Positions 1 to 64,000 of a stretch of 64,000 bases of DNA are shown in pieces (position 1 is the stretch's first letter; each line of letters starts with the position of its first letter). The notes below the pieces were generated by a model, which did no database searches, was not told the DNA's origin, and saw only the letters and a program-made list of their open reading frames with translations. The translations under genes were made by a program, and so were the position numbers. Source of the DNA: Thalassospira lucentensis. Lineage in GTDB: Bacteria; Pseudomonadota; Alphaproteobacteria; Rhodospirillales; Thalassospiraceae. The stretch covers positions 7,501 to 71,500 of the forward strand of contig NZ_CP136684.1 of assembly GCF_032921865.1 (NCBI RefSeq), written 5' to 3'.

Positions 1-68
1 CGGGCGCGCAAATCTTCGGTTACCTGATCGGTAATGGTGCGGCGGGTAAAACGCGGTGATGCGGTCAT
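1..68 (-). CDS. GntR-family transcriptional regulator, N-terminal fragment (cut by window edge)
   Basis: Only the first 22 codons are visible, read leftward from an ATG at 68. The peptide begins MTASPRFTRRTIT and continues DQVTEDLRA, which resembles the start of the winged-helix DNA-binding domain of GntR regulators (V-x-x-x-L just before the first helix). It sits directly downstream of the hydroxyproline genes on the same strand. A perfect GntR-like palindrome lies upstream of that cluster, so a local regulator is expected here. The family call rests on a short fragment plus context and is tentative; the effector domain (FCD or UTRA) is outside the window. Confidence 0.4.
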   Translation of the reverse strand, partial: MTASPRFTRRTITDQVTEDLRA

Positions 69-239
69 TTTGGCTCTTTTTATCTGTCCTGTGCGGTATC
101 GGGCCCGGCTTCATATCCCCAAACGTCACCGCCCCCTTTTTCTAGTCATACCGATGCGTTGGTTTAGGCGCAATACAATTGCAATCATGCCGCTACGGTA
201 TCAGGGGTTTGCCAATAGAAACCGGCCCCGACCAAACGC

Positions 240-1241
240 CTATTTCACTATAAATCCATGTGCGTAAGGATCACGATCATCGATGAAAATCGTATTGTAG
301 CCATGCTTGCGTGCCCAGCCTTCGATCCCGGGTACCACCGCGTCATAGTCGTCGACTTTTGTCTGTTCGACGACGGTGACACGGAACTGCGACCCGATAA
401 TGCTTTCATGGACCAGCTCATGCGCCGGATCCCACTGCCCCTTGCCGACCAATTGTGCCAGACGCGCAGAAGAGCCGGTTCCACAGGGTGAACGGTCAAT
501 CCCCTTGTCGCCATAAAACACCGCATTGCGATGGGTGCTGTCAGGCTGGGTCGGCTTGCCGGTCCACTGTATATGTGACAGGCCCTTGATATCGGGGTGA
601 AGAGGATGAACGAACTCGGCAATCTCGTTCAGACGGCGACGAAGTTCCGGGCTGACACGCTGAAAATCACCCACCGTGTAATCGGCCATATCGCGAAAGT
701 TTTCCTGCGGTTCGACAATCGCATAGAAATTCCCGCCATAGGCGACATCCACCCTGATCGGGCCGAAATCGGGACAGTCGACCTCGATATCGGTTTTGTA
801 AAGGAAGGATGGCACATTGGTCAGTTTGACCAATTCCACGTAATCGCCAACCTGTTTATATTCGGCAATCACAAGACCGGCCGGTGTTTCAAGGCGCAGC
901 ACGCCCGGGGTCTTGGGCTTTACCAGACCTTCCTCGATCGCCATGGTGACAGTTCCGATCGTGCCATGACCACACATCGGCAGGCAGCCGGATGTTTCGA
1001 TAAACAGGATGGCAACGTCACAATCGTCGCGCGTCGGTTCATAAAGGATCGAGCCCGACATGATGTCATGGCCGCGCGGCTCGAACATCAACCCGGTCCT
1101 GATCCAGTCATATTCCGCCAGAAAATGCGCCCGTTTTTCGAGCATGTTTGCACCTTCAAGCTTTGGTCCGCCGCCTGCAACCACACGCACCGGATTGCCG
1201 CAGGTATGTCCATCAATACAGAAGAAGCTGTGTTTTGCCAT
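240..1241 (-). CDS. 4-hydroxyproline 2-epimerase (proline racemase family)
   Basis: A 333-residue proline racemase family protein. Both catalytic cysteines of the epimerase branch are present: Cys90 in MCGHGTIG and Cys253 in SPCGTG. The related trans-3-hydroxyproline dehydratases replace one of them, so an epimerase is the better call. It should convert trans-4-hydroxy-L-proline to cis-4-hydroxy-D-proline in the cytoplasm. The next genes upstream on the same strand encode an FAD amino-acid dehydrogenase and a DapA-like deaminase, the next two steps of the bacterial hydroxyproline pathway. The gap to the dehydrogenase gene is only 11 bases, so they are co-transcribed. Proline racemase itself is less likely given this context. 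Confidence 0.88.
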   Translation of the reverse strand: MAKHSFFCIDGHTCGNPVRVVAGGGPKLEGANMLEKRAHFLAEYDWIRTGLMFEPRGHDIMSGSILYEPTRDDCDVAILFIETSGCLPMCGHGTIGTVTMAIEEGLVKPKTPGVLRLETPAGLVIAEYKQVGDYVELVKLTNVPSFLYKTDIEVDCPDFGPIRVDVAYGGNFYAIVEPQENFRDMADYTVGDFQRVSPELRRRLNEIAEFVHPLHPDIKGLSHIQWTGKPTQPDSTHRNAVFYGDKGIDRSPCGTGSSARLAQLVGKGQWDPAHELVHESIIGSQFRVTVVEQTKVDDYDAVVPGIEGWARKHGYNTIFIDDRDPYAHGFIVK

Positions 1242-1252
1242 TTGGTGCGGCC

Positions 1253-2542
1253 TTATCCTTGGAAACGATCAATACGATACGGGGTCATGTTAATGGGGGC
1301 AGTCGCATCACTCACCAAATCGGCAATAAGCAGTCCGGTGGTGGCCGCCATGGTCAGGCCAAGATGACCGTGACCGAATGCGAAGAAGACATTTTCATGT
1401 TTGGGGCTTGCCGAAATCACCGGTTTGGAATCCGGCATCGAGGGACGGAAGCCCATCCATTCGGTGCCGCCTTCGGCGCTGAGCTTCGGAAGAACTTCTT
1501 TGCCTTTGGCAAAAAGAGCCTTGGCGCGATTATAATTGGGGGCGGCAACCAGCCCGCCAAGTTCAACGGCACCACCCACACGAATGCCCGTTTCCATCGG
1601 GGTCAGAACAAAGCTGTCATCAGCACAAATGACCATGCGCGACAGCCTGACACCATTATAGGGCACTGTTGTATTATAGCCGCGCTCGGTATCAAGAGGC
1701 ACAGAGGAGCCAAGTCGTTTGGCCAGCGTTTTTGACCATGCGCCACAAGCAATGACAATCTTGTCGAAGGTAATCTGATCGCCTTGTACCGTTATCACGG
1801 CACTCGGTTTGCCGTCGCGGTAAACGAAATCGGTAACCTCGGCATTCTGGAACTTCCCTCCACGTTCCAGAAAATGCTTGTAAAAGCCGGTAACAATTCG
1901 GAACGGGTCAAGAACCCGACCCCAGTCCTCCTCCATCACGCCGCAGGCGAAGATTGGGGCAAGATCAGGCTCAATATCCATGACCTCGTCCTTGGTTAGG
2001 TCACGAATTTTGACACCATTACGACGGCGAAGATCAATTCCATATTCGGCATCGCGGCGTGTTTTCTCGCTGCGATAAACACCCATGGCACCTTCTTTTT
2101 TAAATACCGCATCGGAAAGACCTGTTTCTGCGATCACCGGATCGTAATCTTGCCAGGCCCGGTTAAGAATAGCGGCAAGTTCGCTCGCAATCTGCTCCAC
2201 CCGGCTTTTCGAACTGGCAGCCAGAAAACGGATCAGCCAGGGCATCATTTTAGGCAAATAGGACCAGCGCACCGAAAGTGGCCCCAATGGGTCCATAAGC
2301 CAGCCGGGCACATTTGCCCAAACACCCGGCATGGCGATCGGCGCACATTCCGTAACCGCAATTCCGCCAGCGTTGCCAAAAGATGCTCCCATCCCCGGCT
2401 CCGCGCGATCGACAATCGTGACGTCATAGCCCTGCTTCAAAAGAGCCAAACCAACATTGACGCCAATGATCCCTGCACCAACGACAACAACATGCTGGCT
2501 TGCCTGCGCGGAAGATTGTGAAGCAGAAGAAGGTTTTGGCAT
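1253..2542 (-). CDS. FAD-dependent D-hydroxyproline / D-amino-acid dehydrogenase (DadA/LhpB-like)
   Basis: A 429-residue flavoprotein of the DAO/DadA family. The FAD-binding Rossmann motif VVGAGIIG lies at about residues 20-27, after a short Ser/Gln-rich lead. The C-terminal part carries the family's GFRPSMPDSKPV and GHGHLGLT segments, where the isoalloxazine is held. In this cluster it most likely oxidises cis-4-hydroxy-D-proline to 1-pyrroline-4-hydroxy-2-carboxylate, passing electrons to the respiratory chain. It is followed after 11 bases by the epimerase gene. A 177-base gap containing a long imperfect hairpin separates it from the upstream deaminase gene. A generic D-amino-acid dehydrogenase is the alternative. 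Confidence 0.82.
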   Translation of the reverse strand: MPKPSSASQSSAQASQHVVVVGAGIIGVNVGLALLKQGYDVTIVDRAEPGMGASFGNAGGIAVTECAPIAMPGVWANVPGWLMDPLGPLSVRWSYLPKMMPWLIRFLAASSKSRVEQIASELAAILNRAWQDYDPVIAETGLSDAVFKKEGAMGVYRSEKTRRDAEYGIDLRRRNGVKIRDLTKDEVMDIEPDLAPIFACGVMEEDWGRVLDPFRIVTGFYKHFLERGGKFQNAEVTDFVYRDGKPSAVITVQGDQITFDKIVIACGAWSKTLAKRLGSSVPLDTERGYNTTVPYNGVRLSRMVICADDSFVLTPMETGIRVGGAVELGGLVAAPNYNRAKALFAKGKEVLPKLSAEGGTEWMGFRPSMPDSKPVISASPKHENVFFAFGHGHLGLTMAATTGLLIADLVSDATAPINMTPYRIDRFQG

Positions 2543-2588
2543 ATTCTGGAGCCCTGCCTTTTGGTGTGCGCTTTTATCTTTGTTTTTC

Positions 2589-2660
2589 GTCTGGTATCAG
2601 ATGGCAGCAAACTCCCCTGCGAAAATCGGAGGAGAGTTCGCTGTTGCCATCAAATCAGAC
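2589..2660 (-). repeat. long imperfect intercistronic inverted repeat
   Basis: GTCTG at 2589-2593 pairs with CAGAC at 2656-2660, and GATGGCA at 2600-2606 pairs with TGCCATC at 2645-2651. Further pairing (AACTC with GAGTT) runs towards a loop around 2620-2627. It lies between the deaminase and dehydrogenase genes of the hydroxyproline operon. No T-run follows on either strand, so it is not a simple terminator. It may be an mRNA-stabilising or processing hairpin that sets different expression of the two cistrons; that role is inference. Confidence 0.5.
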
Positions 2661-2719
2661 ACAGATGCAATCACGCCTTGCGGCGTCGGATGCAATGAAT
2701 GCGTTGATTGCAAACCGAA

Positions 2720-3616
2720 TTAAAGTTTCGGGCGTGTATCGATGGCTTTCTGGATCGTTGCGCGGATACGCTCCATTTCCTCGCCAACCAGCGGCAGACG
2801 CGGAGCACGGACATGGGCCTTGCCCACGCCGGTCATTTCCTGTGCCAGTTTAATATACTGAACAAGCTTGGCATGAACATCCATGTGCAGGACCGGGGTA
2901 AACCAGCGATAGATTTCAAGAGCTTCCTTGTATTTTCCTTCGGAAAGCAGTTTCCAGAGTGCTACCGATTCCTGCGGGAAGGCGTCGGTAAAACCGGAAA
3001 TCCAGCCAACAGCCCCCAGAACCTGGGTTTCCATGACAAGGTCATCCATGCCGCAGAACAGAACGAAACGATCACCACAGGCATTATAGATGTCGGTAAT
3101 ACGACGCGGATCGCCTGAGCTTTCCTTGATCGCGACCAGGTTTTTCACATCGGCAAGCTGGTTGAATTCTTCCGGCTTGATATCGATGCGATAGGCACCC
3201 GGGTTGTTATAGATCATGATCGGAAGCTTGGTCTTGGCTGCGACCGAACGGAAATGCTCGATATTTTCGCGCGGATCGGCGGTATAGATCATGCCCGGCA
3301 GAAGCATCAGGCCGTCAGCACCAAGTTCCTCGCATTTCTGAACATAGCGAATTGCAGCCTGGGTCGAGTTTTCAGCAACACCCGACAAAACCGGAATACG
3401 GCCATTGGTAACTTCAACAGCAAGCTTCAGCACCGCGATTTTTTCTTCCGGCTCAAGGGCTGCGTTCTCGCCAACCGATCCCAGCATGACGAGGCCGTCA
3501 ACACCGGCCTTGATCAATGCTTCAATCTGGTGAGCGGTCATATCGTAATCGATTGAACCATCTTTATTCATCTGGGTGGCAACGGCAGGGAATACGCCAG
3601 TCCAGTTTACCTGCAT
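2720..3616 (-). CDS. DapA-family 1-pyrroline-4-hydroxy-2-carboxylate deaminase
   Basis: A 298-residue class I aldolase-like TIM-barrel protein of the dihydrodipicolinate synthase/N-acetylneuraminate lyase family. The Schiff-base lysine is Lys164 in VAIKESSG and the catalytic tyrosine is in MIYNNPG, about residue 136. The N-terminal GSVGENAALE matches the family's phosphate/carboxylate-binding loop. Next to an epimerase and a D-hydroxyproline dehydrogenase it should deaminate 1-pyrroline-4-hydroxy-2-carboxylate to alpha-ketoglutarate semialdehyde. The start is supported by AGGAGG 9 bases upstream. It is the first gene of the cluster and lies behind a GntR-like operator. True DapA is less likely because of this setting. 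The final pathway enzyme is not adjacent. Confidence 0.82.
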   Translation of the reverse strand: MQVNWTGVFPAVATQMNKDGSIDYDMTAHQIEALIKAGVDGLVMLGSVGENAALEPEEKIAVLKLAVEVTNGRIPVLSGVAENSTQAAIRYVQKCEELGADGLMLLPGMIYTADPRENIEHFRSVAAKTKLPIMIYNNPGAYRIDIKPEEFNQLADVKNLVAIKESSGDPRRITDIYNACGDRFVLFCGMDDLVMETQVLGAVGWISGFTDAFPQESVALWKLLSEGKYKEALEIYRWFTPVLHMDVHAKLVQYIKLAQEMTGVGKAHVRAPRLPLVGEEMERIRATIQKAIDTRPKL

Positions 3617-3716
3617 GGAAAGTAACCTCCTGATTTGGTCGCATGCCCCATTATCGGGTCAGACCGTTTGATCACCAAAACCCGTATATTTACAGGCCCT
3701 GGCTGCATTAATGCAT

Positions 3717-3728
3717 ATTGTATACAAA
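3717..3728. promoter_or_regulatory. GntR-type operator palindrome upstream of hydroxyproline operon
   Basis: ATTGTATACAAA contains the perfect 10-base palindrome TTGTATACAA (3718-3727), the form typical of FCD-type GntR operators. It lies about 100 bases upstream of the first hydroxyproline gene, and a GntR-like coding fragment follows the cluster at 1-68. The link between the two is inference. Confidence 0.5.
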
Positions 3729-3765
3729 AAATGAAATCTGATAGCAATGGAGAATTTCAGAAAAT

Positions 3766-3789
3766 AAAAAGGTCCCGATATACGGGACC
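3766..3789 (-). terminator. rho-independent terminator of the GT4 gene
   Basis: The stem GGTCCCG (3771-3777) and CGGGACC (3783-3789) encloses a five-base loop. On the minus strand it is followed by TTTTTATTTT. It lies 80 bases past the stop of the glycosyltransferase gene, which is read in this direction. Confidence 0.8.
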
Positions 3790-3868
3790 CTTCCTATAAT
3801 TCGAAGCGGTTGTTCTTTTAGGGGCTTGGCATTAAACGAATACGCGTTCCGCGAATAATGCCGTTAGC

Positions 3869-5014
3869 CTAAGCAGATATAATATCAAGCGTTTTTCGAA
3901 TGACCACGGCGTCACAAAGCTCCTGTTCGACCAAGATGCGTGCATTCCGCCCCAACGCCTCGCGCTTTGTATCATCTTCCATCAGGTCTTCAATCGCCTG
4001 CGCCAAAGCCCCAGCATCGCGCAGCGGAACCAGAAATCCTGTCTGGTTATGCTTGACGATTTCGCGGCAGCCGGGAACATCTGATGCCACCATCGCCAAA
4101 CCACTGGCAGCCGCTTCCAGCAGAGATTTAGGCAAGCCTTCACGCCATGAAGGCAAAACAGCAAGATCAGACTGTCTAAGTAAATCGGCGATGTCGCTTC
4201 GTTTACCAAGCCATTCCAACAATCCATCCTGTTGCCATTTCACAAGACTTTCCATATCAGCGGAATCTGGATTTGCCGGGTCAATATCCCCGACCAAAAG
4301 CACACGGTAACTGAATCCCCTGTCTTTCAGTATACCTGCAGCTTCAACCAGTTCAGCCAGCCCCTTGGACCATAACATCCGGGCGACAAAGATTGCTGTT
4401 TTACGCTCATCATGTCTTCTCTCTGGCTTTCCCGGACAGAATTGTCTGATATCTACACCTGAGCCGCGCACAAGCGAGAGACGCTTCTGACTAAACCCAA
4501 GCCCGCGCATCAACTCAAAGTCATCGGAATTCTGGACAATGACATGGATCGACGGCCACCGGGCATATGCGCGCATCAACATCGAAACCACCGAGCGAAC
4601 GAGGCGCGCCTTTGCTCCATTTGACACAAACATGAAACCAAGTCCGGTTACCATGTTTACCGAACGACGTACGCCGACCAATAGCCCTGCCAATGCAGAC
4701 AAAACAACACATTGAATTGCGACATTTATGACAATATCCGGTCGTTCGCGCCGGATCAGACATGCGAGTGCTTTAATCGTCTTCAATGATTTTATTGGAC
4801 TGAGTCCACCACGAGCAATCGGCACATCAACAACACGGAAGCCCTCGGCCCGGAGTTTCACCGCAGCTTCATTAGCATTACATGCGACGATCACCTCGTC
4901 ACCCCTCACAAGTGCAGCACGCCCCAAACCGAGACGATGAGAAACAAAGGACCAATCCTCTCCACAAACGAACATCAATTTACGTCTGCGCTGCATTGTC
5001 ACCGCTTTTTTCAT
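3869..5014 (-). CDS. glycosyltransferase family 4
   Basis: A 381-residue GT-B glycosyltransferase. The C-terminal half has the GT4 signature: donor-site EGLPKSLLE (the E-x7-E motif), preceded by LPSWR and followed by ASDVPGCREIV and GFLVP. The N-terminal Rossmann half begins KLMFVCGEDWSF. It probably transfers a sugar from a nucleotide donor onto a lipid-linked or surface glycan at the inner face of the membrane; donor and acceptor cannot be read from the sequence. It is divergent from the bi-domain oxidoreductase gene (139 bases apart), which also belongs to surface polysaccharide loci. Starts at 4996 or 4975 are also possible; 5014 has GGAAACGG upstream. Confidence 0.8.
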   Translation of the reverse strand: MKKAVTMQRRRKLMFVCGEDWSFVSHRLGLGRAALVRGDEVIVACNANEAAVKLRAEGFRVVDVPIARGGLSPIKSLKTIKALACLIRRERPDIVINVAIQCVVLSALAGLLVGVRRSVNMVTGLGFMFVSNGAKARLVRSVVSMLMRAYARWPSIHVIVQNSDDFELMRGLGFSQKRLSLVRGSGVDIRQFCPGKPERRHDERKTAIFVARMLWSKGLAELVEAAGILKDRGFSYRVLLVGDIDPANPDSADMESLVKWQQDGLLEWLGKRSDIADLLRQSDLAVLPSWREGLPKSLLEAAASGLAMVASDVPGCREIVKHNQTGFLVPLRDAGALAQAIEDLMEDDTKREALGRNARILVEQELCDAVVIRKTLDIISA

Positions 5015-5152
5015 GCTGCCGTTTCCGTGATTATGACATCGGCTTTGCTAAACGCCTGCCCAAGTTCCGTCAATGACGGATCGACCTGCACAAACCGATA
5101 TGATTTAATTCCTGTATTATATTTCATCCATAACGTGCATCGGGACGGTATT

Positions 5153-7252
5153 ATGACGGATATGCGGGCATTGTTGCGATTTCCCGGTGAAAGACGGATT
5201 GCTGTTACCGATTGTCCCGTTCCCGCCCTGTTGCCCGGCACCATCATGGTCCGTACCGAAATATCCGTCATCAGCACAGGCACCGAAAGACAGCAGGCAG
5301 ACGAAACCAAAGCATCCCTTATACGCAAGGCATGGCAACGGCCGGATTTGGTAGCATTGACCATTGAAAAGTTTCGCCGTGACGGGGCATTGGCAACGAT
5401 CAATGCTGTAAAGGGGCGGCTCGGCAGGCCGATGGCAACCGGATATGCCAGTTGCGGGATCGTTGTGGCGATGGCCAAGGATGTCACTGAATTTGATATC
5501 GGGCAGCGTGTTGCCTGTGCTGGTTTGGGCCATGCAAACCATGCCGAATACAATATTGTTCCGCGCAACCTGGCCTGCCCTGTCCCGGATGCAGTTAGCA
5601 GCGAAAAAGGCGCCTTTGCCACCCTTTACGCCATTGCCCTGCATGCCGTTCGGCAAGGCGAGCTTGTTATTGGGCATAGGGTTGCGGTGATCGGATGCGG
5701 TCTGATTGGCCAGTTGGTGACCCAAACGGCAATTGCGGCTGGTGCAATTGTAACCGCGATAGAACCTGCGCCGGAACGCCGGGAGATGGCGATGGCAGGC
5801 GGAGCCAGCAACTCGTATGCGGAAATCCGGAACGCGCCAGCAGATCAATTTGATGCTGTTTTGATTTGCACCAGCGGCAATGAAACCAGCACCATAATTG
5901 AAGCTGCGGCGCGACTTTGCCGGGATCGCGGCATCATTGTCTGTGTCGGAGACATCACCCCGAAGGCATCCCGGAACATTCTATATCGCAAGGAAATCAC
6001 GATACGGCAGGTGCGATCCTATGGCCCGGGCCGATATGACCCGAACTACGAGCAATTAGGACAGGATTACCCTGTAGGCCACGTGCGCTGGACCGTGAAA
6101 CGTAACATGCAAGCGGCCCTTGCCCTTCTTGAAAGCGGCAAACTGAACCCGACCCCGCTTGTTTCGCAACAGATTGATCTGGAAGATGCCGCCGACTTTC
6201 TTGGCTCCCCGCCAATGATGGCAACCGTCATCCGGTATCAGAATGTCGATAACCGCCCCAAAGCATATAAACCGGCAGCGCAGATCAATGCCGCCAGCAA
6301 CAGCACAATCGGGATCGGATTGATCGGTGCCGGGAATTATATGGTCAGTACCTTGCTGCCGCGACTAAGACGACAAGAGAACATCACAATCAAGGCCGTC
6401 GTTTCGCAGTCCGGCCTCTCGGCCCTTGCGATTAGGCGTCAATTTCCCGATGCGACCGCACTCTCCGCTGCCGAAGACATTCTTGCGAGTCCGGATATCG
6501 ACACGGTTTTCATTGCCACCCGCCATGACAGTCATGCCGACCTTGCCTGCAAGGCATTGAATGCAGGGAAACATGTCTGGCTGGAAAAACCGCTTTGCGT
6601 CAGCCGGGAACAGCTTGAAGCCCTGAGGAAAGTTGCGAAACAAAATAGCCCGCAAATCTTCATGGTCGGGCATAACAGGCGCTTCACCCCCATGGCGGCA
6701 ATGCTGAAAAAGCATCTGCCAAAAGGTAAAATACAATTTCGCTATCAGGTTCGTTCTGCTCCTATCCCCACCGACCACTGGCTTAACCGACAGGGACAGG
6801 GCGGTCGAACAATCGGCGAAATCAGCCATTTCATCGATCTGATTTCAACACTTGCCGAAACTGAACTGCTCAGATTGCAATGCGACTGGATTGACCGCGA
6901 AGCCGGAGACAGCATTTGGCATCTGACCTTCGCCGACGGATCGCGCGGCGAAGTTTCCTATCTGCTTGCCGCCCGAAGGAATACGCCAAAGGAAGTTCTG
7001 GAAGTATCTGCACCGGGCTTTGCCGCAATCATGAACGATTGGCGAAAACTGGTGATAAATGGCACGACAATCCTGCGAAAACCACTATTCGCCAGCCCGG
7101 ACAAGGGCCATGACGATGCCATTGCCGCCTTCCTCGATACAATTAAGTCAGGAATCCACGATCCTCGCATCCCCGGTATCGACGCAGAAATACATCTGAT
7201 GGATCAGATCCTTGGTGCCGCGAGTGGTGATAATCAATACGGACCGGCGTAA
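5153..7252 (+). CDS. bi-domain oxidoreductase (MDR/zinc-alcohol-dehydrogenase-like plus Gfo/Idh/MocA)
   Basis: About 699 residues formed by two oxidoreductase units. Residues 1-345 are a medium-chain dehydrogenase/reductase-like half with a Rossmann motif VIGCGLIG near 177. Residues about 385-699 are a Gfo/Idh/MocA half beginning IGLIGAGNY, with the family's EKP motif near 477. Such fusions are known from bacterial surface-polysaccharide loci, where they probably act on nucleotide-sugars; the substrate is unknown. The ATG at 5153 follows GGGACGG with good spacing. The open frame extends 72 codons further upstream but overlaps the divergent gene there. The stop overlaps the convergent AEC permease gene by 19 bases. 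Confidence 0.78.
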   Translation: MTDMRALLRFPGERRIAVTDCPVPALLPGTIMVRTEISVISTGTERQQADETKASLIRKAWQRPDLVALTIEKFRRDGALATINAVKGRLGRPMATGYASCGIVVAMAKDVTEFDIGQRVACAGLGHANHAEYNIVPRNLACPVPDAVSSEKGAFATLYAIALHAVRQGELVIGHRVAVIGCGLIGQLVTQTAIAAGAIVTAIEPAPERREMAMAGGASNSYAEIRNAPADQFDAVLICTSGNETSTIIEAAARLCRDRGIIVCVGDITPKASRNILYRKEITIRQVRSYGPGRYDPNYEQLGQDYPVGHVRWTVKRNMQAALALLESGKLNPTPLVSQQIDLEDAADFLGSPPMMATVIRYQNVDNRPKAYKPAAQINAASNSTIGIGLIGAGNYMVSTLLPRLRRQENITIKAVVSQSGLSALAIRRQFPDATALSAAEDILASPDIDTVFIATRHDSHADLACKALNAGKHVWLEKPLCVSREQLEALRKVAKQNSPQIFMVGHNRRFTPMAAMLKKHLPKGKIQFRYQVRSAPIPTDHWLNRQGQGGRTIGEISHFIDLISTLAETELLRLQCDWIDREAGDSIWHLTFADGSRGEVSYLLAARRNTPKEVLEVSAPGFAAIMNDWRKLVINGTTILRKPLFASPDKGHDDAIAAFLDTIKSGIHDPRIPGIDAEIHLMDQILGAASGDNQYGPA

Positions 7253-8175
7253 AGCACAATAAGCGGCAGTGTGATCACACTAATCAGCGTTGTAATCAGG
7301 ATCGTGGTCGAAGAACGGTCGATACAGACATTATAGCTGCCGGCAATGATTGCCACATTGGCTCCGGCGGGAAGGGCCGCAATCAGCACCACAATTGTCA
7401 GCCACAGCAGCTGCAGATCGAAAACAAAATGCGCAACCAGGAACACCAGAACAGGCTGCACGAACATTTTTGCAACCGTGCACAACATGCTTGCAGACAT
7501 ATTGCCGCGAACCGACTGACCATAAAGCCCGGCCCCGACCAGCAACAATGCAATCGTCGGGCCCGCGGTCCGGAAACGTTCCAACGTTCCATCAATCATT
7601 TCGGGCAATCGAAGATCAATCAGGGACGCCAGCACACCCAGAATAATCGCAACAATAATCGGATTACGCAGCACCCTAGCCACACTGCCAGCGACGTTTG
7701 GTAACCAATGCCCACCGCTGGAACGCGAACCTTCAACGATCATCACAGTCAATCCCAGCAAAGTCAGCGGATGGATCGACAGGATAATCAGAAGCGGCAC
7801 AAGCCCTTCTTCACCGTATACAGCCTGAACCAGTGGGATGCCGAGCAACACAATATTGGAAAAAACCCCACCCATTGCGGTGATTGCCGCCTCGTCCGTT
7901 CTGGCCTTCAGCCATGCACGCGCAACCATAAACACCAGAACAAAGTTAAGCAGGGCTCCGGCATAATAACTGCCCCATAAACGTAAGTCGAAATGTGCGC
8001 TGATGTCGGATTGCGACAGGGTTTGAAACAGCATTGCCGGGATAAAGGCGCTCATCGCAAGGCGGGCAAGGAACGGGATACCCTCGCGGCTGATGACGCG
8101 AAACCGGGTCAAAAGATAACCGCACAGGATCGTCAAAAAAACAGGTCCGACTTTTCCAACGATCAGATCAAGCAT
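7234..8175 (-). CDS. AEC-family (auxin efflux carrier-like) permease
   Basis: About 313 residues, hydrophobic throughout, with roughly ten predicted membrane spans in two five-helix halves. The layout and segments such as GVFSNIVLLGIPL and GANVAIIAGSYN match bacterial AEC transporters. Characterised relatives move malonate, malate or related organic acids; the substrate here is unknown. The start at 8175 is preferred because GGGGGA lies just upstream and the protein then begins directly with the first helix. A longer frame opens at 8223. The 3' end overlaps the convergent oxidoreductase gene by 19 bases. Confidence 0.82.
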   Translation of the reverse strand: MLDLIVGKVGPVFLTILCGYLLTRFRVISREGIPFLARLAMSAFIPAMLFQTLSQSDISAHFDLRLWGSYYAGALLNFVLVFMVARAWLKARTDEAAITAMGGVFSNIVLLGIPLVQAVYGEEGLVPLLIILSIHPLTLLGLTVMIVEGSRSSGGHWLPNVAGSVARVLRNPIIVAIILGVLASLIDLRLPEMIDGTLERFRTAGPTIALLLVGAGLYGQSVRGNMSASMLCTVAKMFVQPVLVFLVAHFVFDLQLLWLTIVVLIAALPAGANVAIIAGSYNVCIDRSSTTILITTLISVITLPLIVLYAGPY

Positions 8176-8361
8176 CTTTTCCCCCAGCCGCCTGATGACG
8201 GCCCCAAAAGGTCGCGCCAGCAATCAATAGCAGCAGTTCCATGAAAGTACGGGGAACATCCCGCAAAAAGAAAGGATGGTACCGCACGGTACCGTCCCGA
8301 TCTTACAAAGCAATTACGGCAATGACCAGCCTGTAAAACCGGCTGATGCAGCCCTGCCGGA

Positions 8362-9855
8362 TCAACCCTGATCCGTCATCACCCGTTTGACCGCGTTTTT
8401 CCATCCCGCCAAAAGATGATTGCGACGCCCCCCTTCAAGTTCCGGTTTGAATTCCGCGTCCATGTGCCAGTTTTCGGCAATATGGCCGAGATCGCGATAG
8501 ATACCCGCCTGCAACCCCGCAAGATAGGCCGCACCAAGCGCCGTCGTTTCCGTCACCACCGGGCGCTGAACCGGAATATCAAGAATGTCGGACAGATACT
8601 GGCACAGCCAGTCATTGGCGACCATACCACCGTCAACCCGAACGGCTTTGGGTGAAACACCGTCTGCGGCCATGGCTTCGAACAGATCAAAGGTCTGATA
8701 ACAAACGCTTTCAAGTGCAGCACGGACGAATTCGCGCGGACCGGTATCGCGGGTCAGCCCGAAAATGGCACCGCGCGCATCCGGATCCCAATAAGGTGCG
8801 CCAAGTCCGGTAAAGGCCGGGACAAGATAAACCCCGTGATTGTCATCAAGCGATTTGGCCAACCCTTCGCTTTCGGCGGCCGACTTGATGATGCCAAGTC
8901 CGTCGCGTAACCACTGCACCGCCGCCCCGGCAACAAAGATCGCCCCTTCGATGGCATAACTGGTTTTGCCGTTCAAACGATAACCGACCGTGGTCAGCAA
9001 ACGGTGCTGCGAGGTCACGGCCTCGTCCCCGGTATTGAGAATCACAAAGCAACCTGTGCCATAGGTACTTTTGATGTCGCCGGGTTCAAAGCAGCACTGA
9101 CCAAATGCGGCAGCTTGCTGGTCGCCTGCCATACCAAGCACCGGGATTTCACGCCCAAACAGTTCCGCATCGACCATACCGAAATCGGCGGCACAATCCT
9201 TGACTTCCGGCAACATGGATTTGGGGACGCGGAATATCTCGCAAAGCCGTTCATCCCACGCATTGTCACGAATATTAAAAAGATTGGTCCGCGCCGCATT
9301 GGTCGCGTCGGTCGCATGCGACCTGCCCCCGGTCAAACGCCACAGCAGGAATGAATCGACTGTACCAAAGGCCAGATCGCCCTGTTCGGCGCGGGCCCGT
9401 GCACCGGTTACATGATCAAGTATCCACGCAACCTTCGTCGCCGAAAAATAAGGGTCGATCAAAAGCCCGCTTCGATTATTCACATCCGTTTCGAGTTCCA
9501 GATCGCGCCGTTTCAGATCATGGCAAAGTGCGGCGGTACGTCGATCCTGCCAGACGATGGCATTATAAACCGCCTTCCCGGTTTTACGATCCCAGACCAC
9601 CGTGGTTTCACGCTGGTTGGTGATGCCAATCGCCGCGACATTGGCAGTATCGACCCGTGATAGGGCTTCGCGACAAACGGCGACAACTGTATCCCAAAGG
9701 TCTTCTGGATCATGTTCGACCCAGCCGCTGTTGGGGAAATGCTGTGGGAACTCCTGCTGCGCGACGGCCACAGATCTGCCATTGGCATCGAAAACGATGG
9801 CGCGTGAACTGGTGGTTCCCTGATCAATCGCCAGAATGTAGCGTGTATCGGTCAT
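8362..9855 (-). CDS. glpK: glycerol kinase
   Basis: A 497-residue FGGY-family kinase, full length for GlpK. It begins [14 protein letters not shown] (phosphate 1 motif) and contains [13 protein letters not shown], the AWILDHV region, [13 protein letters not shown] and [13 protein letters not shown], all typical of GlpK. It phosphorylates glycerol to sn-glycerol 3-phosphate, the substrate of GlpD encoded at 13926-15467. In rhizobia glpK belongs to the glp importer operon. Here it is separate and on the opposite strand, but its upstream region carries a palindrome nearly identical to one upstream of glpD, suggesting shared control. Confidence 0.95.
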
Positions 9856-9989
9856 TTCTGTTTCCTCCCAAGCCGACAGTTGGTCTGCCGTACCCTCACA
9901 GCCCTTTGCGGCACCTGATTGTCACCGCGCATTCGGCTGGTTCAACTGATTTTGCGTTTCTATTTAGAAAAAAATCGCACCAAAAAACA

Positions 9990-10006
9990 ATTCGTTTTCG
10001 AAAATT
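9990..10006. promoter_or_regulatory. probable GlpR (DeoR-family) operator upstream of glpK
   Basis: TTCGTTTTCGAA (9991-10002) is a palindrome with TTCG/CGAA arms, as in GlpR operators. The 17-base core ATTCGTTTTCGAAAATT matches the site upstream of glpD at 15 of 17 positions. It lies about 135 bases upstream of the glpK ATG. No glpR gene is in the window. Confidence 0.5.
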
Positions 10007-10126
10007 TTATCAGATTTTTTGCCAGCCCCCTATCCTGTTTGGCAACAGGTTCGCCAAAATGATATAGAAGACAATACCTTACCACACGCCAACCCGGTTT
10101 GAGCATTCATCAGGAAAAACGCAGCA

Positions 10127-11221
10127 ATGATCATCGATCTGGTCTATGGCACCCGCCCCAACCTGATCAAGGCTGCGGCCCTTTATCTGGCATGGCAGGA
10201 AAAACGTGACGATCTGCCCTTTATCCTGCGCCTGATAGATACCGGCCAACATTGGGATCCGGCCCTTTCCGAAGGCTTGCGTCTTTCGCTTGGTTTGCCT
10301 GTCCCTGAAATCCGACTTGGAATCGGGCAACCGGGAAATAGCCGGCACACGCTTGTTCAGAATGCCGATGATGCTTATTGCCGGATGCTCGGCCAATCAC
10401 CGGCACAAGGGACAATTGTCATTGGCGATGTTAACGGCTCTTTGGGTGTCGCCCGCGCGGCAAAAAGGAACTCCACTTACCTGATCCATCTGGAAGCCGG
10501 GTTGCGTGGCGGGTTTGATGCCGTTGCCGAAGAAGCCAACCGGACAGAAATTGACGGCCTTTCCGATATGCACTGGGCTCCGGATAAGGCCGCAGCCGAC
10601 AACCTGCACAAAGAAGGCATTAAGGCAAAAGGCATCCACAATGTCGGTAATATCGTAATTGATGCGATGATTCGCTTCGGCGGATCAACAACGGCAATCT
10701 GGTCTTCATCGGCGCAAACGGGTCCGGTTCTGCTAACGCTGCATCGGGCGGAAAATATCGATAATCTTGTTCGGCTGTCTTCGATAATCGATGCCATTAT
10801 CGACCTTGCCCACGAAACCCCGATCATCTGGCCACTTCACCCGCGTGCGCAAGGCGCCTTTGCACAAAGCGGCTTTGGGCGTCGCATCCGTGATGCCGGA
10901 AACATCAAGATCGTAGCGCCGATGCTCTATCCCGATTTTCTGGCGGCTCTTGTTGCCGCACGCTATGTGATAACAGATTCCGGCGGAATAATTGATGAAT
11001 GCGCCTGGCTCGGCAAGGTGGGATGCATTTTGCGACCGACCACGGAACGCGCGACTGCACTTGAAGCGTCCGCGCTGGAACTTTGCGAACCGGCAGATCT
11101 GGTCCAAACCGCCACCAACCTTACGAACAGAACAGCTCCACTAGTTCCTTTCCGGCCTGCCGGTTGGGACGGCAAGACGGCTAACCGAATGCTTGATACG
11201 CTGGCTGCTCTTAACCGGTAA
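10127..11221 (+). CDS. UDP-N-acetylglucosamine 2-epimerase family protein (WecB-like)
   Basis: A 364-residue GT-B-fold epimerase homologue. Family motifs are present in order: GTRPNLIKAA at the N-terminus, GDVNGSLG, HLEAGLR, EEANRTEIDG, LTLHRAENID, and DSGGIIDECAWLG followed by TTERA. These correspond to the UDP- and active-site elements of WecB, which interconverts UDP-GlcNAc and UDP-ManNAc for surface glycans. Several positions are altered compared with the usual set (GTRPE is GTRPN, DSGGxQEE is DSGGIIDE), so the exact substrate is open. It stands alone but may work with the polysaccharide-type genes at 3869-7252. The start has AGGAAAAA upstream. Confidence 0.78.
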   Translation: MIIDLVYGTRPNLIKAAALYLAWQEKRDDLPFILRLIDTGQHWDPALSEGLRLSLGLPVPEIRLGIGQPGNSRHTLVQNADDAYCRMLGQSPAQGTIVIGDVNGSLGVARAAKRNSTYLIHLEAGLRGGFDAVAEEANRTEIDGLSDMHWAPDKAAADNLHKEGIKAKGIHNVGNIVIDAMIRFGGSTTAIWSSSAQTGPVLLTLHRAENIDNLVRLSSIIDAIIDLAHETPIIWPLHPRAQGAFAQSGFGRRIRDAGNIKIVAPMLYPDFLAALVAARYVITDSGGIIDECAWLGKVGCILRPTTERATALEASALELCEPADLVQTATNLTNRTAPLVPFRPAGWDGKTANRMLDTLAALNR

Positions 11222-11309
11222 AGTTTTCCGAGAAATCGCGGCACGGGATTTGCAGCCTGCGATCCCATGATTTCGTTTTACCGGCATTATTTTCCCATGG
11301 AGGATCGGG

Positions 11310-11822
11310 ATGGCGATATATGACACCCTGATGAGCATCAGCAACATCGCATCCAGTGCGAAAAGCACCTATGCGGCGGCAAAAACCATTGCCTCGAACA
11401 GTCAGCCCCTGCCCGAAGAGGACAAGGAAAAAAATGCCGACATCGCCTACATCAAGGAACACGGTTTCACGACCTATGTGAAGGAACTTGAAGAGCGCAA
11501 GATCGAAGAGATGCGCCGCAAGATCCTGCAATCGATGGGCCTTGATGAGGAAAGCCTAGCAAAGATGGGCGCAACCGAACGTCAGGCCATCGAAAAAACG
11601 ATTGCTGATGCGATCGAGGAAAAGCTGAATGGTGCGACACTTGCCAACAAGCAGAACAATGGTGAAGAAACACCGTCAGAACGACGTGATCGCATGCAGG
11701 CCGAAATTGCCTTCAACCCAAATATGTTCGATGTTTTCACAGCCCTTCAGTCTGAACTTTCGGATGGCTCGGTCCAGTCGATCACAGCCGATGACGAGAA
11801 AAAGCAGGATAACGCAGCATAA
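11310..11822 (+). CDS. hypothetical charged protein, probable coiled coil
   Basis: 170 residues that I do not recognise. The start is well supported by GGAGG ten bases upstream. The N-terminus is Ser/Ala-rich (SISNIASSAKSTYAAAK). A long charged helical stretch at about residues 38-108 is rich in Glu, Lys and Arg and has heptad-like spacing. The tail is acidic and polar. There is no signal peptide or membrane span, so a cytoplasmic protein is likely. It is followed by a strong bidirectional terminator shared with gabD and does not look linked to its neighbours. Confidence 0.7.
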   Translation: MAIYDTLMSISNIASSAKSTYAAAKTIASNSQPLPEEDKEKNADIAYIKEHGFTTYVKELEERKIEEMRRKILQSMGLDEESLAKMGATERQAIEKTIADAIEEKLNGATLANKQNNGEETPSERRDRMQAEIAFNPNMFDVFTALQSELSDGSVQSITADDEKKQDNAA

Positions 11823-11844
11823 CGTTGCGATTTCATGCAGAAAC

Positions 11845-11876
11845 AAAAGGCGCTGTCGAAGTGACAGCGCCTTTTT
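11845..11876. terminator. bidirectional rho-independent terminator
   Basis: GGCGCTGTC (11849-11857), loop GAAGT, GACAGCGCC (11863-11871), flanked by AAAA on the left and TTTTT on the right. It therefore works for the unknown gene on the plus strand and for gabD on the minus strand. Confidence 0.9.
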
Positions 11877-11899
11877 CGTTTCGGAAATCCGAAAATGCC

Positions 11900-13360
11900 T
11901 TAATCATCGATGCCTGCCATGCAGACATATTTGACTTCAAGGTAATCCTCGACCCCGTATTTCGAACCTTCGCGGCCGATGCCTGACTGCTTGTAGCCGC
12001 CAAACGGGGCAACTTCGGTCGCAATCACACCTGCATTGACGCCGACCAGACCGGTTTCAAGGCCTTCGGCAAGTTTCCAGATACGGCTGATGTCACGCGA
12101 ATAGAAGTACGATGCCAGGCCGAACTCGGAATCGTTGGCCATTTCAAGCACTTCATCATCACTGTGGAAGCGAATCAGCGGTGCCATCGGACCGAAAGTT
12201 TCCTCGCGGAAGACCAGCATGTCGCGGTTGGCATCGGCAATCACGGTCGGTTCGAAGAAACTGCCGCCCTTTGCGTGGCGCTTGCCACCGGTCAAAACCC
12301 GACCGCCCTTGGAAAGCGCATCGGCAATCTGGTTTTCGACTTTCTCGACAGCCTTTTCCGTAATCAGCGGACCAAGAACAACGCCTTCTTCGGTGCCATC
12401 GCCCACTTTCATTGCCGATGCCTTCGCAGCGTATTTTTCGGCAAATTCGTCATAGACGGCGTCATGAACAAAGATACGGTTGGCACAAACACAGGTCTGG
12501 CCGCTATTGCGGTATTTCGAAGCAATCGCCCCTTCGACCGCAGCATCGACATCTGCGTCCTCGCAAACGATGAACGGCGCATTACCGCCAAGCTCAAGAC
12601 TGATTTTCTTGACAGTGTCGGCGCACTGACGCATCAGCAAACGGCCAACTGCGGTCGAACCGGTAAAGGTCAGTTTGCGTACAATCGGGTTTTCGGTCAT
12701 TTCGGCACCGATGGTTTTGGCGTTCCCGGTCACAATTGACAAAAGCCCCTTGGGCAAACCGGCGCGTTCGGCAAGGATCGCCATCGCAAGGGCAGAATAC
12801 GGGGTTTCCATCGCTGGTTTGACAACCATCGCACAGCCAACGGCCAATGCCGGTGCGGCCTTGCGGGTGATCATCGCGGTCGGGAAGTTCCAGGGTGTGA
12901 TCGCGGCACAAACCCCAACCGGTTCTTTCAAAACGACAACACGGCGCCCCGGTGCGAAGGTCGGAATGACGTCACCATAGATGCGCTTGCCTTCTTCGGC
13001 GAACCATTGCAGGAAGGACGAGGCATAAGCAATTTCACCGCGCGATTCTGCAAGCGGCTTACCCTGTTCGGCCGTCATCAGGCGCGCCAGATCTTCCTGA
13101 TTTTCCATCATCAGGTCGTACCATTTCATCAGAATGGCCGACCGTTCCTTGGCCGTGCGTTTCTTCCACTGCTTTTGCGCCTTTTCGGCAACTTCAATCG
13201 CGTGGGCAACTGCATCACGACCCAGAACCGGCACCGTGCCAAGCACTTCGCCCGTCGCAGGATTGGTAACCTGTTCAGTTTTGCCGTCTGGGGCGTCAAC
13301 CCATTCACCGCCGATATAAGCCTGCTGAGTGAACAAGGACGGGTCTTTTAGAGAAACCAT
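11900..13360 (-). CDS. gabD: NAD(P)-dependent succinate-semialdehyde dehydrogenase
   Basis: About 486 residues, the usual length of GabD. It follows the Escherichia coli GabD pattern closely along its whole length: SLFTQQAYIGGEW, ITPWNFPTAMITRK, FTGSTAVGR, catalytic Glu in ELGGNAPF, catalytic Cys in GQTCVCANR, and the ending VEDYLEVKYVC. It oxidises succinate semialdehyde to succinate. Because the hydroxyproline pathway in this window lacks an alpha-ketoglutarate-semialdehyde dehydrogenase, it could serve that step, but its sequence favours GabD. The frame extends 73 codons upstream of the chosen ATG; 13360 is preferred because CCGGAGG lies just before it and the family begins there. Confidence 0.88.
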   Translation of the reverse strand: MVSLKDPSLFTQQAYIGGEWVDAPDGKTEQVTNPATGEVLGTVPVLGRDAVAHAIEVAEKAQKQWKKRTAKERSAILMKWYDLMMENQEDLARLMTAEQGKPLAESRGEIAYASSFLQWFAEEGKRIYGDVIPTFAPGRRVVVLKEPVGVCAAITPWNFPTAMITRKAAPALAVGCAMVVKPAMETPYSALAMAILAERAGLPKGLLSIVTGNAKTIGAEMTENPIVRKLTFTGSTAVGRLLMRQCADTVKKISLELGGNAPFIVCEDADVDAAVEGAIASKYRNSGQTCVCANRIFVHDAVYDEFAEKYAAKASAMKVGDGTEEGVVLGPLITEKAVEKVENQIADALSKGGRVLTGGKRHAKGGSFFEPTVIADANRDMLVFREETFGPMAPLIRFHSDDEVLEMANDSEFGLASYFYSRDISRIWKLAEGLETGLVGVNAGVIATEVAPFGGYKQSGIGREGSKYGVEDYLEVKYVCMAGIDD

Positions 13361-13925
13361 GGGAATGCCTCCGGAATTTTGCTTTGGGATCGAAGCATGA
13401 AAGTCATGACCATCATCTAGTTCGATCCGTGGTGGTTGCCACATCTTCGCAAGGAAAAAGCCCATTTGGCAATCGCAAACACCTTGCGTGCAATGCTTTG
13501 CAACAAGATTGCGTCTGGTTTCTGATATGGCGCGTTTTTTCGCAGAACCAGCCGATAAACGGTTGTTTTCCCCATCCACCCCACTCGGCTAAGGCAAGTT
13601 TCGCATGATTTAAGGCCGCAATCTTATGCCTTGGGGGAACAGATGGCTGCATTCATTTTTTTCGGTTTCAAACGATTCTGGTCAATTTCCCGGAGCAAAT
13701 CGGTTCGAGCTGATCATTCAGCCGGAAACAAAATAAATCTGTCAGCCACAAAGAACCCATATATTACAACCCATTATAACCCTGCATCCTTATTTCGTTA
13801 TCGAAAATTAAAATTCTTCATAATTTTCGCTTGCAATTATTTTGGGTGGTTCGTAACGTTTTTGAAAGAACAGAATGACAGTTGAGAACATCTGTCACAA
13901 ATCAGAGCAATCAGGGAGGAAGCGG
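13361..13925. other. 565-base intergenic region between gabD and glpD
   Basis: This divergent region holds the promoters of gabD and the glp operon. The only clear element is the GlpR-like palindrome at 13793-13806. The stretch at about 13740-13850 is AT-rich, as expected of promoter DNA. Short open frames here have no ribosome-binding sites and no recognisable content, so I see no gene. Confidence 0.5.
13792..13809. promoter_or_regulatory. probable GlpR (DeoR-family) operator upstream of glpD
   Basis: TTTCGTTATCGAAA is a near-perfect palindrome with TTTCG/CGAAA arms, about 120 bases upstream of the glpD start. It is continued by AATT as in the glpK site at 9991. The E. coli GlpR operators likewise carry TTCG and CGAA half-sites four bases apart. 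Assignment to GlpR is inference. Confidence 0.5.
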
Positions 13926-15467
13926 TTGCTCAATTCAGAAACATACGACATTGCCATCATTGGCGGTGGCATCAATGGCGCAGGCATTGCGCGTGATGCA
14001 TCCGGCCGTGGCCTCAAGGTCTTTCTTTGCGAAAAGAACGACCTTGCAAGTGCGACTTCATCGGCCAGCACAAAGCTGATCCATGGCGGGTTGCGTTATC
14101 TTGAGCATTACGAATTCCGCCTTGTGCGTGAGGCCCTGATCGAGCGCGAAGTGCTTTTGAACGCCGCCCCGCACATTATCTGGCCTCTTCGTTTCGTTCT
14201 GCCCCATGTCAAAGGATTGCGTCCGGCCTGGATGATCCGGCTGGGCCTGTTCCTGTATGATCACCTTGGCGGCCGTGAAAAACTTCCCGGTTCGGAAGGT
14301 ATCCGCCTGAAGCAGCATGTCGCCGGTGCGCCGCTGATTGCCGGCATGGAAAAGGCTTTCGTCTATTCCGATTGTTGGGTGCAGGATGCCCGTCTTGTCG
14401 TCCTTAACGCGATGGATGCACGTAATCGCGGTGCAGACATCCGGGTCGGAACCGAATGTGTTGCCGCCAGACGCGAGGGCGATCTGTGGTCTGTCACCGT
14501 TCGGGACAATGCCGGCGAACACACAGTCAAAGCTAGGTCACTGGTCAATGCCGCCGGTCCTTGGTGTGCGGAAATCCTTGAAAAACGTGTCGAAGCCAAA
14601 AAGAAACAGGGCATTCGCATGGTTCAGGGCAGCCACATCGTGGTGCCAAAGCTGTTTGACCATGATTACTGCTATATTTTCCAGAATCCGGATGGCCGTA
14701 TCGTTTTTGCCATCCCCTACGAACAGGATTTCACCCTGATCGGCACCACGGACCGCGATTATAAAGGCGATCCGTCAAAGGTTGCGATCAGCGCAGATGA
14801 AATCAGCTATCTGTGCGAACTCGCCAATACCTATTTCGCGCATAAAATCTCGCCAACCGATGTCGTCTGGTCCTATTCCGGCGTTCGTCCGCTTTACGGC
14901 GACGGCTCCGAAGATGCATCCCAGGTCACGCGCGACTATGTTCTTGAAATTGATAATGGCGACAAGGGTGCACCGCTTCTGAACATTTATGGCGGCAAAA
15001 TCACCACCTATCGCAAGCTAGCTGAATCAGCGATGAGCAAACTTTCCCCCTATCTCGGGATTGCAGATGATCGCTGGACCGATAGCGTCGCCCTTCCGGG
15101 CGGCGACATGCCAAATGGCGATTTCGAAAGCTATCTTGCTGCAATGCAAAAGAAATTTCCGTGGATTCCGGCGGCTCAACTCTACCGCTACGTGCGAAAC
15201 TACGGCACACTGACCCTCACCATCATTGGCGATGCATCAGACCTTTCCGGGCTGGGTACGCATCTTGGCGATGATATTTACGAATGCGAACTGCGCTATC
15301 TGGCGGATCAGGAATGGGCACGTACTGCCGATGACGTATTGTGGCGCCGATCCAAACTCGGCCTGCATCTGTCAAAGGATGCCCAGACCGCCATTGCGCA
15401 ATGGTTTGCGACTGAAACCAAATCGAATAACGCCGTGAAAACGGGCGAAGGAACAAATGTGAAATGA
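13926..15467 (+). CDS. glpD: aerobic glycerol-3-phosphate dehydrogenase
   Basis: About 513 residues. The N-terminus TYDIAIIGGGINGAGIARDASGRG region is the FAD-binding motif of GlpD, followed by KLIHGGLRYLE, and later YGGKITTYRKLAE. It is membrane-associated and oxidises glycerol 3-phosphate to dihydroxyacetone phosphate, feeding electrons to quinone. The start is probably the TTG at 13926, because the strong GGGAGGA lies five bases before it and the protein then begins like its relatives. An ATG at 13875 in frame has only a poor site. It is first in the glp importer operon, and its stop overlaps the glpS start by four bases. Confidence 0.93.
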   Translation: MLNSETYDIAIIGGGINGAGIARDASGRGLKVFLCEKNDLASATSSASTKLIHGGLRYLEHYEFRLVREALIEREVLLNAAPHIIWPLRFVLPHVKGLRPAWMIRLGLFLYDHLGGREKLPGSEGIRLKQHVAGAPLIAGMEKAFVYSDCWVQDARLVVLNAMDARNRGADIRVGTECVAARREGDLWSVTVRDNAGEHTVKARSLVNAAGPWCAEILEKRVEAKKKQGIRMVQGSHIVVPKLFDHDYCYIFQNPDGRIVFAIPYEQDFTLIGTTDRDYKGDPSKVAISADEISYLCELANTYFAHKISPTDVVWSYSGVRPLYGDGSEDASQVTRDYVLEIDNGDKGAPLLNIYGGKITTYRKLAESAMSKLSPYLGIADDRWTDSVALPGGDMPNGDFESYLAAMQKKFPWIPAAQLYRYVRNYGTLTLTIIGDASDLSGLGTHLGDDIYECELRYLADQEWARTADDVLWRRSKLGLHLSKDAQTAIAQWFATETKSNNAVKTGEGTNVK

Positions 15468-16564
15468 CCCTTACGCTTGAAAACATAACCAAGACCGTGG
15501 GAGGAGAAACCCACATCGACGACGTGTCGATGTCGCTGGAGCCGGGATCATTTAACGTCCTTCTCGGGCGGACCCTGGCGGGCAAAACGACGCTGATGCG
15601 CATTATGGCAGGTCTTGAACCACCAACCAGCGGGCGCATCCTCGTCAATGGCAACGATGTCACCGGCATGCCCGTTCAGAAACGCAACGTCGCGATGGTC
15701 TATCAGCAGTTCATCAATTATCCGTCGATGAGCGTCTATGACAATATCGCGTCCCCCTTGAAATTGCAGGGTGTCGACGCGGCTGAAGTCGAACGTCGCG
15801 TAAAATCCACCGCCGAACTGATGCATATCGAACATCTGCTTGATCGTCTGCCGCAGGAACTTTCGGGCGGTCAGCAACAGCGCACTGCGATGGCGCGCGC
15901 CATGGTCAAGGATTGCACCCTGCTTCTGCTTGACGAGCCGCTGGTCAACCTTGACTACAAACTGCGCGAAGAACTGCGTGAGGAAATCCCGAACCTTCTG
16001 GCGGAACGTGACACCATTGTCGTTTACGCCACCACCGAGCCGATGGAAGCCCTTTTGCTGGGTGGTAAATGTGCGGTGATGCATGAAGGCCGCGTCACCC
16101 AGTTTGGCCCGACCACGCAGGTTTATCACAATCCGGCCTTTGTCGAGACCGGCCTGATCTTTTCCGATCCGCCGATTAATCTCGTCAAGGCCGAGGTCCG
16201 TGATAGTGCTCTCTATCTGGCAAGCGGCCATCAGGTCCCGCTGAGCGGCCATCTTTCAGCCCTTACCGATGGACAATACACCATCGGGGTTCGCGCCAAT
16301 CACCTGTCGGTCGATCAGACCAGTGCCGAATGCGTTGCGATGCAGGGCCAGGTTGAACTGGCTGAAATCACCGGCTCGGAAACCTTTGTCCATGTTCATT
16401 TCAACGACGTTTCCTGGGTGATTCAGGAAGAAGGTGTGCACAACCCGCGGCTTGGCGAGGCGGCCACCTTCTATGTCGACCCCAAACGTCTGTTTGCCTA
16501 TGACGCCAATGATCGCCTTGTGGCGGCACCGCCTGTTGAAATTCAAAACGGCAAGGCCGCCTGA
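15464..16564 (+). CDS. glpS: glycerol ABC importer, ATP-binding subunit GlpS (H-loop His replaced by Thr)
   Basis: 366 residues, a CUT1-type (MalK/UgpC-like) ATPase with a C-terminal OB-type regulatory domain. Walker A is GRTLAGKT (35-42), the Q-loop is MVYQQF (78-83), the signature is an intact LSGGQ (133-137), and Walker B is LLLLDEP (153-159). The switch histidine of the H-loop, normally in VTHDQ, is Thr191 (YATTEP). So this subunit can supply a good signature to its partner, but its own site lacks the histidine needed for efficient hydrolysis. Gene order glpD-S-T-P-Q-U-V is that described for glycerol uptake in Rhizobium leguminosarum. Its ATG overlaps the glpD stop. Confidence 0.92.
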   Translation: MTLTLENITKTVGGETHIDDVSMSLEPGSFNVLLGRTLAGKTTLMRIMAGLEPPTSGRILVNGNDVTGMPVQKRNVAMVYQQFINYPSMSVYDNIASPLKLQGVDAAEVERRVKSTAELMHIEHLLDRLPQELSGGQQQRTAMARAMVKDCTLLLLDEPLVNLDYKLREELREEIPNLLAERDTIVVYATTEPMEALLLGGKCAVMHEGRVTQFGPTTQVYHNPAFVETGLIFSDPPINLVKAEVRDSALYLASGHQVPLSGHLSALTDGQYTIGVRANHLSVDQTSAECVAMQGQVELAEITGSETFVHVHFNDVSWVIQEEGVHNPRLGEAATFYVDPKRLFAYDANDRLVAAPPVEIQNGKAA

Positions 16565-16579
16565 GGTTGGAGAACTAAA

Positions 16580-17674
16580 ATGGCACGTATCGATCTTAAA
16601 AGCCTTGCGCATTCATACTTCCCCGAACCGAAAGGGGACGAGGATTACGCCCTTCGCCGCATGGAACATGTCTGGGAAGATGGCGGGGCTTATGCCCTTC
16701 TTGGCCCGTCGGGCTGCGGCAAGACGACTTTGCTTAACATCATTTCCGGCCTTCTGACCCCGTCCGAGGGACAGGTCCTGTTTGATGGCAAGGACGTCAC
16801 CAAACTGGCCCCCGAAGAACGCAATATCGCGCAGGTTTTCCAATTCCCGGTCATTTACGACACCATGACCGTTTACGAAAACCTTGCCTTTCCGCTGCGT
16901 AACCGCGGTGTTGATCCCAAACGGGTTGATGAACGGGTGCGAGAAATTGCCGGAATGCTCGACCTGACCGGCAAGCTGAAACAAAAAGCGCGTGGTCTGG
17001 GTGCGGATGAAAAGCAGACGATCTCGCTTGGCCGCGGATTGGTCCGCGACGATGTTTCGGCAATCCTGTTTGACGAACCGCTAACCGTGATCGACCCGCA
17101 TCTGAAATGGGTCCTGCGCCGCAAGCTCAAGGAAATTCACAACAAACTGCGCCCGACCATGGTCTATGTGACCCATGACCAGGTCGAAGCCCTGACATTT
17201 GCCGATAAGGTCGTTGTCATGTATGGCGGCAAGGTCGTGCAGCTTGGTACCCCGCAGGAACTGTTTGAAAATCCGGCCCATACCTTTGTCGGCTACTTCA
17301 TCGGAAGCCCGGGCATGAATATCATGCCGTGTAATATCGATGCCGGTGCGGCCTGGATTGATGGCAAACGCATCGCACTTTCGGATCGCCACATGGAAGC
17401 CGTTTCCAAGGCATCCGGGCAGATTGAACTTGGCATCCGTCCCGAATTCCTGCGCATCGAAACCGACAGCGGTTCCGAAGGCGATAACGGGATCGAGGTC
17501 AATATCGTCAAGGTCGAAGACCTCGGCCAATACAAGATCGCAACCACCCGGTTCGGCTCGTCCGAAATGAAGGTCAAGGTCAGCGAAGATCAGCAGATCA
17601 CCGGCCAAAGCGGCATCCTCCGGTTCGCACCGGAATGGACCAAGCTTTACGCCGACAGCCAGCTGGTCGCATGA
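16580..17674 (+). CDS. glpT: glycerol ABC importer, ATP-binding subunit GlpT (degenerate signature motif)
   Basis: 364 residues, the partner CUT1-type ATPase. Walker A GPSGCGKT (42-49), Walker B AILFDEP (161-167) and the H-loop VTHDQ with His199 are all intact. The LSGGQ signature is replaced by LGADE (140-144) ahead of the usual LGRGL helix. The lesions in GlpS and GlpT are therefore complementary: GlpT's nucleotide-binding half plus the GlpS signature makes a canonical site, and the other pairing is degenerate. The subunit ends with an OB-type regulatory domain. It starts 16 bases after glpS behind GGTTGGAGAA. Do not confuse it with the E. coli GlpT antiporter. Confidence 0.92.
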   Translation: MARIDLKSLAHSYFPEPKGDEDYALRRMEHVWEDGGAYALLGPSGCGKTTLLNIISGLLTPSEGQVLFDGKDVTKLAPEERNIAQVFQFPVIYDTMTVYENLAFPLRNRGVDPKRVDERVREIAGMLDLTGKLKQKARGLGADEKQTISLGRGLVRDDVSAILFDEPLTVIDPHLKWVLRRKLKEIHNKLRPTMVYVTHDQVEALTFADKVVVMYGGKVVQLGTPQELFENPAHTFVGYFIGSPGMNIMPCNIDAGAAWIDGKRIALSDRHMEAVSKASGQIELGIRPEFLRIETDSGSEGDNGIEVNIVKVEDLGQYKIATTRFGSSEMKVKVSEDQQITGQSGILRFAPEWTKLYADSQLVA

Positions 17675-17687
17675 GGGGGATGGGGAA

Positions 17688-18560
17688 ATGAACAAGATTA
17701 CCAACAATAAGGCATGGTTCCTCGTCCTGCCGGTCTTCTTTATCGTCGCAATCAGCGCAATCATTCCGCTGATGACGGTTGTGAACTATTCGGTGCAGGA
17801 TATTTTCGATCCGCAAACCCGTTTCTTTGTCGGGGCGGACTGGTTCCGTCAGGTCCTTGAAGACAGCCGCCTGCATGATGCCCTGATCCGTCAGATCATC
17901 TATACCGGCAGCGTGCTGTTCATTGAAATTCCTCTGGGAATCGGCATAGCTTTAACGCTGCCACGCAAAGGTTGGGGCGTTTCGGCCTGCATGGTTCTTC
18001 TGGCTTTGCCGTTGCTTATTCCATGGAACGTGGTCGGCACCATCTGGCAGATTTTTGGTCGTGCCGATATCGGTCTTGGCGGTTATGCACTCAACATGAT
18101 CGGCATGGACTATAATTACAGCCAGAACCCGATGGATGCCTGGGTGACCGTTCTTGTCATGGATGTGTGGCACTGGACTAGCCTGATTGTCCTTCTGTGC
18201 TATGCCGGTCTTCGTTCGATCCCGGATGCCTATTATCAGGCTGCCAAGATCGATGGTGCGTCGAACTGGGCCGTGTTCCGGTTTATCCAGCTTCCGAAAA
18301 TGCAGTCGGTCCTCGTGATCGGTGTTCTGCTGCGCTTTATGGACAGCTTCATGATCTATACCGAGCCTTTCGTGCTTACGGGCGGCGGGCCAGGTACGGC
18401 TACCACATTCCTCAGCCAGTTTTTGGTCACGATTGCTGTGGGTCAGTTCGACCTTGGTCCGGCTGCGGCATTCTCGCTGATTTACTTCCTGATCATTCTA
18501 TTGGTTTGCTGGGTTTTCTATACCGTCGTGATGAACGCCGGAAAGCGGGAGGAACAATAA
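17688..18560 (+). CDS. glpP: glycerol ABC importer, permease GlpP
   Basis: 290 residues with six predicted membrane spans, first at about 9-29. The cytoplasmic EAA-type coupling loop is present as YYQAAKIDGASNWAVFRFIQLP, the usual contact with the ATPases in CUT1 importers. It resembles UgpA/MalF-type permeases. It follows glpT by 13 bases behind GAGGGGGA and precedes glpQ by a single base, so translation is coupled. It forms the transmembrane heterodimer with GlpQ. Confidence 0.92.
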   Translation: MNKITNNKAWFLVLPVFFIVAISAIIPLMTVVNYSVQDIFDPQTRFFVGADWFRQVLEDSRLHDALIRQIIYTGSVLFIEIPLGIGIALTLPRKGWGVSACMVLLALPLLIPWNVVGTIWQIFGRADIGLGGYALNMIGMDYNYSQNPMDAWVTVLVMDVWHWTSLIVLLCYAGLRSIPDAYYQAAKIDGASNWAVFRFIQLPKMQSVLVIGVLLRFMDSFMIYTEPFVLTGGGPGTATTFLSQFLVTIAVGQFDLGPAAAFSLIYFLIILLVCWVFYTVVMNAGKREEQ

Positions 18561-18561
18561 A

Positions 18562-19365
18562 ATGCGGTTCCAGAAACGTCATATCGCACTTCTTCTTTAT
18601 ATCGTGTTCCTGTTGCTGCCGATCTATTGGTTGTTCAACATGTCGATCAAGACCAATTCGGAAATCCTGGGCGCAATGACCCTGTTCCCGGATAATCCGA
18701 CACTGGCGAACTATGCGACCATCCTGACCGATCCGGCATGGTATTCAGGCTATATCAACTCGATGATCTATGTCGGGATCAACGTTGTGATCTCGCTTCT
18801 GGTTGCCCTGCCCGCGGCATATGCTTTTTCCCGCTATAACTTCACGGGTGACAAGCATCTGTTCTTCTGGCTTCTGACCAACCGCATGGCACCGCCTGCC
18901 GTGTTCCTGCTGCCGTTTTTCCAGCTTTATTCAAGTGTCGGCCTGTTCGACACCCATATCGCTGTGGCGCTTGCACATTGCCTGTTCAACGTGCCGCTGG
19001 CGGTCTGGATCCTCGAAGGTTTCATGTCGGGTATTCCAAAGGAAATCGACGAAACCGCCTATATCGACGGTTATTCCTTCCCGCGCTTCTTCACCACGAT
19101 ATTCATTCCGCTGATCCGTTCGGGCATCGGTGTGACGGCCTTCTTCTGCTTCATGTTCAGCTGGGTTGAACTGTTGCTGGCACGCACCCTGACGTCGGTC
19201 GATGCCAAACCGATCGTGGCCACCATGACCCGTACCGTATCGGCGTCGGGGCTTGATTGGGGTGTTCTGGCGGCTGCGGGAGTTCTGACAATCGTGCCTG
19301 GCGCGTTGGTGATCTGGTTCGTTCGCAACTACATCGCCAAGGGCTTCGCGATGGGTCGTGTGTAA
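18562..19365 (+). CDS. glpQ: glycerol ABC importer, permease GlpQ
   Basis: 267 residues, six predicted spans, UgpE/MalG-like. The coupling loop is IPKEIDETAYIDGYSFPRFFTTIFIPL. The C-terminus has the family's VRNYIAKGFAMGRV ending. It pairs with GlpP in the inner membrane. It lies one base after glpP, with AGGAGG within the end of that gene. Despite the name it is unrelated to the periplasmic glycerophosphodiesterase GlpQ of enterobacteria. Confidence 0.92.
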   Translation: MRFQKRHIALLLYIVFLLLPIYWLFNMSIKTNSEILGAMTLFPDNPTLANYATILTDPAWYSGYINSMIYVGINVVISLLVALPAAYAFSRYNFTGDKHLFFWLLTNRMAPPAVFLLPFFQLYSSVGLFDTHIAVALAHCLFNVPLAVWILEGFMSGIPKEIDETAYIDGYSFPRFFTTIFIPLIRSGIGVTAFFCFMFSWVELLLARTLTSVDAKPIVATMTRTVSASGLDWGVLAAAGVLTIVPGALVIWFVRNYIAKGFAMGRV

Positions 19366-19390
19366 TCGGAAAACAGGAAGGAATAAAACA

Positions 19391-19663
19391 ATGACTTGGA
19401 TGGCCTGGACCCCGATTACCGCCGTGTTCTTTTCCTGCATCATCCTGATGCTGATCGGAATGGGAATATGGCAGGCAGTCTCGCCGACTGTTCCACGCCG
19501 GGGCTTTTTACCCCTGACGACAACCCGCGGGGATCGCCTTTTCATCGGTTTGCTTGGTGCAGCCTATATCCATCTTGGCTTTATGGCATTTAGCGATGCC
19601 GCCATCTGGATCGCATCAATCGTTGCCCTTTTCTGGCTCATCATCGTGATGCGCTGGGGCTGA
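19391..19663 (+). CDS. glpU: small membrane protein GlpU (DUF2160 family)
   Basis: 90 residues, three predicted membrane spans, beginning MTWMAWTP and containing RLFIGLLGAAYIHLGF. It matches the small DUF2160 protein encoded between glpQ and glpV in rhizobial glycerol importer operons. Its molecular role is unknown; its constant position suggests an accessory transporter subunit or assembly factor. The start at 19391 has AGGAAGGA ahead of it, better than the upstream in-frame codon at 19358. Confidence 0.85.
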   Translation: MTWMAWTPITAVFFSCIILMLIGMGIWQAVSPTVPRRGFLPLTTTRGDRLFIGLLGAAYIHLGFMAFSDAAIWIASIVALFWLIIVMRWG

Positions 19664-19799
19664 ATAATCCGGAGCGGTGCCGTGTCCTGCAACGGTGCCG
19701 TTCCTGTCGTCATTCACCACGACGGGTACTGTCTTCCCCCATCGCTGGTGAACCGGATTTTTCCGGAAGTGCAATGGAAGACAACCAGGGAGGAACGAC

Positions 19800-21551
19800 A
19801 TGATCGTCAAAGCCAAAGGCTCCTCTGCCATTATTAAAGGCAGTGCAGTTGCGGTCGCACTCGGTCTTGCAGTCTTTGCCAATCCGGCAGCAGCAGACCA
19901 GTACACCGACGCGGCAAAAAAATGGATCGATAGCGAATTCCAGCCGTCGAGCCTTGATAAAGATGCCCAGATGGCCGAACTCGAATGGTTCATCAAGGCA
20001 GCCGAGCCGTTCCGCGGCATGGAAATCAACGTGGTGTCCGAAACCATCACCACGCACGAATATGAATCAAAGGTTCTGGCCAAAGCCTTCTCGGAAATCA
20101 CCGGGATCAAGCTGACCCATGACCTGATCGGTGAAGGCGACGTGATCGAAAAACTGCAGACCCAAATGCAGTCCGGTCGTAATATTTATGACGCCTACAT
20201 CAATGACTCCGACCTGATCGGCACGCATTCGCGTTACGATGCGGTCGTTCCGCTGACCGACTTCATGGCCGGCGAAGGCAAGGACGTTACCTCGCCGACA
20301 CTCGACCTTGAAGACTTCATCGGCCTGTCCTTCACCACCGGTCCGGATGGCAAACTTTATCAGCTTCCCGACCAGCAGTTCGCGAACCTTTACTGGTTCC
20401 GTTATGACTGGTTCCAGCGTGAAGACCTGCAGAAGCAGTTCAAGGACAAATACGGCTATGACCTGGGTGTTCCGGTCAACTGGTCGGCCTACGAAGACAT
20501 CGCCGAATTCTTCACCAATGACGTGAAAGAAATCGACGGTAAAAAAGTCTATGGTCACATGGACTACGGCAAAAAAGACCCGTCCCTGGGTTGGCGCTTC
20601 ACTGACGCGTGGCTTTCGATGGCTGGCGCTGGTGACAAGGGCATCCCGAACGGTCTTCCGGTTGATGAATGGGGTATTCGCGTTGAAGGCTGCGCACCTG
20701 CAGGTTCCAGCGTCACCCGTGGTGGTGCGGCAAACGGCCCGGCGGCTGTTTACGCTCTGACCAAATACATCGACTGGCTCAAAGCCTATGCCCCGCCAGA
20801 AGCAGCCGGCATGACCTTTGGCGAAGCCGGCCCGGTTCCGGCACAGGGTCAGATCGCCCAGCAGATCTTCTGGTACACCGCCTTCACCGCCGACATGGCG
20901 AAAAAAGGCACCCCGGTTGTGAATGAAGATGGCACGCCGAAATGGCGTATGGCACCTTCGCCGCACGGCCCGTACTGGGAAGAAGGCATGAAGCTCGGCT
21001 ATCAGGACGTGGGTTCCTGGACTCTCATGAAGTCCACCCCGCCGGAACGCCGTCAGGCAGCATGGCTGTACGCACAGTTCGTGACCTCGAAAACAACCTC
21101 GCTGAAAAAGACCCTGACCGGTCTGACCCCGATCCGTCAGTCTGACCTGGATACCCAGGCCATGAGTGACATCGCGCCGAACTGGGGCGGTCTGGTTGAA
21201 TTCTATCGTTCCCCGGCCCGCGTCCAGTGGTCGCCGACCGGTACCAACGTTCCGGATTACCCGAAACTGGCTCAGCTCTGGTGGCAGAACGTTGCCGAAG
21301 CTGTAACCGGCGAACGGACCCCGCAGGAAGCCATGGATAACCTTGCAACGGCGATGGACCGCGTTCTGGAACGTCTTGAACGTGCAGGCATCGGTGGCGA
21401 ATGCGCACCGAAACTGAACGAGGAACAGGATGCACAGTACTGGTTCGACCAGCCCGGTGCTCCGAAGCCGAAACTTGATAACGAAAAACCGCAGGGTGAG
21501 ACCGTCAAATACGACGATCTGATCGCGGAATGGAGTGCGGCCCAGAAATAA
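19800..21551 (+). CDS. glpV: glycerol ABC importer, periplasmic substrate-binding protein GlpV
   Basis: 583 residues, long for a binding protein but usual for GlpV. A Sec signal peptide (basic start, hydrophobic 16-28, cleavage near ANPAAA/DQ at 32-33) sends it to the periplasm. The mature part has the extracellular solute-binding fold, with Trp/Tyr-rich segments such as NLYWFRYDWF. A strong GGGAGGA precedes the ATG. It follows glpU by 136 bases, the largest gap in the operon, so it may be expressed separately or more strongly. A weak hairpin lies just downstream of its stop. Confidence 0.92.
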   Translation: MIVKAKGSSAIIKGSAVAVALGLAVFANPAAADQYTDAAKKWIDSEFQPSSLDKDAQMAELEWFIKAAEPFRGMEINVVSETITTHEYESKVLAKAFSEITGIKLTHDLIGEGDVIEKLQTQMQSGRNIYDAYINDSDLIGTHSRYDAVVPLTDFMAGEGKDVTSPTLDLEDFIGLSFTTGPDGKLYQLPDQQFANLYWFRYDWFQREDLQKQFKDKYGYDLGVPVNWSAYEDIAEFFTNDVKEIDGKKVYGHMDYGKKDPSLGWRFTDAWLSMAGAGDKGIPNGLPVDEWGIRVEGCAPAGSSVTRGGAANGPAAVYALTKYIDWLKAYAPPEAAGMTFGEAGPVPAQGQIAQQIFWYTAFTADMAKKGTPVVNEDGTPKWRMAPSPHGPYWEEGMKLGYQDVGSWTLMKSTPPERRQAAWLYAQFVTSKTTSLKKTLTGLTPIRQSDLDTQAMSDIAPNWGGLVEFYRSPARVQWSPTGTNVPDYPKLAQLWWQNVAEAVTGERTPQEAMDNLATAMDRVLERLERAGIGGECAPKLNEEQDAQYWFDQPGAPKPKLDNEKPQGETVKYDDLIAEWSAAQK

Positions 21552-21574
21552 TCCTGGCCACACAACTGGGGGTG

Positions 21575-21598
21575 CCGGGGATGATCTATCATCCCCGG
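21575..21598 (+). terminator. hairpin at the end of the glp operon
   Basis: CCGGGGATGA (21575-21584), loop TCTA, TCATCCCCGG (21589-21598): a perfect ten-base stem 24 bases after the glpV stop. The nearest T-run (ATTTTTCC) comes about 12 bases later, so it may be a weak terminator or a 3'-end-protecting hairpin. Confidence 0.55.
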
Positions 21599-21757
21599 CC
21601 GTCCCGCCGATTTTTCCGACAGCTTATTTGTTCATACCGATTTCAAAGCACGATCCAGCTTTATGGATCGATAAAAAACCGGGACATCTGGCAAACCGGA
21701 TGCAAGACCCCGTAAGGGGAATGTCTGGCTCATGGCGGGCAAGACAGGGAGGAAACA

Positions 21758-24034
21758 GTGAATACCGCGATTAAAAAACGTCGCGCTGGCCTTGGCATTC
21801 AAGGCCGGCTCATGGCTTCTTTTGCCCTGATTCTGGTACTGGCCGGTATTTCATCGGTGGTTTCCTGGATCTCGTTTGGCAACAGTCGGGCACTTGTCGC
21901 CGACATCACCACCGACAGCCTGCCTTCAATCATCCGGCAGATGGAACTTGCCATGGATGGTGTCGGACTGGCGGCTCAGGCACCGGTTCTGGCCACATCC
22001 CGCAATGCCGATGAACTGGCTGAAGCTGAGGCACGCCTTGATGCCCTGATCAGTGATGCCCGCACCCGCCTTGGCGAAATTGCCGTAACCAATCCGGAAC
22101 CCCTGATGCTGCCCGTCGCCGCGGCGGATGCCGAAGCTGACGCAACTGCAGGTAACACCGAAATACCGGATCAGAATCCTGATCAAGCGGAGGAGCAGAC
22201 CGGGGAGCCGACACAAACCGTTGCCGTCGATGCGATTGAAACCCTGACTGCACAGCTTGACGATATTGTTGCCCGCCGCAATACGCTTCATGAATTGACC
22301 ATGCAGCGGCTTGAACTTGAAAGGCAGCGTGGTGAACTGACTCTTGATATGGTCTTTGCCTATAGCGACCTTTCGGAATTCATCAATCCGCTGGTCGAGG
22401 TTGTCGATATCGATGTATCGCGCGGCATATCGCGTATTGCCGGGGGCAATAGCGATGCAGCGGGCGAACTTGAAGAAACCATCAAATTTTCCCAGCTAAT
22501 TTCGGAAATCCGCTCCAATGTGAACCTTGCATTCGGCATGCTGACCGCGGCCATCGCCGTGCCAGAAGGCGATGCCATGGACGAAGTCCGCAATCAGTGG
22601 AGCTGGGCGGAACTTCGCATTTCGGACGCACTGGAAAAACTACCTGATAACAATGATGGCACCCAGATCAAAAAACTGGCCGAGGCATTGATGGTTTATG
22701 GTGCTGGCAAAGACAGCGTTTTTGATCTGCGTGAAACCGAATGGGATAATCAGTACAAAACCGAGCAAACCCTTGAAGCGACCCTGACCAGCGCCGAAGC
22801 GCTGAGCGCATCCATCGAACAACTGGTCGATGCCAAACGTCTTGAGGTCGATAACAGTGCAGCGAATGCCCTGTCGCAGGTGGTTCGCGATCAGCAGGTG
22901 ATTGCCCTGATCGGTATTGCGGTTCTGGTGATCTCGCTTCTGATCCTGATTTTCTATGTCCGGGGTAACCTGATCAAACGCCTGCTCCGCGTAATTGACG
23001 GCATGCGCCGTGTGGCGAATGGCGATCTTTCGACCGAGGTTCGCGATACCGGTCGCGATGAAATCGGTCGCATGGCCGAAATTCTCGGCCAGTTCCGCGA
23101 AACCAGCCTTGCCGCCCAGCGGGCCGAGGAAAATGTCGCCCGCGAACGCGAAATCGCCGAAACCGAACGTCGCCGCGCCATGCTGGAACTGGCCGACGCG
23201 TTCGAGGCATCGGTGATGCAGGTCGCAAAGGATGTGTCACGCGAAGCCGAAAACATCCAGACAACATCCAATCAGGTGCGTGAACAGGCAGAAATCGCAT
23301 CTAGCAATGCCACCGGCGTTGCCGGTGCGTCCGAGGAAATATCGATCAATATGGCGTCCGTTTCCGAGGCGGCGCAATCGCTGTCCGAACGCGTGCGTGA
23401 TACCGGCCTTCGTGCCCAGCAGTCGGTGAATGCCGCGACCAACGCAGTCGATGCTGCCCGTCAAACCAGCGACACCATGCACGAACTTGAAACCGGTGCC
23501 CAGGAAATCGGTGAAATCCTTAACCTTATTCAGGATATCGCCGCCCAAACGAACCTTTTGGCCCTGAATGCAACGATCGAGGCCGCCCGTGCAGGCGACG
23601 CGGGCAAAGGCTTTGCCGTCGTGGCACAAGAGGTCAAAAACCTTGCCAATCAGACCGGCACGGCAACCGACCGGATTGCCCAGCGCATCACCGGTATCCA
23701 GACAACAACCGGTGTCGCGGTACAGGCCATCGCCACCATCCGCGACAGCATCACCGGCATTCACGAAACGGTCGGCGAAATGTCGGCGGCCGTCGACGAA
23801 CAGCAGGAATTTGTCGCCGAAATCGCCAGCAACGTCGAACAATCCGCCATCGCCGCCAGCGAAATGAATGCAACGATTGCACAGGTCAGCACCGCCGCAG
23901 GCGACAATCTGCAGGCCGTCGATGGCCTGCGTCAAGCAACAGATCGCCTGCGTCATCAATCGGACGACCTCGGGAAACGCGTGCGCGACTTCCTTGACTC
24001 CATCCGATCCGAGCAAACGGCAGCAACACGATAG
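21758..24034 (+). CDS. methyl-accepting chemotaxis protein
   Basis: 758 residues starting at a GTG with GGGAGG ahead. Membrane span 1 is at about 21-42, followed by a large periplasmic sensor region. Span 2 is at about 385-402 ([20 protein letters not shown]). HAMP covers about 403-455. The signalling domain has the conserved hairpin tip [23 protein letters not shown] near 590-612 and [15 protein letters not shown]. The periplasmic part holds an acidic, low-complexity insertion at about 120-152. There is no CheR-tethering pentapeptide. The ligand is unknown; its place just after the glycerol importer operon makes glycerol-related taxis a speculation only. Confidence 0.9.
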
Positions 24035-24187
24035 CAAGGCAATGAAACCATCAATGAAGCCTCCCTCCCGTGAGCGCACCTATCCGGGGCCCGATAAGGA
24101 TGCCCTTCCCCCGAACGTCACGGTCGGGTCCCGGAATTTTTTCGTCCAGTTTCATTAGCCAACAAAAAACGATACACAGGAAACAGC

Positions 24188-25036
24188 ATGAAAAATTCGA
24201 TCGCGCATATCCTGAAATTCTCGGCCATCACGGCAGGCGTCACACTGTGCCTGATGGCGACGGCAACTGCCGCTTCCCCGCTTGATGAAGGGGTGAATTC
24301 CTATCGTCACGGCAATTTCGAATCCTCGGCCAAAACCTTTGCGCCGCTTGCCGAACAAGGCAATGCCACCGCGCAATATCTGCTGTCCTGCCAGATGATC
24401 AACGGCATCGGTGTTCCAACCGATCAGTCAGCGGGCTGGGCCATGATGGAAGCAGCCGCCAGCAGTGCCCAACCGGATGCCAGCATGGTTCTTGCCCGCC
24501 GGTTGGAAGCAACGAATGGTGATAAGGGAAACATCAAGTCGCTTTACATGACCGCCGCCGAACAAAAACAGACACAGGCCATGCTGTGGCTTGCCCTTGA
24601 TGCGATTGACCAAGGTGACAAGGCGTATGCAAAAGAACTCCTGACGGATGCCTGGAACGAAGGCGACCCGCGGGCGGCAACCCTGCTTGCCACCCGCTTT
24701 GCCGAAAACGACGAAGACCGCATCAGCTATCTTTCCGCCGCGGCTGAAAAAGGCGAGCTTCGCGCTGCCGCCTATCTTGCCGAAATATCGCGCGAAAAGG
24801 ATGACCGCGTCGGGGCTGTCGGCTGGTGTGCAATCGCATCCGGCCTGCCCGGCCATGCCGCCAATGTCGATTGGAAAGAAATCGGCATGGCGGTCGAGCG
24901 GACCTGCACGAAATATGACGAGGACCTTAAACCTGCTGCACGCGCGCAAAACCGGGCCAATGTCGACCAGTTCCTGTCCGACTTCTTTGCCGATTACAAA
25001 GCATGGAAGCCTTGGCGTCCCTGTGCCGTTCGCTGA
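24188..25036 (+). CDS. exported Sel1/TPR-like repeat protein
   Basis: 282 residues. A signal peptide (hydrophobic 10-27, cleavage near ATAA/SPLDE) indicates a periplasmic protein. The mature part has Sel1-type helical repeats: AEQGNATAQYLLSCQMINGIG, ASSAQPDASMVLARRLEA, WNEGDPRAATLLATRF, AEKGELRAAAYLAEIS. Such proteins are adaptors for protein complexes. Two cysteines late in the chain could form a disulfide. The start follows AGGAAACAGC. It is 153 bases after the chemoreceptor gene on the same strand, and its stop abuts the convergent mobA stop. Confidence 0.75.
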   Translation: MKNSIAHILKFSAITAGVTLCLMATATAASPLDEGVNSYRHGNFESSAKTFAPLAEQGNATAQYLLSCQMINGIGVPTDQSAGWAMMEAAASSAQPDASMVLARRLEATNGDKGNIKSLYMTAAEQKQTQAMLWLALDAIDQGDKAYAKELLTDAWNEGDPRAATLLATRFAENDEDRISYLSAAAEKGELRAAAYLAEISREKDDRVGAVGWCAIASGLPGHAANVDWKEIGMAVERTCTKYDEDLKPAARAQNRANVDQFLSDFFADYKAWKPWRPCAVR

Positions 25037-25687
25037 TTATCGATCAGACAGATTGATCAGGCTTGCCAGAACAGCATCCATCGCATTCAGGTCGGTTGGT
25101 GTATTGATATTGATAAAGGGCGTACTCTGACCCGGTTCAACCGGGAAATCGACGACAACAGCACTGGCAACGTGCAAGGCCCCGCCAACACGGCGGTCAT
25201 CTGCCGCCAATTGACGCATAATGATCTCGCCCGTATCACGATGCCAAACGGCTGAAAGATAATGATCACGCCCGGCATGACTGGTGAAAGCTGCTTTTTT
25301 TCCCGCATCTGTCGCAGCCTTGATCAATTGCAGGGCCATATCATCGGGCACAATCGGGCAGTCGACCGGGAACGAGACCAGCCAGTCGATATCATCGGGC
25401 AATGCCGACAATCCCCCCAGAATACCGCCCAACGGCCCATGCCCCGGTTCGGGTTTGTCCGGAATGACCGGCAAATTGAATGCTGCAAACAACGATGCGT
25501 CTTGGTTACTTGAAATTATCAGATGGTTGCATTGCCGGGCGGCTGCGCTGATCGCATGCGCAATCAATGGCTTACCTGCCAGTTCACGAAACGGTTTGTT
25601 CCCGCCCATACGTCGCCCGTCGCCCCCGGCCAAGATCAATCCGGCGACTTTCGGGTGATTGGATATGCTGTTTGCTTTGGCTGACAT
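25037..25687 (-). CDS. mobA: molybdenum cofactor guanylyltransferase
   Basis: 216 residues, a nucleotidyltransferase fold. The N-terminal GTP-binding motif LILAGGDGRRMGGNKPF is that of MobA, with ELAGKPLI, PDKPEPGHGPLGGIL and FPVDCP further on. It attaches GMP to molybdopterin to form the bis-MGD cofactor. It is convergent with the Sel1-like gene (adjacent stops) and divergent from gdx. Upstream translation signals are weak, but no better internal start exists. Confidence 0.9.
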   Translation of the reverse strand: MSAKANSISNHPKVAGLILAGGDGRRMGGNKPFRELAGKPLIAHAISAAARQCNHLIISSNQDASLFAAFNLPVIPDKPEPGHGPLGGILGGLSALPDDIDWLVSFPVDCPIVPDDMALQLIKAATDAGKKAAFTSHAGRDHYLSAVWHRDTGEIIMRQLAADDRRVGGALHVASAVVVDFPVEPGQSTPFININTPTDLNAMDAVLASLINLSDR

Positions 25688-25763
25688 CGGCGGGATTACG
25701 TCCGTTTATTCTGATCAGGATGGCATGGCAGCATTGCCGACGGGGCATTTGCCGTGGGGGTAT

Positions 25764-25808
25764 TTTGCCCCTATATCGGGGGCAAAGACAATGACAGCTT
25801 GGCTGTCA
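25764..25808 (+). repeat. two hairpins preceding the guanidine-II riboswitch
   Basis: TTTGCCCC (25764-25771) pairs with GGGGCAAA (25779-25786). TGACAGC (25792-25798) pairs with GCTGTCA (25802-25808) over a three-base loop. Both lie in the probable 5' leader of gdx, just ahead of the ACGR hairpins. They are not part of the known guanidine-II consensus. Confidence 0.5.
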
Positions 25809-25813
25809 CGCGA

Positions 25814-25858
25814 TCGGACGACCGAATACGCCTGATGATGACGACCGGGGACGGCCCC
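25814..25858 (+). promoter_or_regulatory. guanidine-II (mini-ykkC) riboswitch
   Basis: Two short hairpins each carry the diagnostic ACGR loop: TCGG-ACGA-CCGA at 25814-25825 and GGGG-ACGG-CCCC at 25847-25858, with a 21-base linker. The second ends eight bases before the AAGAGG ribosome-binding site of gdx, as expected for translational control by guanidine. The downstream gene is a SugE/Gdx-type SMR exporter, the classic target of this class. Confidence 0.88.
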
Positions 25859-25877
25859 TTTGAACCAAGAGGCCGTT

Positions 25878-26198
25878 ATGGCTTGGATTGCATTGCTTTT
25901 GGCCGGAATTCTCGAAGTTTGCTGGGCTGCTGGCCTTAAATACTCCGATGGTTTTACCAGACCCGTTCCGACAATTTTCACCCTGATTACCATGGCCGGA
26001 AGCTTCTGGCTTCTGACCTTTGCCATGCGTAGCATTCCGCTTGGCACCGCTTACGCGATATGGACCGGGATCGGTGCGGTTGGCGCGGTGATATTTGGCA
26101 TAATCGTCCTCGGCGAAGCCCTTAGCTTTGCAAGGATCATGTCCATCGGCCTGATCCTTGCAGGAATTATCGGGCTAAAGCTTTTCCAACCTGCCTGA
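25878..26198 (+). CDS. gdx: guanidinium exporter (SMR family, SugE/Gdx type)
   Basis: 106 residues with four membrane spans, the standard SMR length. It aligns with E. coli SugE throughout ([51 protein letters not shown]). Residues key to Gdx are present: Glu13, Trp16, Ser42, Tyr59 and Trp62. It works as an antiparallel dimer exchanging guanidinium for protons. A guanidine-II riboswitch in the leader supports this function over a quaternary-ammonium role. The ATG at 25878 lies seven bases after AAGAGG; the frame opens earlier inside the riboswitch region. Confidence 0.93.
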
Positions 26199-26201
26199 AT
26201 A

Positions 26202-26231
26202 AAAACGGGCGGCCCTCAAGCCGCCCGTTTT
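26202..26231. terminator. bidirectional rho-independent terminator
   Basis: AAAACGGGCGGC (26202-26213), loop CCTCAA, GCCGCCCGTTTT (26220-26231). It serves gdx on the plus strand and the dihydropyrimidinase gene on the minus strand. Confidence 0.9.
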
Positions 26232-26257
26232 CCAAATCCCCTTGGGTACGGACTAAA

Positions 26258-27709
26258 TCACACGCCCGCTGGAATTCCGCTGCGTTCCACCTTGCGCGGA
26301 GACGTGAGTTCCTTCCATTTCGACAGCGCCTTGTTAACCGCCGGATACGGTTCACGCGGGACGAACTCCCCATCACCGCATTTGCCAACGACAACGCCCT
26401 CCTCGGCGGCAATCCGGCCACGGCTGATGGTGTAGCGCGGTAGACCGGTGACTTCATGTCCTTCAAACACGTTGTAATCGATGGCAGACTGCTGATGTTT
26501 GGCAGTGATGGTTTTCGATGCCTTCGGATCCCAGACGACAAGGTCCGCATCAGCACCCACAAGGATTGCGCCCTTGCGCGGATAGACATTCAGGATTTTG
26601 GCAATATTGGTTGAAGTCACTGCCACGAATTCATTCATCGTCAGACGTCCGGTATTCACGCCATAGGTCCACAGCAACGGCATGCGGTCTTCAAGACCAC
26701 CAGTCCCGTTTGGGATTTTGGTGAAATCACCAACGCCCATGCGTTTCTGCTTTGTTGTGAAGGCACAATGGTCGGTTGCGACGACCTGCAGGCTACCGGA
26801 TGCCAGACCGTTCCACAGACCATCCTGATGCAGTTTGCTGCGGAAAGGCGGGGACATGACGCGGCGGGCCGCGTGATCCCAGTCCGCGTTCGCATATTCA
26901 CTTTCATCCAGAATCAGATGCTGGATCAGCGGTTCGCCAAACACGCGTTTACCATTGGCTCGCGCGCGGCGAATGGCTTCGTGTGCCGGTTCACAGGACA
27001 CATGCACGATATAAAGCGGCACATTCGCCATATCGGCAATCATGATCGCACGGTTGCACGCCTCGCCCTCGACATCGACAGGCCGGGAATAGGCGTGTGC
27101 CTCGGGCCCGTTATTGCCCGCATCAAGCAAACGTTGCTGAAGGGTCGCAACCACATCGCCGTTTTCGGCATGCACCAATGGCATCGCGCCAAGTTCCGAA
27201 CAGCGCGAGAAAGATGCGAACATTTCGTCATCATCAACCATCAACGCGCCCTTATAGGCCATGAAATGCTTGAAAGTGTTGATACCCTTTTCCTCGACAA
27301 CGATTTTCATCTCGTCAAAGACCTGCTCGCCCCACCAGGTGATTGCCATGTGGAACGAATAATCGCAAACCGCCTTGGTCGATTTGTTATCCCACGCCTG
27401 AAGCGCTTCAAGCAGCGACTGGTTGGGTGCCGGCAGGCAGAAATCGACAACCATCGTCGTACCACCGGCAACCGCCGCCTTGGTACCGCTTTCAAAATCG
27501 TCTTCGGAATAAGTACCCATAAAGGGCATTTCAAGATGGGTATGCGGGTCAATCCCGCCGGGCATGACATAGCAGCCGTCGGCATCAACAACCTTGTCCC
27601 CGGTCAGGTTCTGACCGATCGCGGCAATCTTGCCATCTTCAATCAGGATATCGGATTTGTATGTCAGATCGGCGGTAACGATTGTTCCGCCACGAATAAC
27701 CATGGACAT
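26258..27709 (-). CDS. hydA: dihydropyrimidinase
   Basis: About 483 residues, the usual size for the D-hydantoinase/dihydropyrimidinase amidohydrolases. Metal ligands are visible: HTH in GGIDPHTHLEMPF, the carboxylated lysine in MAYKG, His in VHAENGDV, and Asp in ATDHCAF. It opens the ring of 5,6-dihydrouracil or dihydrothymine to N-carbamoyl-beta-amino acids, step two of reductive pyrimidine breakdown. Genes for step one (preTA) and step three (two candidates) lie nearby. The start at 27709 follows AGGAG with good spacing; the frame runs 21 codons further up. It is last in the minus-strand importer group. Confidence 0.92.
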   Translation of the reverse strand: MSMVIRGGTIVTADLTYKSDILIEDGKIAAIGQNLTGDKVVDADGCYVMPGGIDPHTHLEMPFMGTYSEDDFESGTKAAVAGGTTMVVDFCLPAPNQSLLEALQAWDNKSTKAVCDYSFHMAITWWGEQVFDEMKIVVEEKGINTFKHFMAYKGALMVDDDEMFASFSRCSELGAMPLVHAENGDVVATLQQRLLDAGNNGPEAHAYSRPVDVEGEACNRAIMIADMANVPLYIVHVSCEPAHEAIRRARANGKRVFGEPLIQHLILDESEYANADWDHAARRVMSPPFRSKLHQDGLWNGLASGSLQVVATDHCAFTTKQKRMGVGDFTKIPNGTGGLEDRMPLLWTYGVNTGRLTMNEFVAVTSTNIAKILNVYPRKGAILVGADADLVVWDPKASKTITAKHQQSAIDYNVFEGHEVTGLPRYTISRGRIAAEEGVVVGKCGDGEFVPREPYPAVNKALSKWKELTSPRKVERSGIPAGV

Positions 27710-27804
27710 GGGTGGCTCCTTGTCTGTCAGTCTGTCGTAGGGTCCAGAAAGTTGCGGGAAAGACCCCGGCATCCCTGCCCGTTTTCAGTTTCGTCAGATG
27801 GTTT

Positions 27805-27839
27805 GTCCCCCGGCAGGTTTACGACACCTGCCGGGGGAC
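27805..27839 (-). terminator. strong hairpin between importer binding-protein gene and hydA
   Basis: GTCCCCCGGCAGGT (27805-27818) and ACCTGCCGGGGGAC (27826-27839) form a perfect 14-base stem over a seven-base loop, 12 bases past the binding-protein stop. No T-run follows on the minus strand, so it may protect the upstream mRNA or attenuate rather than fully terminate before hydA. Confidence 0.5.
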
Positions 27840-27850
27840 GGATCGGATCA

Positions 27851-28837
27851 TTACATTGATGCCTTGTCCGTAACCGCGTGGGTCCATGCGCCTTCCGGCT
27901 CTTTGGTAATCACCGGATCAGAACCGCCCGACAGAAGGCTATCAACCGTGCGCTGATAGGCCGCCTCGTCAAGCTTGCCATCGTCATCAAGCAGCTTGGC
28001 GATTTCCTGCATCATACGGATCTGGTGTTTTTCGGTCTGGGCACCGGTTGCATCGTTATCCAGAACGATCATCGCTGCGTCTTCCGGATTTTCCTTCGCC
28101 CACTGCCAGCCCTTCATGCTCGCAGCAACGAAGCGACCCATCTTGTCGACGAAAGCCTCGTCCTTCAGATTGTCTTCAAGAACATAAAGGCCGTCCTCAA
28201 GGGTCGCCACACCCTGATCTTCGTATTTGAAGACCTTAAGCTGATCTTCAGTGATACCGGCATCGATAACCTGCCAGTATTCGTTATAGGTCATGGTCGA
28301 AATGCAATCGGCCTGCTTTTGCAGCAGCGGATCAACGTTGAAGCCCTGCTTAAGAACCGTAACGCCTTTTTCGCCGCCATCGGTCGGAATGCCAAGCTTC
28401 GACATCCAGCTTAAGAAAGGATATTCGTTGCCAAAGAACCAGACGCCAAGCGTACGACCCGGGAAATCATCCGGGCTTTCAACACCGGTCTCCTTAAGGC
28501 AGGTGAGCATCATACCCGACTTGGCAAAGGGCTGCGCAATGTTGACCAATGCAACACCCTTTTCACGCGACGCCAGTGCGGATGGCATCCAGTCGACGAT
28601 CACGTCCGCACCACCACCGGCAATAACCTGCGGCGGGGCAATATCCGGACCGCCCGGATTGATCGTGACGTCAAGATCGGCTTCTTCGTAAAAGCCCTTG
28701 TCAAGCGCCACATAGTAACCGGCGAACTGTGCCTGGGTTACCCATTTAAGCTGCAGGGTGACTTCGTCCGCCGCCATCGCCGAGAGCGATGTCAAACCGA
28801 CACTTAACCCTAACGCAGTCGCAAATACTTTCTTCAT
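27851..28837 (-). CDS. ABC transporter substrate-binding protein, NMT1/THI5-like (pyrimidine-type)
   Basis: 328 residues. The signal peptide (SVGLTSLSAMAA/DE, cleavage near 22-23) marks a periplasmic protein. The NMT1/THI5 fold is indicated by LKWVTQAQFAGYYVALDKGFY and GGGADVIVDW. Such proteins bind pyrimidine-like or other ring compounds. With two permeases, an ATPase and dihydropyrimidinase beside it, import of uracil, thymine or a dihydropyrimidine is the best guess; the ligand is not proven. The start follows GAGGAGA. The upstream frame (31 codons) overlaps the intergenic region and is not used. Confidence 0.85.
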   Translation of the reverse strand: MKKVFATALGLSVGLTSLSAMAADEVTLQLKWVTQAQFAGYYVALDKGFYEEADLDVTINPGGPDIAPPQVIAGGGADVIVDWMPSALASREKGVALVNIAQPFAKSGMMLTCLKETGVESPDDFPGRTLGVWFFGNEYPFLSWMSKLGIPTDGGEKGVTVLKQGFNVDPLLQKQADCISTMTYNEYWQVIDAGITEDQLKVFKYEDQGVATLEDGLYVLEDNLKDEAFVDKMGRFVAASMKGWQWAKENPEDAAMIVLDNDATGAQTEKHQIRMMQEIAKLLDDDGKLDEAAYQRTVDSLLSGGSDPVITKEPEGAWTHAVTDKASM

Positions 28838-28896
28838 TCGTCGATGTCTCCTCAGGTTATTGTCAAGTCCTCCCGACGGGCCGTCTTTTGATGCCT

Positions 28897-30054
28897 TTAA
28901 TGGCGACGTACCCGAAATGACGGATGCCATGACGTCGCCTTTCTTTCGACGTAGGCCACGGCTCCGTAAAAGGCGGTCCCCGCCAGGGCCGCCAATGCAA
29001 TTTCCGCCCAGACCATATCGACATTCATCCGCCCGACTTCGGTCGAGATACGGAAACCCATGCCAACGATCGGGGTACCGAAAAATTCGGCAACGATGGC
29101 GCCAATCAGTGCCAGCGTGGAATTGATTTTAAGTGCGTTAAAGACAAACGGCATCGCTGCTGGCAACCGCAACCGGAACAGGGTTGACCAGTAACCCGAC
29201 GCATACGTTGCCATCAGGTCCTTCTCAAGCGCACCTGCCGCATTCAATCCAGTCACGGTATTCACCAGCATCGGGAAGAAGGTCATGATCACAATCACCG
29301 CCGCCTTCGATTGCCAGTCAAACCCGAACCACATCACCATGATCGGGGCCACACCGATGATCGGTAACGCCGACACCATATTGCCCAACGGCAAAAGACC
29401 CCGTTTAAGAAACGGCACCCGGTCGACCGCAATCGCAACGATAAAGGCACTGCCGCAGCCAATCACATAGCCGCTGATCACGGCCTTGATGAAAGTCTGA
29501 TGGAAATCGGCAGCCAGAATGTCGGTCGAACTGATGAAACGAAGCCCGATGGCACTTGGCGCAGGCAATAAAACCTGCGGCACGCCAAAGCCAGCCACGA
29601 TCACTTCCCAAAGGAACAGCAACCAGACGCCAAACGCGATCGGCACCAGAATATTGGCTGATTGCTGTTTCGCCATTTCAAGGCTGCGATAACGCGCAAC
29701 CACATCAATCCCCCGCCAGACAAACGCCCAAAGCGACAGGATGAACAGCCAGAACCCGGTTCCTGCATGTCCGGCAACCGCTTGACCATAAAGCGCCCCA
29801 ATCGCCTGCCAGCAGCCAAATACCGCAACCGCCAGGATGATTGCCGCATACTGAATGCGACCAACACCAAGCCAGGTAAAGGCAGCACCAGTGATCACAC
29901 ACAGCGCCATTGCAACGGCAATTCCGGGAATGTCGCTGACAAAGGCGATCTGTTTGCCGCTGTCGGGATCAATTCCGGTTAACGGAAAGATCAAAGCCAA
30001 AAGGGCGGCAATCGCAGCAACCAGACAGAATTTATCAAGTTTGATATTGGTCAT
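28897..30054 (-). CDS. ABC transporter permease with extra N-terminal membrane region
   Basis: 385 residues. The C-terminal part from about 135 on is a SsuC/ThiX-type permease with the coupling-loop segment ATYASGYWSTLFRLRLPAAMP and GAIVAEFFG. Ahead of it are about 130 residues with four predicted spans (for example AIAALLALIFPLTG and IQYAAIILAVAVFGCW) that ordinary members lack. It pairs with the next permease to form the importer channel. Its start overlaps the stop of the upstream permease gene by four bases, so translation is coupled. Confidence 0.87.
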   Translation of the reverse strand: MTNIKLDKFCLVAAIAALLALIFPLTGIDPDSGKQIAFVSDIPGIAVAMALCVITGAAFTWLGVGRIQYAAIILAVAVFGCWQAIGALYGQAVAGHAGTGFWLFILSLWAFVWRGIDVVARYRSLEMAKQQSANILVPIAFGVWLLFLWEVIVAGFGVPQVLLPAPSAIGLRFISSTDILAADFHQTFIKAVISGYVIGCGSAFIVAIAVDRVPFLKRGLLPLGNMVSALPIIGVAPIMVMWFGFDWQSKAAVIVIMTFFPMLVNTVTGLNAAGALEKDLMATYASGYWSTLFRLRLPAAMPFVFNALKINSTLALIGAIVAEFFGTPIVGMGFRISTEVGRMNVDMVWAEIALAALAGTAFYGAVAYVERKATSWHPSFRVRRH

Positions 30055-30980
30055 CCGCGTACTCCCATTCTGGCAAGTACACGGCGTTCACACCATCCAA
30101 CCATCACCACCATGATCGCGGCAACAAAGGCCGCGGTCAGCAATGCCGACCAAATCTGGATAGTTTGCCCGTAATACGACCCGGCCAGAAGACGCGCGCC
30201 CAACCCGGCCTGTGCCCCCGTCGGCAATTCACCGACAATTGCCCCCACCAGACTGATCGCAATCGCAACCTTCAGACTGGCAAACAGATAAGGCATCGCC
30301 GATGGCAGGCGAAGCGACCAGAAAGTCTGCCATTTCGATGCGTTATAGGTCCGCATCAGATCAAGCTGGATCACCTGCGGCGAACGCAGGCCCTTGACCA
30401 TGCTGATCGTCACCGGGAAGAAACACAGATAAGTCGAAATGATCGCCTTTGGTACCAGTCCCTTAAGTCCAATCGCCCCGAGCACAACGACGATCATCGG
30501 GGCAATGGCAAGAATCGGAATGGTCTGGGATGAAATCACCCACGGCATCAGGCTTTTTTCAAGTGTCACCACATGAACGATCCCGACCGCCAGAAAAATG
30601 CCAAGTGCTGTACCGATCACAAACCCCAGCAGGGTCGATGAAAGCGTCACCCATGTGTGGTAAACCAGCGACCGTTTGGACGTGATCGAAGTCGCAAAAA
30701 TGGTTTTATGCATTTCCTGCGCGACCTGATGGGGGGCAGGAAGGATCGGCCGTTCCTGTGCCAGCGTATCTTCGATCAAGCGCGTCGTTGTCCAGGTTTC
30801 GCCGGCGCGGTTGTAGCGATCAATCTGGGTCGGCGCGTTCATGAACACCGCCCCGACATACCAGATGACAAACAGCGCAATCAGAACCACCGTCACCGGG
30901 CCAGCCTGCCCGGACATCAAACGCGACCAAAGCGACGCACCACCCATCGCACCATTCATCGTTGCGGCATTACTCGTCAT
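30051..30980 (-). CDS. ABC transporter permease
   Basis: About 309 residues, SsuC/TauC-like, with a first span at about 25-45 and the coupling-loop segment RTYNASKWQTFWSLRLPSAMPYLF. It partners the permease at 28897. The ATG at 30980 overlaps the end of the ATPase gene by 11 bases, a common translational coupling, and gives a normal N-terminus. A longer frame starts at 31013 inside the ATPase gene. Confidence 0.88.
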   Translation of the reverse strand: MTSNAATMNGAMGGASLWSRLMSGQAGPVTVVLIALFVIWYVGAVFMNAPTQIDRYNRAGETWTTTRLIEDTLAQERPILPAPHQVAQEMHKTIFATSITSKRSLVYHTWVTLSSTLLGFVIGTALGIFLAVGIVHVVTLEKSLMPWVISSQTIPILAIAPMIVVVLGAIGLKGLVPKAIISTYLCFFPVTISMVKGLRSPQVIQLDLMRTYNASKWQTFWSLRLPSAMPYLFASLKVAIAISLVGAIVGELPTGAQAGLGARLLAGSYYGQTIQIWSALLTAAFVAAIMVVMVGWCERRVLARMGVRG

Positions 30981-31797
30981 AGCTATGCCCTGCCCGCAGC
31001 CCTTCACGCACACGATGGGCTACTTCCAAGAATTCTGGTGTTTCGCGGATATCAAGACCGCGATCCTTCGGAAAATCGGTTTTGATCACATCAATGATCC
31101 GGCCCGGCCTTGGCGACATCACAACGATCTTGGTCGACAGGTAAACTGCCTCGGGGATCGAATGGGTGACAAAGGCAACCGTCTTGTTGGTCCGGGCCCA
31201 TAGTTTCAGAAGCTGTTCATTCAAATGATCGCGGACAATTTCATCTAACGCCCCGAACGGCTCATCCATCAGAAGCAGATCGGCATCAAAGCTCAGCGCA
31301 CGTGCTATCGATGCACGTTGCTGCATCCCGCCCGAAAGCTGCCACGGGAATTTCTTTTCAAACCCGTTCAGTTCGACAAGTTTTAGTGCCTCATGCCCCC
31401 GTTTGATCCGTTCTTCGCGGGGGATTTCCATAATTTCCAGCGGCAGGGTCACATTGCGTTCAATCGAACGCCATGGCAGCAATGCCGGGGCCTGAAACAC
31501 ATAGCCATAGGCACGGTTTTCACGCGCTTCCTGCGGCGAAACACCGTTGATCGAAATATCACCACCCGTGGCTTTCTCCAGATCGGCAATCACGCGTAAG
31601 AGCGTGGTTTTGCCACAGCCCGACGGGCCGATAAAGGAAACGAAATCACCACGTTCAATCGTCAGATCAACGTCGGACAGGGCATAGACCGGCCCGTCAG
31701 CGGTTTGAAAGGTCAACGACAGTTTTTGAATATCAACAACTGCGTCGGCGGATGCGGGCATTTGCGCCACATTATTGACGACTGCTTTTAACGTCAT
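30970..31797 (-). CDS. ABC transporter ATP-binding protein (NMT1-type importer)
   Basis: 275 residues, a SsuB/TauB-like ATPase. Walker A GPSGCGKTT, Q-loop YVFQAPALLPW, signature LSGGMQQRASIARAL, Walker B DLLLMDEPFGALDE and H-loop VTHSIPEAV are all intact. It energises the importer formed with the two permeases and the binding protein downstream. It is the first importer gene. A terminator for the upstream nitrilase gene lies ahead of it, so it probably has its own promoter (TATAAT on the minus strand at 31899-31894). Confidence 0.9.
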   Translation of the reverse strand: MTLKAVVNNVAQMPASADAVVDIQKLSLTFQTADGPVYALSDVDLTIERGDFVSFIGPSGCGKTTLLRVIADLEKATGGDISINGVSPQEARENRAYGYVFQAPALLPWRSIERNVTLPLEIMEIPREERIKRGHEALKLVELNGFEKKFPWQLSGGMQQRASIARALSFDADLLLMDEPFGALDEIVRDHLNEQLLKLWARTNKTVAFVTHSIPEAVYLSTKIVVMSPRPGRIIDVIKTDFPKDRGLDIRETPEFLEVAHRVREGLRAGHSYDE

Positions 31798-31893
31798 GGG
31801 GTATCCCCTGATCGAATGTCTCTCTAAAGCCTCCCTCAGGGTCGTTGCCCTGAACCTTGCCGACTTGTCTTTTGCCCGGTCATTTGGCGCCGG

Positions 31894-31899
31894 ATTATA
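31894..31899 (-). promoter_or_regulatory. possible -10 element for the importer operon
   Basis: TATAAT on the minus strand, about 97 bases upstream of the ATPase ATG and directly after the nitrilase terminator. Seven bases before it stands TTGACC, too close for a -35 but equal to half a RutR box. No good -35 is seen at 17 bases. Confidence 0.3.
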
Positions 31900-31917
31900 A
31901 AATGTCGGTCAAAGCAA

Positions 31918-31951
31918 AACGGCGAGCGGGGCACATGCTCCGTTCGCCGTT
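31918..31951 (-). terminator. rho-independent terminator of the nitrilase gene
   Basis: AACGGCGA (31918-31925) pairs with TCGCCGTT (31944-31951), with more pairing inside. On the minus strand the stem is followed by TTTTGCTTTG. It starts seven bases past the nitrilase stop. Confidence 0.75.
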
Positions 31952-31957
31952 AAAATC

Positions 31958-32824
31958 TCAGTTGCCGTCGGTCAGGCGGGTATAAGTCGAAGGCCGACGG
32001 TCCCGGAAAAACTGCCATGTGTTCCGGACTTCACGCACCATGGACATATCCATGTCATGCACGATCAGTTCGTCCTGATCGCGCGATGCTTCCTTCTCGA
32101 TCACGCCGCGCGGATTGACGAAATAGCTTTGGCCGTAAAACTCACCGATATCCCAAGGCATTTCGCGGCCAACACGATTGATTGCCCCGATATAACATCC
32201 GTTGGCAACCGCCGATGCAGGTTGTTCCAGCTTCCACAGATGTTCCGAAAGCCCGGCCACCGTTGCCGACGGATTGACGATATATTCAGCGCCATTAAGT
32301 GCCAGTGCACGCCAGCCTTCGGGGAAATGCCGGTCATAGCAGATATAGACGCCAAGCTTGCAATATTGGGTATCAAACACCGGCCAGTCCGAAACACCCG
32401 GTTTAAAGAAGAACTTTTCCCAGAAACCGGCAACCTGCGGGATATGGGTTTTGCGATACTTGCCAAGATAGGTCCCGTCGGCATCAATCACGGCGGCGGC
32501 GTTGTAATATACACCGGTAATTTCCTGCTCGTAGATCGGAACGACGATGACCATCTTGTGTTTCTTGGCCAGTTCACACATCAGTTGTGTGGTCGGACCG
32601 TTCGGGATTTCTTCGGCCGCGTCATACCATTTCCTATCTTGGCTGGGGCAGAAATAGGGCTGCGTAAACACTTCCTGAAAACACAAAACCTGCACGCCCT
32701 GCCGCCCTGCCTCTTCGATATAGGGCAGATGCGCGTCGATCATGGCCTGACGAATTTCGTCCGGCGACTGTTCGGTCGAACCTTTAAGGCTCATCTGAAT
32801 CAGTCCGCCTCTCAGCATAGACAT
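31958..32824 (-). CDS. nitrilase-superfamily amidohydrolase, probable beta-ureidopropionase
   Basis: 288 residues, carbon-nitrogen hydrolase fold. The Glu-Lys-Cys triad is visible: Glu in CFQEVFTQPYF, Lys in YRKTHIP, Cys in VYICYDRHFPE. It resembles the eukaryote-type N-carbamoyl-beta-alanine amidohydrolases, which release beta-alanine, CO2 and ammonia. It sits between the transaminase gene that would use beta-alanine and the importer genes. The locus also encodes an unrelated M20-type enzyme for the same step (36399-37676). The start at 32824 follows AAGGAGG; the frame extends 33 codons further up without a site. Confidence 0.83.
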   Translation of the reverse strand: MSMLRGGLIQMSLKGSTEQSPDEIRQAMIDAHLPYIEEAGRQGVQVLCFQEVFTQPYFCPSQDRKWYDAAEEIPNGPTTQLMCELAKKHKMVIVVPIYEQEITGVYYNAAAVIDADGTYLGKYRKTHIPQVAGFWEKFFFKPGVSDWPVFDTQYCKLGVYICYDRHFPEGWRALALNGAEYIVNPSATVAGLSEHLWKLEQPASAVANGCYIGAINRVGREMPWDIGEFYGQSYFVNPRGVIEKEASRDQDELIVHDMDMSMVREVRNTWQFFRDRRPSTYTRLTDGN

Positions 32825-32936
32825 CCGACATACCTCCTTGATCTGATATGTGCCATGTGCCGGCTTTTGCCGATCTTGTGGCTTGGTCCGGTCTGCGCCC
32901 CCAATTCCCATGATGGGACGCAAACCGGAAAATCGT

Positions 32937-32951
32937 GAAACGTAACGTTTC
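32937..32951. promoter_or_regulatory. 15-base palindrome between transaminase and nitrilase genes
   Basis: GAAACGT-A-ACGTTTC, perfect seven-base arms around one base, 113 bases upstream of the nitrilase start. The form suits an operator for a dimeric regulator; no match to the RutR box. Confidence 0.35.
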
Positions 32952-33003
32952 CCAACAGCTTTCGCCTACCCTGCCCGCAATGGGACAGGGCTGAAATCAG
33001 TTC

Positions 33004-34335
33004 TTAGTCAATTTCCTTCAACACTTCGCGCAGCGTGCCAAACAGCTTATCGATATGAGATTTTTCAATAATCAGCGGCGGTGAAAGCGCAATGATATCG
33101 CCCGTGGTGCGGATCAGGATGCCCTTCTCGAACGCCTTGAGGAATGCACTAAAGGCCCGCTTGGTCGGGAAGCCTTCGATGCTTTCAAGTTCGATCGCAC
33201 CGATCAGACCAAGATTACGGATATCCTTGACCTTCGGCAGATCAATCAGGCTGTGAACCGCATCTTCCCAATATTGGCCAAGTTCCTGCCCCTTGGTGTA
33301 AAGGCCTTCTTCCTCATAGGTTTCAAGCGTCGCGAGGCCCGCCGCACAGGCAACCGGGTTGCCCGAATAGGTGTAGCCATGGAACAGCTCGATCATGTTT
33401 TCCGGACCGGTCATGAACGTGTCATGGATGTCGTCAGTGGCGAAAACCGCTCCCATGGGGATCGTGCCGTTGGTAAGCCCCTTTGCCGTCGTTACCATGT
33501 CCGGCTGAACACCAAAATAATCCACCGCAAACGGAGCGCCAAGGCGACCGAAGCCGGTAATGACTTCATCAAAGATCAGAAGAATGCCATGCTTGGTGCA
33601 TATCTCGCGCAGGCGTTCCAGATAGCCCTTTGGCGGGATCAGAACACCGGTCGACCCTGCGACCGGCTCAACAATAACGGCCGCGATGGTTGACGGATCA
33701 TGCAGCGCGCAAATGCGTTCCAGATCATCGGCCAGAAACGCACCGTGTTCCGGCATGCCACGGGTAACACCGTTTTCATCAGGCAGATAGGTATGACGGA
33801 TATGGTCAACCCCGCCCAGCATCTGCCCAAAGGTCTTTCGGTTGCCCGAAATACCACCGACCGAAATACCGCCGAAATTGACACCGTGATAGCCGCGCTC
33901 ACGACCGATCAATCGGGTCCGCTGCCCGTCCCCTCGTGCCCGGTGATAGGCAATCGCGATCTTAAGTGCGGTTTCAACCGATTCAGATCCGGAATTGGTA
34001 TAAAAAACATGGTTCAGATCGCCCGGCATAAGCTGCGCCAGACGGCTGGCAAGCTCGAACGCCTTGGGATGCCCCATCTGGAATGCCGGGGCATAATCCA
34101 GTTCGTCCATCTGTGCCTTGACCGCCTCGACGATCTTGGGGCGCTTGTGACCAGCGTTGCAGCACCAAAGCCCTGCAGTACCGTCCAGAATCTGGCGGTT
34201 GTCATCGGTCTGGTAATACATGCCTTCCGCGCTGACAAGCATGCGTGGGGCCTGCTTGAACTGGCGGTTCGCCGTAAACGGCATCCAGAATGCCGAAAGA
34301 TCGTTCGGTCGGCTGATTTTCGTGGTGGCTGTCAT
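33004..34335 (-). CDS. class III aminotransferase, beta-alanine/omega-amino acid:pyruvate type
   Basis: About 443 residues, PLP-dependent fold type I. The PLP lysine is in TTAKGLTNG, the cofactor aspartate in LIFDEVITGFGR, and the N-terminus has the LSAFWMPFTANRQFK segment of omega-amino acid:pyruvate transaminases. It should convert beta-alanine (or 3-aminoisobutyrate) to malonate semialdehyde with alanine as co-product, the last step of this pyrimidine locus. It is divergent from the RutR-like gene. The start at 34335 follows GGGAGA; a longer frame begins at 34395. Confidence 0.87.
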   Translation of the reverse strand: MTATTKISRPNDLSAFWMPFTANRQFKQAPRMLVSAEGMYYQTDDNRQILDGTAGLWCCNAGHKRPKIVEAVKAQMDELDYAPAFQMGHPKAFELASRLAQLMPGDLNHVFYTNSGSESVETALKIAIAYHRARGDGQRTRLIGRERGYHGVNFGGISVGGISGNRKTFGQMLGGVDHIRHTYLPDENGVTRGMPEHGAFLADDLERICALHDPSTIAAVIVEPVAGSTGVLIPPKGYLERLREICTKHGILLIFDEVITGFGRLGAPFAVDYFGVQPDMVTTAKGLTNGTIPMGAVFATDDIHDTFMTGPENMIELFHGYTYSGNPVACAAGLATLETYEEEGLYTKGQELGQYWEDAVHSLIDLPKVKDIRNLGLIGAIELESIEGFPTKRAFSAFLKAFEKGILIRTTGDIIALSPPLIIEKSHIDKLFGTLREVLKEID

Positions 34336-34758
34336 AAAAAGGTCTCCCGTACCTTTCTTGTGCTTCCCTGACATCGTTTTGGCGGGCCAAATCAATGTCC
34401 GACTTTATTAAATAGCCAGACCGCCCCGACTGAGCGATATGTCGCACATAGGGCAGTTTGGACTACACCTGATAAGGGTGCAGAAAAAATCGTTAGCACG
34501 GGAATCTCCCATGCACTAGCGCTTTAAAGTCACCGGGAACTGGTTTCGAATTTTCGACTACCAAATGCCATTTCAGCGACCCTGATTTTTGTTTACGGCA
34601 CCGAATTTCTGTTTATCTTTCACCGGTGTTGTTCAAAATTTTGGACATACCCGGTTGGTTCGGCGCGTATTTTAAGCTTGCTTTTTAGTATCTAAAGTAG
34701 AGATTATTTTAACCTGACCAAACGGTCAAGATAAATGACGCAATTTCGGGGAACGTCG
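34336..34758. other. intergenic region between transaminase gene and rutR-like gene
   Basis: A 423-base divergent control region. It contains the RutR-like box at 34714-34729 and a near-palindrome GTTCAAAATTTTGGAC at 34631-34646 (one mismatch pair). DNA from about 34640 to 34730 is AT-rich. No coding frame or RNA gene is apparent. Confidence 0.45.
34714..34729. promoter_or_regulatory. RutR-like operator
   Basis: CTGACCAAACGGTCAA matches the RutR box TTGACCANNTGGTCAA at 12 of the 14 defined positions. It lies 30 bases upstream of the rutR-like start, placed for autorepression and for control of the divergent transaminase gene. Confidence 0.7.
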
Positions 34759-35400
34759 ATGACTGCAATCAAATCCGGACTGAACGGTGCACACAAGGCC
34801 GCCATTCGTCAGGAAAACGAAGAGCAAATTCTCGCCGCTGCCGAACTGGTTTTTGCCGATTACGGCTTCAAGGGAGCAACCACTGCGCGGATCGCCGAAA
34901 TTGCCAATGTACCCAAGGCCAATGTGCATTACTATTTCAGCACCAAAGAAGCCCTTTATCGCCGTATCATGGAAGACATTTGCGATCATTGGCTTGAAGC
35001 AGCAATGACATTTGAAAATAGTTCCGACCCGGCCGAAATCCTGCGCGGCTATATTGAAGCCAAAATGGATTTGTCGCGTGCCCGCCCGCATGGTTCACGC
35101 GTCTGGGCGCATGAAATCATCCGTGGGGCAAAATTTTCATCCGATTACATTTCAACCACTGTCAAAAACTGGCTTGATAGCCGTGTAGTGGTGATCAATC
35201 GCTGGATCACCGAGGGGAAAATGGACAAGGTTGAGCCCTACTCGCTGATGTATATGATCTTTGCCACTACCCAGCATTACGCCGACTTTGCTCGCCAGAT
35301 TGAAATCTTCAACAACGATCAACCGCTGTCGGATACCCAATTCGCAGAGGCCAAGGAAAATGTCGTGCGCATCATTCTAAAGGGTGTTGGCCTGTCTTAA
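34759..35400 (+). CDS. TetR-family regulator, RutR-like
   Basis: About 213 residues. The N-terminal TetR helix-turn-helix is clear (ILAAAELVFADYGFKGATTARIAEIA, then NVHYYFSTKEALYRRIM). The C-terminal part follows RutR closely, including LMYMIFATTQHYADFA. In E. coli RutR binds uracil or thymine and represses pyrimidine genes. Here it lies inside a reductive pyrimidine locus with matching boxes at 34714 and 40679. The ATG at 34759 follows CGGGGAACG; an in-frame ATG at 34735 gives eight more residues. I see no rutABCDEFG genes in the window. Confidence 0.85.
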   Translation: MTAIKSGLNGAHKAAIRQENEEQILAAAELVFADYGFKGATTARIAEIANVPKANVHYYFSTKEALYRRIMEDICDHWLEAAMTFENSSDPAEILRGYIEAKMDLSRARPHGSRVWAHEIIRGAKFSSDYISTTVKNWLDSRVVVINRWITEGKMDKVEPYSLMYMIFATTQHYADFARQIEIFNNDQPLSDTQFAEAKENVVRIILKGVGLS

Positions 35401-35517
35401 AGGCAACCGGCGCAACAAAGCTGCCTGCCCGTCCCCACACTAACGAATAGTTGTAAAAGATACTCTGCTTCCAAATCTGAAATCGACAAACACTGATCGG
35501 TTTTCAGGGGGGCAAGC

Positions 35518-36333
35518 ATGTATTTTCAACGCGTATTCTTATACGCGATCCGATTGGGCGTCATGCCTATGCTTGTCCTGCCTTGCATTGTCCTGTCCGC
35601 AATCATCAATCATGCCCATGCCGCATCTGATGCCTGCGAACAGATTGTTGTTGGCGGTGCCGCAGGATGGGAACCGATCTCTTACTTAGGCAGTAACGGC
35701 CACGCGCAAGGTATTTCGATTGATATCCTGCGTCGATACACACAGGAAAATAATATCAGCCTGAAAGTGCATCTTGAAGTCCCATGGAACCGGTCGATCC
35801 AGATGCTCGAAGCCGGTGAAATCGATGTGATGGCGGGAGCCTATTACACAGCCGAACGCGCGATGACTTTCATTTATTCACTTCCTTATGCATCCGATGA
35901 TGTGATGGTCTTTCAGCATGTTGACCGACAATTTTCAGTTCACAGCATAGACAGCCTCATCGGTCACAGCGGTGCGCGCCCCCAAGGCGGAAGCTACGGC
36001 GATTTCATTGACCGGTTTGCCACTGATAGGCTCGACATGATTTATTCACCAACCGGCAACCGCATATTCGATATCCTGATGAACGGTCGGGTCGATTATG
36101 TATTGCTCGGGCGATATGACGGCATGGCCAATGTCGCGATTGACGGCATCGACCAACAGGTTATTGCCATTGAACCACCACTGGCCGTGAACGAAGTTCA
36201 ATTCATGTTTTCGCGCAGCAGCCCGTGCGTGCGGCATGTCGCCCGGATCAACAGCTTGATCACTGAACTGAACGACAGCGGGCAGCTTTCCGAATGGGTT
36301 GCCTTTCACCTGCCCAAATCTAACAGCAACTGA
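35518..36333 (+). CDS. periplasmic solute-binding protein, family 3 type
   Basis: 271 residues. A signal peptide (hydrophobic 12-32, cleavage near AHA/AS at 37) leads to a type II periplasmic binding fold of the amino-acid (SBP_bac_3) kind: GISIDILRRYTQENNIS, VPWNRSIQMLEAGEIDVMAGAYYTAERA. No permease or ATPase gene is next to it, so it may be an orphan binding protein or a sensor-like protein. It is read opposite to the hyuC-type gene that follows. GGGGGG precedes the ATG. The ligand is unknown. Confidence 0.75.
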   Translation: MYFQRVFLYAIRLGVMPMLVLPCIVLSAIINHAHAASDACEQIVVGGAAGWEPISYLGSNGHAQGISIDILRRYTQENNISLKVHLEVPWNRSIQMLEAGEIDVMAGAYYTAERAMTFIYSLPYASDDVMVFQHVDRQFSVHSIDSLIGHSGARPQGGSYGDFIDRFATDRLDMIYSPTGNRIFDILMNGRVDYVLLGRYDGMANVAIDGIDQQVIAIEPPLAVNEVQFMFSRSSPCVRHVARINSLITELNDSGQLSEWVAFHLPKSNSN

Positions 36334-36334
36334 C

Positions 36335-36361
36335 AAAAAAAGACCGGCACAGAGGCCGGTC
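36335..36361 (-). terminator. rho-independent terminator of the M20 amidohydrolase gene
   Basis: GACCGGC (36342-36348), loop, GCCGGTC (36355-36361), followed on the minus strand by seven T. It is 38 bases past the stop of the preT-preA-hydrolase operon. On the plus strand it has no T-run. Confidence 0.8.
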
Positions 36362-36398
36362 CAGTCTGGAGTATTCATGGGAGGTAGTTGATATCGGT

Positions 36399-37676
36399 CT
36401 AAACCGATTGTGTCATGACCGTCTCGTCGGCCTTGGCCAGAACGGCATGTAGCAAAACCTGCCCTCCCGCATCTGACCAGTGCTTGTGAACTTCCTCAAT
36501 CTCGTTATGGGAAATACCATCGACACACGGGATAAAAATCATCGCGGTCGGGGTCACCTGCGCCAGATAGCAGGCATCATGCCCCGCACCCGACACAATC
36601 TCGCGCGCGGAATATCCACCGATTTCAACGGCATTGCGAACCGCGTCGACGCAGGTTTTGTCAAACGGAACCGGCTCGTAATAGAAAATCTGCTCAAACT
36701 CGGTTTTAAGGCCGATTTCGGATGCAATTTTATCAACACCATCGCGCAGAGCCTTGTCCATATCGGCCAGGACCGCGTCATCTGGATGGCGGAAATCAAC
36801 GGTAAAGAACACCTCACCCGGGATAACATTGCGTGAGTTCGGATGGATTTGCATCATGCCAACCGTGGCACAGGCCAGTGGGGATCGATCCAGACCGATT
36901 CTGTTGACCAGATCAACCACCCGGGCCGCCCCCAGCAACGCATCCTTACGGGTTTTCATCGGGGTCGGTCCAGCATGTGCTTCGACACCGGTGAATTTGA
37001 TTTCATACCAGCGTTGCCCCTGAGCATCGGTGACGATGCCGATATCCTTGCCTTCGTCTTCAAGGATCGGGCCCTGCTCGATATGTGCCTCGAAATAGGC
37101 CCCCATCGGATGGGCATCAATCGTGGCTTCGTCATCGCCAAGATAGCCGATACGCTTCAATTCCTCGCCCATCGTCTTGCCATCGACATCGGCCCGTGAA
37201 TGACCGTATTCAAGGTCGAAAACCTTGGCAAACACGCCCGATGCGACCATCGCCGGGGCAAAGCGCGACCCTTCTTCGTTGGTCCAGCAAACGACTTCAA
37301 GAGGTGCTTCAGTTTCGTATTTGGCTTCGTTCAGAGCCCGGATTACTTCAAGCCCCGAAAGCACGCCATAAACACCATCATATTTGCCCCCTGTCGGCTG
37401 GCTGTCCAGATGGCTTCCCATCACCACCGGCGGCAGATCGGGATTGCGTCCTTCACGGCGCGCAAAGATATTGCCCATCTTGTCGATGCGGATCGTGCAA
37501 CCCTCGGCCTTGCACCATTTGATGAACAAGTCTCGGCTCTCACGATCCAGATCGGTCAGCGCCAATCGGCAAACGCCATCCTTGGCGGTTTTGCCGATCT
37601 TTGCCATTTCCATCAGGCTGTCCCAAAGCCGGTCACCATTGATCGACAGATTGCGCACACTTGGTTGAACGGTCAT
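36399..37676 (-). CDS. M20-family N-carbamoyl-beta-alanine amidohydrolase (beta-ureidopropionase)
   Basis: 425 residues, zinc-dependent hydantoinase/carbamoylase family (HyuC/AmaB/Atbeta-car type). Metal-site motifs are present: GSHLDSQPTGGKYDGVYG, the EE pair in TNEEGSRFAPAM, HIEQGP, and GAGHDACYLA. With preT and preA directly upstream it should hydrolyse N-carbamoyl-beta-alanine. Allantoate or L-carbamoyl amino acids are possible alternative substrates. AAAGGA precedes the ATG; the gap to preA is 34 bases. This is the second candidate for this step in the locus. Confidence 0.88.
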   Translation of the reverse strand: MTVQPSVRNLSINGDRLWDSLMEMAKIGKTAKDGVCRLALTDLDRESRDLFIKWCKAEGCTIRIDKMGNIFARREGRNPDLPPVVMGSHLDSQPTGGKYDGVYGVLSGLEVIRALNEAKYETEAPLEVVCWTNEEGSRFAPAMVASGVFAKVFDLEYGHSRADVDGKTMGEELKRIGYLGDDEATIDAHPMGAYFEAHIEQGPILEDEGKDIGIVTDAQGQRWYEIKFTGVEAHAGPTPMKTRKDALLGAARVVDLVNRIGLDRSPLACATVGMMQIHPNSRNVIPGEVFFTVDFRHPDDAVLADMDKALRDGVDKIASEIGLKTEFEQIFYYEPVPFDKTCVDAVRNAVEIGGYSAREIVSGAGHDACYLAQVTPTAMIFIPCVDGISHNEIEEVHKHWSDAGGQVLLHAVLAKADETVMTQSV

Positions 37677-37710
37677 TTAGATATCCTTTTGTCTGTCTTC
37701 CGGCTTGGGA

Positions 37711-38988
37711 TTACTCGGCAGCCTGCCGCATCGGGTTAAGCGGATGTTCCGGCCAGGTCATGTAAGGCTTGTCAGTTTTGACCGGCTCCATGGTGATGCA
37801 ATCAGGCACCGGACAAATGTGATAGCAAAGGTTGCAACCAACACATTCCTCGTCGATGACAACAAACTCACGGTGTCCGTCTTCCTTCACATTCATCGCA
37901 ATCGCCTGATGTGATGTATCCTCGCACGCGATATGACAACGACCACATTCGATACAATTGTCGGGGTTGATCACCGCCTTGGTATCGAAATTCATGTTAA
38001 GCTCGTTCCAGTTCGCGACCTGCGGCACGGCCGCACGCGTGAACTGTTCGACACTGGTGTACCCCTTGTCATCCATCCACTGGCTCATGCCATCGATCAG
38101 ATCATCGACAACGCGGAAACCATAAATCATTGCAGCCGTGCAGACCTGCACCGCGTTTGACCCCAACGCCATGAATTCAACGGCGTCTTTCCATGTGGTA
38201 ATCCCACCGATGCCGGAAATATGCAGATCGCGGGTTTCCGGCGTGCGGGCAATTTCGGCCACCATGTTAAGGGCAATCGGCTTTACCGCCGATCCGCAAT
38301 AACCGCCATGCGTACCCTTGCCATCAACCATCGGTTCGGGAACCATGCTGTCAAGATCGACCGAAATGATCGAGTTAACGGTGTTAATAAGCGACACGGC
38401 ATCCGCCCCGCCTTTTAACGCGGCCTCTGCCGACCACAGGATATTGGTGATGTTTGGCGTCAGTTTGGTAAAGACCGGAATATCAACCGCATCCTTGACC
38501 CAGCGGGTGACCTGTTCGACCATTTCAGGCACCTGCCCGATCGCCGATCCCATGCCGCGTTCGCACATGCCGTGCGGGCAACCAAGGTTAAGCTCGATGC
38601 CATGCACACCACTTTCGGCAATCTGCTGTGCCAAATCCTTCCACGCCCGTTCTTCAATCGGGGCCATCATCGATCCGATGATCACATGGTCGGGATATTC
38701 TTTACGGCATTCACGGATTTCCTGAAGGTTGACCGAAAGCGGCCGGTCGGAAATCAGTTCGATATTGTTGATACCAAGCAAACGGCGGTTCTGATCATGA
38801 TGGGCACCATAGCGCGACGATACGTTAACCACTGGCGGATCAATCCCCAGCGTCTTCCACACAACCCCGCCCCATCCGGCCTGAAATGCGCGAACAACGT
38901 TGTATTTCTTGTCGGTCGGCGGTGCGGAGGCCAGCCAGAACGGGTTGAGTGAATCAATCCCGGCAATTTTGCAGCTTAGATCAGCCAT
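37711..38988 (-). CDS. preA: NAD-dependent dihydropyrimidine dehydrogenase, subunit PreA
   Basis: 425 residues. An FMN-binding TIM barrel of the dihydroorotate dehydrogenase type (residues about 1-310, with NLGCPHGMCERGMG and GIGGITTWKDA) is followed by a ferredoxin-like tail with two 4Fe-4S motifs, CIECGRCHIAC and CVGCNLCYHIC, at about 335-400. It reduces uracil and thymine to dihydropyrimidines, taking electrons from PreT. It lies 20 bases after preT and 34 before the amidohydrolase gene. Confidence 0.94.
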   Translation of the reverse strand: MADLSCKIAGIDSLNPFWLASAPPTDKKYNVVRAFQAGWGGVVWKTLGIDPPVVNVSSRYGAHHDQNRRLLGINNIELISDRPLSVNLQEIRECRKEYPDHVIIGSMMAPIEERAWKDLAQQIAESGVHGIELNLGCPHGMCERGMGSAIGQVPEMVEQVTRWVKDAVDIPVFTKLTPNITNILWSAEAALKGGADAVSLINTVNSIISVDLDSMVPEPMVDGKGTHGGYCGSAVKPIALNMVAEIARTPETRDLHISGIGGITTWKDAVEFMALGSNAVQVCTAAMIYGFRVVDDLIDGMSQWMDDKGYTSVEQFTRAAVPQVANWNELNMNFDTKAVINPDNCIECGRCHIACEDTSHQAIAMNVKEDGHREFVVIDEECVGCNLCYHICPVPDCITMEPVKTDKPYMTWPEHPLNPMRQAAE

Positions 38989-39008
38989 TTTCTTTCTCCC
39001 TTTCTGGC

Positions 39009-40373
39009 TTATGCGGTTTTAAGGAACGCATCGATGGCAATCGCGGCCTGTTTGCCGTCTTCAACCGACTGAACTGTCAGGTCCTCGCCACTTTTGATGC
39101 AATCCCCACCGGCAAAGATGCCAGAGGCGGTTGTCTGGTAATTTTCATCGACCACGATCTTGCCCCCGGCAATTTCCATTCCGGCAAGGTCATCTGTTTT
39201 GATTCTCTGCCCGATGGCCTTCAGTATCTGATCGGCGCGGATTTCAAACTTCTCGCCGGTACCGACAAGCTTGCCGTCCCGAAGTTCCGTTTTCTCGAAC
39301 TCCATGCCGATGAGTTTACCATTTGCCTTGATCGCAATCGGCTTGGCCCAGTGGCGCACAATCACTCCATTGATCTTGGCCAATTCCTGTTCATATTCGG
39401 TCGCCGACATATGTTCGGCCCCACGGCGATAGACCAATGTGACTTCGTCGGCACCAAGGCGTTTGGCCTGAATGGCGGCATCAACTGCAGTGTTGCCACC
39501 ACCAATCACGATCACATTATTGCCAACCGGCATATCGGATTTCGGTTCGGTCTGACGAAGCTGCTCGATAAAGGCAATCGCATCATCTACACCGTCAAAT
39601 GCCTCGCCCGGCAGGCCAAGTTCGTTGGTCGCACCAAGCCCCACACCGACAAAAACGGCGTCATATCCGTCACGCAAAGCCCCAAGCGTAATGTCACGGC
39701 CAAGCGCCTTGCCATATTCGATCCGGATGCCGCCGATGCCCAAAAGGAATTCAACCTCGCGCTGGGCGAAATCATTGGTCATTTTGTAAGCCGCAAGACC
39801 ATATTCATTCAACCCGCCCGGCTTCGCCTTGGCTTCGAACACCGTGACATCATGGCCCAGCATCGCCGCCCGATGTGCGCACGAAAGCCCCGCTGGACCA
39901 GCGCCGACCACAGCAATCTGCTTGCCAGTCGAAGGTGCACGTTTGAATGGATGGGGCAAATCAGCTCGCGCCATCAGATGATCAACCGCAAAACGTTGCA
40001 GGCTACCGATTTCGACGGCGACATCTTCGGACACATTACGCACACAGGCCTGTTCGCACAGCACTTCCGTCGGGCAGGCACGTGCACAGGTGCCACCCAT
40101 GATGTTGGCCGACAGGATGGTTTTTGCCGCCCCGTCCGGGTTGCCGGTGCTGATTTTGCGGATAAAGCCCGGAATATCAATTGATGTCGGGCATGCTGTA
40201 ACGCATGGCGCGTCATAGCAATACAGGCAGCGATTGCTTTCGGCCATGGCCTGCAAGGTGGAATAGGCCGGATGCAGATCGGAAAATCCGTCATCGGTAT
40301 CATTATGGCCGATATGACCCGGGCCATGGATCGCACCTGATTTCGAAACTTGCTTGCCCTGCAAGATGGTCAT
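39009..40373 (-). CDS. preT: NAD-dependent dihydropyrimidine dehydrogenase, subunit PreT
   Basis: About 454 residues, glutamate synthase small-subunit-like. The N-terminal Fe-S cysteines are in CLYCYDAPCVTACP and CARACPTEVLCEQAC. An FAD motif VVGAGPAGLSCA comes near 130, and an NAD(P) motif VIGGGNTAVDAA near 275. It oxidises NADH and passes electrons to PreA. The ATG at 40373 follows GGGAGAC; six more codons are open upstream. A RutR-like box lies about 306 bases upstream. Confidence 0.93.
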   Translation of the reverse strand: MTILQGKQVSKSGAIHGPGHIGHNDTDDGFSDLHPAYSTLQAMAESNRCLYCYDAPCVTACPTSIDIPGFIRKISTGNPDGAAKTILSANIMGGTCARACPTEVLCEQACVRNVSEDVAVEIGSLQRFAVDHLMARADLPHPFKRAPSTGKQIAVVGAGPAGLSCAHRAAMLGHDVTVFEAKAKPGGLNEYGLAAYKMTNDFAQREVEFLLGIGGIRIEYGKALGRDITLGALRDGYDAVFVGVGLGATNELGLPGEAFDGVDDAIAFIEQLRQTEPKSDMPVGNNVIVIGGGNTAVDAAIQAKRLGADEVTLVYRRGAEHMSATEYEQELAKINGVIVRHWAKPIAIKANGKLIGMEFEKTELRDGKLVGTGEKFEIRADQILKAIGQRIKTDDLAGMEIAGGKIVVDENYQTTASGIFAGGDCIKSGEDLTVQSVEDGKQAAIAIDAFLKTA

Positions 40374-40678
40374 GTTTTGTCTCCCTGCCAAAAAGGCGTC
40401 CTCTCCTGGCGTCAGCGAGAGACAAACAAGAATGGCATCCTCAAAAGACCAGTCGCGCAGGAAGCCGCAAAGGGCTTCGGATGGATTTATGGCGTATGTG
40501 GACGGGCGGGCCCGACCAACTCTGGATCTTCTATCAATGACATTCTTGGCGTATCCGTCCGGCTTACCGCCGAACTGTTTCCCAGTATTTGATCTGCCGC
40601 GCTTTTATGGGGTTCGGGTTATTCCCGGTTGATAGCACGTACAGATGCCTCTCTCTGACCAATACAGCATGTCCAATC

Positions 40679-40694
40679 CTGATCATTTGGTCAA
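40679..40694. promoter_or_regulatory. RutR-like operator upstream of preTA
   Basis: CTGATCATTTGGTCAA matches TTGACCANNTGGTCAA at 12 of 14 defined positions, with the right half perfect. Together with the box at 34714 it ties the preTA operon to the local RutR-like repressor. Confidence 0.62.
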
Positions 40695-40700
40695 GATTAA

Positions 40701-40739
40701 AAATGCAGGTTATTAAACTTGCAGTTTTATCCTGCATTT
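40701..40739 (-). terminator. nested inverted repeat, possible terminator of the lrp-like gene
   Basis: AAATGCAGG (40701-40709) pairs with CCTGCATTT (40731-40739). The interior holds a second palindrome, AAACT-TGC-AGTTT. On the minus strand TTTTT ends the stem, 40 bases past the lrp stop. It could also be an operator. Confidence 0.45.
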
Positions 40740-40778
40740 CTGTCGCTTTTGCGCTTTCGTCGCCAGAAAACCAGAAGG

Positions 40779-41234
40779 CTATAACGAATAGCTGTCCTTG
40801 ACTGCTTCCATCACAACAAAGGTCGATGTGTGCGACACATATGGCAGTTCGGAAATCTTCTCGCCCAGCACACGGCGATAATCACCAATATCACGGCTGC
40901 GCACCTTGATCAGGTAGTCAAACGCCCCCGCGATCATGTGGCATTGCTCGATTTCAGGCACGTCCCGCACGGCCTTGTTGAATGCATTAAGCGCCTCGGT
41001 CTTGGTATCGGTCAGGATCACCTGAACAAACGCAATATGGCTGGCCCCCATTTTTTCCGGATGAAGGATCGCCCGATAACCAAGGATGTGTTCACTTTCT
41101 TCCAGCCGTCGCAGACGCAGGGCACAGGGTGTTTTCGATAGTCCGACGCGATGCGCCAGATCCGTAACCGTAATCCGGCCATTCACAGCAACTTCGCACA
41201 GAACCGCCAGATCAATCTTGTCCAAAACACCCAT
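40779..41234 (-). CDS. Lrp/AsnC-family transcriptional regulator
   Basis: 151 residues. The N-terminal winged helix (LAVLCEVAVNGRITVTDLAHRVGLSKTPCALRLRRLEE) and the C-terminal RAM domain with the AGAFDYLIKVRSRDI strand are both complete. It is divergent from a UspA-like gene followed by an AGCS amino-acid symporter, and the 247-base gap is AT-rich, as Lrp targets often are. Control of the symporter by alanine, glycine or another amino acid is plausible but inferred. Confidence 0.88.
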   Translation of the reverse strand: MGVLDKIDLAVLCEVAVNGRITVTDLAHRVGLSKTPCALRLRRLEESEHILGYRAILHPEKMGASHIAFVQVILTDTKTEALNAFNKAVRDVPEIEQCHMIAGAFDYLIKVRSRDIGDYRRVLGEKISELPYVSHTSTFVVMEAVKDSYSL

Positions 41235-41481
41235 TTGGCACCTCTAATGCAATTAAATGTCCTATTAAAACTAAAATAATAAGTGAAATTACCCATCAAT
41301 CAAATCAACTTTGGGAAAAACCACCTGTCATAAAGTCGTATCATTAACCAACGGCAGCAAACCGCTGGCCCGGGTCGCACAGACATCAACGACCAGTGGA
41401 TGTCGGCAAGACCGGATCAAGTCCGGCGTAACGGGAGTGGAAAACCGACAACGAACAACTATCGCAAAAAGGGACTTCACC

Positions 41482-41928
41482 ATGTCACAGACACCATCCG
41501 TGAAGCCGATCCTGATTGGCTATGACGGGACAGAGGCAGCAGACCGCGCGGTTCAATTTACCGCCAACCGGGCCGCCACCGAAGGATGCCCGGTACATGT
41601 CATCTATGTTCTGGAATGGTCGCCATACAGCTTTCTGTCGGCCCAGGAACTTGAAGAACGCCATCAACGCCGAACCGAAGAACTTTCCCGTGCCGAGGCC
41701 ACCCTTGCCCCGGCACTTCGTGTTTTTACCGACCGCAATATCCCAATGACCTACGAGGTCAGATACGGCCATTCCGGCGAACTGATCTGCCAGATCGCCA
41801 AGGAAAAGAAAGCCACACAGATCGTCCTTGGCCGAAAGGGCGGCACAGCCCTTGGCGCGCGATTACTGGGCAGCCTTGCCCTGACACTGGTTCAGGCCAG
41901 TCCCGTGCCCGTTACCGTGGTGCCCTGA
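41482..41928 (+). CDS. universal stress protein, UspA family
   Basis: 148 residues, one Usp domain. It begins KPILIGYDGTEAADRAVQF and ends with the nucleotide-binding loop LGRKGGTALGARLLGSLALTLVQ, corresponding to G-2x-G-9x-G(S/T), so it is probably of the ATP-binding type. The ATG at 41482 gives a normal family N-terminus; the open frame runs 57 codons further up without support. It is 54 bases upstream of the symporter gene and probably co-transcribed. Confidence 0.85.
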   Translation: MSQTPSVKPILIGYDGTEAADRAVQFTANRAATEGCPVHVIYVLEWSPYSFLSAQELEERHQRRTEELSRAEATLAPALRVFTDRNIPMTYEVRYGHSGELICQIAKEKKATQIVLGRKGGTALGARLLGSLALTLVQASPVPVTVVP

Positions 41929-41982
41929 ACACCACCGGGTTTGCAGTCAAAAACATAAAACAATCAAAATCGGAGAGTTCTC

Positions 41983-43530
41983 ATGTCTTGCCAGTACAGA
42001 GTCCCGGCGTGGGCCGCGGGCATAACGGCGACTATTTTCCCCTTCATGGCGATGGCGCAGGAAGGGTCGCTTGACCAGCGCATCAACGAAACCGTTGCGC
42101 CGATCTCAAATGTCATTGCCGGTACAATTTTCTATTCCGTCCCCATCGCGGGGAATGATTTCCCGCTGATCGTCGGCTGGCTTGTAATTGCCGCCGCTAT
42201 TTTCACGCTTTATTTCGGCTTCGTGCAATTCCGCAAATTCGGCCATGCGATTGCATTGGTGAAAGGTGATTATTCACATCCCGATGACGCGGGCGAAGTT
42301 TCGCATTTTCAGGCATTGGCAACAGCCCTGTCAGGTACCGTTGGCCTTGGCAATATTGCCGGTGTTGCCGTCGCGGTTTCCATCGGCGGACCGGGGGCGA
42401 CATTCTGGATGATTCTTGCCGGTTTGATGGGCATGGCGTCGAAATTCACCGAATGCACATTAGGGGTCAAATATCGCAATGAATATCCCGATGGGCGCGT
42501 ATCGGGCGGGCCTATGTATTACCTGTCCAAAGGATTGGCCGAAAAAGGCAAACCCGGATTGGGCAAGGCGCTCGCCATCCTCTTTTCGATCTGCTGCATC
42601 GGTGGTGCCGTTGGCGGCGGCAACATGTTTCAGGCCAATCAGGCCTTCCAGCAGGTCGTCAATGTTACCGGTGGTGAAAACAGCTTCCTTGCCGGAAGCG
42701 GCTGGCTATTCGGCCTGATCATGGCCGTCATCGTTGGCTCGGTCATCATTGGCGGCATCAAATCGATTGCCAAGGTCACCGAAAAAATCGTGCCTTTCAT
42801 GGCGGTGATTTATGTAACCGCCGGGCTGGTTATTATCATCAGCAATATCGACATGGTCGGTCAGGCGTTTAGCGACATTTTCGTCGGGGCCTTTACCGGG
42901 GCCGGTGTGGCCGGTGGCGTTGTCGGGGCCTTGATCCAGGGCTTCAAACGTGCAGCCTTTTCCAACGAGGCCGGTATTGGTTCGGCTGCCATCGCCCATT
43001 CGGCAGTTCGCACCAAGGAACCGGTGACAGAAGGTTATGTCGCCCTGCTTGAACCGTTTATCGATACTGTTGTGATCTGCACCATGACCGCCCTTGTCAT
43101 TACCATCAGCGGCGAACTCAATTCCGGCCTGACCGGTGTTGAACTGACATCGGCGGCATTTGCATCAGCCTTTACATGGTTTCCTCTGGTACTGGCACTT
43201 GCCGTGGTCCTGTTTGCCTTTTCAACCATGCTGTCATGGTCCTATTACGGCCTGAAAGCCTGGACCTATCTTGTGGGAGAAGGCAAAGGCAAGGAGATCA
43301 TCTTCAAGCTGTTCTTCTGCCTGTGTGTCATTGTGGGTGCGAGCATGAGCCTCGGTCCCGTAATTGACTTCTCGGATTCCATGATCTTTGCCATGGCCAT
43401 TCCGAACGTCATTGGCCTTTATCTGCTGATGTCGGTCGTACGCGGCGAAGTGAACCAATACTGGGCCAAAATCGACCGCGGCGAAATCCGCAAAGTCGAC
43501 AAATCTGCTGCTGCCGAAGCAGAAGCCTGA
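41983..43530 (+). CDS. sodium:alanine/glycine symporter, AGCS family
   Basis: 515 residues with about 10-11 membrane spans. AGCS signatures include [49 protein letters not shown] and [15 protein letters not shown]. It takes up alanine or glycine with Na+. A hydrophobic, signal-like N-terminus precedes the first conserved helix. CGGAGAG precedes the ATG. The nearby transaminase produces alanine from pyruvate, but no direct link is shown. A strong terminator follows. Confidence 0.9.
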
Positions 43531-43546
43531 CCCACGATCAAACCAA

Positions 43547-43575
43547 AAGCCCCCTGCCTTTTGCGCAGGGGGCTT
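43547..43575. terminator. bidirectional rho-independent terminator
   Basis: AAGCCCCCTGC (43547-43557), loop CTTTTGC, GCAGGGGGCTT (43565-43575). It lies between the symporter and emrB-like stops and can serve both, though the T-runs are short. Confidence 0.75.
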
Positions 43576-43583
43576 GATTTGGC

Positions 43584-45137
43584 CTATTCCATAACTTCCA
43601 TATGCCCGTCACGAGACGGCGCCTTGCGCTTTGGCCCCTGCATCAAAAGCAGCAAGGGCACCACTGCAATCACGATCCACATCATCGCCTGAAAATCATT
43701 CAGATAGGCAACCGTATTGGCCTGTGCGGTCACAACCTGATTAAGGGTGACTGCACCGGTCGCACTCTGCCAGTCCCAAGTTTCGGGCAGCCACGGGCTT
43801 TGCAACGCCATCCGGAATGGCGTCAGGGTCGCAGCGAGGCTTGCATGCATTACCTGCGTATTCTGCGTCAGCATCGTGGTCATCACTGAAATGCCGATGC
43901 TTGATCCTATATTGCGCATCAGGCTGAACATCGCCGTACCTTCGGTACGATAATGCAGATCAAGGGTGGCAAAGGTAATCGTGCTGAGCGGCACGAAAAT
44001 AAACCCAAGCCCGACCCCCTGAATGGTCCCGGTGCGGATGATCGTGAATTCGCTGACCTCGGTCGTAAAGCCCATCATCTGGTAAAGTGACAAGGCTGTC
44101 ATGAACAGGCCAAACAGGATCAGAAGCCGGATATCGATTTTGCCGATCAACCGCCCGACAAGCATCATGGCGATCATCGTGCCAACCCCGCGCGGCGCAA
44201 GCAGCATCCCTGCCGTCACCACCGGATATCCCATCAGATTTTGCAAGAACGGCGGCAATAATGCCAATGTCGCAAGCAACACCACACCGACGATAAAGAT
44301 AAAGAACAACCCGATAACAAAGTTCCGGTCCGCAAACAGCCCCGGCTCCAGAAACGGATTTCTGGCCGTAAACATATGCACGATGAACATATAAAGGCAC
44401 ACCGCCGCCAAGGCCGTTTCAATCAGGATTTCCGACGACGAAAACCAGTTCTGGCTTTCCCCGCGATCAAGCATCATCTGCAACGCGCCAATCGAAAGGC
44501 TCAGCAACGCAAAACCGAACCAGTCAAATGAAAGCCCCTTTCGTTTATCGGTTTCGGGCACAAAGGCCATGATCCCGCCAAGGGCCAAAAGACCAACGGG
44601 CAGATTGATGTAAAACACCCAGCGCCAATTGTAATACTCGGTCAAATACCCACCCAGTGTCGGTCCAAGGATCGGGCCTAGCATCACACCCATGCCCCAC
44701 ATCGCCATGGCCGAGCCATGCTTTTCCTTGGGGTATGTATCAAGCAAAACTGCCTGCGACAGCGGAACCAACCCGGCACCAAATGCACCTTGCAACAAGC
44801 GAAACACAACCATTTCCGGCAGGGAAACAGCCGCCCCGCACAACATGGAGGCAATGGTAAAACCGGTGACAGACACCAGAAACAGCTTCTTGCGACCAAA
44901 CCGTGACGCCAGAAAGCCCGTCGGGGGCGTCATAATAGCGGCGGCAACGATATAGGATGTCAGCACCCAGGAAATCTGATCCTGTGTGGCGGCCATACTA
45001 CCCTGCATATGCGGCAGGGCAACGTTTGCAATAGTGGTATCAAGTGCCTGCATGATCGTCGCAAGCATGATCGAAACGGTGGTCAGACCGCGTTCAAGCG
45101 GCGTGGTCTCGCTGGCCGCCGTGGCGGCTGCATTCAT
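43584..45137 (-). CDS. multidrug efflux MFS transporter, DHA2 family (EmrB-like)
   Basis: 517 residues, 14 predicted membrane spans. Family motifs include TTIANVALPHMQGSM in helix 1, the motif A region GFLASRFGRKKLF, and LLQGAFGAGLVPLSQAVLLD with the antiporter motif C-like region GMGVMLGPILGPTLGG. It pumps hydrophobic drugs out with proton entry, together with the EmrA-like adaptor whose gene overlaps its start by four bases. A MarR-type gene leads the operon. Confidence 0.9.
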   Translation of the reverse strand: MNAAATAASETTPLERGLTTVSIMLATIMQALDTTIANVALPHMQGSMAATQDQISWVLTSYIVAAAIMTPPTGFLASRFGRKKLFLVSVTGFTIASMLCGAAVSLPEMVVFRLLQGAFGAGLVPLSQAVLLDTYPKEKHGSAMAMWGMGVMLGPILGPTLGGYLTEYYNWRWVFYINLPVGLLALGGIMAFVPETDKRKGLSFDWFGFALLSLSIGALQMMLDRGESQNWFSSSEILIETALAAVCLYMFIVHMFTARNPFLEPGLFADRNFVIGLFFIFIVGVVLLATLALLPPFLQNLMGYPVVTAGMLLAPRGVGTMIAMMLVGRLIGKIDIRLLILFGLFMTALSLYQMMGFTTEVSEFTIIRTGTIQGVGLGFIFVPLSTITFATLDLHYRTEGTAMFSLMRNIGSSIGISVMTTMLTQNTQVMHASLAATLTPFRMALQSPWLPETWDWQSATGAVTLNQVVTAQANTVAYLNDFQAMMWIVIAVVPLLLLMQGPKRKAPSRDGHMEVME

Positions 45138-46279
45138 TGCACGGCCCCTTGGGTACCAGCTTCGGCCTGATTGATCCCGATCCAGCCAAGTGCGACGGCG
45201 GCAAAGGCCGGCAGTTCGCGTTTGTGATGGGTATCCACCTCGACCTCGGTGCTCATGCCAGCCCGCAATTCAGGACCGCCATTTTCTATGTCAACGGCGA
45301 TCCGCACCGGGACCCGTTGCACGACCTTCACCCAGTTGCCCGTCGCATTCTGGGCTGGAATCACCGAAAATTCTGCACCGGTAGCCGGGGCAACCGAATG
45401 AACCACACCGTGCCAGACCTTGCCCGGATAGGCATCGACCGAAATCTCGGCTTCCTGTCCCGGTTCAAGATAAGTCAGATCAACTTCCTTGAAATTGGCA
45501 TCAATCCAGACGGCATCGCTCGAAACAAGGCTCGCCATCGCCTGCCCTGCCTTGGCATAGGCACCTTCTTCGGGTTTGTTGCTGATCACACCGCGGAACG
45601 GGGCGGTAATTTCGGTATGGGCAAGATCAAGTTCGGCCTGATCAAGCGCGTATTTGGCCTGCTGATATTGCGGCAAATCCGTAATCGGTGTGTCGTAATT
45701 TCCGCCGAGCTTCGCCAATGTGGTTTTCATCGCCCGTTGATCAAGGACGATGCGCTGCTTTGCTGCCAAAAGCGCATTTTGGGCTTCATCGAAGGATGCC
45801 TGCGACGCGACATTGCTTTTGCGCAATGCCGCCTGCCGGTCATATTTCTTTTTGGCAAAATCCAGATTGATCTTCGCCAGTTCAAGACTGCCCTGAAGCT
45901 CTTCATAGCTTTGCTTCAGCGCCTCGATCTCCTGCGCAGTGGCGGCAAGGTTGGCATGTGCACGTTCAACTGCAATCTGATAGGGGCGCGGATCAATGCG
46001 AAACAAGACGTCTCCCTTTTCCACCCGCTGGTTTTCATGGATCAGGATTTCGCTGATCGGTCCGTCAATCTGCGGACTGATCGCAACCATATCGGCATGG
46101 ATATAGGCGTTTTCCGTGCCGACAAACCGCCCGCCGGAATAATACCAGTATGCCCCGCCGACAATCACCGCAAGTGGTCCGGCCAGAAGCAATACGGGAC
46201 GCAACCAGTGTTTCTTGCGTTTGGCAACATTGTGTCCGTTACCGGCAGATGCGCCAGCATTTTCATTTTTCTCGGTCAT
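45134..46279 (-). CDS. HlyD-family membrane fusion protein (EmrA-like)
   Basis: 381 residues. One N-terminal membrane anchor (about 27-47), a lipoyl-like half motif (ISPQIDGPISEILIHENQRVEKGDVLFRIDP), a long alpha-helical hairpin at about 100-200, the second lipoyl half (EITAPFRGVISN) and a beta-barrel region. It links the EmrB-like pump to an outer membrane channel; no TolC-type gene is nearby. It is 16 bases after the marR-like gene. Confidence 0.9.
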   Translation of the reverse strand: MTEKNENAGASAGNGHNVAKRKKHWLRPVLLLAGPLAVIVGGAYWYYSGGRFVGTENAYIHADMVAISPQIDGPISEILIHENQRVEKGDVLFRIDPRPYQIAVERAHANLAATAQEIEALKQSYEELQGSLELAKINLDFAKKKYDRQAALRKSNVASQASFDEAQNALLAAKQRIVLDQRAMKTTLAKLGGNYDTPITDLPQYQQAKYALDQAELDLAHTEITAPFRGVISNKPEEGAYAKAGQAMASLVSSDAVWIDANFKEVDLTYLEPGQEAEISVDAYPGKVWHGVVHSVAPATGAEFSVIPAQNATGNWVKVVQRVPVRIAVDIENGGPELRAGMSTEVEVDTHHKRELPAFAAVALGWIGINQAEAGTQGAVQ

Positions 46280-46295
46280 GATACAGGGCCTTGCT

Positions 46296-46790
46296 TCAGT
46301 CTTTTGACTTTTTCGTTTTGGCAGGGGCGCTTTCGGGCGTTTTCTGTGGCGGTTCGGCCGCCATCAGGTTTTCATGCATCTTTCCAAGAACGGAAATCAG
46401 CATTTCCTGCATTTCCGGCGTGATACCGATCATCGCCTCTTCGCGGGCAGATGCCGCAACAACCATGATCCGTTCCAGCAACTCGGTTGCCTTTGCGGTT
46501 ACATAAAGCTGCACCGCACGACGATCATCGGGGTCCGGACGGCGTTCAACCAGCCCTTCCTCAACCAGCTTGTCGATCAGACGCGCCGTCGTGATGGGCT
46601 GGATTTCGAGCATTTCTGCCAAGGCGACCTGCCGGATGCCTTCCTTGCGCGCGACATAGGCCATGGCCTGCATCTGCGCCTGCGTCAGGCCGAAATCACC
46701 AGCATGACGCATGAAATTACGCCGCATCAGGCGGGTCACGTCCTTCATCAGGAAGCCGATATTCTGTTTTGGATCGCTAAAAGACGCCAA
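46296..46790 (-). CDS. MarR-family transcriptional regulator
   Basis: About 164 residues. The winged helix is typical (LTQAQMQAMAYVARKEGIRQVALAEML, then TTARLIDKLVEEGLVERRPDPDDRR). The tail is Lys/Pro-rich. The start is probably the TTG at 46790, since AGAGG lies six bases before it; upstream residues in the open frame are hydrophobic and unlike the family. It heads the emrAB-like operon and probably represses it, releasing on binding a phenolic or drug ligand. Confidence 0.85.
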   Translation of the reverse strand: MASFSDPKQNIGFLMKDVTRLMRRNFMRHAGDFGLTQAQMQAMAYVARKEGIRQVALAEMLEIQPITTARLIDKLVEEGLVERRPDPDDRRAVQLYVTAKATELLERIMVVAASAREEAMIGITPEMQEMLISVLGKMHENLMAAEPPQKTPESAPAKTKKSKD

Positions 46791-46817
46791 TGGGTGCCTC
46801 TGCCAAAGTAGATTGGT

Positions 46818-46844
46818 TGATATATAGTAAGTAATATATATTAA
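46818..46844. promoter_or_regulatory. AT-rich imperfect palindrome, possible MarR operator/promoter
   Basis: TATATAGTAA-GTAATATATA is an imperfect inverted repeat just upstream of the marR-like TTG start. Its position suits autorepression; the sequence is low in complexity, so it may simply be the promoter. Confidence 0.35.
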
Positions 46845-47061
46845 ATTCACAAATGACCACAAGTCATATAATTTCACATCCCTTATGCAAGCCATTCATG
46901 GCTGCCGGCCATCGGGTCTGCTTTGCAATTACTGTGAAATGTGCGATTTTGATCGGCAAGCGTTGTGCGATTGTGATATGACACGCGCAAATTCACCGCC
47001 GGATCATTGAATTCCGACGGACAGAGAGATTCCCGTACCCAAAAGAAAAGACCCGCAAGTG

Positions 47062-48708
47062 ATGAGTAATCAATCGCGTCGTTCCGAATTGCTGATGCCC
47101 GCTGGCTCGCTCGAAAAACTGAAAGTCGCCGTCCTTTATGGGGCTGACGCGGTTTATATGGGCACGCCGGACCTGTCGCTTCGGGTCAAAAGCCAGATGT
47201 CGCTTGAAGATGTGGTCGAAGGGATCGAATTTGCCCATGAACATGGCGTTCGCGTTTATCTGACGCTGAACCTGTTCTCGCATAACAAGGATATCGACAA
47301 GCTACCGGAATATGTCGACACCGTGCGCAAGGTCCGCCCGGACGGGCTGATCGTTGCCGATCCCGGTGTTTTCATGTTTGTCCGTGAACATGCCCCGGAA
47401 CTTGACCTGCATGTTTCGACACAGGCCAATGTCTGTTCGTGGCAGTCGGTCAAATTCTGGCAAAGCATCGGCGCCAAACTGGTCGTTCTGGGACGCGAGG
47501 TTTCCTACGAGGAACTGACCGAAATCCGCGCCAAATGCCAGGACATCAAGATCGAGGCCTTCGTGCATGGCTCGATGTGCATGACCTATTCCGGGCGCTG
47601 CCTGTTGTCGAACTTCATGGCCGAACGCGGCGCCAATCAGGGGGCATGTGCCAATTCGTGCCGCTGGAAATACAAAGTCCACATGAAGCTCAAGGACGGC
47701 ACGATCAAGGAACTCAAACTGACCGAGGAAAACCTCGAAATGTTTGACTTCTTCCTTGAAGAAGACATGCGCCCGGGCGAGCTGATGGAAATTCAGGAAG
47801 ACGAACGTGGTTCCTACATCCTGAATTCGCGCGATCTTTGCATCATGCCGAAGCTTGAAGATTACCTGAAAATAGGTGTCGACAGCCTCAAGGTCGAAGG
47901 CCGCGGCAAAAGCCCCTATTACGCAGGGTTGGTGGCACGTGCCTATCGCATGGCAATTGATGACTGGTACAAGGACCCGGAAAACTGGTCTGCCGAAGAA
48001 TATATGAAGGAACTGGCGACCATCCCGAACCGTGGCTATACGCTGGCGTTCCATGATGGCCGTCTGACCAATTATGCACATGGCTATGACAGCAATACCA
48101 ATGTGTCCGATTGGGAATTTGCCGGGATGATCGAGGAAGTCGAAGACGATGCCTTCATTATGTCGGTCAAAAACCGCATGCTGCCCGGTGACGTCATTGA
48201 AATCGTCCCACCGCGTTCACGCCAGACCATTTTCATCCGCATGTATGAATTCATTGATGCTGCCACCGGTAAGGTCGGCGAAGCGGTTCATGCCAACACC
48301 CATCCGCGCATCCGTCTTCCATTCTCCCTGTTTGAACAGGAAGATCCGGAATTCCTGAAGCGTGAAATCCTGCCGATGACCATCGTGCGCAAGGAAAAGG
48401 CCCTGTCCGAAGACGAATGGCAACGCCTGAAACTTGATCAGGAAGGCCACAAGATCGAGATGGGCAAAGGCAATGAAGAACGCTATGACGCCAAACGCGA
48501 AGCGCTTCAGACCGCCCTTGATGACCGCCAGAAAGAACGGTCTTTCCGCACACCTCGCGTCGGCACCAAAGGATGCTGCGGCCGTGGCTGTAACGGCTGC
48601 CTGATCTTCTGGCACGATGAAAGCTACGCCAAAGCCCGCGAAATCCTTGCCAAACGCAAACAGGGGGAAATGCTGGAAAAAGACGGCAAGACGATTGCCG
48701 CTGAATAG
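47062..48708 (+). CDS. U32 peptidase family protein (TrhP/YegQ-like) with Cys-rich C-terminal extension
   Basis: About 548 residues. Residues 1-435 follow E. coli YegQ (TrhP), the U32 protein needed for prephenate-dependent 5-hydroxyuridine formation in tRNA: ELLMPAGSLEKLKVAVLYGADAVYMG, FVHGSMCMTYSGRCLLSNFM, RGANQGACANSCRWKY, and SLKVEGRGKSPYYAG. YegQ is about 450 residues, so there is an extra tail of about 90 residues, highly charged and containing GTKGCCGRGCNGCLIFWHDESYAKAREIL. The four Cys of CCGRGCNGC may hold a metal or Fe-S cluster. It starts at an ATG directly after an in-frame GTG (47059). Confidence 0.85.
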   Translation: MSNQSRRSELLMPAGSLEKLKVAVLYGADAVYMGTPDLSLRVKSQMSLEDVVEGIEFAHEHGVRVYLTLNLFSHNKDIDKLPEYVDTVRKVRPDGLIVADPGVFMFVREHAPELDLHVSTQANVCSWQSVKFWQSIGAKLVVLGREVSYEELTEIRAKCQDIKIEAFVHGSMCMTYSGRCLLSNFMAERGANQGACANSCRWKYKVHMKLKDGTIKELKLTEENLEMFDFFLEEDMRPGELMEIQEDERGSYILNSRDLCIMPKLEDYLKIGVDSLKVEGRGKSPYYAGLVARAYRMAIDDWYKDPENWSAEEYMKELATIPNRGYTLAFHDGRLTNYAHGYDSNTNVSDWEFAGMIEEVEDDAFIMSVKNRMLPGDVIEIVPPRSRQTIFIRMYEFIDAATGKVGEAVHANTHPRIRLPFSLFEQEDPEFLKREILPMTIVRKEKALSEDEWQRLKLDQEGHKIEMGKGNEERYDAKREALQTALDDRQKERSFRTPRVGTKGCCGRGCNGCLIFWHDESYAKAREILAKRKQGEMLEKDGKTIAAE

Positions 48709-48731
48709 GCATTCACAAAGCCCGGATACAG

Positions 48732-48759
48732 AAACGGCAGCCCAATGTGGCTGCCGTTT
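48732..48759. terminator. bidirectional rho-independent terminator
   Basis: AAACGGCAGCC (48732-48742), loop CAATGT, GGCTGCCGTTT (48749-48759), followed by TCTTTT. It lies between the convergent U32 and DedA genes. Confidence 0.88.
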
Positions 48760-48768
48760 TCTTTTGGG

Positions 48769-49374
48769 CTACTTGATGGCCTTTTCGGCCTGTTGCTCCA
48801 GCTTGTCGATCCGGCGTAGTCCGAACCAGCCAAGCCCGAGAAACACAATCAGCAGGATCGGACTAAGCAGCGTCAGATTGCGTTCCAGCAGTTCCGACAT
48901 CCCCTCGCCCAAGATATATCCAAGTGCAAAGAACGACCCGATCCAAATCAGGATCGATGCGATACTCAGCGGCAGAAACCGCATGAACGACATCGAGCTC
49001 ATTCCGACCGGAAACACACTGATAGAGCGGATGGTGTTGGGATAGCGACAGAGCATGATATAGGCGACGCCATAATGCTCAAACAGGCGCATGGTCTTGC
49101 CCAGCCACTTCGCAAATGACTCTGGCAGCTTTCTGACAATCGCATCGCCATATTTTCGTCCCAGCCAGAACCTCACCATGTCCCCGACAAATGCGCCGGA
49201 AATCATCGCGATCATGGATGGCCCGATCAGAAGACTTTCGGACACGACAAAGATGCCGACAAAAACCGGCAGGATGCTGGCCTTGCTCACGCAATAGGTA
49301 AAGATCAGGCTATAGACCAGTTGCTGGTGATCCTGAATCCAAAGATTGATTGTTTCAAACACGTCCGCACTCAC
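48769..49374 (-). CDS. DedA-family membrane protein
   Basis: 201 residues with about five membrane spans and the DedA/VTT domain: SGAFVGDMVRFWLGRKYG and the conserved amphipathic region LCRYPNTIRSISVFPVGMSSMSF. Members are thought to flip phospholipids or undecaprenyl phosphate and affect membrane integrity; the activity of this one is not known. It is convergent with the U32 gene and stands alone. Confidence 0.85.
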   Translation of the reverse strand: MSADVFETINLWIQDHQQLVYSLIFTYCVSKASILPVFVGIFVVSESLLIGPSMIAMISGAFVGDMVRFWLGRKYGDAIVRKLPESFAKWLGKTMRLFEHYGVAYIMLCRYPNTIRSISVFPVGMSSMSFMRFLPLSIASILIWIGSFFALGYILGEGMSELLERNLTLLSPILLIVFLGLGWFGLRRIDKLEQQAEKAIK

Positions 49375-49454
49375 CTGCCTGTCCGAAAGATAAAAAGTGT
49401 TCTAGATCAGGCTGGCCCCATAAGCGAGTGTGCCGCTTCACACCCTGAATATTA

Positions 49455-49868
49455 TTACGCCATCTCAAACCGGATCGGTTGCGCCCCCTCCCAAAGCGTC
49501 ATCTTGCCGAGCTTTTCAAGGTCATCAAAATTGCTGGTGATCGTGATGAAATGGTTGCCAGCAAGCTGGCCGACTTTCGATGCGAAATGAACACCGCCAT
49601 AGGCCAACAGGATTTCGGTTTCGCTGATACCGCCGGGATACAGGATGATCTGGCCCGGTGCCGGGAAACTGGTGTGGTTTTCATAACCAACGCCGAACTG
49701 ATAATCGCCAAGCGGCATCCATACACCCTCGCCGCTCCAGCGGACATGCACCGCCTTGCTTTCAAACGGCATGCGATCCATGAATGCCTTGCAGGTTTGC
49801 GGCGCCTTGTCGACTTCAAGCACACCATCAAAGGTGAACGGGCCTGCGGTGATTTTAATCTTGGTCAT
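49455..49868 (-). CDS. DUF3830-type (cyclophilin-like fold) protein
   Basis: 137 residues, soluble. It resembles the DUF3830 family (VLEVDKAPQTCKAFMDRMPF, then HVRWSGEGVWMPLGDY and PAPGQIILYPGGISETEILLAYG), small proteins with a cyclophilin-like fold and no assigned enzyme activity, often near catabolic or transporter genes. The start is one of two consecutive ATGs at 49871/49868, eleven bases or less after the stop of the anion permease gene, so the two are translationally coupled. Function unknown. Confidence 0.68.
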   Translation of the reverse strand: MTKIKITAGPFTFDGVLEVDKAPQTCKAFMDRMPFESKAVHVRWSGEGVWMPLGDYQFGVGYENHTSFPAPGQIILYPGGISETEILLAYGGVHFASKVGQLAGNHFITITSNFDDLEKLGKMTLWEGAQPIRFEMA

Positions 49869-49879
49869 CATAAATCCAT

Positions 49880-51106
49880 TCAAACAAACATCATGATCCA
49901 GCCCCACGCAAACGCAAGGCTGATCAGGGTAACCGGGATGCCGACCCGGGCATAATCGCCAAAGCCGATGGTAATACCGGCGGCACGGGCCTGTTCGATC
50001 GCAATGATATTGGCGACCGAACCGACAATTAAAAAGTTGCCCGACAATGTGCTGAAAACTGCAAGTCCGTGCAACAGTTCCGGCGTCCATTCCGGGCCAA
50101 GAGACAGCAACATCATTACCAGCGGCACATTGCCAATCGTGTTACTTCCCACAAGCGAAAGGGTGGCCAGCACCGCCGGGTTATCAATCCGAAGCCCTGA
50201 AAGCGCATCGCGGAAAAAGTTAGCAATCGCATCATCCCCGGCCATTGCCCCGGAAACAATGAACAACCCACAAAACAGGGCCAGCAAATGCCAGTCGACC
50301 CGCCCCAGCACCTGATCAGTACCAAGCCTTCGGCTAAGCAACAGCACAGCCACAATCAGCAATGACCAAAGGGCGCGGTCTTCGACAAAGATAAAGATCG
50401 CAATTACCGCAATTGTCGCTGTCACTGCTTTGATCAGCATCGGGCGGTCAAGCTTGATCGGGCCGCCTTCGTCCAGTGCCGAGCCATCTGGCACCGGATC
50501 AAACGCGGCCCGCGTCATCGGACCATAGGCGATCACGCCATAGACAATCAAAAGTCCAATCAGGGCAGGCACACCGCACGCAAGAAGGAAGGCTGTGAAA
50601 TCAAGTTGCCCGAATTCGGCAATCATAAGGTTCTGCGGATTACCAATCAGGGTCGCGGCCGATCCGGCATTGGCTGCACATGCAACGGCAATCACATAGG
50701 GACGCGGATCAAGACGGCGCGCCATCACGCCCTGTATCAGGATCGGCGTCACCGCCCAGACGACAACATCGTTGGTCATCACCGCCGACAGGCCGCCGCA
50801 AATTGCAATTACCCCCGCCAGAAGCCCGCGCGGGGTCAAATCAAGATGGGTGATCCGGTTGCCGATCCAGTCAAAGAAACCGCTGGCAGCATATTGCGAT
50901 GACAACACCATCAATGTCAGCAAAACCGAAAGTGTCGCGAAATCGACCGATGCGAGTGCCGCGTCCCCGTCAACCGCCCCGCTTAGCAGCAGCACAAGCG
51001 CCCCGATCAGCGCAATCCCCGTGCGATTGATCGCAAGCCCCGGCCAACGCCCCAGCGCCATGCCGATATAGACCCCGCCAAATACGGCAACAACCAGCCA
51101 ATCCAA
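49880..51106 (-). CDS. SLC13/ArsB-type anion permease
   Basis: 408 residues, about 11 membrane spans, ion-transporter superfamily. Two inverted repeats carry paired motifs: AVMTNDVVVWAVTPIL with NAGSAATLIGNPQNLMIA, and SNTIGNVPLVMMLLSL with STLSGNFLIVGSVANIIA. These match ArsB/CitMHS/YbiR-type permeases. The substrate (arsenite, dicarboxylate or another anion) cannot be read. No arsR or arsC is nearby, which argues against arsenic resistance. It is paired with the DUF3830 gene. Confidence 0.8.
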   Translation of the reverse strand: MDWLVVAVFGGVYIGMALGRWPGLAINRTGIALIGALVLLLSGAVDGDAALASVDFATLSVLLTLMVLSSQYAASGFFDWIGNRITHLDLTPRGLLAGVIAICGGLSAVMTNDVVVWAVTPILIQGVMARRLDPRPYVIAVACAANAGSAATLIGNPQNLMIAEFGQLDFTAFLLACGVPALIGLLIVYGVIAYGPMTRAAFDPVPDGSALDEGGPIKLDRPMLIKAVTATIAVIAIFIFVEDRALWSLLIVAVLLLSRRLGTDQVLGRVDWHLLALFCGLFIVSGAMAGDDAIANFFRDALSGLRIDNPAVLATLSLVGSNTIGNVPLVMMLLSLGPEWTPELLHGLAVFSTLSGNFLIVGSVANIIAIEQARAAGITIGFGDYARVGIPVTLISLAFAWGWIMMFV

Positions 51107-51359
51107 TCCGTGCCATCCTGTTTAAATTCGGCGCACAATAGCCGCCTGTTATTTATCGCTACTCTGGTAATCGGACGCGGTCAATCTCATCTCGGGCACC
51201 CTGCGGGATATGCACAAATTGCAATGCCCCATGTTGAAATCCGATAAATCACGTTCTTGCCAATCCAAAAACCGGCCATTCGCGCCATTTTGTGCGAAGC
51301 AACATGAATTGTTCGACGTTTCTGCGGTTGTCTCATGACAAAACGCCATAAAATTTCAC
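51107..51359. other. intergenic DNA upstream of the ODC leader
   Basis: Divergent region between the anion permease and ornithine decarboxylase genes. It must hold promoters for both. I see no convincing -35/-10 pair, repeat or coding frame here. Confidence 0.4.
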
Positions 51360-51705
51360 TTGCACGCGAGGTTCAACAGGCGTACATCGCGACTTGCCCA
51401 AAGTCGCACGTGCCTGTGGTGGTCCTGCTAGATGGAACCCGTAGGACTTACTTAAAGCAACGACGGTGTAGGGCTTTTTTGGTCTCAGGTGGTTGTCCAA
51501 ATACCACCGACACTGAAGAGGCACACCATCATTGCCCTACGTGCGGACGGGAAACTCCCATCCATAGCGAGGCAAAAAGTTTCGCAAGTTCCGGTAGGCA
51601 CCGGAGCTTATCAGCCTGTCGGTAGTCCGCGTTACTGCGCCTCCACCGCGCCTAAACGCATCAGGTACCGCAAGCTGCCATATCGTGGAATGGGAGAACG
51701 CCCCA
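51360..51705 (+). ncRNA. structured 5' leader of ornithine decarboxylase, probable speF leader RNA
   Basis: About 345 bases packed with hairpins: CAGGC/GCCTG enclosing GCGACTT-GCCCA-AAGTCGC (51389-51407); GTCCT/AGGAC (51422-51426, 51443-51447); GTAGGGC (51468-51474) with GCCCTAC (51534-51540) enclosing GGTGGT/ACCACC (51488-51493, 51503-51508); GGGA-AAC-TCCC near 51549; TCCGGT-AGGC-ACCGGA near 51590-51605. A speF leader motif is known upstream of ornithine decarboxylase genes in alphaproteobacteria, and this has the right place and style. The match to the published consensus was not computed. Confidence 0.62.
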
Positions 51706-52839
51706 ATGGCAACGCAGCGTATTATCGATTTTCTCGCCCAGAACCGACCGGAAGGTCCGTGCCTGGTTGTCGACCTTGACGTAGTTCAGCGCAACTACGA
51801 AACCTTCACCCGTGCCCTGCCGGATTCCCGTGTTTTCTATGCGGTCAAGGCAAACCCGGCACCGGAAGTGCTCAGCCTGCTTGCCGATCTTGGCAGCAAC
51901 TTCGACACTGCATCCGTGCCTGAAATCGAAATGGCGATGGCCGCAGGTGCAAGCCCGGAGCGTATTTCGTTTGGCAACACCATCAAAAAGGAACGCGACA
52001 TTGCGCGTGCCTATGCGCTGGGTGTTCGCCTGTTCGCCGTTGATTGCGTAGAAGAAGTCGAAAAGATTGCCCGTGTCGCCCCGGCTTCGCGTGTATTCTG
52101 CCGCATCCTGACCGATGGCGAAGGTGCCGAATGGCCGCTGTCGCGCAAATTCGGTTGCGCGCCGAGCATGGCACTTGAAGTTCTTCAGCATGCCCATCAC
52201 ATGGGTCTGGACGCATACGGCGTTTCCTTCCATGTCGGATCGCAGCAATGCAATCTTGATGCCTGGAACACAGCCCTTGCAGAAGCCTCGTCGATTTTCC
52301 GCACCCTTGCCGAAAAGGGCATTGTCCTTCGCATGGTCAATATGGGTGGCGGTTTCCCGACCCGTTATCTGCGCGACGTTCCGGCAACCGAAGCATACGG
52401 TGCCGCAATCATCGACGCGCTTCACACACATTTCGGCAACCACATGCCCGAAACCATCATCGAACCGGGCCGTGGCATGGTTGGTGATGCCGGTGTGATC
52501 AAAGCCGAAGTCGTTCTGATTTCGCGTAAACATGCCGATGATCCGGTACGTTGGGTTTACCTCGATATCGGTAAATTCGGCGGCCTTGCCGAAACCATGG
52601 ACGAAGCAATCCGTTATCCGATCACCACGATCCATGACGGCGGCGATGTTGCACCGTGCGTTCTTGCCGGTCCGACATGTGATTCGGCCGACGTGCTTTA
52701 CGAAAAGAAACCCTATGATCTGCCGATTGCGCTGACCATCGGTGACGAGGTTCTGATCGAAGCAACCGGTGCCTATACCACCACTTATGCCTCGGTGGCG
52801 TTCAACGGTTTCGCACCGCTGACCGCCTATGTGATCTAG
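51706..52839 (+). CDS. ornithine decarboxylase (fold type III, alanine racemase-like)
   Basis: 377 residues, the length of the rhizobial and other alphaproteobacterial ornithine/lysine decarboxylases of the eukaryote-like class. The PLP lysine is Lys48 in FYAVKANPAPE; the phosphate loop is MGGGFPTRYL; EPGRGMVG follows; the active-site Cys is in AGPTCDSADVLYEK, and the C-terminal GAYTTTYASVAFNGF is typical. It makes putrescine from ornithine. The ATG at 51706 follows GGGAGAACG; the frame opens seven codons earlier. A long structured leader precedes it and a GNAT gene follows by 11 bases. Confidence 0.92.
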   Translation: MATQRIIDFLAQNRPEGPCLVVDLDVVQRNYETFTRALPDSRVFYAVKANPAPEVLSLLADLGSNFDTASVPEIEMAMAAGASPERISFGNTIKKERDIARAYALGVRLFAVDCVEEVEKIARVAPASRVFCRILTDGEGAEWPLSRKFGCAPSMALEVLQHAHHMGLDAYGVSFHVGSQQCNLDAWNTALAEASSIFRTLAEKGIVLRMVNMGGGFPTRYLRDVPATEAYGAAIIDALHTHFGNHMPETIIEPGRGMVGDAGVIKAEVVLISRKHADDPVRWVYLDIGKFGGLAETMDEAIRYPITTIHDGGDVAPCVLAGPTCDSADVLYEKKPYDLPIALTIGDEVLIEATGAYTTTYASVAFNGFAPLTAYVI

Positions 52840-52850
52840 GGATCGCATCG

Positions 52851-53357
52851 ATGATCGTAATTGATCGCGAAAACAGCCTTTCGCACGTCGAACGTGAAAA
52901 GCTGCTTGATCGCGTCATGGGTCCGGCGCGCTTTCAGAAATCGTCTGAATTGCTGCGCCGTGGCCGCCTTCCGGCTGACGGTCTGGCGTTTGTCGCCCAC
53001 GACGGCAAACACATGATCGGTACGGTTCGGTTGTGGAATGTCAAAGCCGGTGACAGCGGGTCTTCGCTGTTGCTGGGGCCGCTTGCGGTTGAAAAGGCCT
53101 ATAGCGGCTCGGGCGTTGGTGCGGGTTTGATGTATGCGGCACTGAATGCCGCACAGTCAACCGGGCACAAGTCGGTTCTGCTGGTCGGCGATCCGGATTA
53201 TTACGCGCGCTTCGGCTTCCATGCGGCCCCTGCCAACGGGCTTTTGATGCCCGGCCATTTTGATCGCCACCGGTTCCTTGGCATCAATCTTGGCAATGGT
53301 GATGCCCTTTCGGGTTCCACGGGCATCCTTCGGGCAACCGGCCAGATGACACATTGA
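52851..53357 (+). CDS. GNAT-family N-acetyltransferase
   Basis: 168 residues, YhbS-like GNAT fold. The acetyl-CoA loop is in LGPLAVEKAYSGSGVGAGLM (the Q/R-x-x-G-x-G/A pattern is altered to SGSGVGAG), and VLLVGDPDYYARFGF is the family's late segment. It is encoded 11 bases after ornithine decarboxylase and shares its transcript, so it might acetylate a polyamine or an ornithine-derived product; that is inference. A strong terminator follows. Confidence 0.82.
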   Translation: MIVIDRENSLSHVEREKLLDRVMGPARFQKSSELLRRGRLPADGLAFVAHDGKHMIGTVRLWNVKAGDSGSSLLLGPLAVEKAYSGSGVGAGLMYAALNAAQSTGHKSVLLVGDPDYYARFGFHAAPANGLLMPGHFDRHRFLGINLGNGDALSGSTGILRATGQMTH

Positions 53358-53393
53358 GTTGGCACATTGATTAAACGACCGTGATCTGATGAA

Positions 53394-53425
53394 AAAAGCC
53401 CCGCAGCAAGTACTGCGGGGCTTTT
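53394..53425. terminator. bidirectional rho-independent terminator
   Basis: AAAAGCCCCGCAG (53394-53406), loop CAAGTA, CTGCGGGGCTTTT (53413-53425). It serves the ODC-GNAT operon and the convergent lipoprotein gene. Confidence 0.92.
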
Positions 53426-53445
53426 CTGTTAGGGACTTTCGGCAA

Positions 53446-55011
53446 TCAGCTCGTGCAGTTGTTACGCGACAGCCAGCCGATAAAGATGCCGTTATGTTCA
53501 AGCCGCTGGTGGCTGAAGCATTCCCCGCCGGGATAGGCCCCACTTGCCGGGGTGAAACGTACATTGCCCTCCCCGGGCAGGCGGTTGGTGTTGGCCTCGA
53601 CCAGTTCGGTATGAACTTCGCCAAGTCCGTCGGTCGGCGCGAGACAGTCATAGCGCCCGCCATTGCTGTTGATCGTGCGAACACCGACCATGCCATGGTT
53701 CAACGGCCAGGCTTTCAGAACCGATGTCAGATCGCCGCTTGACACCGCAAGGCAGGAATTGATTGCGGGCATCAGTTCGTTGATGAAGCGGGTCCATTCC
53801 GGATTTTCCGGTTTTTCAAGCTCCGTGATATCGACGACCGGGAAATCGCCGGGGGCAAGTGCAAGCCCGGTAATTTCGGCAGAAACCGCACATTTGGTAG
53901 AACCACTCGGCCCGGTCCAGACCGCTTCCTGCCCTTTGCCACGAATTGAATACATCTCGTTGGCATATTCATACCCGGAACCGGTCCGCTTGATGTTCAG
54001 GAGAAGCGGCTCACGGCCAAGAAATTCAATAACCGCCTCGCCCTTGCGCCCCTCGAAAGTAGCATAGAACCGGCTTTTATCCTCGCAGACAAAAGTCTGG
54101 CGCCCGGTAACCGGTGCCATTGCAGCTTCACCAAGGGCGGCCTCGATCCGGCTTAATGCGACCTTGCTTTGCGCCATCGCCCCGCTGACTTCATGCTCGT
54201 CCGGGGTGCCAGGTACGCCATTGACGGTTTTCGATCCCCCGGCAAAGCGGCCCATGGCAAAATCAAGATTAAGCGTAAAGTTCAGCGCATCACGGTCACT
54301 TGCTCCGCCAAAATTTGTGCGATTGGCGTCTTCAACAAATCGCAGAAGCTTGCCATTGCGATAATAGAATTTGACATCCGACTTGCCATAATCCCCAAGA
54401 TCACGATGTTCCTCCACATAGACAGGCTGCCCATCGGTAGTAACATAGGCCTTGAATGTCGCCTTGCTGTCCCCGGCACTATAACTGCCCGGGATCATCC
54501 GGAGATCAGGCAGGCGTGCCTCGATCGCGGCAACATCGCGTTCAACATCCGAACTGCCGCCATTGCGCGCGGCGGCCGCCGATCCCGGCCCGGCGCGTTT
54601 GACCATCACTTCGACATCATCGGGCGCATCATTGGTCAGCACGGGATATGCCTGATCATTGCGAAACAGAAGATCGCCATTCTTGGTTACAATCTTTGCC
54701 TCGATCACGTAACGATGGCGTGGATCAATCTGTTTGGCGTCATAAGGCAGGATAAACACCATTGGCGGATTGGTCGCCGGATGGGTTATGGATGCAATTT
54801 CGGTCGACGGCGCGTCAGCCTTTGATACGTCAAGAAGTCGCACGACAAGATTTGCACTGTTTGGTGCCAGGGCAATTCTTTCGCGGAAAACGACGGTGCC
54901 GGTTACCCGGTCCTGATTGGATTGCAGTCCGGCACAGCCCGTGACCAGGACCAGAAGCCCGATCATCAATACCGACTGCAACCTTCCCCAAATCCATGAA
55001 GAGAGTTTCAT
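53446..55011 (-). CDS. multi-domain lipoprotein with YbaY-like and MliC-like domains
   Basis: 521 residues. A lipobox LVTGC places the lipidated cysteine at 26. Residues about 35-125 resemble the YbaY domain (VTGTVVFRERIALAPNSANLVVRLLD). After a linker come regions I do not recognise. Residues about 305-370 resemble MliC, the inhibitor of C-type lysozyme (TFVCEDKSRFYATFEG then YEYANEMYSIRGKG). The C-terminal third has several cysteines and no recognised domain. It is probably anchored to the outer membrane facing the periplasm. It stands alone, convergent with the GNAT gene. Confidence 0.72.
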   Translation of the reverse strand: MKLSSWIWGRLQSVLMIGLLVLVTGCAGLQSNQDRVTGTVVFRERIALAPNSANLVVRLLDVSKADAPSTEIASITHPATNPPMVFILPYDAKQIDPRHRYVIEAKIVTKNGDLLFRNDQAYPVLTNDAPDDVEVMVKRAGPGSAAAARNGGSSDVERDVAAIEARLPDLRMIPGSYSAGDSKATFKAYVTTDGQPVYVEEHRDLGDYGKSDVKFYYRNGKLLRFVEDANRTNFGGASDRDALNFTLNLDFAMGRFAGGSKTVNGVPGTPDEHEVSGAMAQSKVALSRIEAALGEAAMAPVTGRQTFVCEDKSRFYATFEGRKGEAVIEFLGREPLLLNIKRTGSGYEYANEMYSIRGKGQEAVWTGPSGSTKCAVSAEITGLALAPGDFPVVDITELEKPENPEWTRFINELMPAINSCLAVSSGDLTSVLKAWPLNHGMVGVRTINSNGGRYDCLAPTDGLGEVHTELVEANTNRLPGEGNVRFTPASGAYPGGECFSHQRLEHNGIFIGWLSRNNCTS

Positions 55012-55188
55012 TCTGGCCTCAGTTTGCTCAAGTTATTATTGGGTGTAGTCCCCCGTTCGCAATCGTGACCGCAAACAACAAGAAAACCAAGGCCAAAAAT
55101 CGGCAAAATTACTGATTAAAGTTATGTTATTTCATCAAGGCAACGGCAGGCTGCAAAACGGCCTGCAGCCCCTCAACTCGATACCCGC

Positions 55189-56079
55189 CTAACCGGCGAA
55201 CCGGGTACAGCCCTGCCCCGCCACATCGGTTTCAATCGACAGCAACGCGCCTTCAAGCTCGTTACCATTACCGGTAAGCCCGACGGATGCCGACGTGATA
55301 TAAAGTGTTTTAAGGTCCGGCCCGCCAAACACACAACTCGTCGGCTGCGTCACCGGAAGTTCGACGATACGATCGACCGAGCCATCAGGCGCAAACCGGA
55401 TCAAACAACTCCCGCCCCAGCGCGCATTCCAGATATAGCCATCCTCATCCATCGCCGATCCGTCCATGTTGCCCCGCTCATGCGGGCCAAAGAACGGCTT
55501 GGGGTTGGACGGCGTGCCGGTTGCCATGTCGTAATCATAAACATCCAGTGTGTTCCTGATCGTATCGCCAAAGAACATCTTTGTACCATCAGAAGACCAC
55601 AGCAACGTGTTCGAAATCCCGATATCGGCAACAAAGCGTTTGATGTCGCCGTCCGGTGCGACACGGTTCAACGTTCCTGTCGATACCGTCACCGGCAGGT
55701 CTTCGCCATTCGGACCGATATTGTTTTGCATGGTCCCGTGCCAGAATCGTCCTGCCGGATCAACCCGCGCCTCGTTTGACCGATTGCCGGGATGATCGGC
55801 ATCCGGGGCAACAAACGGCGTCGTCTGCCCGCTTTCGGCATCCAGAAATGCCAAACCGTCGGCCAGTGCCACTAAAAGTCCGCCGCCTGTGCGGGGCACA
55901 ATCGCCGATACCGGCTGATCAAACGTCCAGCTTCGCGAACCGCCATCACGCGGGCGCAATGCGAATGCAGTTTTACCAACAATATCCACCCAGTAAAGAA
56001 CGCCATCCCCGGCATCCCAATGCGGTCCCTCGCCCAGCGTACAGCGCAAATTCGGTAGGACCGTTTTGACTTTGGACAT
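55189..56079 (-). CDS. SMP-30/gluconolactonase family sugar lactonase
   Basis: 296 residues, six-bladed beta-propeller. Metal-site segments of the family are visible: LGEGPHW (Glu), RSNEARVDPAGRFWHGTM (Asn), ISNTLLWSSDGTKMFFGDT (Asn) and NMDGSAMDEDGYIWNARWGG (Asp). It should open a sugar-acid lactone. Uronate dehydrogenase, which produces an aldarolactone, and a TRAP transporter are encoded about 5.5 kb away on the same strand, so aldarolactone is a likely substrate. The start at 56079 has AGGGAGAT upstream. Confidence 0.8.
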   Translation of the reverse strand: MSKVKTVLPNLRCTLGEGPHWDAGDGVLYWVDIVGKTAFALRPRDGGSRSWTFDQPVSAIVPRTGGGLLVALADGLAFLDAESGQTTPFVAPDADHPGNRSNEARVDPAGRFWHGTMQNNIGPNGEDLPVTVSTGTLNRVAPDGDIKRFVADIGISNTLLWSSDGTKMFFGDTIRNTLDVYDYDMATGTPSNPKPFFGPHERGNMDGSAMDEDGYIWNARWGGSCLIRFAPDGSVDRIVELPVTQPTSCVFGGPDLKTLYITSASVGLTGNGNELEGALLSIETDVAGQGCTRFAG

Positions 56080-56249
56080 GATATCTCCCTGATATTTTGG
56101 CGGGTTTCCCCCGTTTTGACCCTTCCCTTTAATGCAGACCGGACGACCGTTCGACCGCGATCCGGTGCAGGGAAACCATTATGTCTATTGCTATCGCGAA
56201 AGGCCAAATCTGAAAAGTCATTTTGTATGATGATTTACTTTTGCCACAA

Positions 56250-56274
56250 AATGCAATCGCAACTCGGTTGCATT
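56250..56274. promoter_or_regulatory. inverted repeat upstream of iron-uptake operon
   Basis: AATGCAA (56250-56256) and TTGCATT (56268-56274) are perfect arms 11 bases apart, with a second inner palindrome GCAAC-TCG-GTTGC at 56259-56271. It lies just ahead of the Fur box and may be a second operator. Confidence 0.4.
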
Positions 56275-56282
56275 TTTATCAG

Positions 56283-56301
56283 GTTATTGATAGGCATTCT
56301 C
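56283..56301. promoter_or_regulatory. Fur box
   Basis: GTTATTGATAGGCATTCTC matches the classical 19-base Fur box GATAATGATAATCATTATC at 14 of 19 positions; the core TGATAGGCATTCTCA matches at 12 of 15. It is 77 bases upstream of the iron ABC ATPase start, as expected for iron repression. Whether Fur or another iron regulator binds is not known. Confidence 0.6.
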
Positions 56302-56377
56302 ATATTCATGCAGCCTGCTTTGCCGGATGCGATCCGCGATTTTGCAACGGCACCGAATTCTTGCGAGTTTCCGCCCA

Positions 56378-57154
56378 ATGTTCGATCTGAAAAATGTCTC
56401 CTTCCAAAGCGAAGGCAAGAACCCGAAAACGCTGCTGGGCGATATTTCGGTGTCCTTCCCAACCGGCGAATTCAGCGCGATTGTCGGACATAACGGATCG
56501 GGTAAAAGCACGCTTTTGAAATTGCTGGCGCGGAAAAACAAACCTGCATCCGGCCAGATCACACTTGATACCCAAATCCTTGATACGCACAGCACGCGTG
56601 ATTTCGCCCGCAAGGTCGCCTACCTACCGCAAAGCCCGATTGTGCCTGCCCATCTCAGCGTGCGCGAACTGGTCTCCTTTGGCCGCTACCCTTGGCGCGG
56701 GGCCTTTGGCCGCTATCGGTCGGACGATCACGAAAAAATCGAACGCGCCATGGAAATGACCCACGTTACCGATTTTGCCGACCGCTTTGTCGCAAGCCTT
56801 TCGGGCGGGGAACGCCAACGCGTCTGGCTTGCCATGCTGCTTGCCCAGGATGCACCGGTTCTGCTGCTTGATGAACCGACATCTGCCCTTGATGTCGGAC
56901 ATCAACGCGACATCTTGCAACTTGTCGCCAATCTTAAATCAGCAATCGGTCTGACCGTGATTGCGGTTCTGCATGATATCGACATGGTGGGGCGCTTTGC
57001 TGATCATATCCTCGCCCTTCGTGGCGGTCGCACCTGCTGGCAGGGAACAGCGGGCGATTTCATGCAGGCCGATACGCTTCGCGATATTTTCCAAACCGAA
57101 ATCGGGGTGATCCGCCTGCCGGAATCCGCTCATTATGTCAGCTACATAGCTTAG
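56378..57154 (+). CDS. iron-siderophore ABC transporter ATP-binding protein (FhuC/FecE-like)
   Basis: About 258 residues. Walker A GHNGSGKST, Q-loop YLPQSP, signature LSGGERQRVWLAMLLAQ, Walker B VLLLDEPTSALD and H-loop VLHDID are intact, with the FhuC/FecE-type RYPWRG segment. It drives uptake of ferric siderophores through the fused permease at 59042. The ATG at 56378 starts right at the domain; the Shine-Dalgarno is weak, and the open frame extends 17 codons further up. A Fur box lies upstream. Confidence 0.88.
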   Translation: MFDLKNVSFQSEGKNPKTLLGDISVSFPTGEFSAIVGHNGSGKSTLLKLLARKNKPASGQITLDTQILDTHSTRDFARKVAYLPQSPIVPAHLSVRELVSFGRYPWRGAFGRYRSDDHEKIERAMEMTHVTDFADRFVASLSGGERQRVWLAMLLAQDAPVLLLDEPTSALDVGHQRDILQLVANLKSAIGLTVIAVLHDIDMVGRFADHILALRGGRTCWQGTAGDFMQADTLRDIFQTEIGVIRLPESAHYVSYIA

Positions 57155-57164
57155 GGTCCTGACC

Positions 57165-58106
57165 ATGCGAAACCGCCTGATCGCTTCAATCGCCTGTTCC
57201 TGCGTGATTGCTACCGGCATCCTTGCCCCGACCATCGCCCCGTCAATCGCGCTGGCTGAAACCTATACCCACGAAATGGGAACGGTGAATTTTGCGACCC
57301 CACCGAACCGGATTGCCGTATCGAACTGGTCACTGACCGAAACGGTTTTGGCCCTTGGCATTGCCCCGGTCGCCATACCCGAGGCTGACGGATATCGCGA
57401 ATGGGTGGTCGAACCGGCATTGCCCGCCAAGTTTGTCGATCTTGGCACCCGCATGGCCCCGAATTTTGAAGCCCTGCGCGACAGCCGCCCCGAAGTCATC
57501 CTGATAAGCAGCGACGTCGCCATGGCCTATGACAAACTTTCGGCCTTCGCGCCGACCATGGTCTATTCGATCTATAACACCGACCAGCCTGCTCTCGACA
57601 GGGCCGAAGACCTGATGCGCAATGTCGGCCAACTGACTGGGCGCAGTGACAAAGCCGAAGAAATCATCGCATCTGCCAATCAACGTATTGCTACCGCCGC
57701 CGATCGCATCCGCAAGGCGGTTGGCGACGATGCGAAATTCGCGGTCGTGCGCATCCTCGACGATGCCCATTTCCGCATTCACGGTACCACATCGCTTTTC
57801 GGATCGACGCTGGCGCGGATGGGTTTTGCCAATACCTGGACCGGCCCGGTCAATGGCTGGGGGTTCAGCAACGGCGAAATTGGTGACCTGGCCAAACTTG
57901 GCCCGGCCCACTTCGCCTATATCGAACCGACACCCGCGGCGGTTAAAACCAAACTGTTTGGCTCCCCGGTCTGGAAAGCATTACCTTTCAACCGGCAAAA
58001 TACCGTTTATGAAGTCCCGACAAGCTGGACATTCGGTGGAATTTTGTCGGCAGTACGTTTTGCCGAACAGCTTGCCGACGCCATCACCGACGCACACGGA
58101 TCGTAA
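57165..58106 (+). CDS. iron-siderophore ABC transporter substrate-binding protein 1
   Basis: 313 residues. A signal peptide (hydrophobic 7-30, cleavage near ALA/ET at 31) precedes a FhuD/FecB-type binding domain: RIAVSNWSLTETVLALGIAPV, FEALRDSRPEVILISS, and a final domain with NTVYEVPTSWTFGGILSAVRFAEQL. It presents a ferric siderophore to the fused permease. It is one of two tandem paralogues, ten bases after the ATPase gene. The siderophore is unknown, and there are no biosynthesis or receptor genes in the window. Confidence 0.87.
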   Translation: MRNRLIASIACSCVIATGILAPTIAPSIALAETYTHEMGTVNFATPPNRIAVSNWSLTETVLALGIAPVAIPEADGYREWVVEPALPAKFVDLGTRMAPNFEALRDSRPEVILISSDVAMAYDKLSAFAPTMVYSIYNTDQPALDRAEDLMRNVGQLTGRSDKAEEIIASANQRIATAADRIRKAVGDDAKFAVVRILDDAHFRIHGTTSLFGSTLARMGFANTWTGPVNGWGFSNGEIGDLAKLGPAHFAYIEPTPAAVKTKLFGSPVWKALPFNRQNTVYEVPTSWTFGGILSAVRFAEQLADAITDAHGS

Positions 58107-58112
58107 ATCGAT

Positions 58113-59045
58113 ATGACCAGATACCTGTTTCTTTGCCTGTCCGTGATCGCCGGTTTGACCGCACCTCTTGCACCCAAAATGGCAATCGCCGAACCTGTCA
58201 CGATTGAGCATGAACGCGGCACACTGACCCTTGACGCACCGGCAAAACGCGTTGCGGTAACGAACTGGGCCACGACCGAAACGGTCATTGCTCTTGGGCT
58301 TGATCCGGTCGCGATTGCCGATCCCGATGACTATCTCGATTGGGTTGCCAAACCTGACCTTCCCGAAAACTTCACCGACATCGGCCAGCGCGCGGCCCCC
58401 AATATCGAAGCCCTGCGCGATGCCAAGCCCGACCTGATCGTGATCAGCAAGGATCTTGAAATGGCATATGACAATTTCAATGCCATCGCCCCAACCATTG
58501 TTCTGTCGATCTATAACAACAACCTCGATGCCCTGCCCGAAGCCCGTAAACTTTTCGATACACTCGCCAAAGCCACCGGGCGCGAGGTAGAAGCCGCCGC
58601 ATGGCTTGCCGATGCCGATGACAAATTCGCCGAATATGGTGCTCGCATCCGGGCTGCCATGCCACCGGGCCGCGCCCTTGCAATCACCCAGTTCGTATCC
58701 GAAAGCCATATCGGGCTTTATGGCAAATCGTCCCTGCCCGGCACCGTCCTGGCGAAAATGGATCTACCACTGGCCTATCAGGGTCCGGTCAACAATTGGG
58801 GCTTTGCCAAGGGGGGCGTCGAAATCCTTGGCCCGCGTGCACAGGATACGCTGGTGTACCTGAACCCGGTACCCGATGTGATCCGCGAAAAGGTCTGGGC
58901 ATCGCCGGTGTGGAAAATCCTTGATTTCGTTCGCAACGACCGGGTTTACGAACTGCCTGTCGTCTGGGCATATGGCGGCATGCCATCCGCCCTGCGCTTT
59001 GCCCGGCTTCTTGCCGAAAGCATGGAAAGTGGCCCGGTTAAATGA
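58113..59045 (+). CDS. iron-siderophore ABC transporter substrate-binding protein 2
   Basis: 310 residues, with a signal peptide (cleavage near IA/EP at about 25). It is collinear with the preceding gene product along its full length (RVAVTNWATTETVIALGLDPV, IEALRDAKPDLIVISK, PVVWAYGGMPSALRFARLL), so it arose by tandem duplication. The two differ at many positions, which suggests different ligands sharing one permease. It lies six bases after its paralogue and overlaps the permease start by four bases. Confidence 0.87.
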   Translation: MTRYLFLCLSVIAGLTAPLAPKMAIAEPVTIEHERGTLTLDAPAKRVAVTNWATTETVIALGLDPVAIADPDDYLDWVAKPDLPENFTDIGQRAAPNIEALRDAKPDLIVISKDLEMAYDNFNAIAPTIVLSIYNNNLDALPEARKLFDTLAKATGREVEAAAWLADADDKFAEYGARIRAAMPPGRALAITQFVSESHIGLYGKSSLPGTVLAKMDLPLAYQGPVNNWGFAKGGVEILGPRAQDTLVYLNPVPDVIREKVWASPVWKILDFVRNDRVYELPVVWAYGGMPSALRFARLLAESMESGPVK

Positions 59046-61051
59046 GCGGCGAAACGAGTCGTGACATGAGCCGGTTTTTCTATCGCGGCCCGGCGCTCCT
59101 ATGCCTTGCACTTGCAATCTGTTCGGTTGCCATCCTGATCAATGATCTTTGGCCGTTCCTTCAAAAGGGGGCCGGGATGAATGTGCTGTTTCATCCCGAC
59201 GAAACTGATTTCGATCAGATCCTGTTTCATTTCAGCACCCTGCCTCGGATCACAATGGCCTTTATCTGTGGTGCCGGTTTGGCCCTCGCCGGGGCAGCGA
59301 TCCAGACGGTATTGCGTAATCCGCTCGCATCTCCGACGACCCTTGGTGTCGGTGCAGGTGTTGAATTTGCCCTGACGGTTTTCCTGCTTCTGGCCCCGGC
59401 GGCACTCGCCCAGTTCAAAGAAGCCGCGGCCCTTGCCGGTGGCATGATCGCCCTTGGCGCGGTTTACCTGATTGCATCGCGGCGCGCCAATGCGACGCTT
59501 TGGCTGATACTGGCCGGGATGATCATCAATCTGATGCTGCAATCGGGTACGCAGATTTTTCTGCTGTTTAACGAACAGTATCTGCAATCGGTATTCATGT
59601 GGGGGGCGGGTGACCTCGCGCAAAACGGCTGGGACTCAACGCAGTTTGTTTTGCCCCGCCTGCTGGTCGGTGTTGCTGTTGTTCTGCTTCTCTCGCGCCC
59701 GCTTGATCTTCTTGCCCTTGGCGACGACACCGCAAGCTCACTTGGTGCTCGCGTCACCATCTTGCGGCTGTTGATCCTGGGCTTTGCCGTTTTCATTACT
59801 GCATCGGTCATTTCGACTGCCGGGTTGATCGGTTTTATCGGTCTGGCCGTCCCTGCCGCCCTGCGTATTGCCGGTCTGACACGTTCGCGCGATCTGATGA
59901 TCTATTCGCTGTTGACCGGCGGCTTTGCACTATTGTGTATCGACTTTATTGTCCGGCAGATGAACGGGCTTGATGGCGACATCGTTCCAACTGGTGCAGC
60001 CACTGCCTTGATCGGCGCACCATTTATTATACTGATCCTGCGCAAGGCCCGGATCATGCCTGGCCAACAAAGCGAGGACCATCATCCAGATCAGCACATT
60101 GTGTCGAAAAATCTGCTGAGCCTCCTGCTGGTATTAGGGCTGGTTACAGGCTTGGGCTTATCCTTGTTTGTGTCGTTTAACGGTCATGATTTCGTATTTC
60201 TGACTGGTGGTGAAAGCTTCCATGACATCGTCCTCCAGCGTTCCGAACGGACCTTTGCCGCGATCATTTGCGGCGCGGCTCTCGCGGTTTCAGGCACGTT
60301 AATTCAGCGCGTCGGGCGCAACCCATTGGCCAGCCCGGAAATCACCGGCGTCAGTTCTGCCACCGCACTCGCCATGATCATCGCCCTTGTTTTCTTTGGC
60401 TTCGGACAACGTGCCGAACTGATGTTTGTCGGTGCTGCCGGCGGGATCATTTCGCTGATCGTCCTGCTACTGCTATGCCGGAAATTCACCCACGCCCCGC
60501 ATTACCTGTTGCTAAACGGCCTGGCCTTAACTGCCATTTTGGGCGCGATTGTTCGCATTGCGCTGACCCGCAGTGGCACGCAAACATCAATGCTGATTTC
60601 GTGGCTGGCGGGCACAACCTATTTCACCCGCATGGACGAAGTCCTGATCGTCGCGGGGGTCACCGCAGCCTTGCTGGTTGTGGTGATTGCGGTGCGCCGC
60701 CCGCTTGAGCTGGCGTCATTTGGCAATGATCAGGCCACCTCGCTTGGCCTTGGCATTTCAGGTTTCCAGTTCTTCATCATGCTGCTTGCCGCCATCCTTG
60801 CCGCCAGTGCAACGCTGCTTGTCGGACCACTCAGCTTCGTCGGGCTGATGGCCCCGCATCTCGCACGGATTGCCGGTTACCGGCTTGCGGGGGGGCATTT
60901 GCTGGGCGCAGTTCTGATCGGGGCGAATGTGATGATGGTTGCCGAATGGATGGCCAGAAATATGCTCTATCCCCAGCAATTACCAACCGGCCTGATCGCC
61001 GCCCTGATCGGAACGGCGTATTTCCTGTTTCTGGCAATCCGCAAACGCTAG
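59042..61051 (+). CDS. fused FecCD-type iron-siderophore permease (FhuB-like)
   Basis: 669 residues, two FecCD permease units in one chain, as in FhuB. Each half has about ten spans and its own signature: LRNPLASPTTLGVGAGVEFAL near 95 and GRNPLASPEITGVSSATAL near 422, with the DDTASSLGARV and NDQATSLGLGI segments near the end of each. A charged linker at about 340-358 joins them. It needs one ATPase dimer, encoded upstream. The ATG overlaps the stop of the second binding-protein gene. Its stop overlaps the convergent His-rich gene by four bases. Confidence 0.92.
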   Translation: MSGETSRDMSRFFYRGPALLCLALAICSVAILINDLWPFLQKGAGMNVLFHPDETDFDQILFHFSTLPRITMAFICGAGLALAGAAIQTVLRNPLASPTTLGVGAGVEFALTVFLLLAPAALAQFKEAAALAGGMIALGAVYLIASRRANATLWLILAGMIINLMLQSGTQIFLLFNEQYLQSVFMWGAGDLAQNGWDSTQFVLPRLLVGVAVVLLLSRPLDLLALGDDTASSLGARVTILRLLILGFAVFITASVISTAGLIGFIGLAVPAALRIAGLTRSRDLMIYSLLTGGFALLCIDFIVRQMNGLDGDIVPTGAATALIGAPFIILILRKARIMPGQQSEDHHPDQHIVSKNLLSLLLVLGLVTGLGLSLFVSFNGHDFVFLTGGESFHDIVLQRSERTFAAIICGAALAVSGTLIQRVGRNPLASPEITGVSSATALAMIIALVFFGFGQRAELMFVGAAGGIISLIVLLLLCRKFTHAPHYLLLNGLALTAILGAIVRIALTRSGTQTSMLISWLAGTTYFTRMDEVLIVAGVTAALLVVVIAVRRPLELASFGNDQATSLGLGISGFQFFIMLLAAILAASATLLVGPLSFVGLMAPHLARIAGYRLAGGHLLGAVLIGANVMMVAEWMARNMLYPQQLPTGLIAALIGTAYFLFLAIRKR

Positions 61052-61443
61052 ATCTTCGGCCAGTTCTTCGCCAGTGCATAGGCCTCGTCAAAGCTATGCG
61101 CATGTTTAAGGGGAAAGGGCAGCATTCTTGCAAAGTTGCTGTTCTCGACCTCTTCGACATGGTCATGTTCGTGATCCGGCTCCACCTGTATCAGTCCCTT
61201 GGCGAAGCACGGCAACCGGTCTCGGTTCTGCCTGAACCAAAGCGCCGCCTGTTTGCGGGTTTCGTGATCCTGCTCGACATGCCCGGTAAAAAGCATGATC
61301 AATATCACCGGTTCCGTTCGGGCCGATAGTGCGTAAAGAGCCCTGATATAGCTCTCCCCATCGGCAGCACTTTGCGCATCAACCATCTCGAACAGTATAA
61401 TATCATCCGTCAACGAGCTTGATCTGAACATCAATTTCCTCAT
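61048..61443 (-). CDS. hypothetical protein with His/acidic cluster
   Basis: 131 residues, soluble, not recognised. The N-terminal half alternates hydrophobic and polar stretches (DDIILFEMVDAQ, VILIMLFTGHVE), as in a small alpha/beta domain. The C-terminal part has EPDHEHDHVEEVENSNF and LKHAHSFDEAYALAK, with histidines and acids that could bind metal. Its stop overlaps the stop of the iron permease gene on the other strand. STAS/SpoIIAA-like folds have similar ends, so that is one possibility, but I could not establish it. Confidence 0.6.
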   Translation of the reverse strand: MRKLMFRSSSLTDDIILFEMVDAQSAADGESYIRALYALSARTEPVILIMLFTGHVEQDHETRKQAALWFRQNRDRLPCFAKGLIQVEPDHEHDHVEEVENSNFARMLPFPLKHAHSFDEAYALAKNWPKI

Positions 61444-61508
61444 GCCGAAAGTAACTGGTCATTATCTCATAGACGAAATGCAGCAGCGTTTTTTCACCAA
61501 AAACAACA

Positions 61509-61532
61509 AAGGGCCGCTTATGCGGCCCTTTA
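61509..61532 (-). terminator. rho-independent terminator of the uronate dehydrogenase gene
   Basis: AAAGGGCCGC (61509-61518), loop, GCGGCCCTTT (61523-61532). On the minus strand it continues GTTGTTTT. It is 22 bases past the uronate dehydrogenase stop. Confidence 0.75.
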
Positions 61533-61554
61533 TATGCGTAACAAAAATCAAGGA

Positions 61555-62349
61555 TCAGTCTTCGAAGTGGCCTTTGGCGGCAAAACCACCGCCCTGATAG
61601 ATCACAGCCGGATCATGGCGATCCTCAGCCGGGAAGGCTGCCTCGATTTCTTCGCGGAAGATATCGGAACTGTCCTGCGGCTGCCAGCCGATCAGGTCGG
61701 CATGGTCGTTGCTCCACCATTTCGTGCGGTTGTTCGACACACCATACATCACTAGATGGCCAGTCATCGGCGCATCAAATACCGCCTTCATGAGGGAAAT
61801 AAAATCGCGCGGGCTCATCCATGTCGACAGCATCCGGCGATCTCGCGGCTTTTCAAAGCACGACCCGATGCGAAGTGAGACGGTTTCAACATCGAACTTG
61901 TCGTAGTAATAGCTTGCCAATGCCTCGCCATAACATTTGGTGACACCATAAAGGCTGTCGGGGCGTAGTTCGGATTTGTCATCAAGCTTGGTCGTGCGCT
62001 TGTGGAACCCGATGGCGTGGTTCGAGCTGGCAAACAGGATGCGCGGCTTGCCATTTTTGCGCGCACCTTCATACAGGTTATAGGTGCCAAGAAAATTGGC
62101 CTGCAGCAGGTCATCAAATGCGGCCTCAATCGAAATTCCGCCCAGATGAATGATCCCGTCGCAATCCTTGGTCAGTTCATGCACAGCCGCTCGATCCGAA
62201 AGATCGCACGGCACGACTTCCTCGCCAAGACCGGCCGGGTCCATCGGTGCGATATCCGAAAGGCGTAGGACATCGGCATAGCCTTTAAGCCCCTCGCGCA
62301 GGATTTTTCCAAGGTTGCCGGCAGCACCGGTAATCAGCAAACGTTTCAT
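61555..62349 (-). CDS. udh: NAD-dependent uronate dehydrogenase
   Basis: About 264 residues, a short-chain (extended SDR) enzyme. It begins RLLITGAAGNLGK (the Rossmann TGxxGxxG), has IIHLGGIS, the catalytic YGVTK, SLRIGSC and RMLSTWMSPRDF, all shared with Agrobacterium Udh. It oxidises galacturonate or glucuronate to the aldarolactone. TRAP transporter genes lie 33 bases upstream on the same strand; an SMP-30 lactonase gene is at 55189. The ATG at 62349 follows AGAGGAAG; the frame runs 11 codons further up. Confidence 0.9.
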   Translation of the reverse strand: MKRLLITGAAGNLGKILREGLKGYADVLRLSDIAPMDPAGLGEEVVPCDLSDRAAVHELTKDCDGIIHLGGISIEAAFDDLLQANFLGTYNLYEGARKNGKPRILFASSNHAIGFHKRTTKLDDKSELRPDSLYGVTKCYGEALASYYYDKFDVETVSLRIGSCFEKPRDRRMLSTWMSPRDFISLMKAVFDAPMTGHLVMYGVSNNRTKWWSNDHADLIGWQPQDSSDIFREEIEAAFPAEDRHDPAVIYQGGGFAAKGHFED

Positions 62350-62382
62350 CGTCTTCCTCTTTGAAGTCATCTTGGTCCGCAA

Positions 62383-63672
62383 TCAGCCCCCACCGAACAC
62401 AAGGTTCGGTAGCGTCAGGGAGATCGCCGGTACATAGGTTGTCAGCATAAGCGCCGTCAGGATCGCCAGATAGAATGGCCAGATCGTCATTACGGCCTTC
62501 TCGATCTTCACCCCGCCAATCGCGCAACCGACAAACAGGCAGGAGCCGACCGGTGGCGTACAAAGGCCAAGCCCCAAATTCATCATCAGCACCATACCGA
62601 ACTGGATCGGGTCCATGCCGAATTGGGTCGCCAGTGGCAGGAAGATCGGCGTACAGATCAGGATCAATGCGGCCATATCCATGATCATGCCGGCAATCAG
62701 CAGCATGACATTGATCAATAGCAAAACCATGATCGGGTTATCGGTGACGGATGTAATCGCATGCGCCAATGCATCGGGTACCTGATAAAACGCCAGCATA
62801 TAGCCATAGGCCGATGCACACCCGACCAGCAGCATGACAAGGGCCGTTGTCTTCGCCGATTGCTTGACCGCCGCAACAAAACCGGCCCAGTTCAGTTCTC
62901 GATAGACAAGCCCGGTAATGATCAACGCATAGGCCACACCGATGGCTCCGGATTCCGTCACTGTGAACACACCGCTCAACACACCGCCGACGATAATCAC
63001 GGCTGTGAAAAAGCCCGGAATGGCGCGAATGGCCGTAACCCCGACAACCCGCCATCCCGGAAACGGTACAGCCGGATAGCCATGCTTGATCGCCACAAGC
63101 CATGTCGCAAGGCCAAGCAGCAGGCACATGATGATGCCCGGCACCAGTCCCGCCATGAACAGCTTGGAAATCGAAATCCCGCCACCGGCCGCAACCGCAT
63201 AGAGGATCATGTTATGGCTGGGCGGGATCATGATACCCGCGATCGACGAGGTCACCGTAACGTTGACCGCATAATCGGCACGGTAGCCTTCCTTTTTCAT
63301 CACCGGGATCAGGATCGAGCCAAGTGCAGAGGTATCGGCTACGGCCGATCCGGAAATGCCACCAAACAGCATCGATGAAAACACGTTCACAATGCCAAGT
63401 CCGCCGCGGCGGCTGCCGACCAGTGCGGTTGCAAACTGCACCAGCCGGTTGGCAATCCCGCCATGAAGCATCAGTTCACCGGCAAAGATAAAGAACGGAA
63501 TGGCCAGAAGCGAAAAGGCACTGATGCCCGAACCAATACGCTGAAACGCGATCAGGGTTGGCAGACCTTCAAAGAAAAAGGTCGCAAGGGCCGCAATACC
63601 AAGTGCAAGGGCAACGGGCATGCCAATGACAATACCAACGGCAAACAGGCCCAAAAGAATGGTCATGCCCAT
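62383..63672 (-). CDS. TRAP transporter large permease (DctM-like)
   Basis: 429 residues with about 12 membrane spans. DctM features include the N-terminal ILLGLFAVGIVIGMPVALALG, the FAGELMLHGGIA and SAVADTSALGSILIPVM segments, and MNLGLGLCTPPVGSCLFVG near the end. With the small permease upstream and a binding protein outside the window it would import a uronate or other sugar acid with Na+. Its ATG directly follows the TAA of the small-permease gene; a second ATG two codons in is possible. Confidence 0.92.
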   Translation of the reverse strand: MGMTILLGLFAVGIVIGMPVALALGIAALATFFFEGLPTLIAFQRIGSGISAFSLLAIPFFIFAGELMLHGGIANRLVQFATALVGSRRGGLGIVNVFSSMLFGGISGSAVADTSALGSILIPVMKKEGYRADYAVNVTVTSSIAGIMIPPSHNMILYAVAAGGGISISKLFMAGLVPGIIMCLLLGLATWLVAIKHGYPAVPFPGWRVVGVTAIRAIPGFFTAVIIVGGVLSGVFTVTESGAIGVAYALIITGLVYRELNWAGFVAAVKQSAKTTALVMLLVGCASAYGYMLAFYQVPDALAHAITSVTDNPIMVLLLINVMLLIAGMIMDMAALILICTPIFLPLATQFGMDPIQFGMVLMMNLGLGLCTPPVGSCLFVGCAIGGVKIEKAVMTIWPFYLAILTALMLTTYVPAISLTLPNLVFGGG

Positions 63673-64000
63673 TTATTCAGTGTCCTTATCAAGCAATTCG
63701 TCGCTGTAAAACCGGCTATGCGCGATGGTTTTCCAACCGGTGATGATTTTAAGGATATGCACGAGGCTGTAAAATACGATGCCCCCGCCACAAACCAGCA
63801 TCGGAATGGACCGCAATCCGTCGGGAACATGGATGATCGGCATGCTTTTGGCCCAGTTGAAAACAACCAGATCGTAGGCGCCGACCAACATGTAAAAACC
63901 GAATACCACCATGGTCGCATAACTGATCAAAGCCAATACAGCCGCGGCCTTGGGCGGTAATGCATCGCGGAAAAATGATACCGAAAGATGGCTGTTGTCA
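63673..64000 (-). CDS. TRAP transporter small permease (DctQ-like), partial
   Basis: The C-terminal 108 or so residues are in the window; the frame stays open to the right edge, with its visible part starting DNSHLSVSFFRDALPPKAAA. Three hydrophobic segments follow (ALISYATMVVFGFYMLVGAYDLV, RSIPMLVCGGGIVFYSLVHIL), and the sequence ends ELLDKDTE. This matches DctQ proteins, which end just before dctM. The true start and the binding-protein gene are outside the window. Confidence 0.82.
   Translation of the reverse strand, partial: DNSHLSVSFFRDALPPKAAAVLALISYATMVVFGFYMLVGAYDLVVFNWAKSMPIIHVPDGLRSIPMLVCGGGIVFYSLVHILKIITGWKTIAHSRFYSDELLDKDTE

Follow-up and report, generated by a model that had tools for sequence, protein, structure and literature searches.

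The two ATPases of a predicted glycerol importer in Thalassospira lucentensis, GlpS and GlpT, probably form a MalK-type heterodimeric importer pair in which one composite ATP site is hydrolytic and the other structural. In the window, by which we mean the whole 64,000-nucleotide stretch of contig NZ_CP136684.1 that was analysed, GlpS keeps the signature motif and has lost the switch His, GlpT shows the reverse, and the same division of motifs recurs throughout the homologues that we compared.

The gene row and its ATPase motifs

All features described here lie on the forward strand. The row begins with glpD, encoding glycerol-3-phosphate dehydrogenase (13875..15467), which overlaps by 4 bases with glpS (15464..16564), and glpS is followed by glpT (16580..17674); both encode MalK-type ATPases, of 366 and 364 aa, respectively. 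Downstream lie two permease genes with BPD_transp_1 domain matches, glpP (permease 1, 17688..18560) and glpQ (permease 2, 18562..19365), a gene for a small membrane protein matching DUF2160 (PF09928; 19358..19663) and glpV, whose product matches the solute-binding protein domain SBP_bac_1 (19800..21551). This is the GlpSTPQV layout of two ATPases, two permeases, a DUF2160 protein and a binding protein beside glpD, which is known from Rhizobium leguminosarum VF39, where it encodes a glycerol importer (Ding 2012, as related in a passage of PMC7912956). Gene content and order are alike in the Rhizobium row, including glpD and DUF2160, and the homologue on pRL9 of R. johnstonii 3841 has an identical ATPase motif pattern; on pRL9, however, a GlpR-type regulator precedes the row and glpK follows it, whereas in the window the next gene after glpV encodes a chemoreceptor. 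From glpD and from the homologues treated in passages of PMC7912956 and PMC11223650, we infer that glycerol is the solute of the Thalassospira importer. For GlpQ relatives on plasmids, identity was 75-96% or 33-39% among the 60 matches listed of 311 records.

As originally predicted, both open reading frames carry one altered and one canonical element, and both were located at the coordinates given in that prediction. GlpS has the signature LSGGQ (residues 133-137; 15860..15874) together with Thr191 at the switch-His position (codon 16034..16036, within YATTEP, residues 188-193), and GlpT has His199 (codon 17174..17176, within YVTHDQ, residues 196-201) together with LGADE at the signature position (residues 140-144; 16997..17011), where the second Gly has become Asp143. 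The remaining motifs of GlpT are Walker A GPSGCGKT (residues 42-49; 16703..16726), Walker B AILFDEP (residues 161-167), with Asp165-Glu166 at 17072..17077, and the Q-loop VFQFP (residues 86-90), while those of GlpS are the Q-loop VYQQF (residues 79-83), Walker B LLLLDEP (residues 153-159), with an intact Asp157-Glu158 at 15932..15937, and a D-loop of ordinary form, LVNLD (residues 160-164; 15941..15955); the Q-loops and the full Walker B motifs were read by residue number. Two further deviations had been missed. First, the GlpS Walker A, GRTLAGKT (residues 35-42; 15566..15589), had been described as kept, which is true of Lys41 and Thr42 but not of the fourth-position Gly38, which is gone. Second, the GlpT D-loop reads LTVID (residues 168-172; 17081..17095), where LSNLD is the usual form elsewhere. 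The composite-site rule, as stated in passages of PMC7756269, pairs the nucleotide-binding half of one subunit with the signature of the other, and by this rule, which also supplies the geometry, the motif positions place Thr191 and LGADE in the same site, as had been proposed, together with both additional deviations. The canonical site would then comprise the nucleotide-binding half of GlpT and the LSGGQ of GlpS.

Conservation of the asymmetry and its place in the MalK family

The alignment of homologues that had been suggested as a check drew on Pseudomonadota and Thermodesulfobacteriota for 162 GlpS and 165 GlpT, selected by identity to the window proteins (45% and 52%, so that divergent members could escape). 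LSGGQ is present in every GlpS and residue 191 is Thr in 149 and Ser in 13; the switch His is present in 165 of 165 GlpT. The opposite arrangement, His191 in GlpS and LSGGQ in GlpT, was sought as the finding that would count against the original prediction and occurs in 0/162 and 0/165. These raw counts are redundant, because some named loci and coded genomes represent one organism, but at 90% identity 114 GlpS and 119 GlpT are left and the result is unchanged. The GlpS set excludes L133 and L180, in which GlpS is not in one frame, and L162, at a contig edge. Decay confined to this strain, in a dying Thalassospira operon, has a negligible probability and is ruled out by the recurrence of the pattern in all these homologues from both phyla.

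Conservation extends to residues around the altered motifs. Lys41, Thr42, Gln81, Asp157 and Glu158 are invariant in 162/162 GlpS, and the D-loop is L[A/V]NLD in all of them. Gly38 is lost in 151 and present in 11, and its loss is, to judge from those 11 sequences, a non-essential change. In GlpT, Asp165-Glu166, Lys145, Gln146 and the LTVID D-loop are each found in 165/165 and Asp replaces the second signature Gly in 164/165, while positions 141 and 144 vary (entropy 1.43 and 2.40), a variability that looks like partial relaxation. Both this variability and the 11 retained Gly38 residues weigh against the division of labour proposed below. The family signature is mostly L[T/S]AD-x-KQK, so the LGADE on which the original prediction had focused holds for this genome but is a minority form, found in 7 of 162 GlpS-GlpT pairs. 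The free variation at 141 and 144 is what one would expect of a neutral ratchet, in which having two genes made the second site dispensable, lesions drifted in and the asymmetry itself serves no function; a one-site importer would indeed withstand such losses. We nevertheless regard this as improbable, since Asp143, Lys145, Gln146 and LTVID have been held, Asp143 and LTVID being non-usual residues, and since the split also arose in other importer lineages. The fixation of particular non-consensus residues across Pseudomonadota and Thermodesulfobacteriota instead favours specialisation over decay, as had been argued.

The controls are uniform. All 14 other intact MalK-like ATPases retrieved from the same genome (a split gene, L224, was left out) combine LSGGQ with the switch His, and so do 40 of 40 high-scoring outside ATPases retrieved from related genomes, which read LSGGQ and YVTHDQ and have the D-loop LSNLD; some list rows were skipped in assembling these 40, and most are near relatives. 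Taken from the top of two score lists, the 40 include no intermediates between GlpST and canonical MalK. Fixed in the family and absent from the 14 own-genome and 40 outside ATPases, the pattern is, on these alignments, in excess of chance. In the titles, abstract openings and passages searched, we found no mention of ATP-site asymmetry in GlpS or GlpT.

Profile searches, run without an identity limit and with five candidates scored per genome, gave a score gap from 447 to 313 bits for GlpS and from 487 to 308 bits for GlpT, and by these gaps the two are discrete families. The genome sets of GlpS, GlpT and DUF2160 are identical, namely the same 85 of 398 Pseudomonadota genomes, each with one GlpS and one GlpT above the gap, and in 161 of 161 loci having both genes glpS lies directly 5' of glpT on the same strand. 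These distributions bear on whether GlpS and GlpT might form separate homodimers in different complexes. A homodimer is the usual state of MalK-type ATPases, but besides the identical distribution with one copy of each, the two belong to a single gene row with two different permeases, and in a GlpT dimer both signatures would be defective, leaving no canonical site, while a GlpS dimer would lack the switch His at both sites; we consider this arrangement very unlikely. Six loci (L088-L092 and L122) contain a second, weaker DUF2160-like match beside a single canonical ATPase, so the small membrane protein alone is not tied to the asymmetry.

Domain matches and predicted models give both proteins the MalK fold at full length, including the C-terminal OB-type domain. 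The GlpS model (pLDDT 90.2) matches MalK 4khz_B (Z 39.8, rmsd 2.7, 360 residues) and the GlpT model (pLDDT 87.9) matches the MalK-like fold of 2it1_B (Z 38.7, rmsd 2.3, 352 residues). In the tree, CUT1, GlpS and GlpT form a 31-row clade (support 100/96) that persists without the motif columns (100/97), and both proteins fall outside the CUT2 and Liv clades; their nucleotide-binding domains are unfused and therefore not RbsA-type. Whether the two are sister groups varies among the trees: their long stems meet in one tree, GlpT groups with other CUT1 rows at 94/85 in a second, and GlpS joins GlpT at 79/38 when motif columns are removed. The best NCBIfam match of both is UgpC (NF008653), at 273.3 bits for GlpS and 283.9 for GlpT, below its curated cut-off of 432 bits. 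GlpS and GlpT thus share fold and phylogenetic home with MalK2 of MalFGK2, UgpC and other CUT1 ATPases, but neither has both LSGGQ and the switch His in one chain, the combination taken as characteristic of CUT1 and present in E. coli MalK and UgpC as well as in the other MalK-like ATPases scored, 14 from the same genome and 40 from elsewhere. MalK2 and other CUT1 ATPases use one gene twice and have two canonical sites. Because GlpS and GlpT are nested in an otherwise canonical family, their asymmetry is, on this phylogeny, of independent, convergent origin.

A predicted division of labour between two ATP sites

We propose that GlpS and GlpT, the two ATPases of the GlpSTPQV importer, pair as a heterodimer. 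In the hydrolytic site, Walker A, Walker B and His199 of GlpT would close on the LSGGQ of GlpS, and in the second site the nucleotide half of GlpS, with its Gly38-less Walker A and Thr191, would close on the L-x-A-D-x of GlpT near LTVID. The second site probably binds ATP and clamps the dimer, with poor or no hydrolysis, which would set the cost at about one ATP per glycerol. The ancestors would have been MalK-type ATPases acting as identical pairs and, after two genes arose, each may have dropped the element needed only for the other site.

The term degenerate, used in the original prediction, may be too strong, given the Walker A Lys and Thr, Q-loop Gln and Walker B Asp-Glu in 162/162 GlpS; these residues make ATP binding at the altered site likely and slow hydrolysis possible. 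The Walker B Glu, intact in all 162 GlpS, speaks against a one-site model; among human degenerate sites, change of this Glu is the second most frequent alteration (passages of PMC7756269).

Both sites might accordingly hydrolyse ATP, the one formed by Thr/Ser191 and LxADx being slower, tuned rather than dead, with Lys41, Gln81 and Glu158 at work. Against this, other ABC proteins are crippled when either the second signature Gly (CFTR G551D) or the switch His is replaced. The invariance of Lys41, Thr42, Gln81, Asp157 and Glu158 would suit two-site hydrolysis, but most members carry four joint changes at the altered site (Gly38, switch His, signature and D-loop), with Asp where the second signature Gly should contact the gamma-phosphate, and we judge this alternative unlikely, preferring one hydrolytic and one structural site.

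Asymmetric ATP sites in other ABC transporters

The original prediction held this kind of asymmetry to be rare among importers, which our comparisons contradict. Of the E. coli importers whose two ATPases differ, 13 were chosen for comparison and 8 of these show the in-trans split, asymmetry being present in 7/7 fused RbsA-type ATPases and in LivF/LivG; peptide/nickel ATPases were covered in E. coli only. Moreover, the split is found in 33 of 33 LivF-LivG and 30 of 30 RbsA-type loci scored, which are the best-scoring loci of their searches and a non-random sample, and this shows that the design can work in an importer. In Bacillus subtilis, a degenerate site has already been published for RbsA and for NupO (passages of PMC11466899). 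To judge from these alignments, it is only for a MalK/CUT1 member that in-trans asymmetry is unusual.

The lineages differ in detail. In the 33 Liv loci, LivF has [LM]SGGE, its switch residue being Gln in 32 and Lys in the remaining one, and LivG has the His without LSGGQ; LivG keeps the second signature Gly where GlpT has Asp, and both chains are shorter than GlpS and GlpT and belong to another clade. Two own-genome loci are outside this set, L311 (LivF-type alone) and L312 (a fused frame); in L312, one half has His (LVEHDM) and the other LSGGE and Gln (LVDQMA). In the 30 RbsA-type proteins, the C half has Ser (29) or Ala (1) for the switch His and the N half lacks LSGGQ, again in one composite site, and E. 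coli RbsA has SSE in its C half where GlpS has TTE; unlike in GlpST, the halves are fused, the clade is distant and the C-half Walker A Lys is Arg in 28/30. The asymmetric exporters TAP, CFTR, TM287/288 and Pdr5 likewise pair one consensus with one degenerate composite site, and the deviant signature of Pdr5, LNVEQ, has an acidic residue as in GlpT (PMC7756269, in part). For Pdr5, that paper also describes failure of transport when the consensus is restored in the second site. They differ from GlpST in exporter fold and direction and in the Walker B Glu, often changed in them and unchanged in GlpST.

We lean towards the view that, outside the peptide/nickel group, non-identical importer ATPases have repeatedly converged on one layout, in which the chain with the signature lacks the switch His, its partner shows the reverse and one site hydrolyses. 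Besides the two groups compared with it, CUT2 and Liv, GlpST would then make a third such lineage and, within the MalK family, a natural example of an importer with a single engine. The 8 asymmetric E. coli importers among the 13, a selected set rather than a complete census, also correct the picture of asymmetric ATP sites as mainly an exporter trait. Whether importers hydrolyse one or two ATP per substrate is an old question, studied mostly in MalFGK2, where both ATPases come from one gene and a mutation normally affects both sites. Since GlpST comes from two genes within the MalK family, each site can be changed alone and, if our reading is true, the architecture of the maltose transporter would not require two matched sites.

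Two MalK-type ATPases with fixed differences

The importer row reads glpD, glpS, glpT, glpP, glpQ, a gene for a small DUF2160 membrane protein, and glpV. GlpS (15464-16564) and GlpT (16580-17674), the latter 89-92% identical to the closest named loci, are two separate MalK-type ATPases, and both gave confident structure predictions (mean pLDDT 90.2 and 87.9) that match MalK and its relatives over almost their full length (Z 39.8, rmsd 2.7, 360 residues for GlpS; Z 38.7, rmsd 2.3, 352 residues for GlpT). These predicted folds fit intact proteins of the MalK kind. Next after glpV lies a chemoreceptor gene (HAMP and MCPsignal; 21758-24034), a position taken by glpK on the R. johnstonii plasmid. 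A further importer at 56327-61051 comprises one ABC ATPase, two consecutive binding-protein genes and a single permease of 669 aa that contains two FecCD stretches.

Both ORFs carry the motifs named in the original prediction, including Thr191 at the GlpS switch (H-loop) position, His199 in GlpT and LGADE as the GlpT signature (residues 140-144). This pattern is fixed across 162 GlpS and 165 GlpT sequences, window included. LSGGQ occurs in 162/162 GlpS, in which the switch residue is Thr (149) or Ser (13) and His in 0/162, and the fourth-position Gly of Walker A is absent from 151. YVTHDQ and the D-loop LTVID are found in 165/165 GlpT and LSGGQ in 0/165 scored, while the second-Gly position of the signature is Asp in 164 and Ala in one. 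Neither set shows any variation at the Walker A Lys, the Q-loop Gln or the Walker B Asp-Glu, and reduction at 90% identity (114 GlpS, 119 GlpT) left the motif result unchanged. The initial observation is right, and broader than could be seen from one sequence.

According to PMC7756269, Walker A, Walker B and the H-loop of one chain form a composite site with the signature of the other, and therefore the GlpS switch and Walker A changes and the GlpT signature change fall in one site. The same source puts the D-loop at the centre of the interface, and we infer that the GlpT D-loop change belongs to this altered site. Equivalence of individual residues was taken from sequence alignments; the structure predictions cover single chains. 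Judged by its motifs, the remaining site is canonical; together with the composite-site rule, the motif counts uphold the proposal that both lesions share one site.

Distribution and related ATPases

Three separate searches of the same 398 Pseudomonadota genomes found DUF2160, GlpS and GlpT in 85 each, and the three genome sets were identical. With five candidates per genome scored, scores dropped to the next ATPases from 447 to 313 bits (GlpS) and from 487 to 308 bits (GlpT). GlpS directly precedes GlpT in 161/161 loci having both, and among the named loci are some from sulfur- and sulfate-reducing lineages that lie outside Pseudomonadota (Desulfuromusa, Desulfosarcina).

LSGGQ, YVTHDQ and LSNLD were present in 40/40 outside ATPases fetched from the top of the GlpS and GlpT score lists, and the motifs are likewise canonical in E. 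coli MalK and UgpC and in six single ATPases of operons with a second DUF2160-like gene. These second operons (loci L088-L092 and L122) encode a weak, shorter DUF2160-like protein, a GlpQ-like permease (37-40% identity) and the single canonical ATPase; they represent a related importer that has the small membrane protein in common with GlpST yet lacks its asymmetry. In the genome carrying the window, LSGGQ and His occur in 14/14 intact MalK-like ATPases fetched. Another MalK-like ATPase there (L224, C2:3760100-3762500) is spread over two overlapping frames (176 and 264 aa), with an intact MalK-like ATPase (L208) lying some 2 kb away; either its gene is frameshifted or the split is an artefact of sequencing.

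The homologue in Cupriavidus metallidurans, a six-gene transporter with two ATPases, is described as a glycerol transporter in PMC7912956, as is that of a Ralstonia in PMC11223650. A word search of the main text of PMC7912956 returned no 'Walker', 'signature', 'degenerate' or 'heterodim'; the same paper links derepression of the C. metallidurans homologue to zinc and cadmium resistance.

Asymmetry in other importers and its origin

Such asymmetry had been called rare in importers, which proved wrong. Among 13 E. coli K-12 importers, picked for having two differing ATPases, the GlpST arrangement occurs in all seven RbsA-type proteins (RbsA, MglA, AraG, XylG, LsrA, AlsA, YtfR) and in LivF/LivG: where a chain or half carries an LSGG-type signature, the switch His is missing from it, and the partner retains the His but not LSGGQ. 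In OppDF, DppDF, DdpDF, NikDE and GsiA both sites are canonical save for small signature variants, e.g. FSGGM. The E. coli SapDF pair (L299), annotated as a putrescine exporter and excluded from the 13, differs from the other peptide-type pairs examined in that both of its chains deviate: SapD has LTEGE, and SapF has LAPGQ with Gln as its switch residue. Among the best-scoring, and hence non-random, loci from our searches, the split was found in 33/33 LivF-LivG loci (switch residue Gln in 32, Lys in one) and in 30/30 RbsA-type loci (Ser in 29, Ala in one). From their motifs, the branched-chain amino acid importer has the in-trans one-site layout, LivF being without the switch His and LivG without LSGGQ (E. 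coli and the 33 loci; L204, L310, L313-L344). A degenerate second site is already in print for B. subtilis RbsA and NupO (PMC11466899).

In a phylogeny of 76 ATPase domains, GlpS and GlpT each form one clean clade within the MalK/CUT1 group (31-row clade, support 100/96), and the RbsA-type and Liv ATPases form a separate 26-row branch (100/95). With the motif columns left out, the 31-row clade is supported at 100/97 and the entire MalK group at 100/99. Since the 22 other CUT1 rows are all canonical, both lesions most simply arose inside the Glp lineage. The novelty lies in a MalK-family member with a fixed, predicted one-engine design, and in its convergence with two other importer groups.

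A proposed one-site cycle

We propose that the site made of the GlpT nucleotide half and the GlpS signature would hydrolyse ATP and drive the cycle, and that the second site would keep ATP as a structural element. The motifs suggest that hydrolysis probably takes place at one site, with a structural second ATP; slow hydrolysis at the second site is possible because Lys41 and Glu158 are retained. Conservation of the non-consensus Asp143 and LTVID is close to that of catalytic residues, an argument for a separate role of the second site; the variable GlpT signature positions 141 and 144 argue for partial relaxation. With Asp143 and LTVID held and the pattern fixed in the family, the earlier reading of specialisation rather than decay is likely. 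One ATP saved per glycerol may be an advantage of this arrangement.
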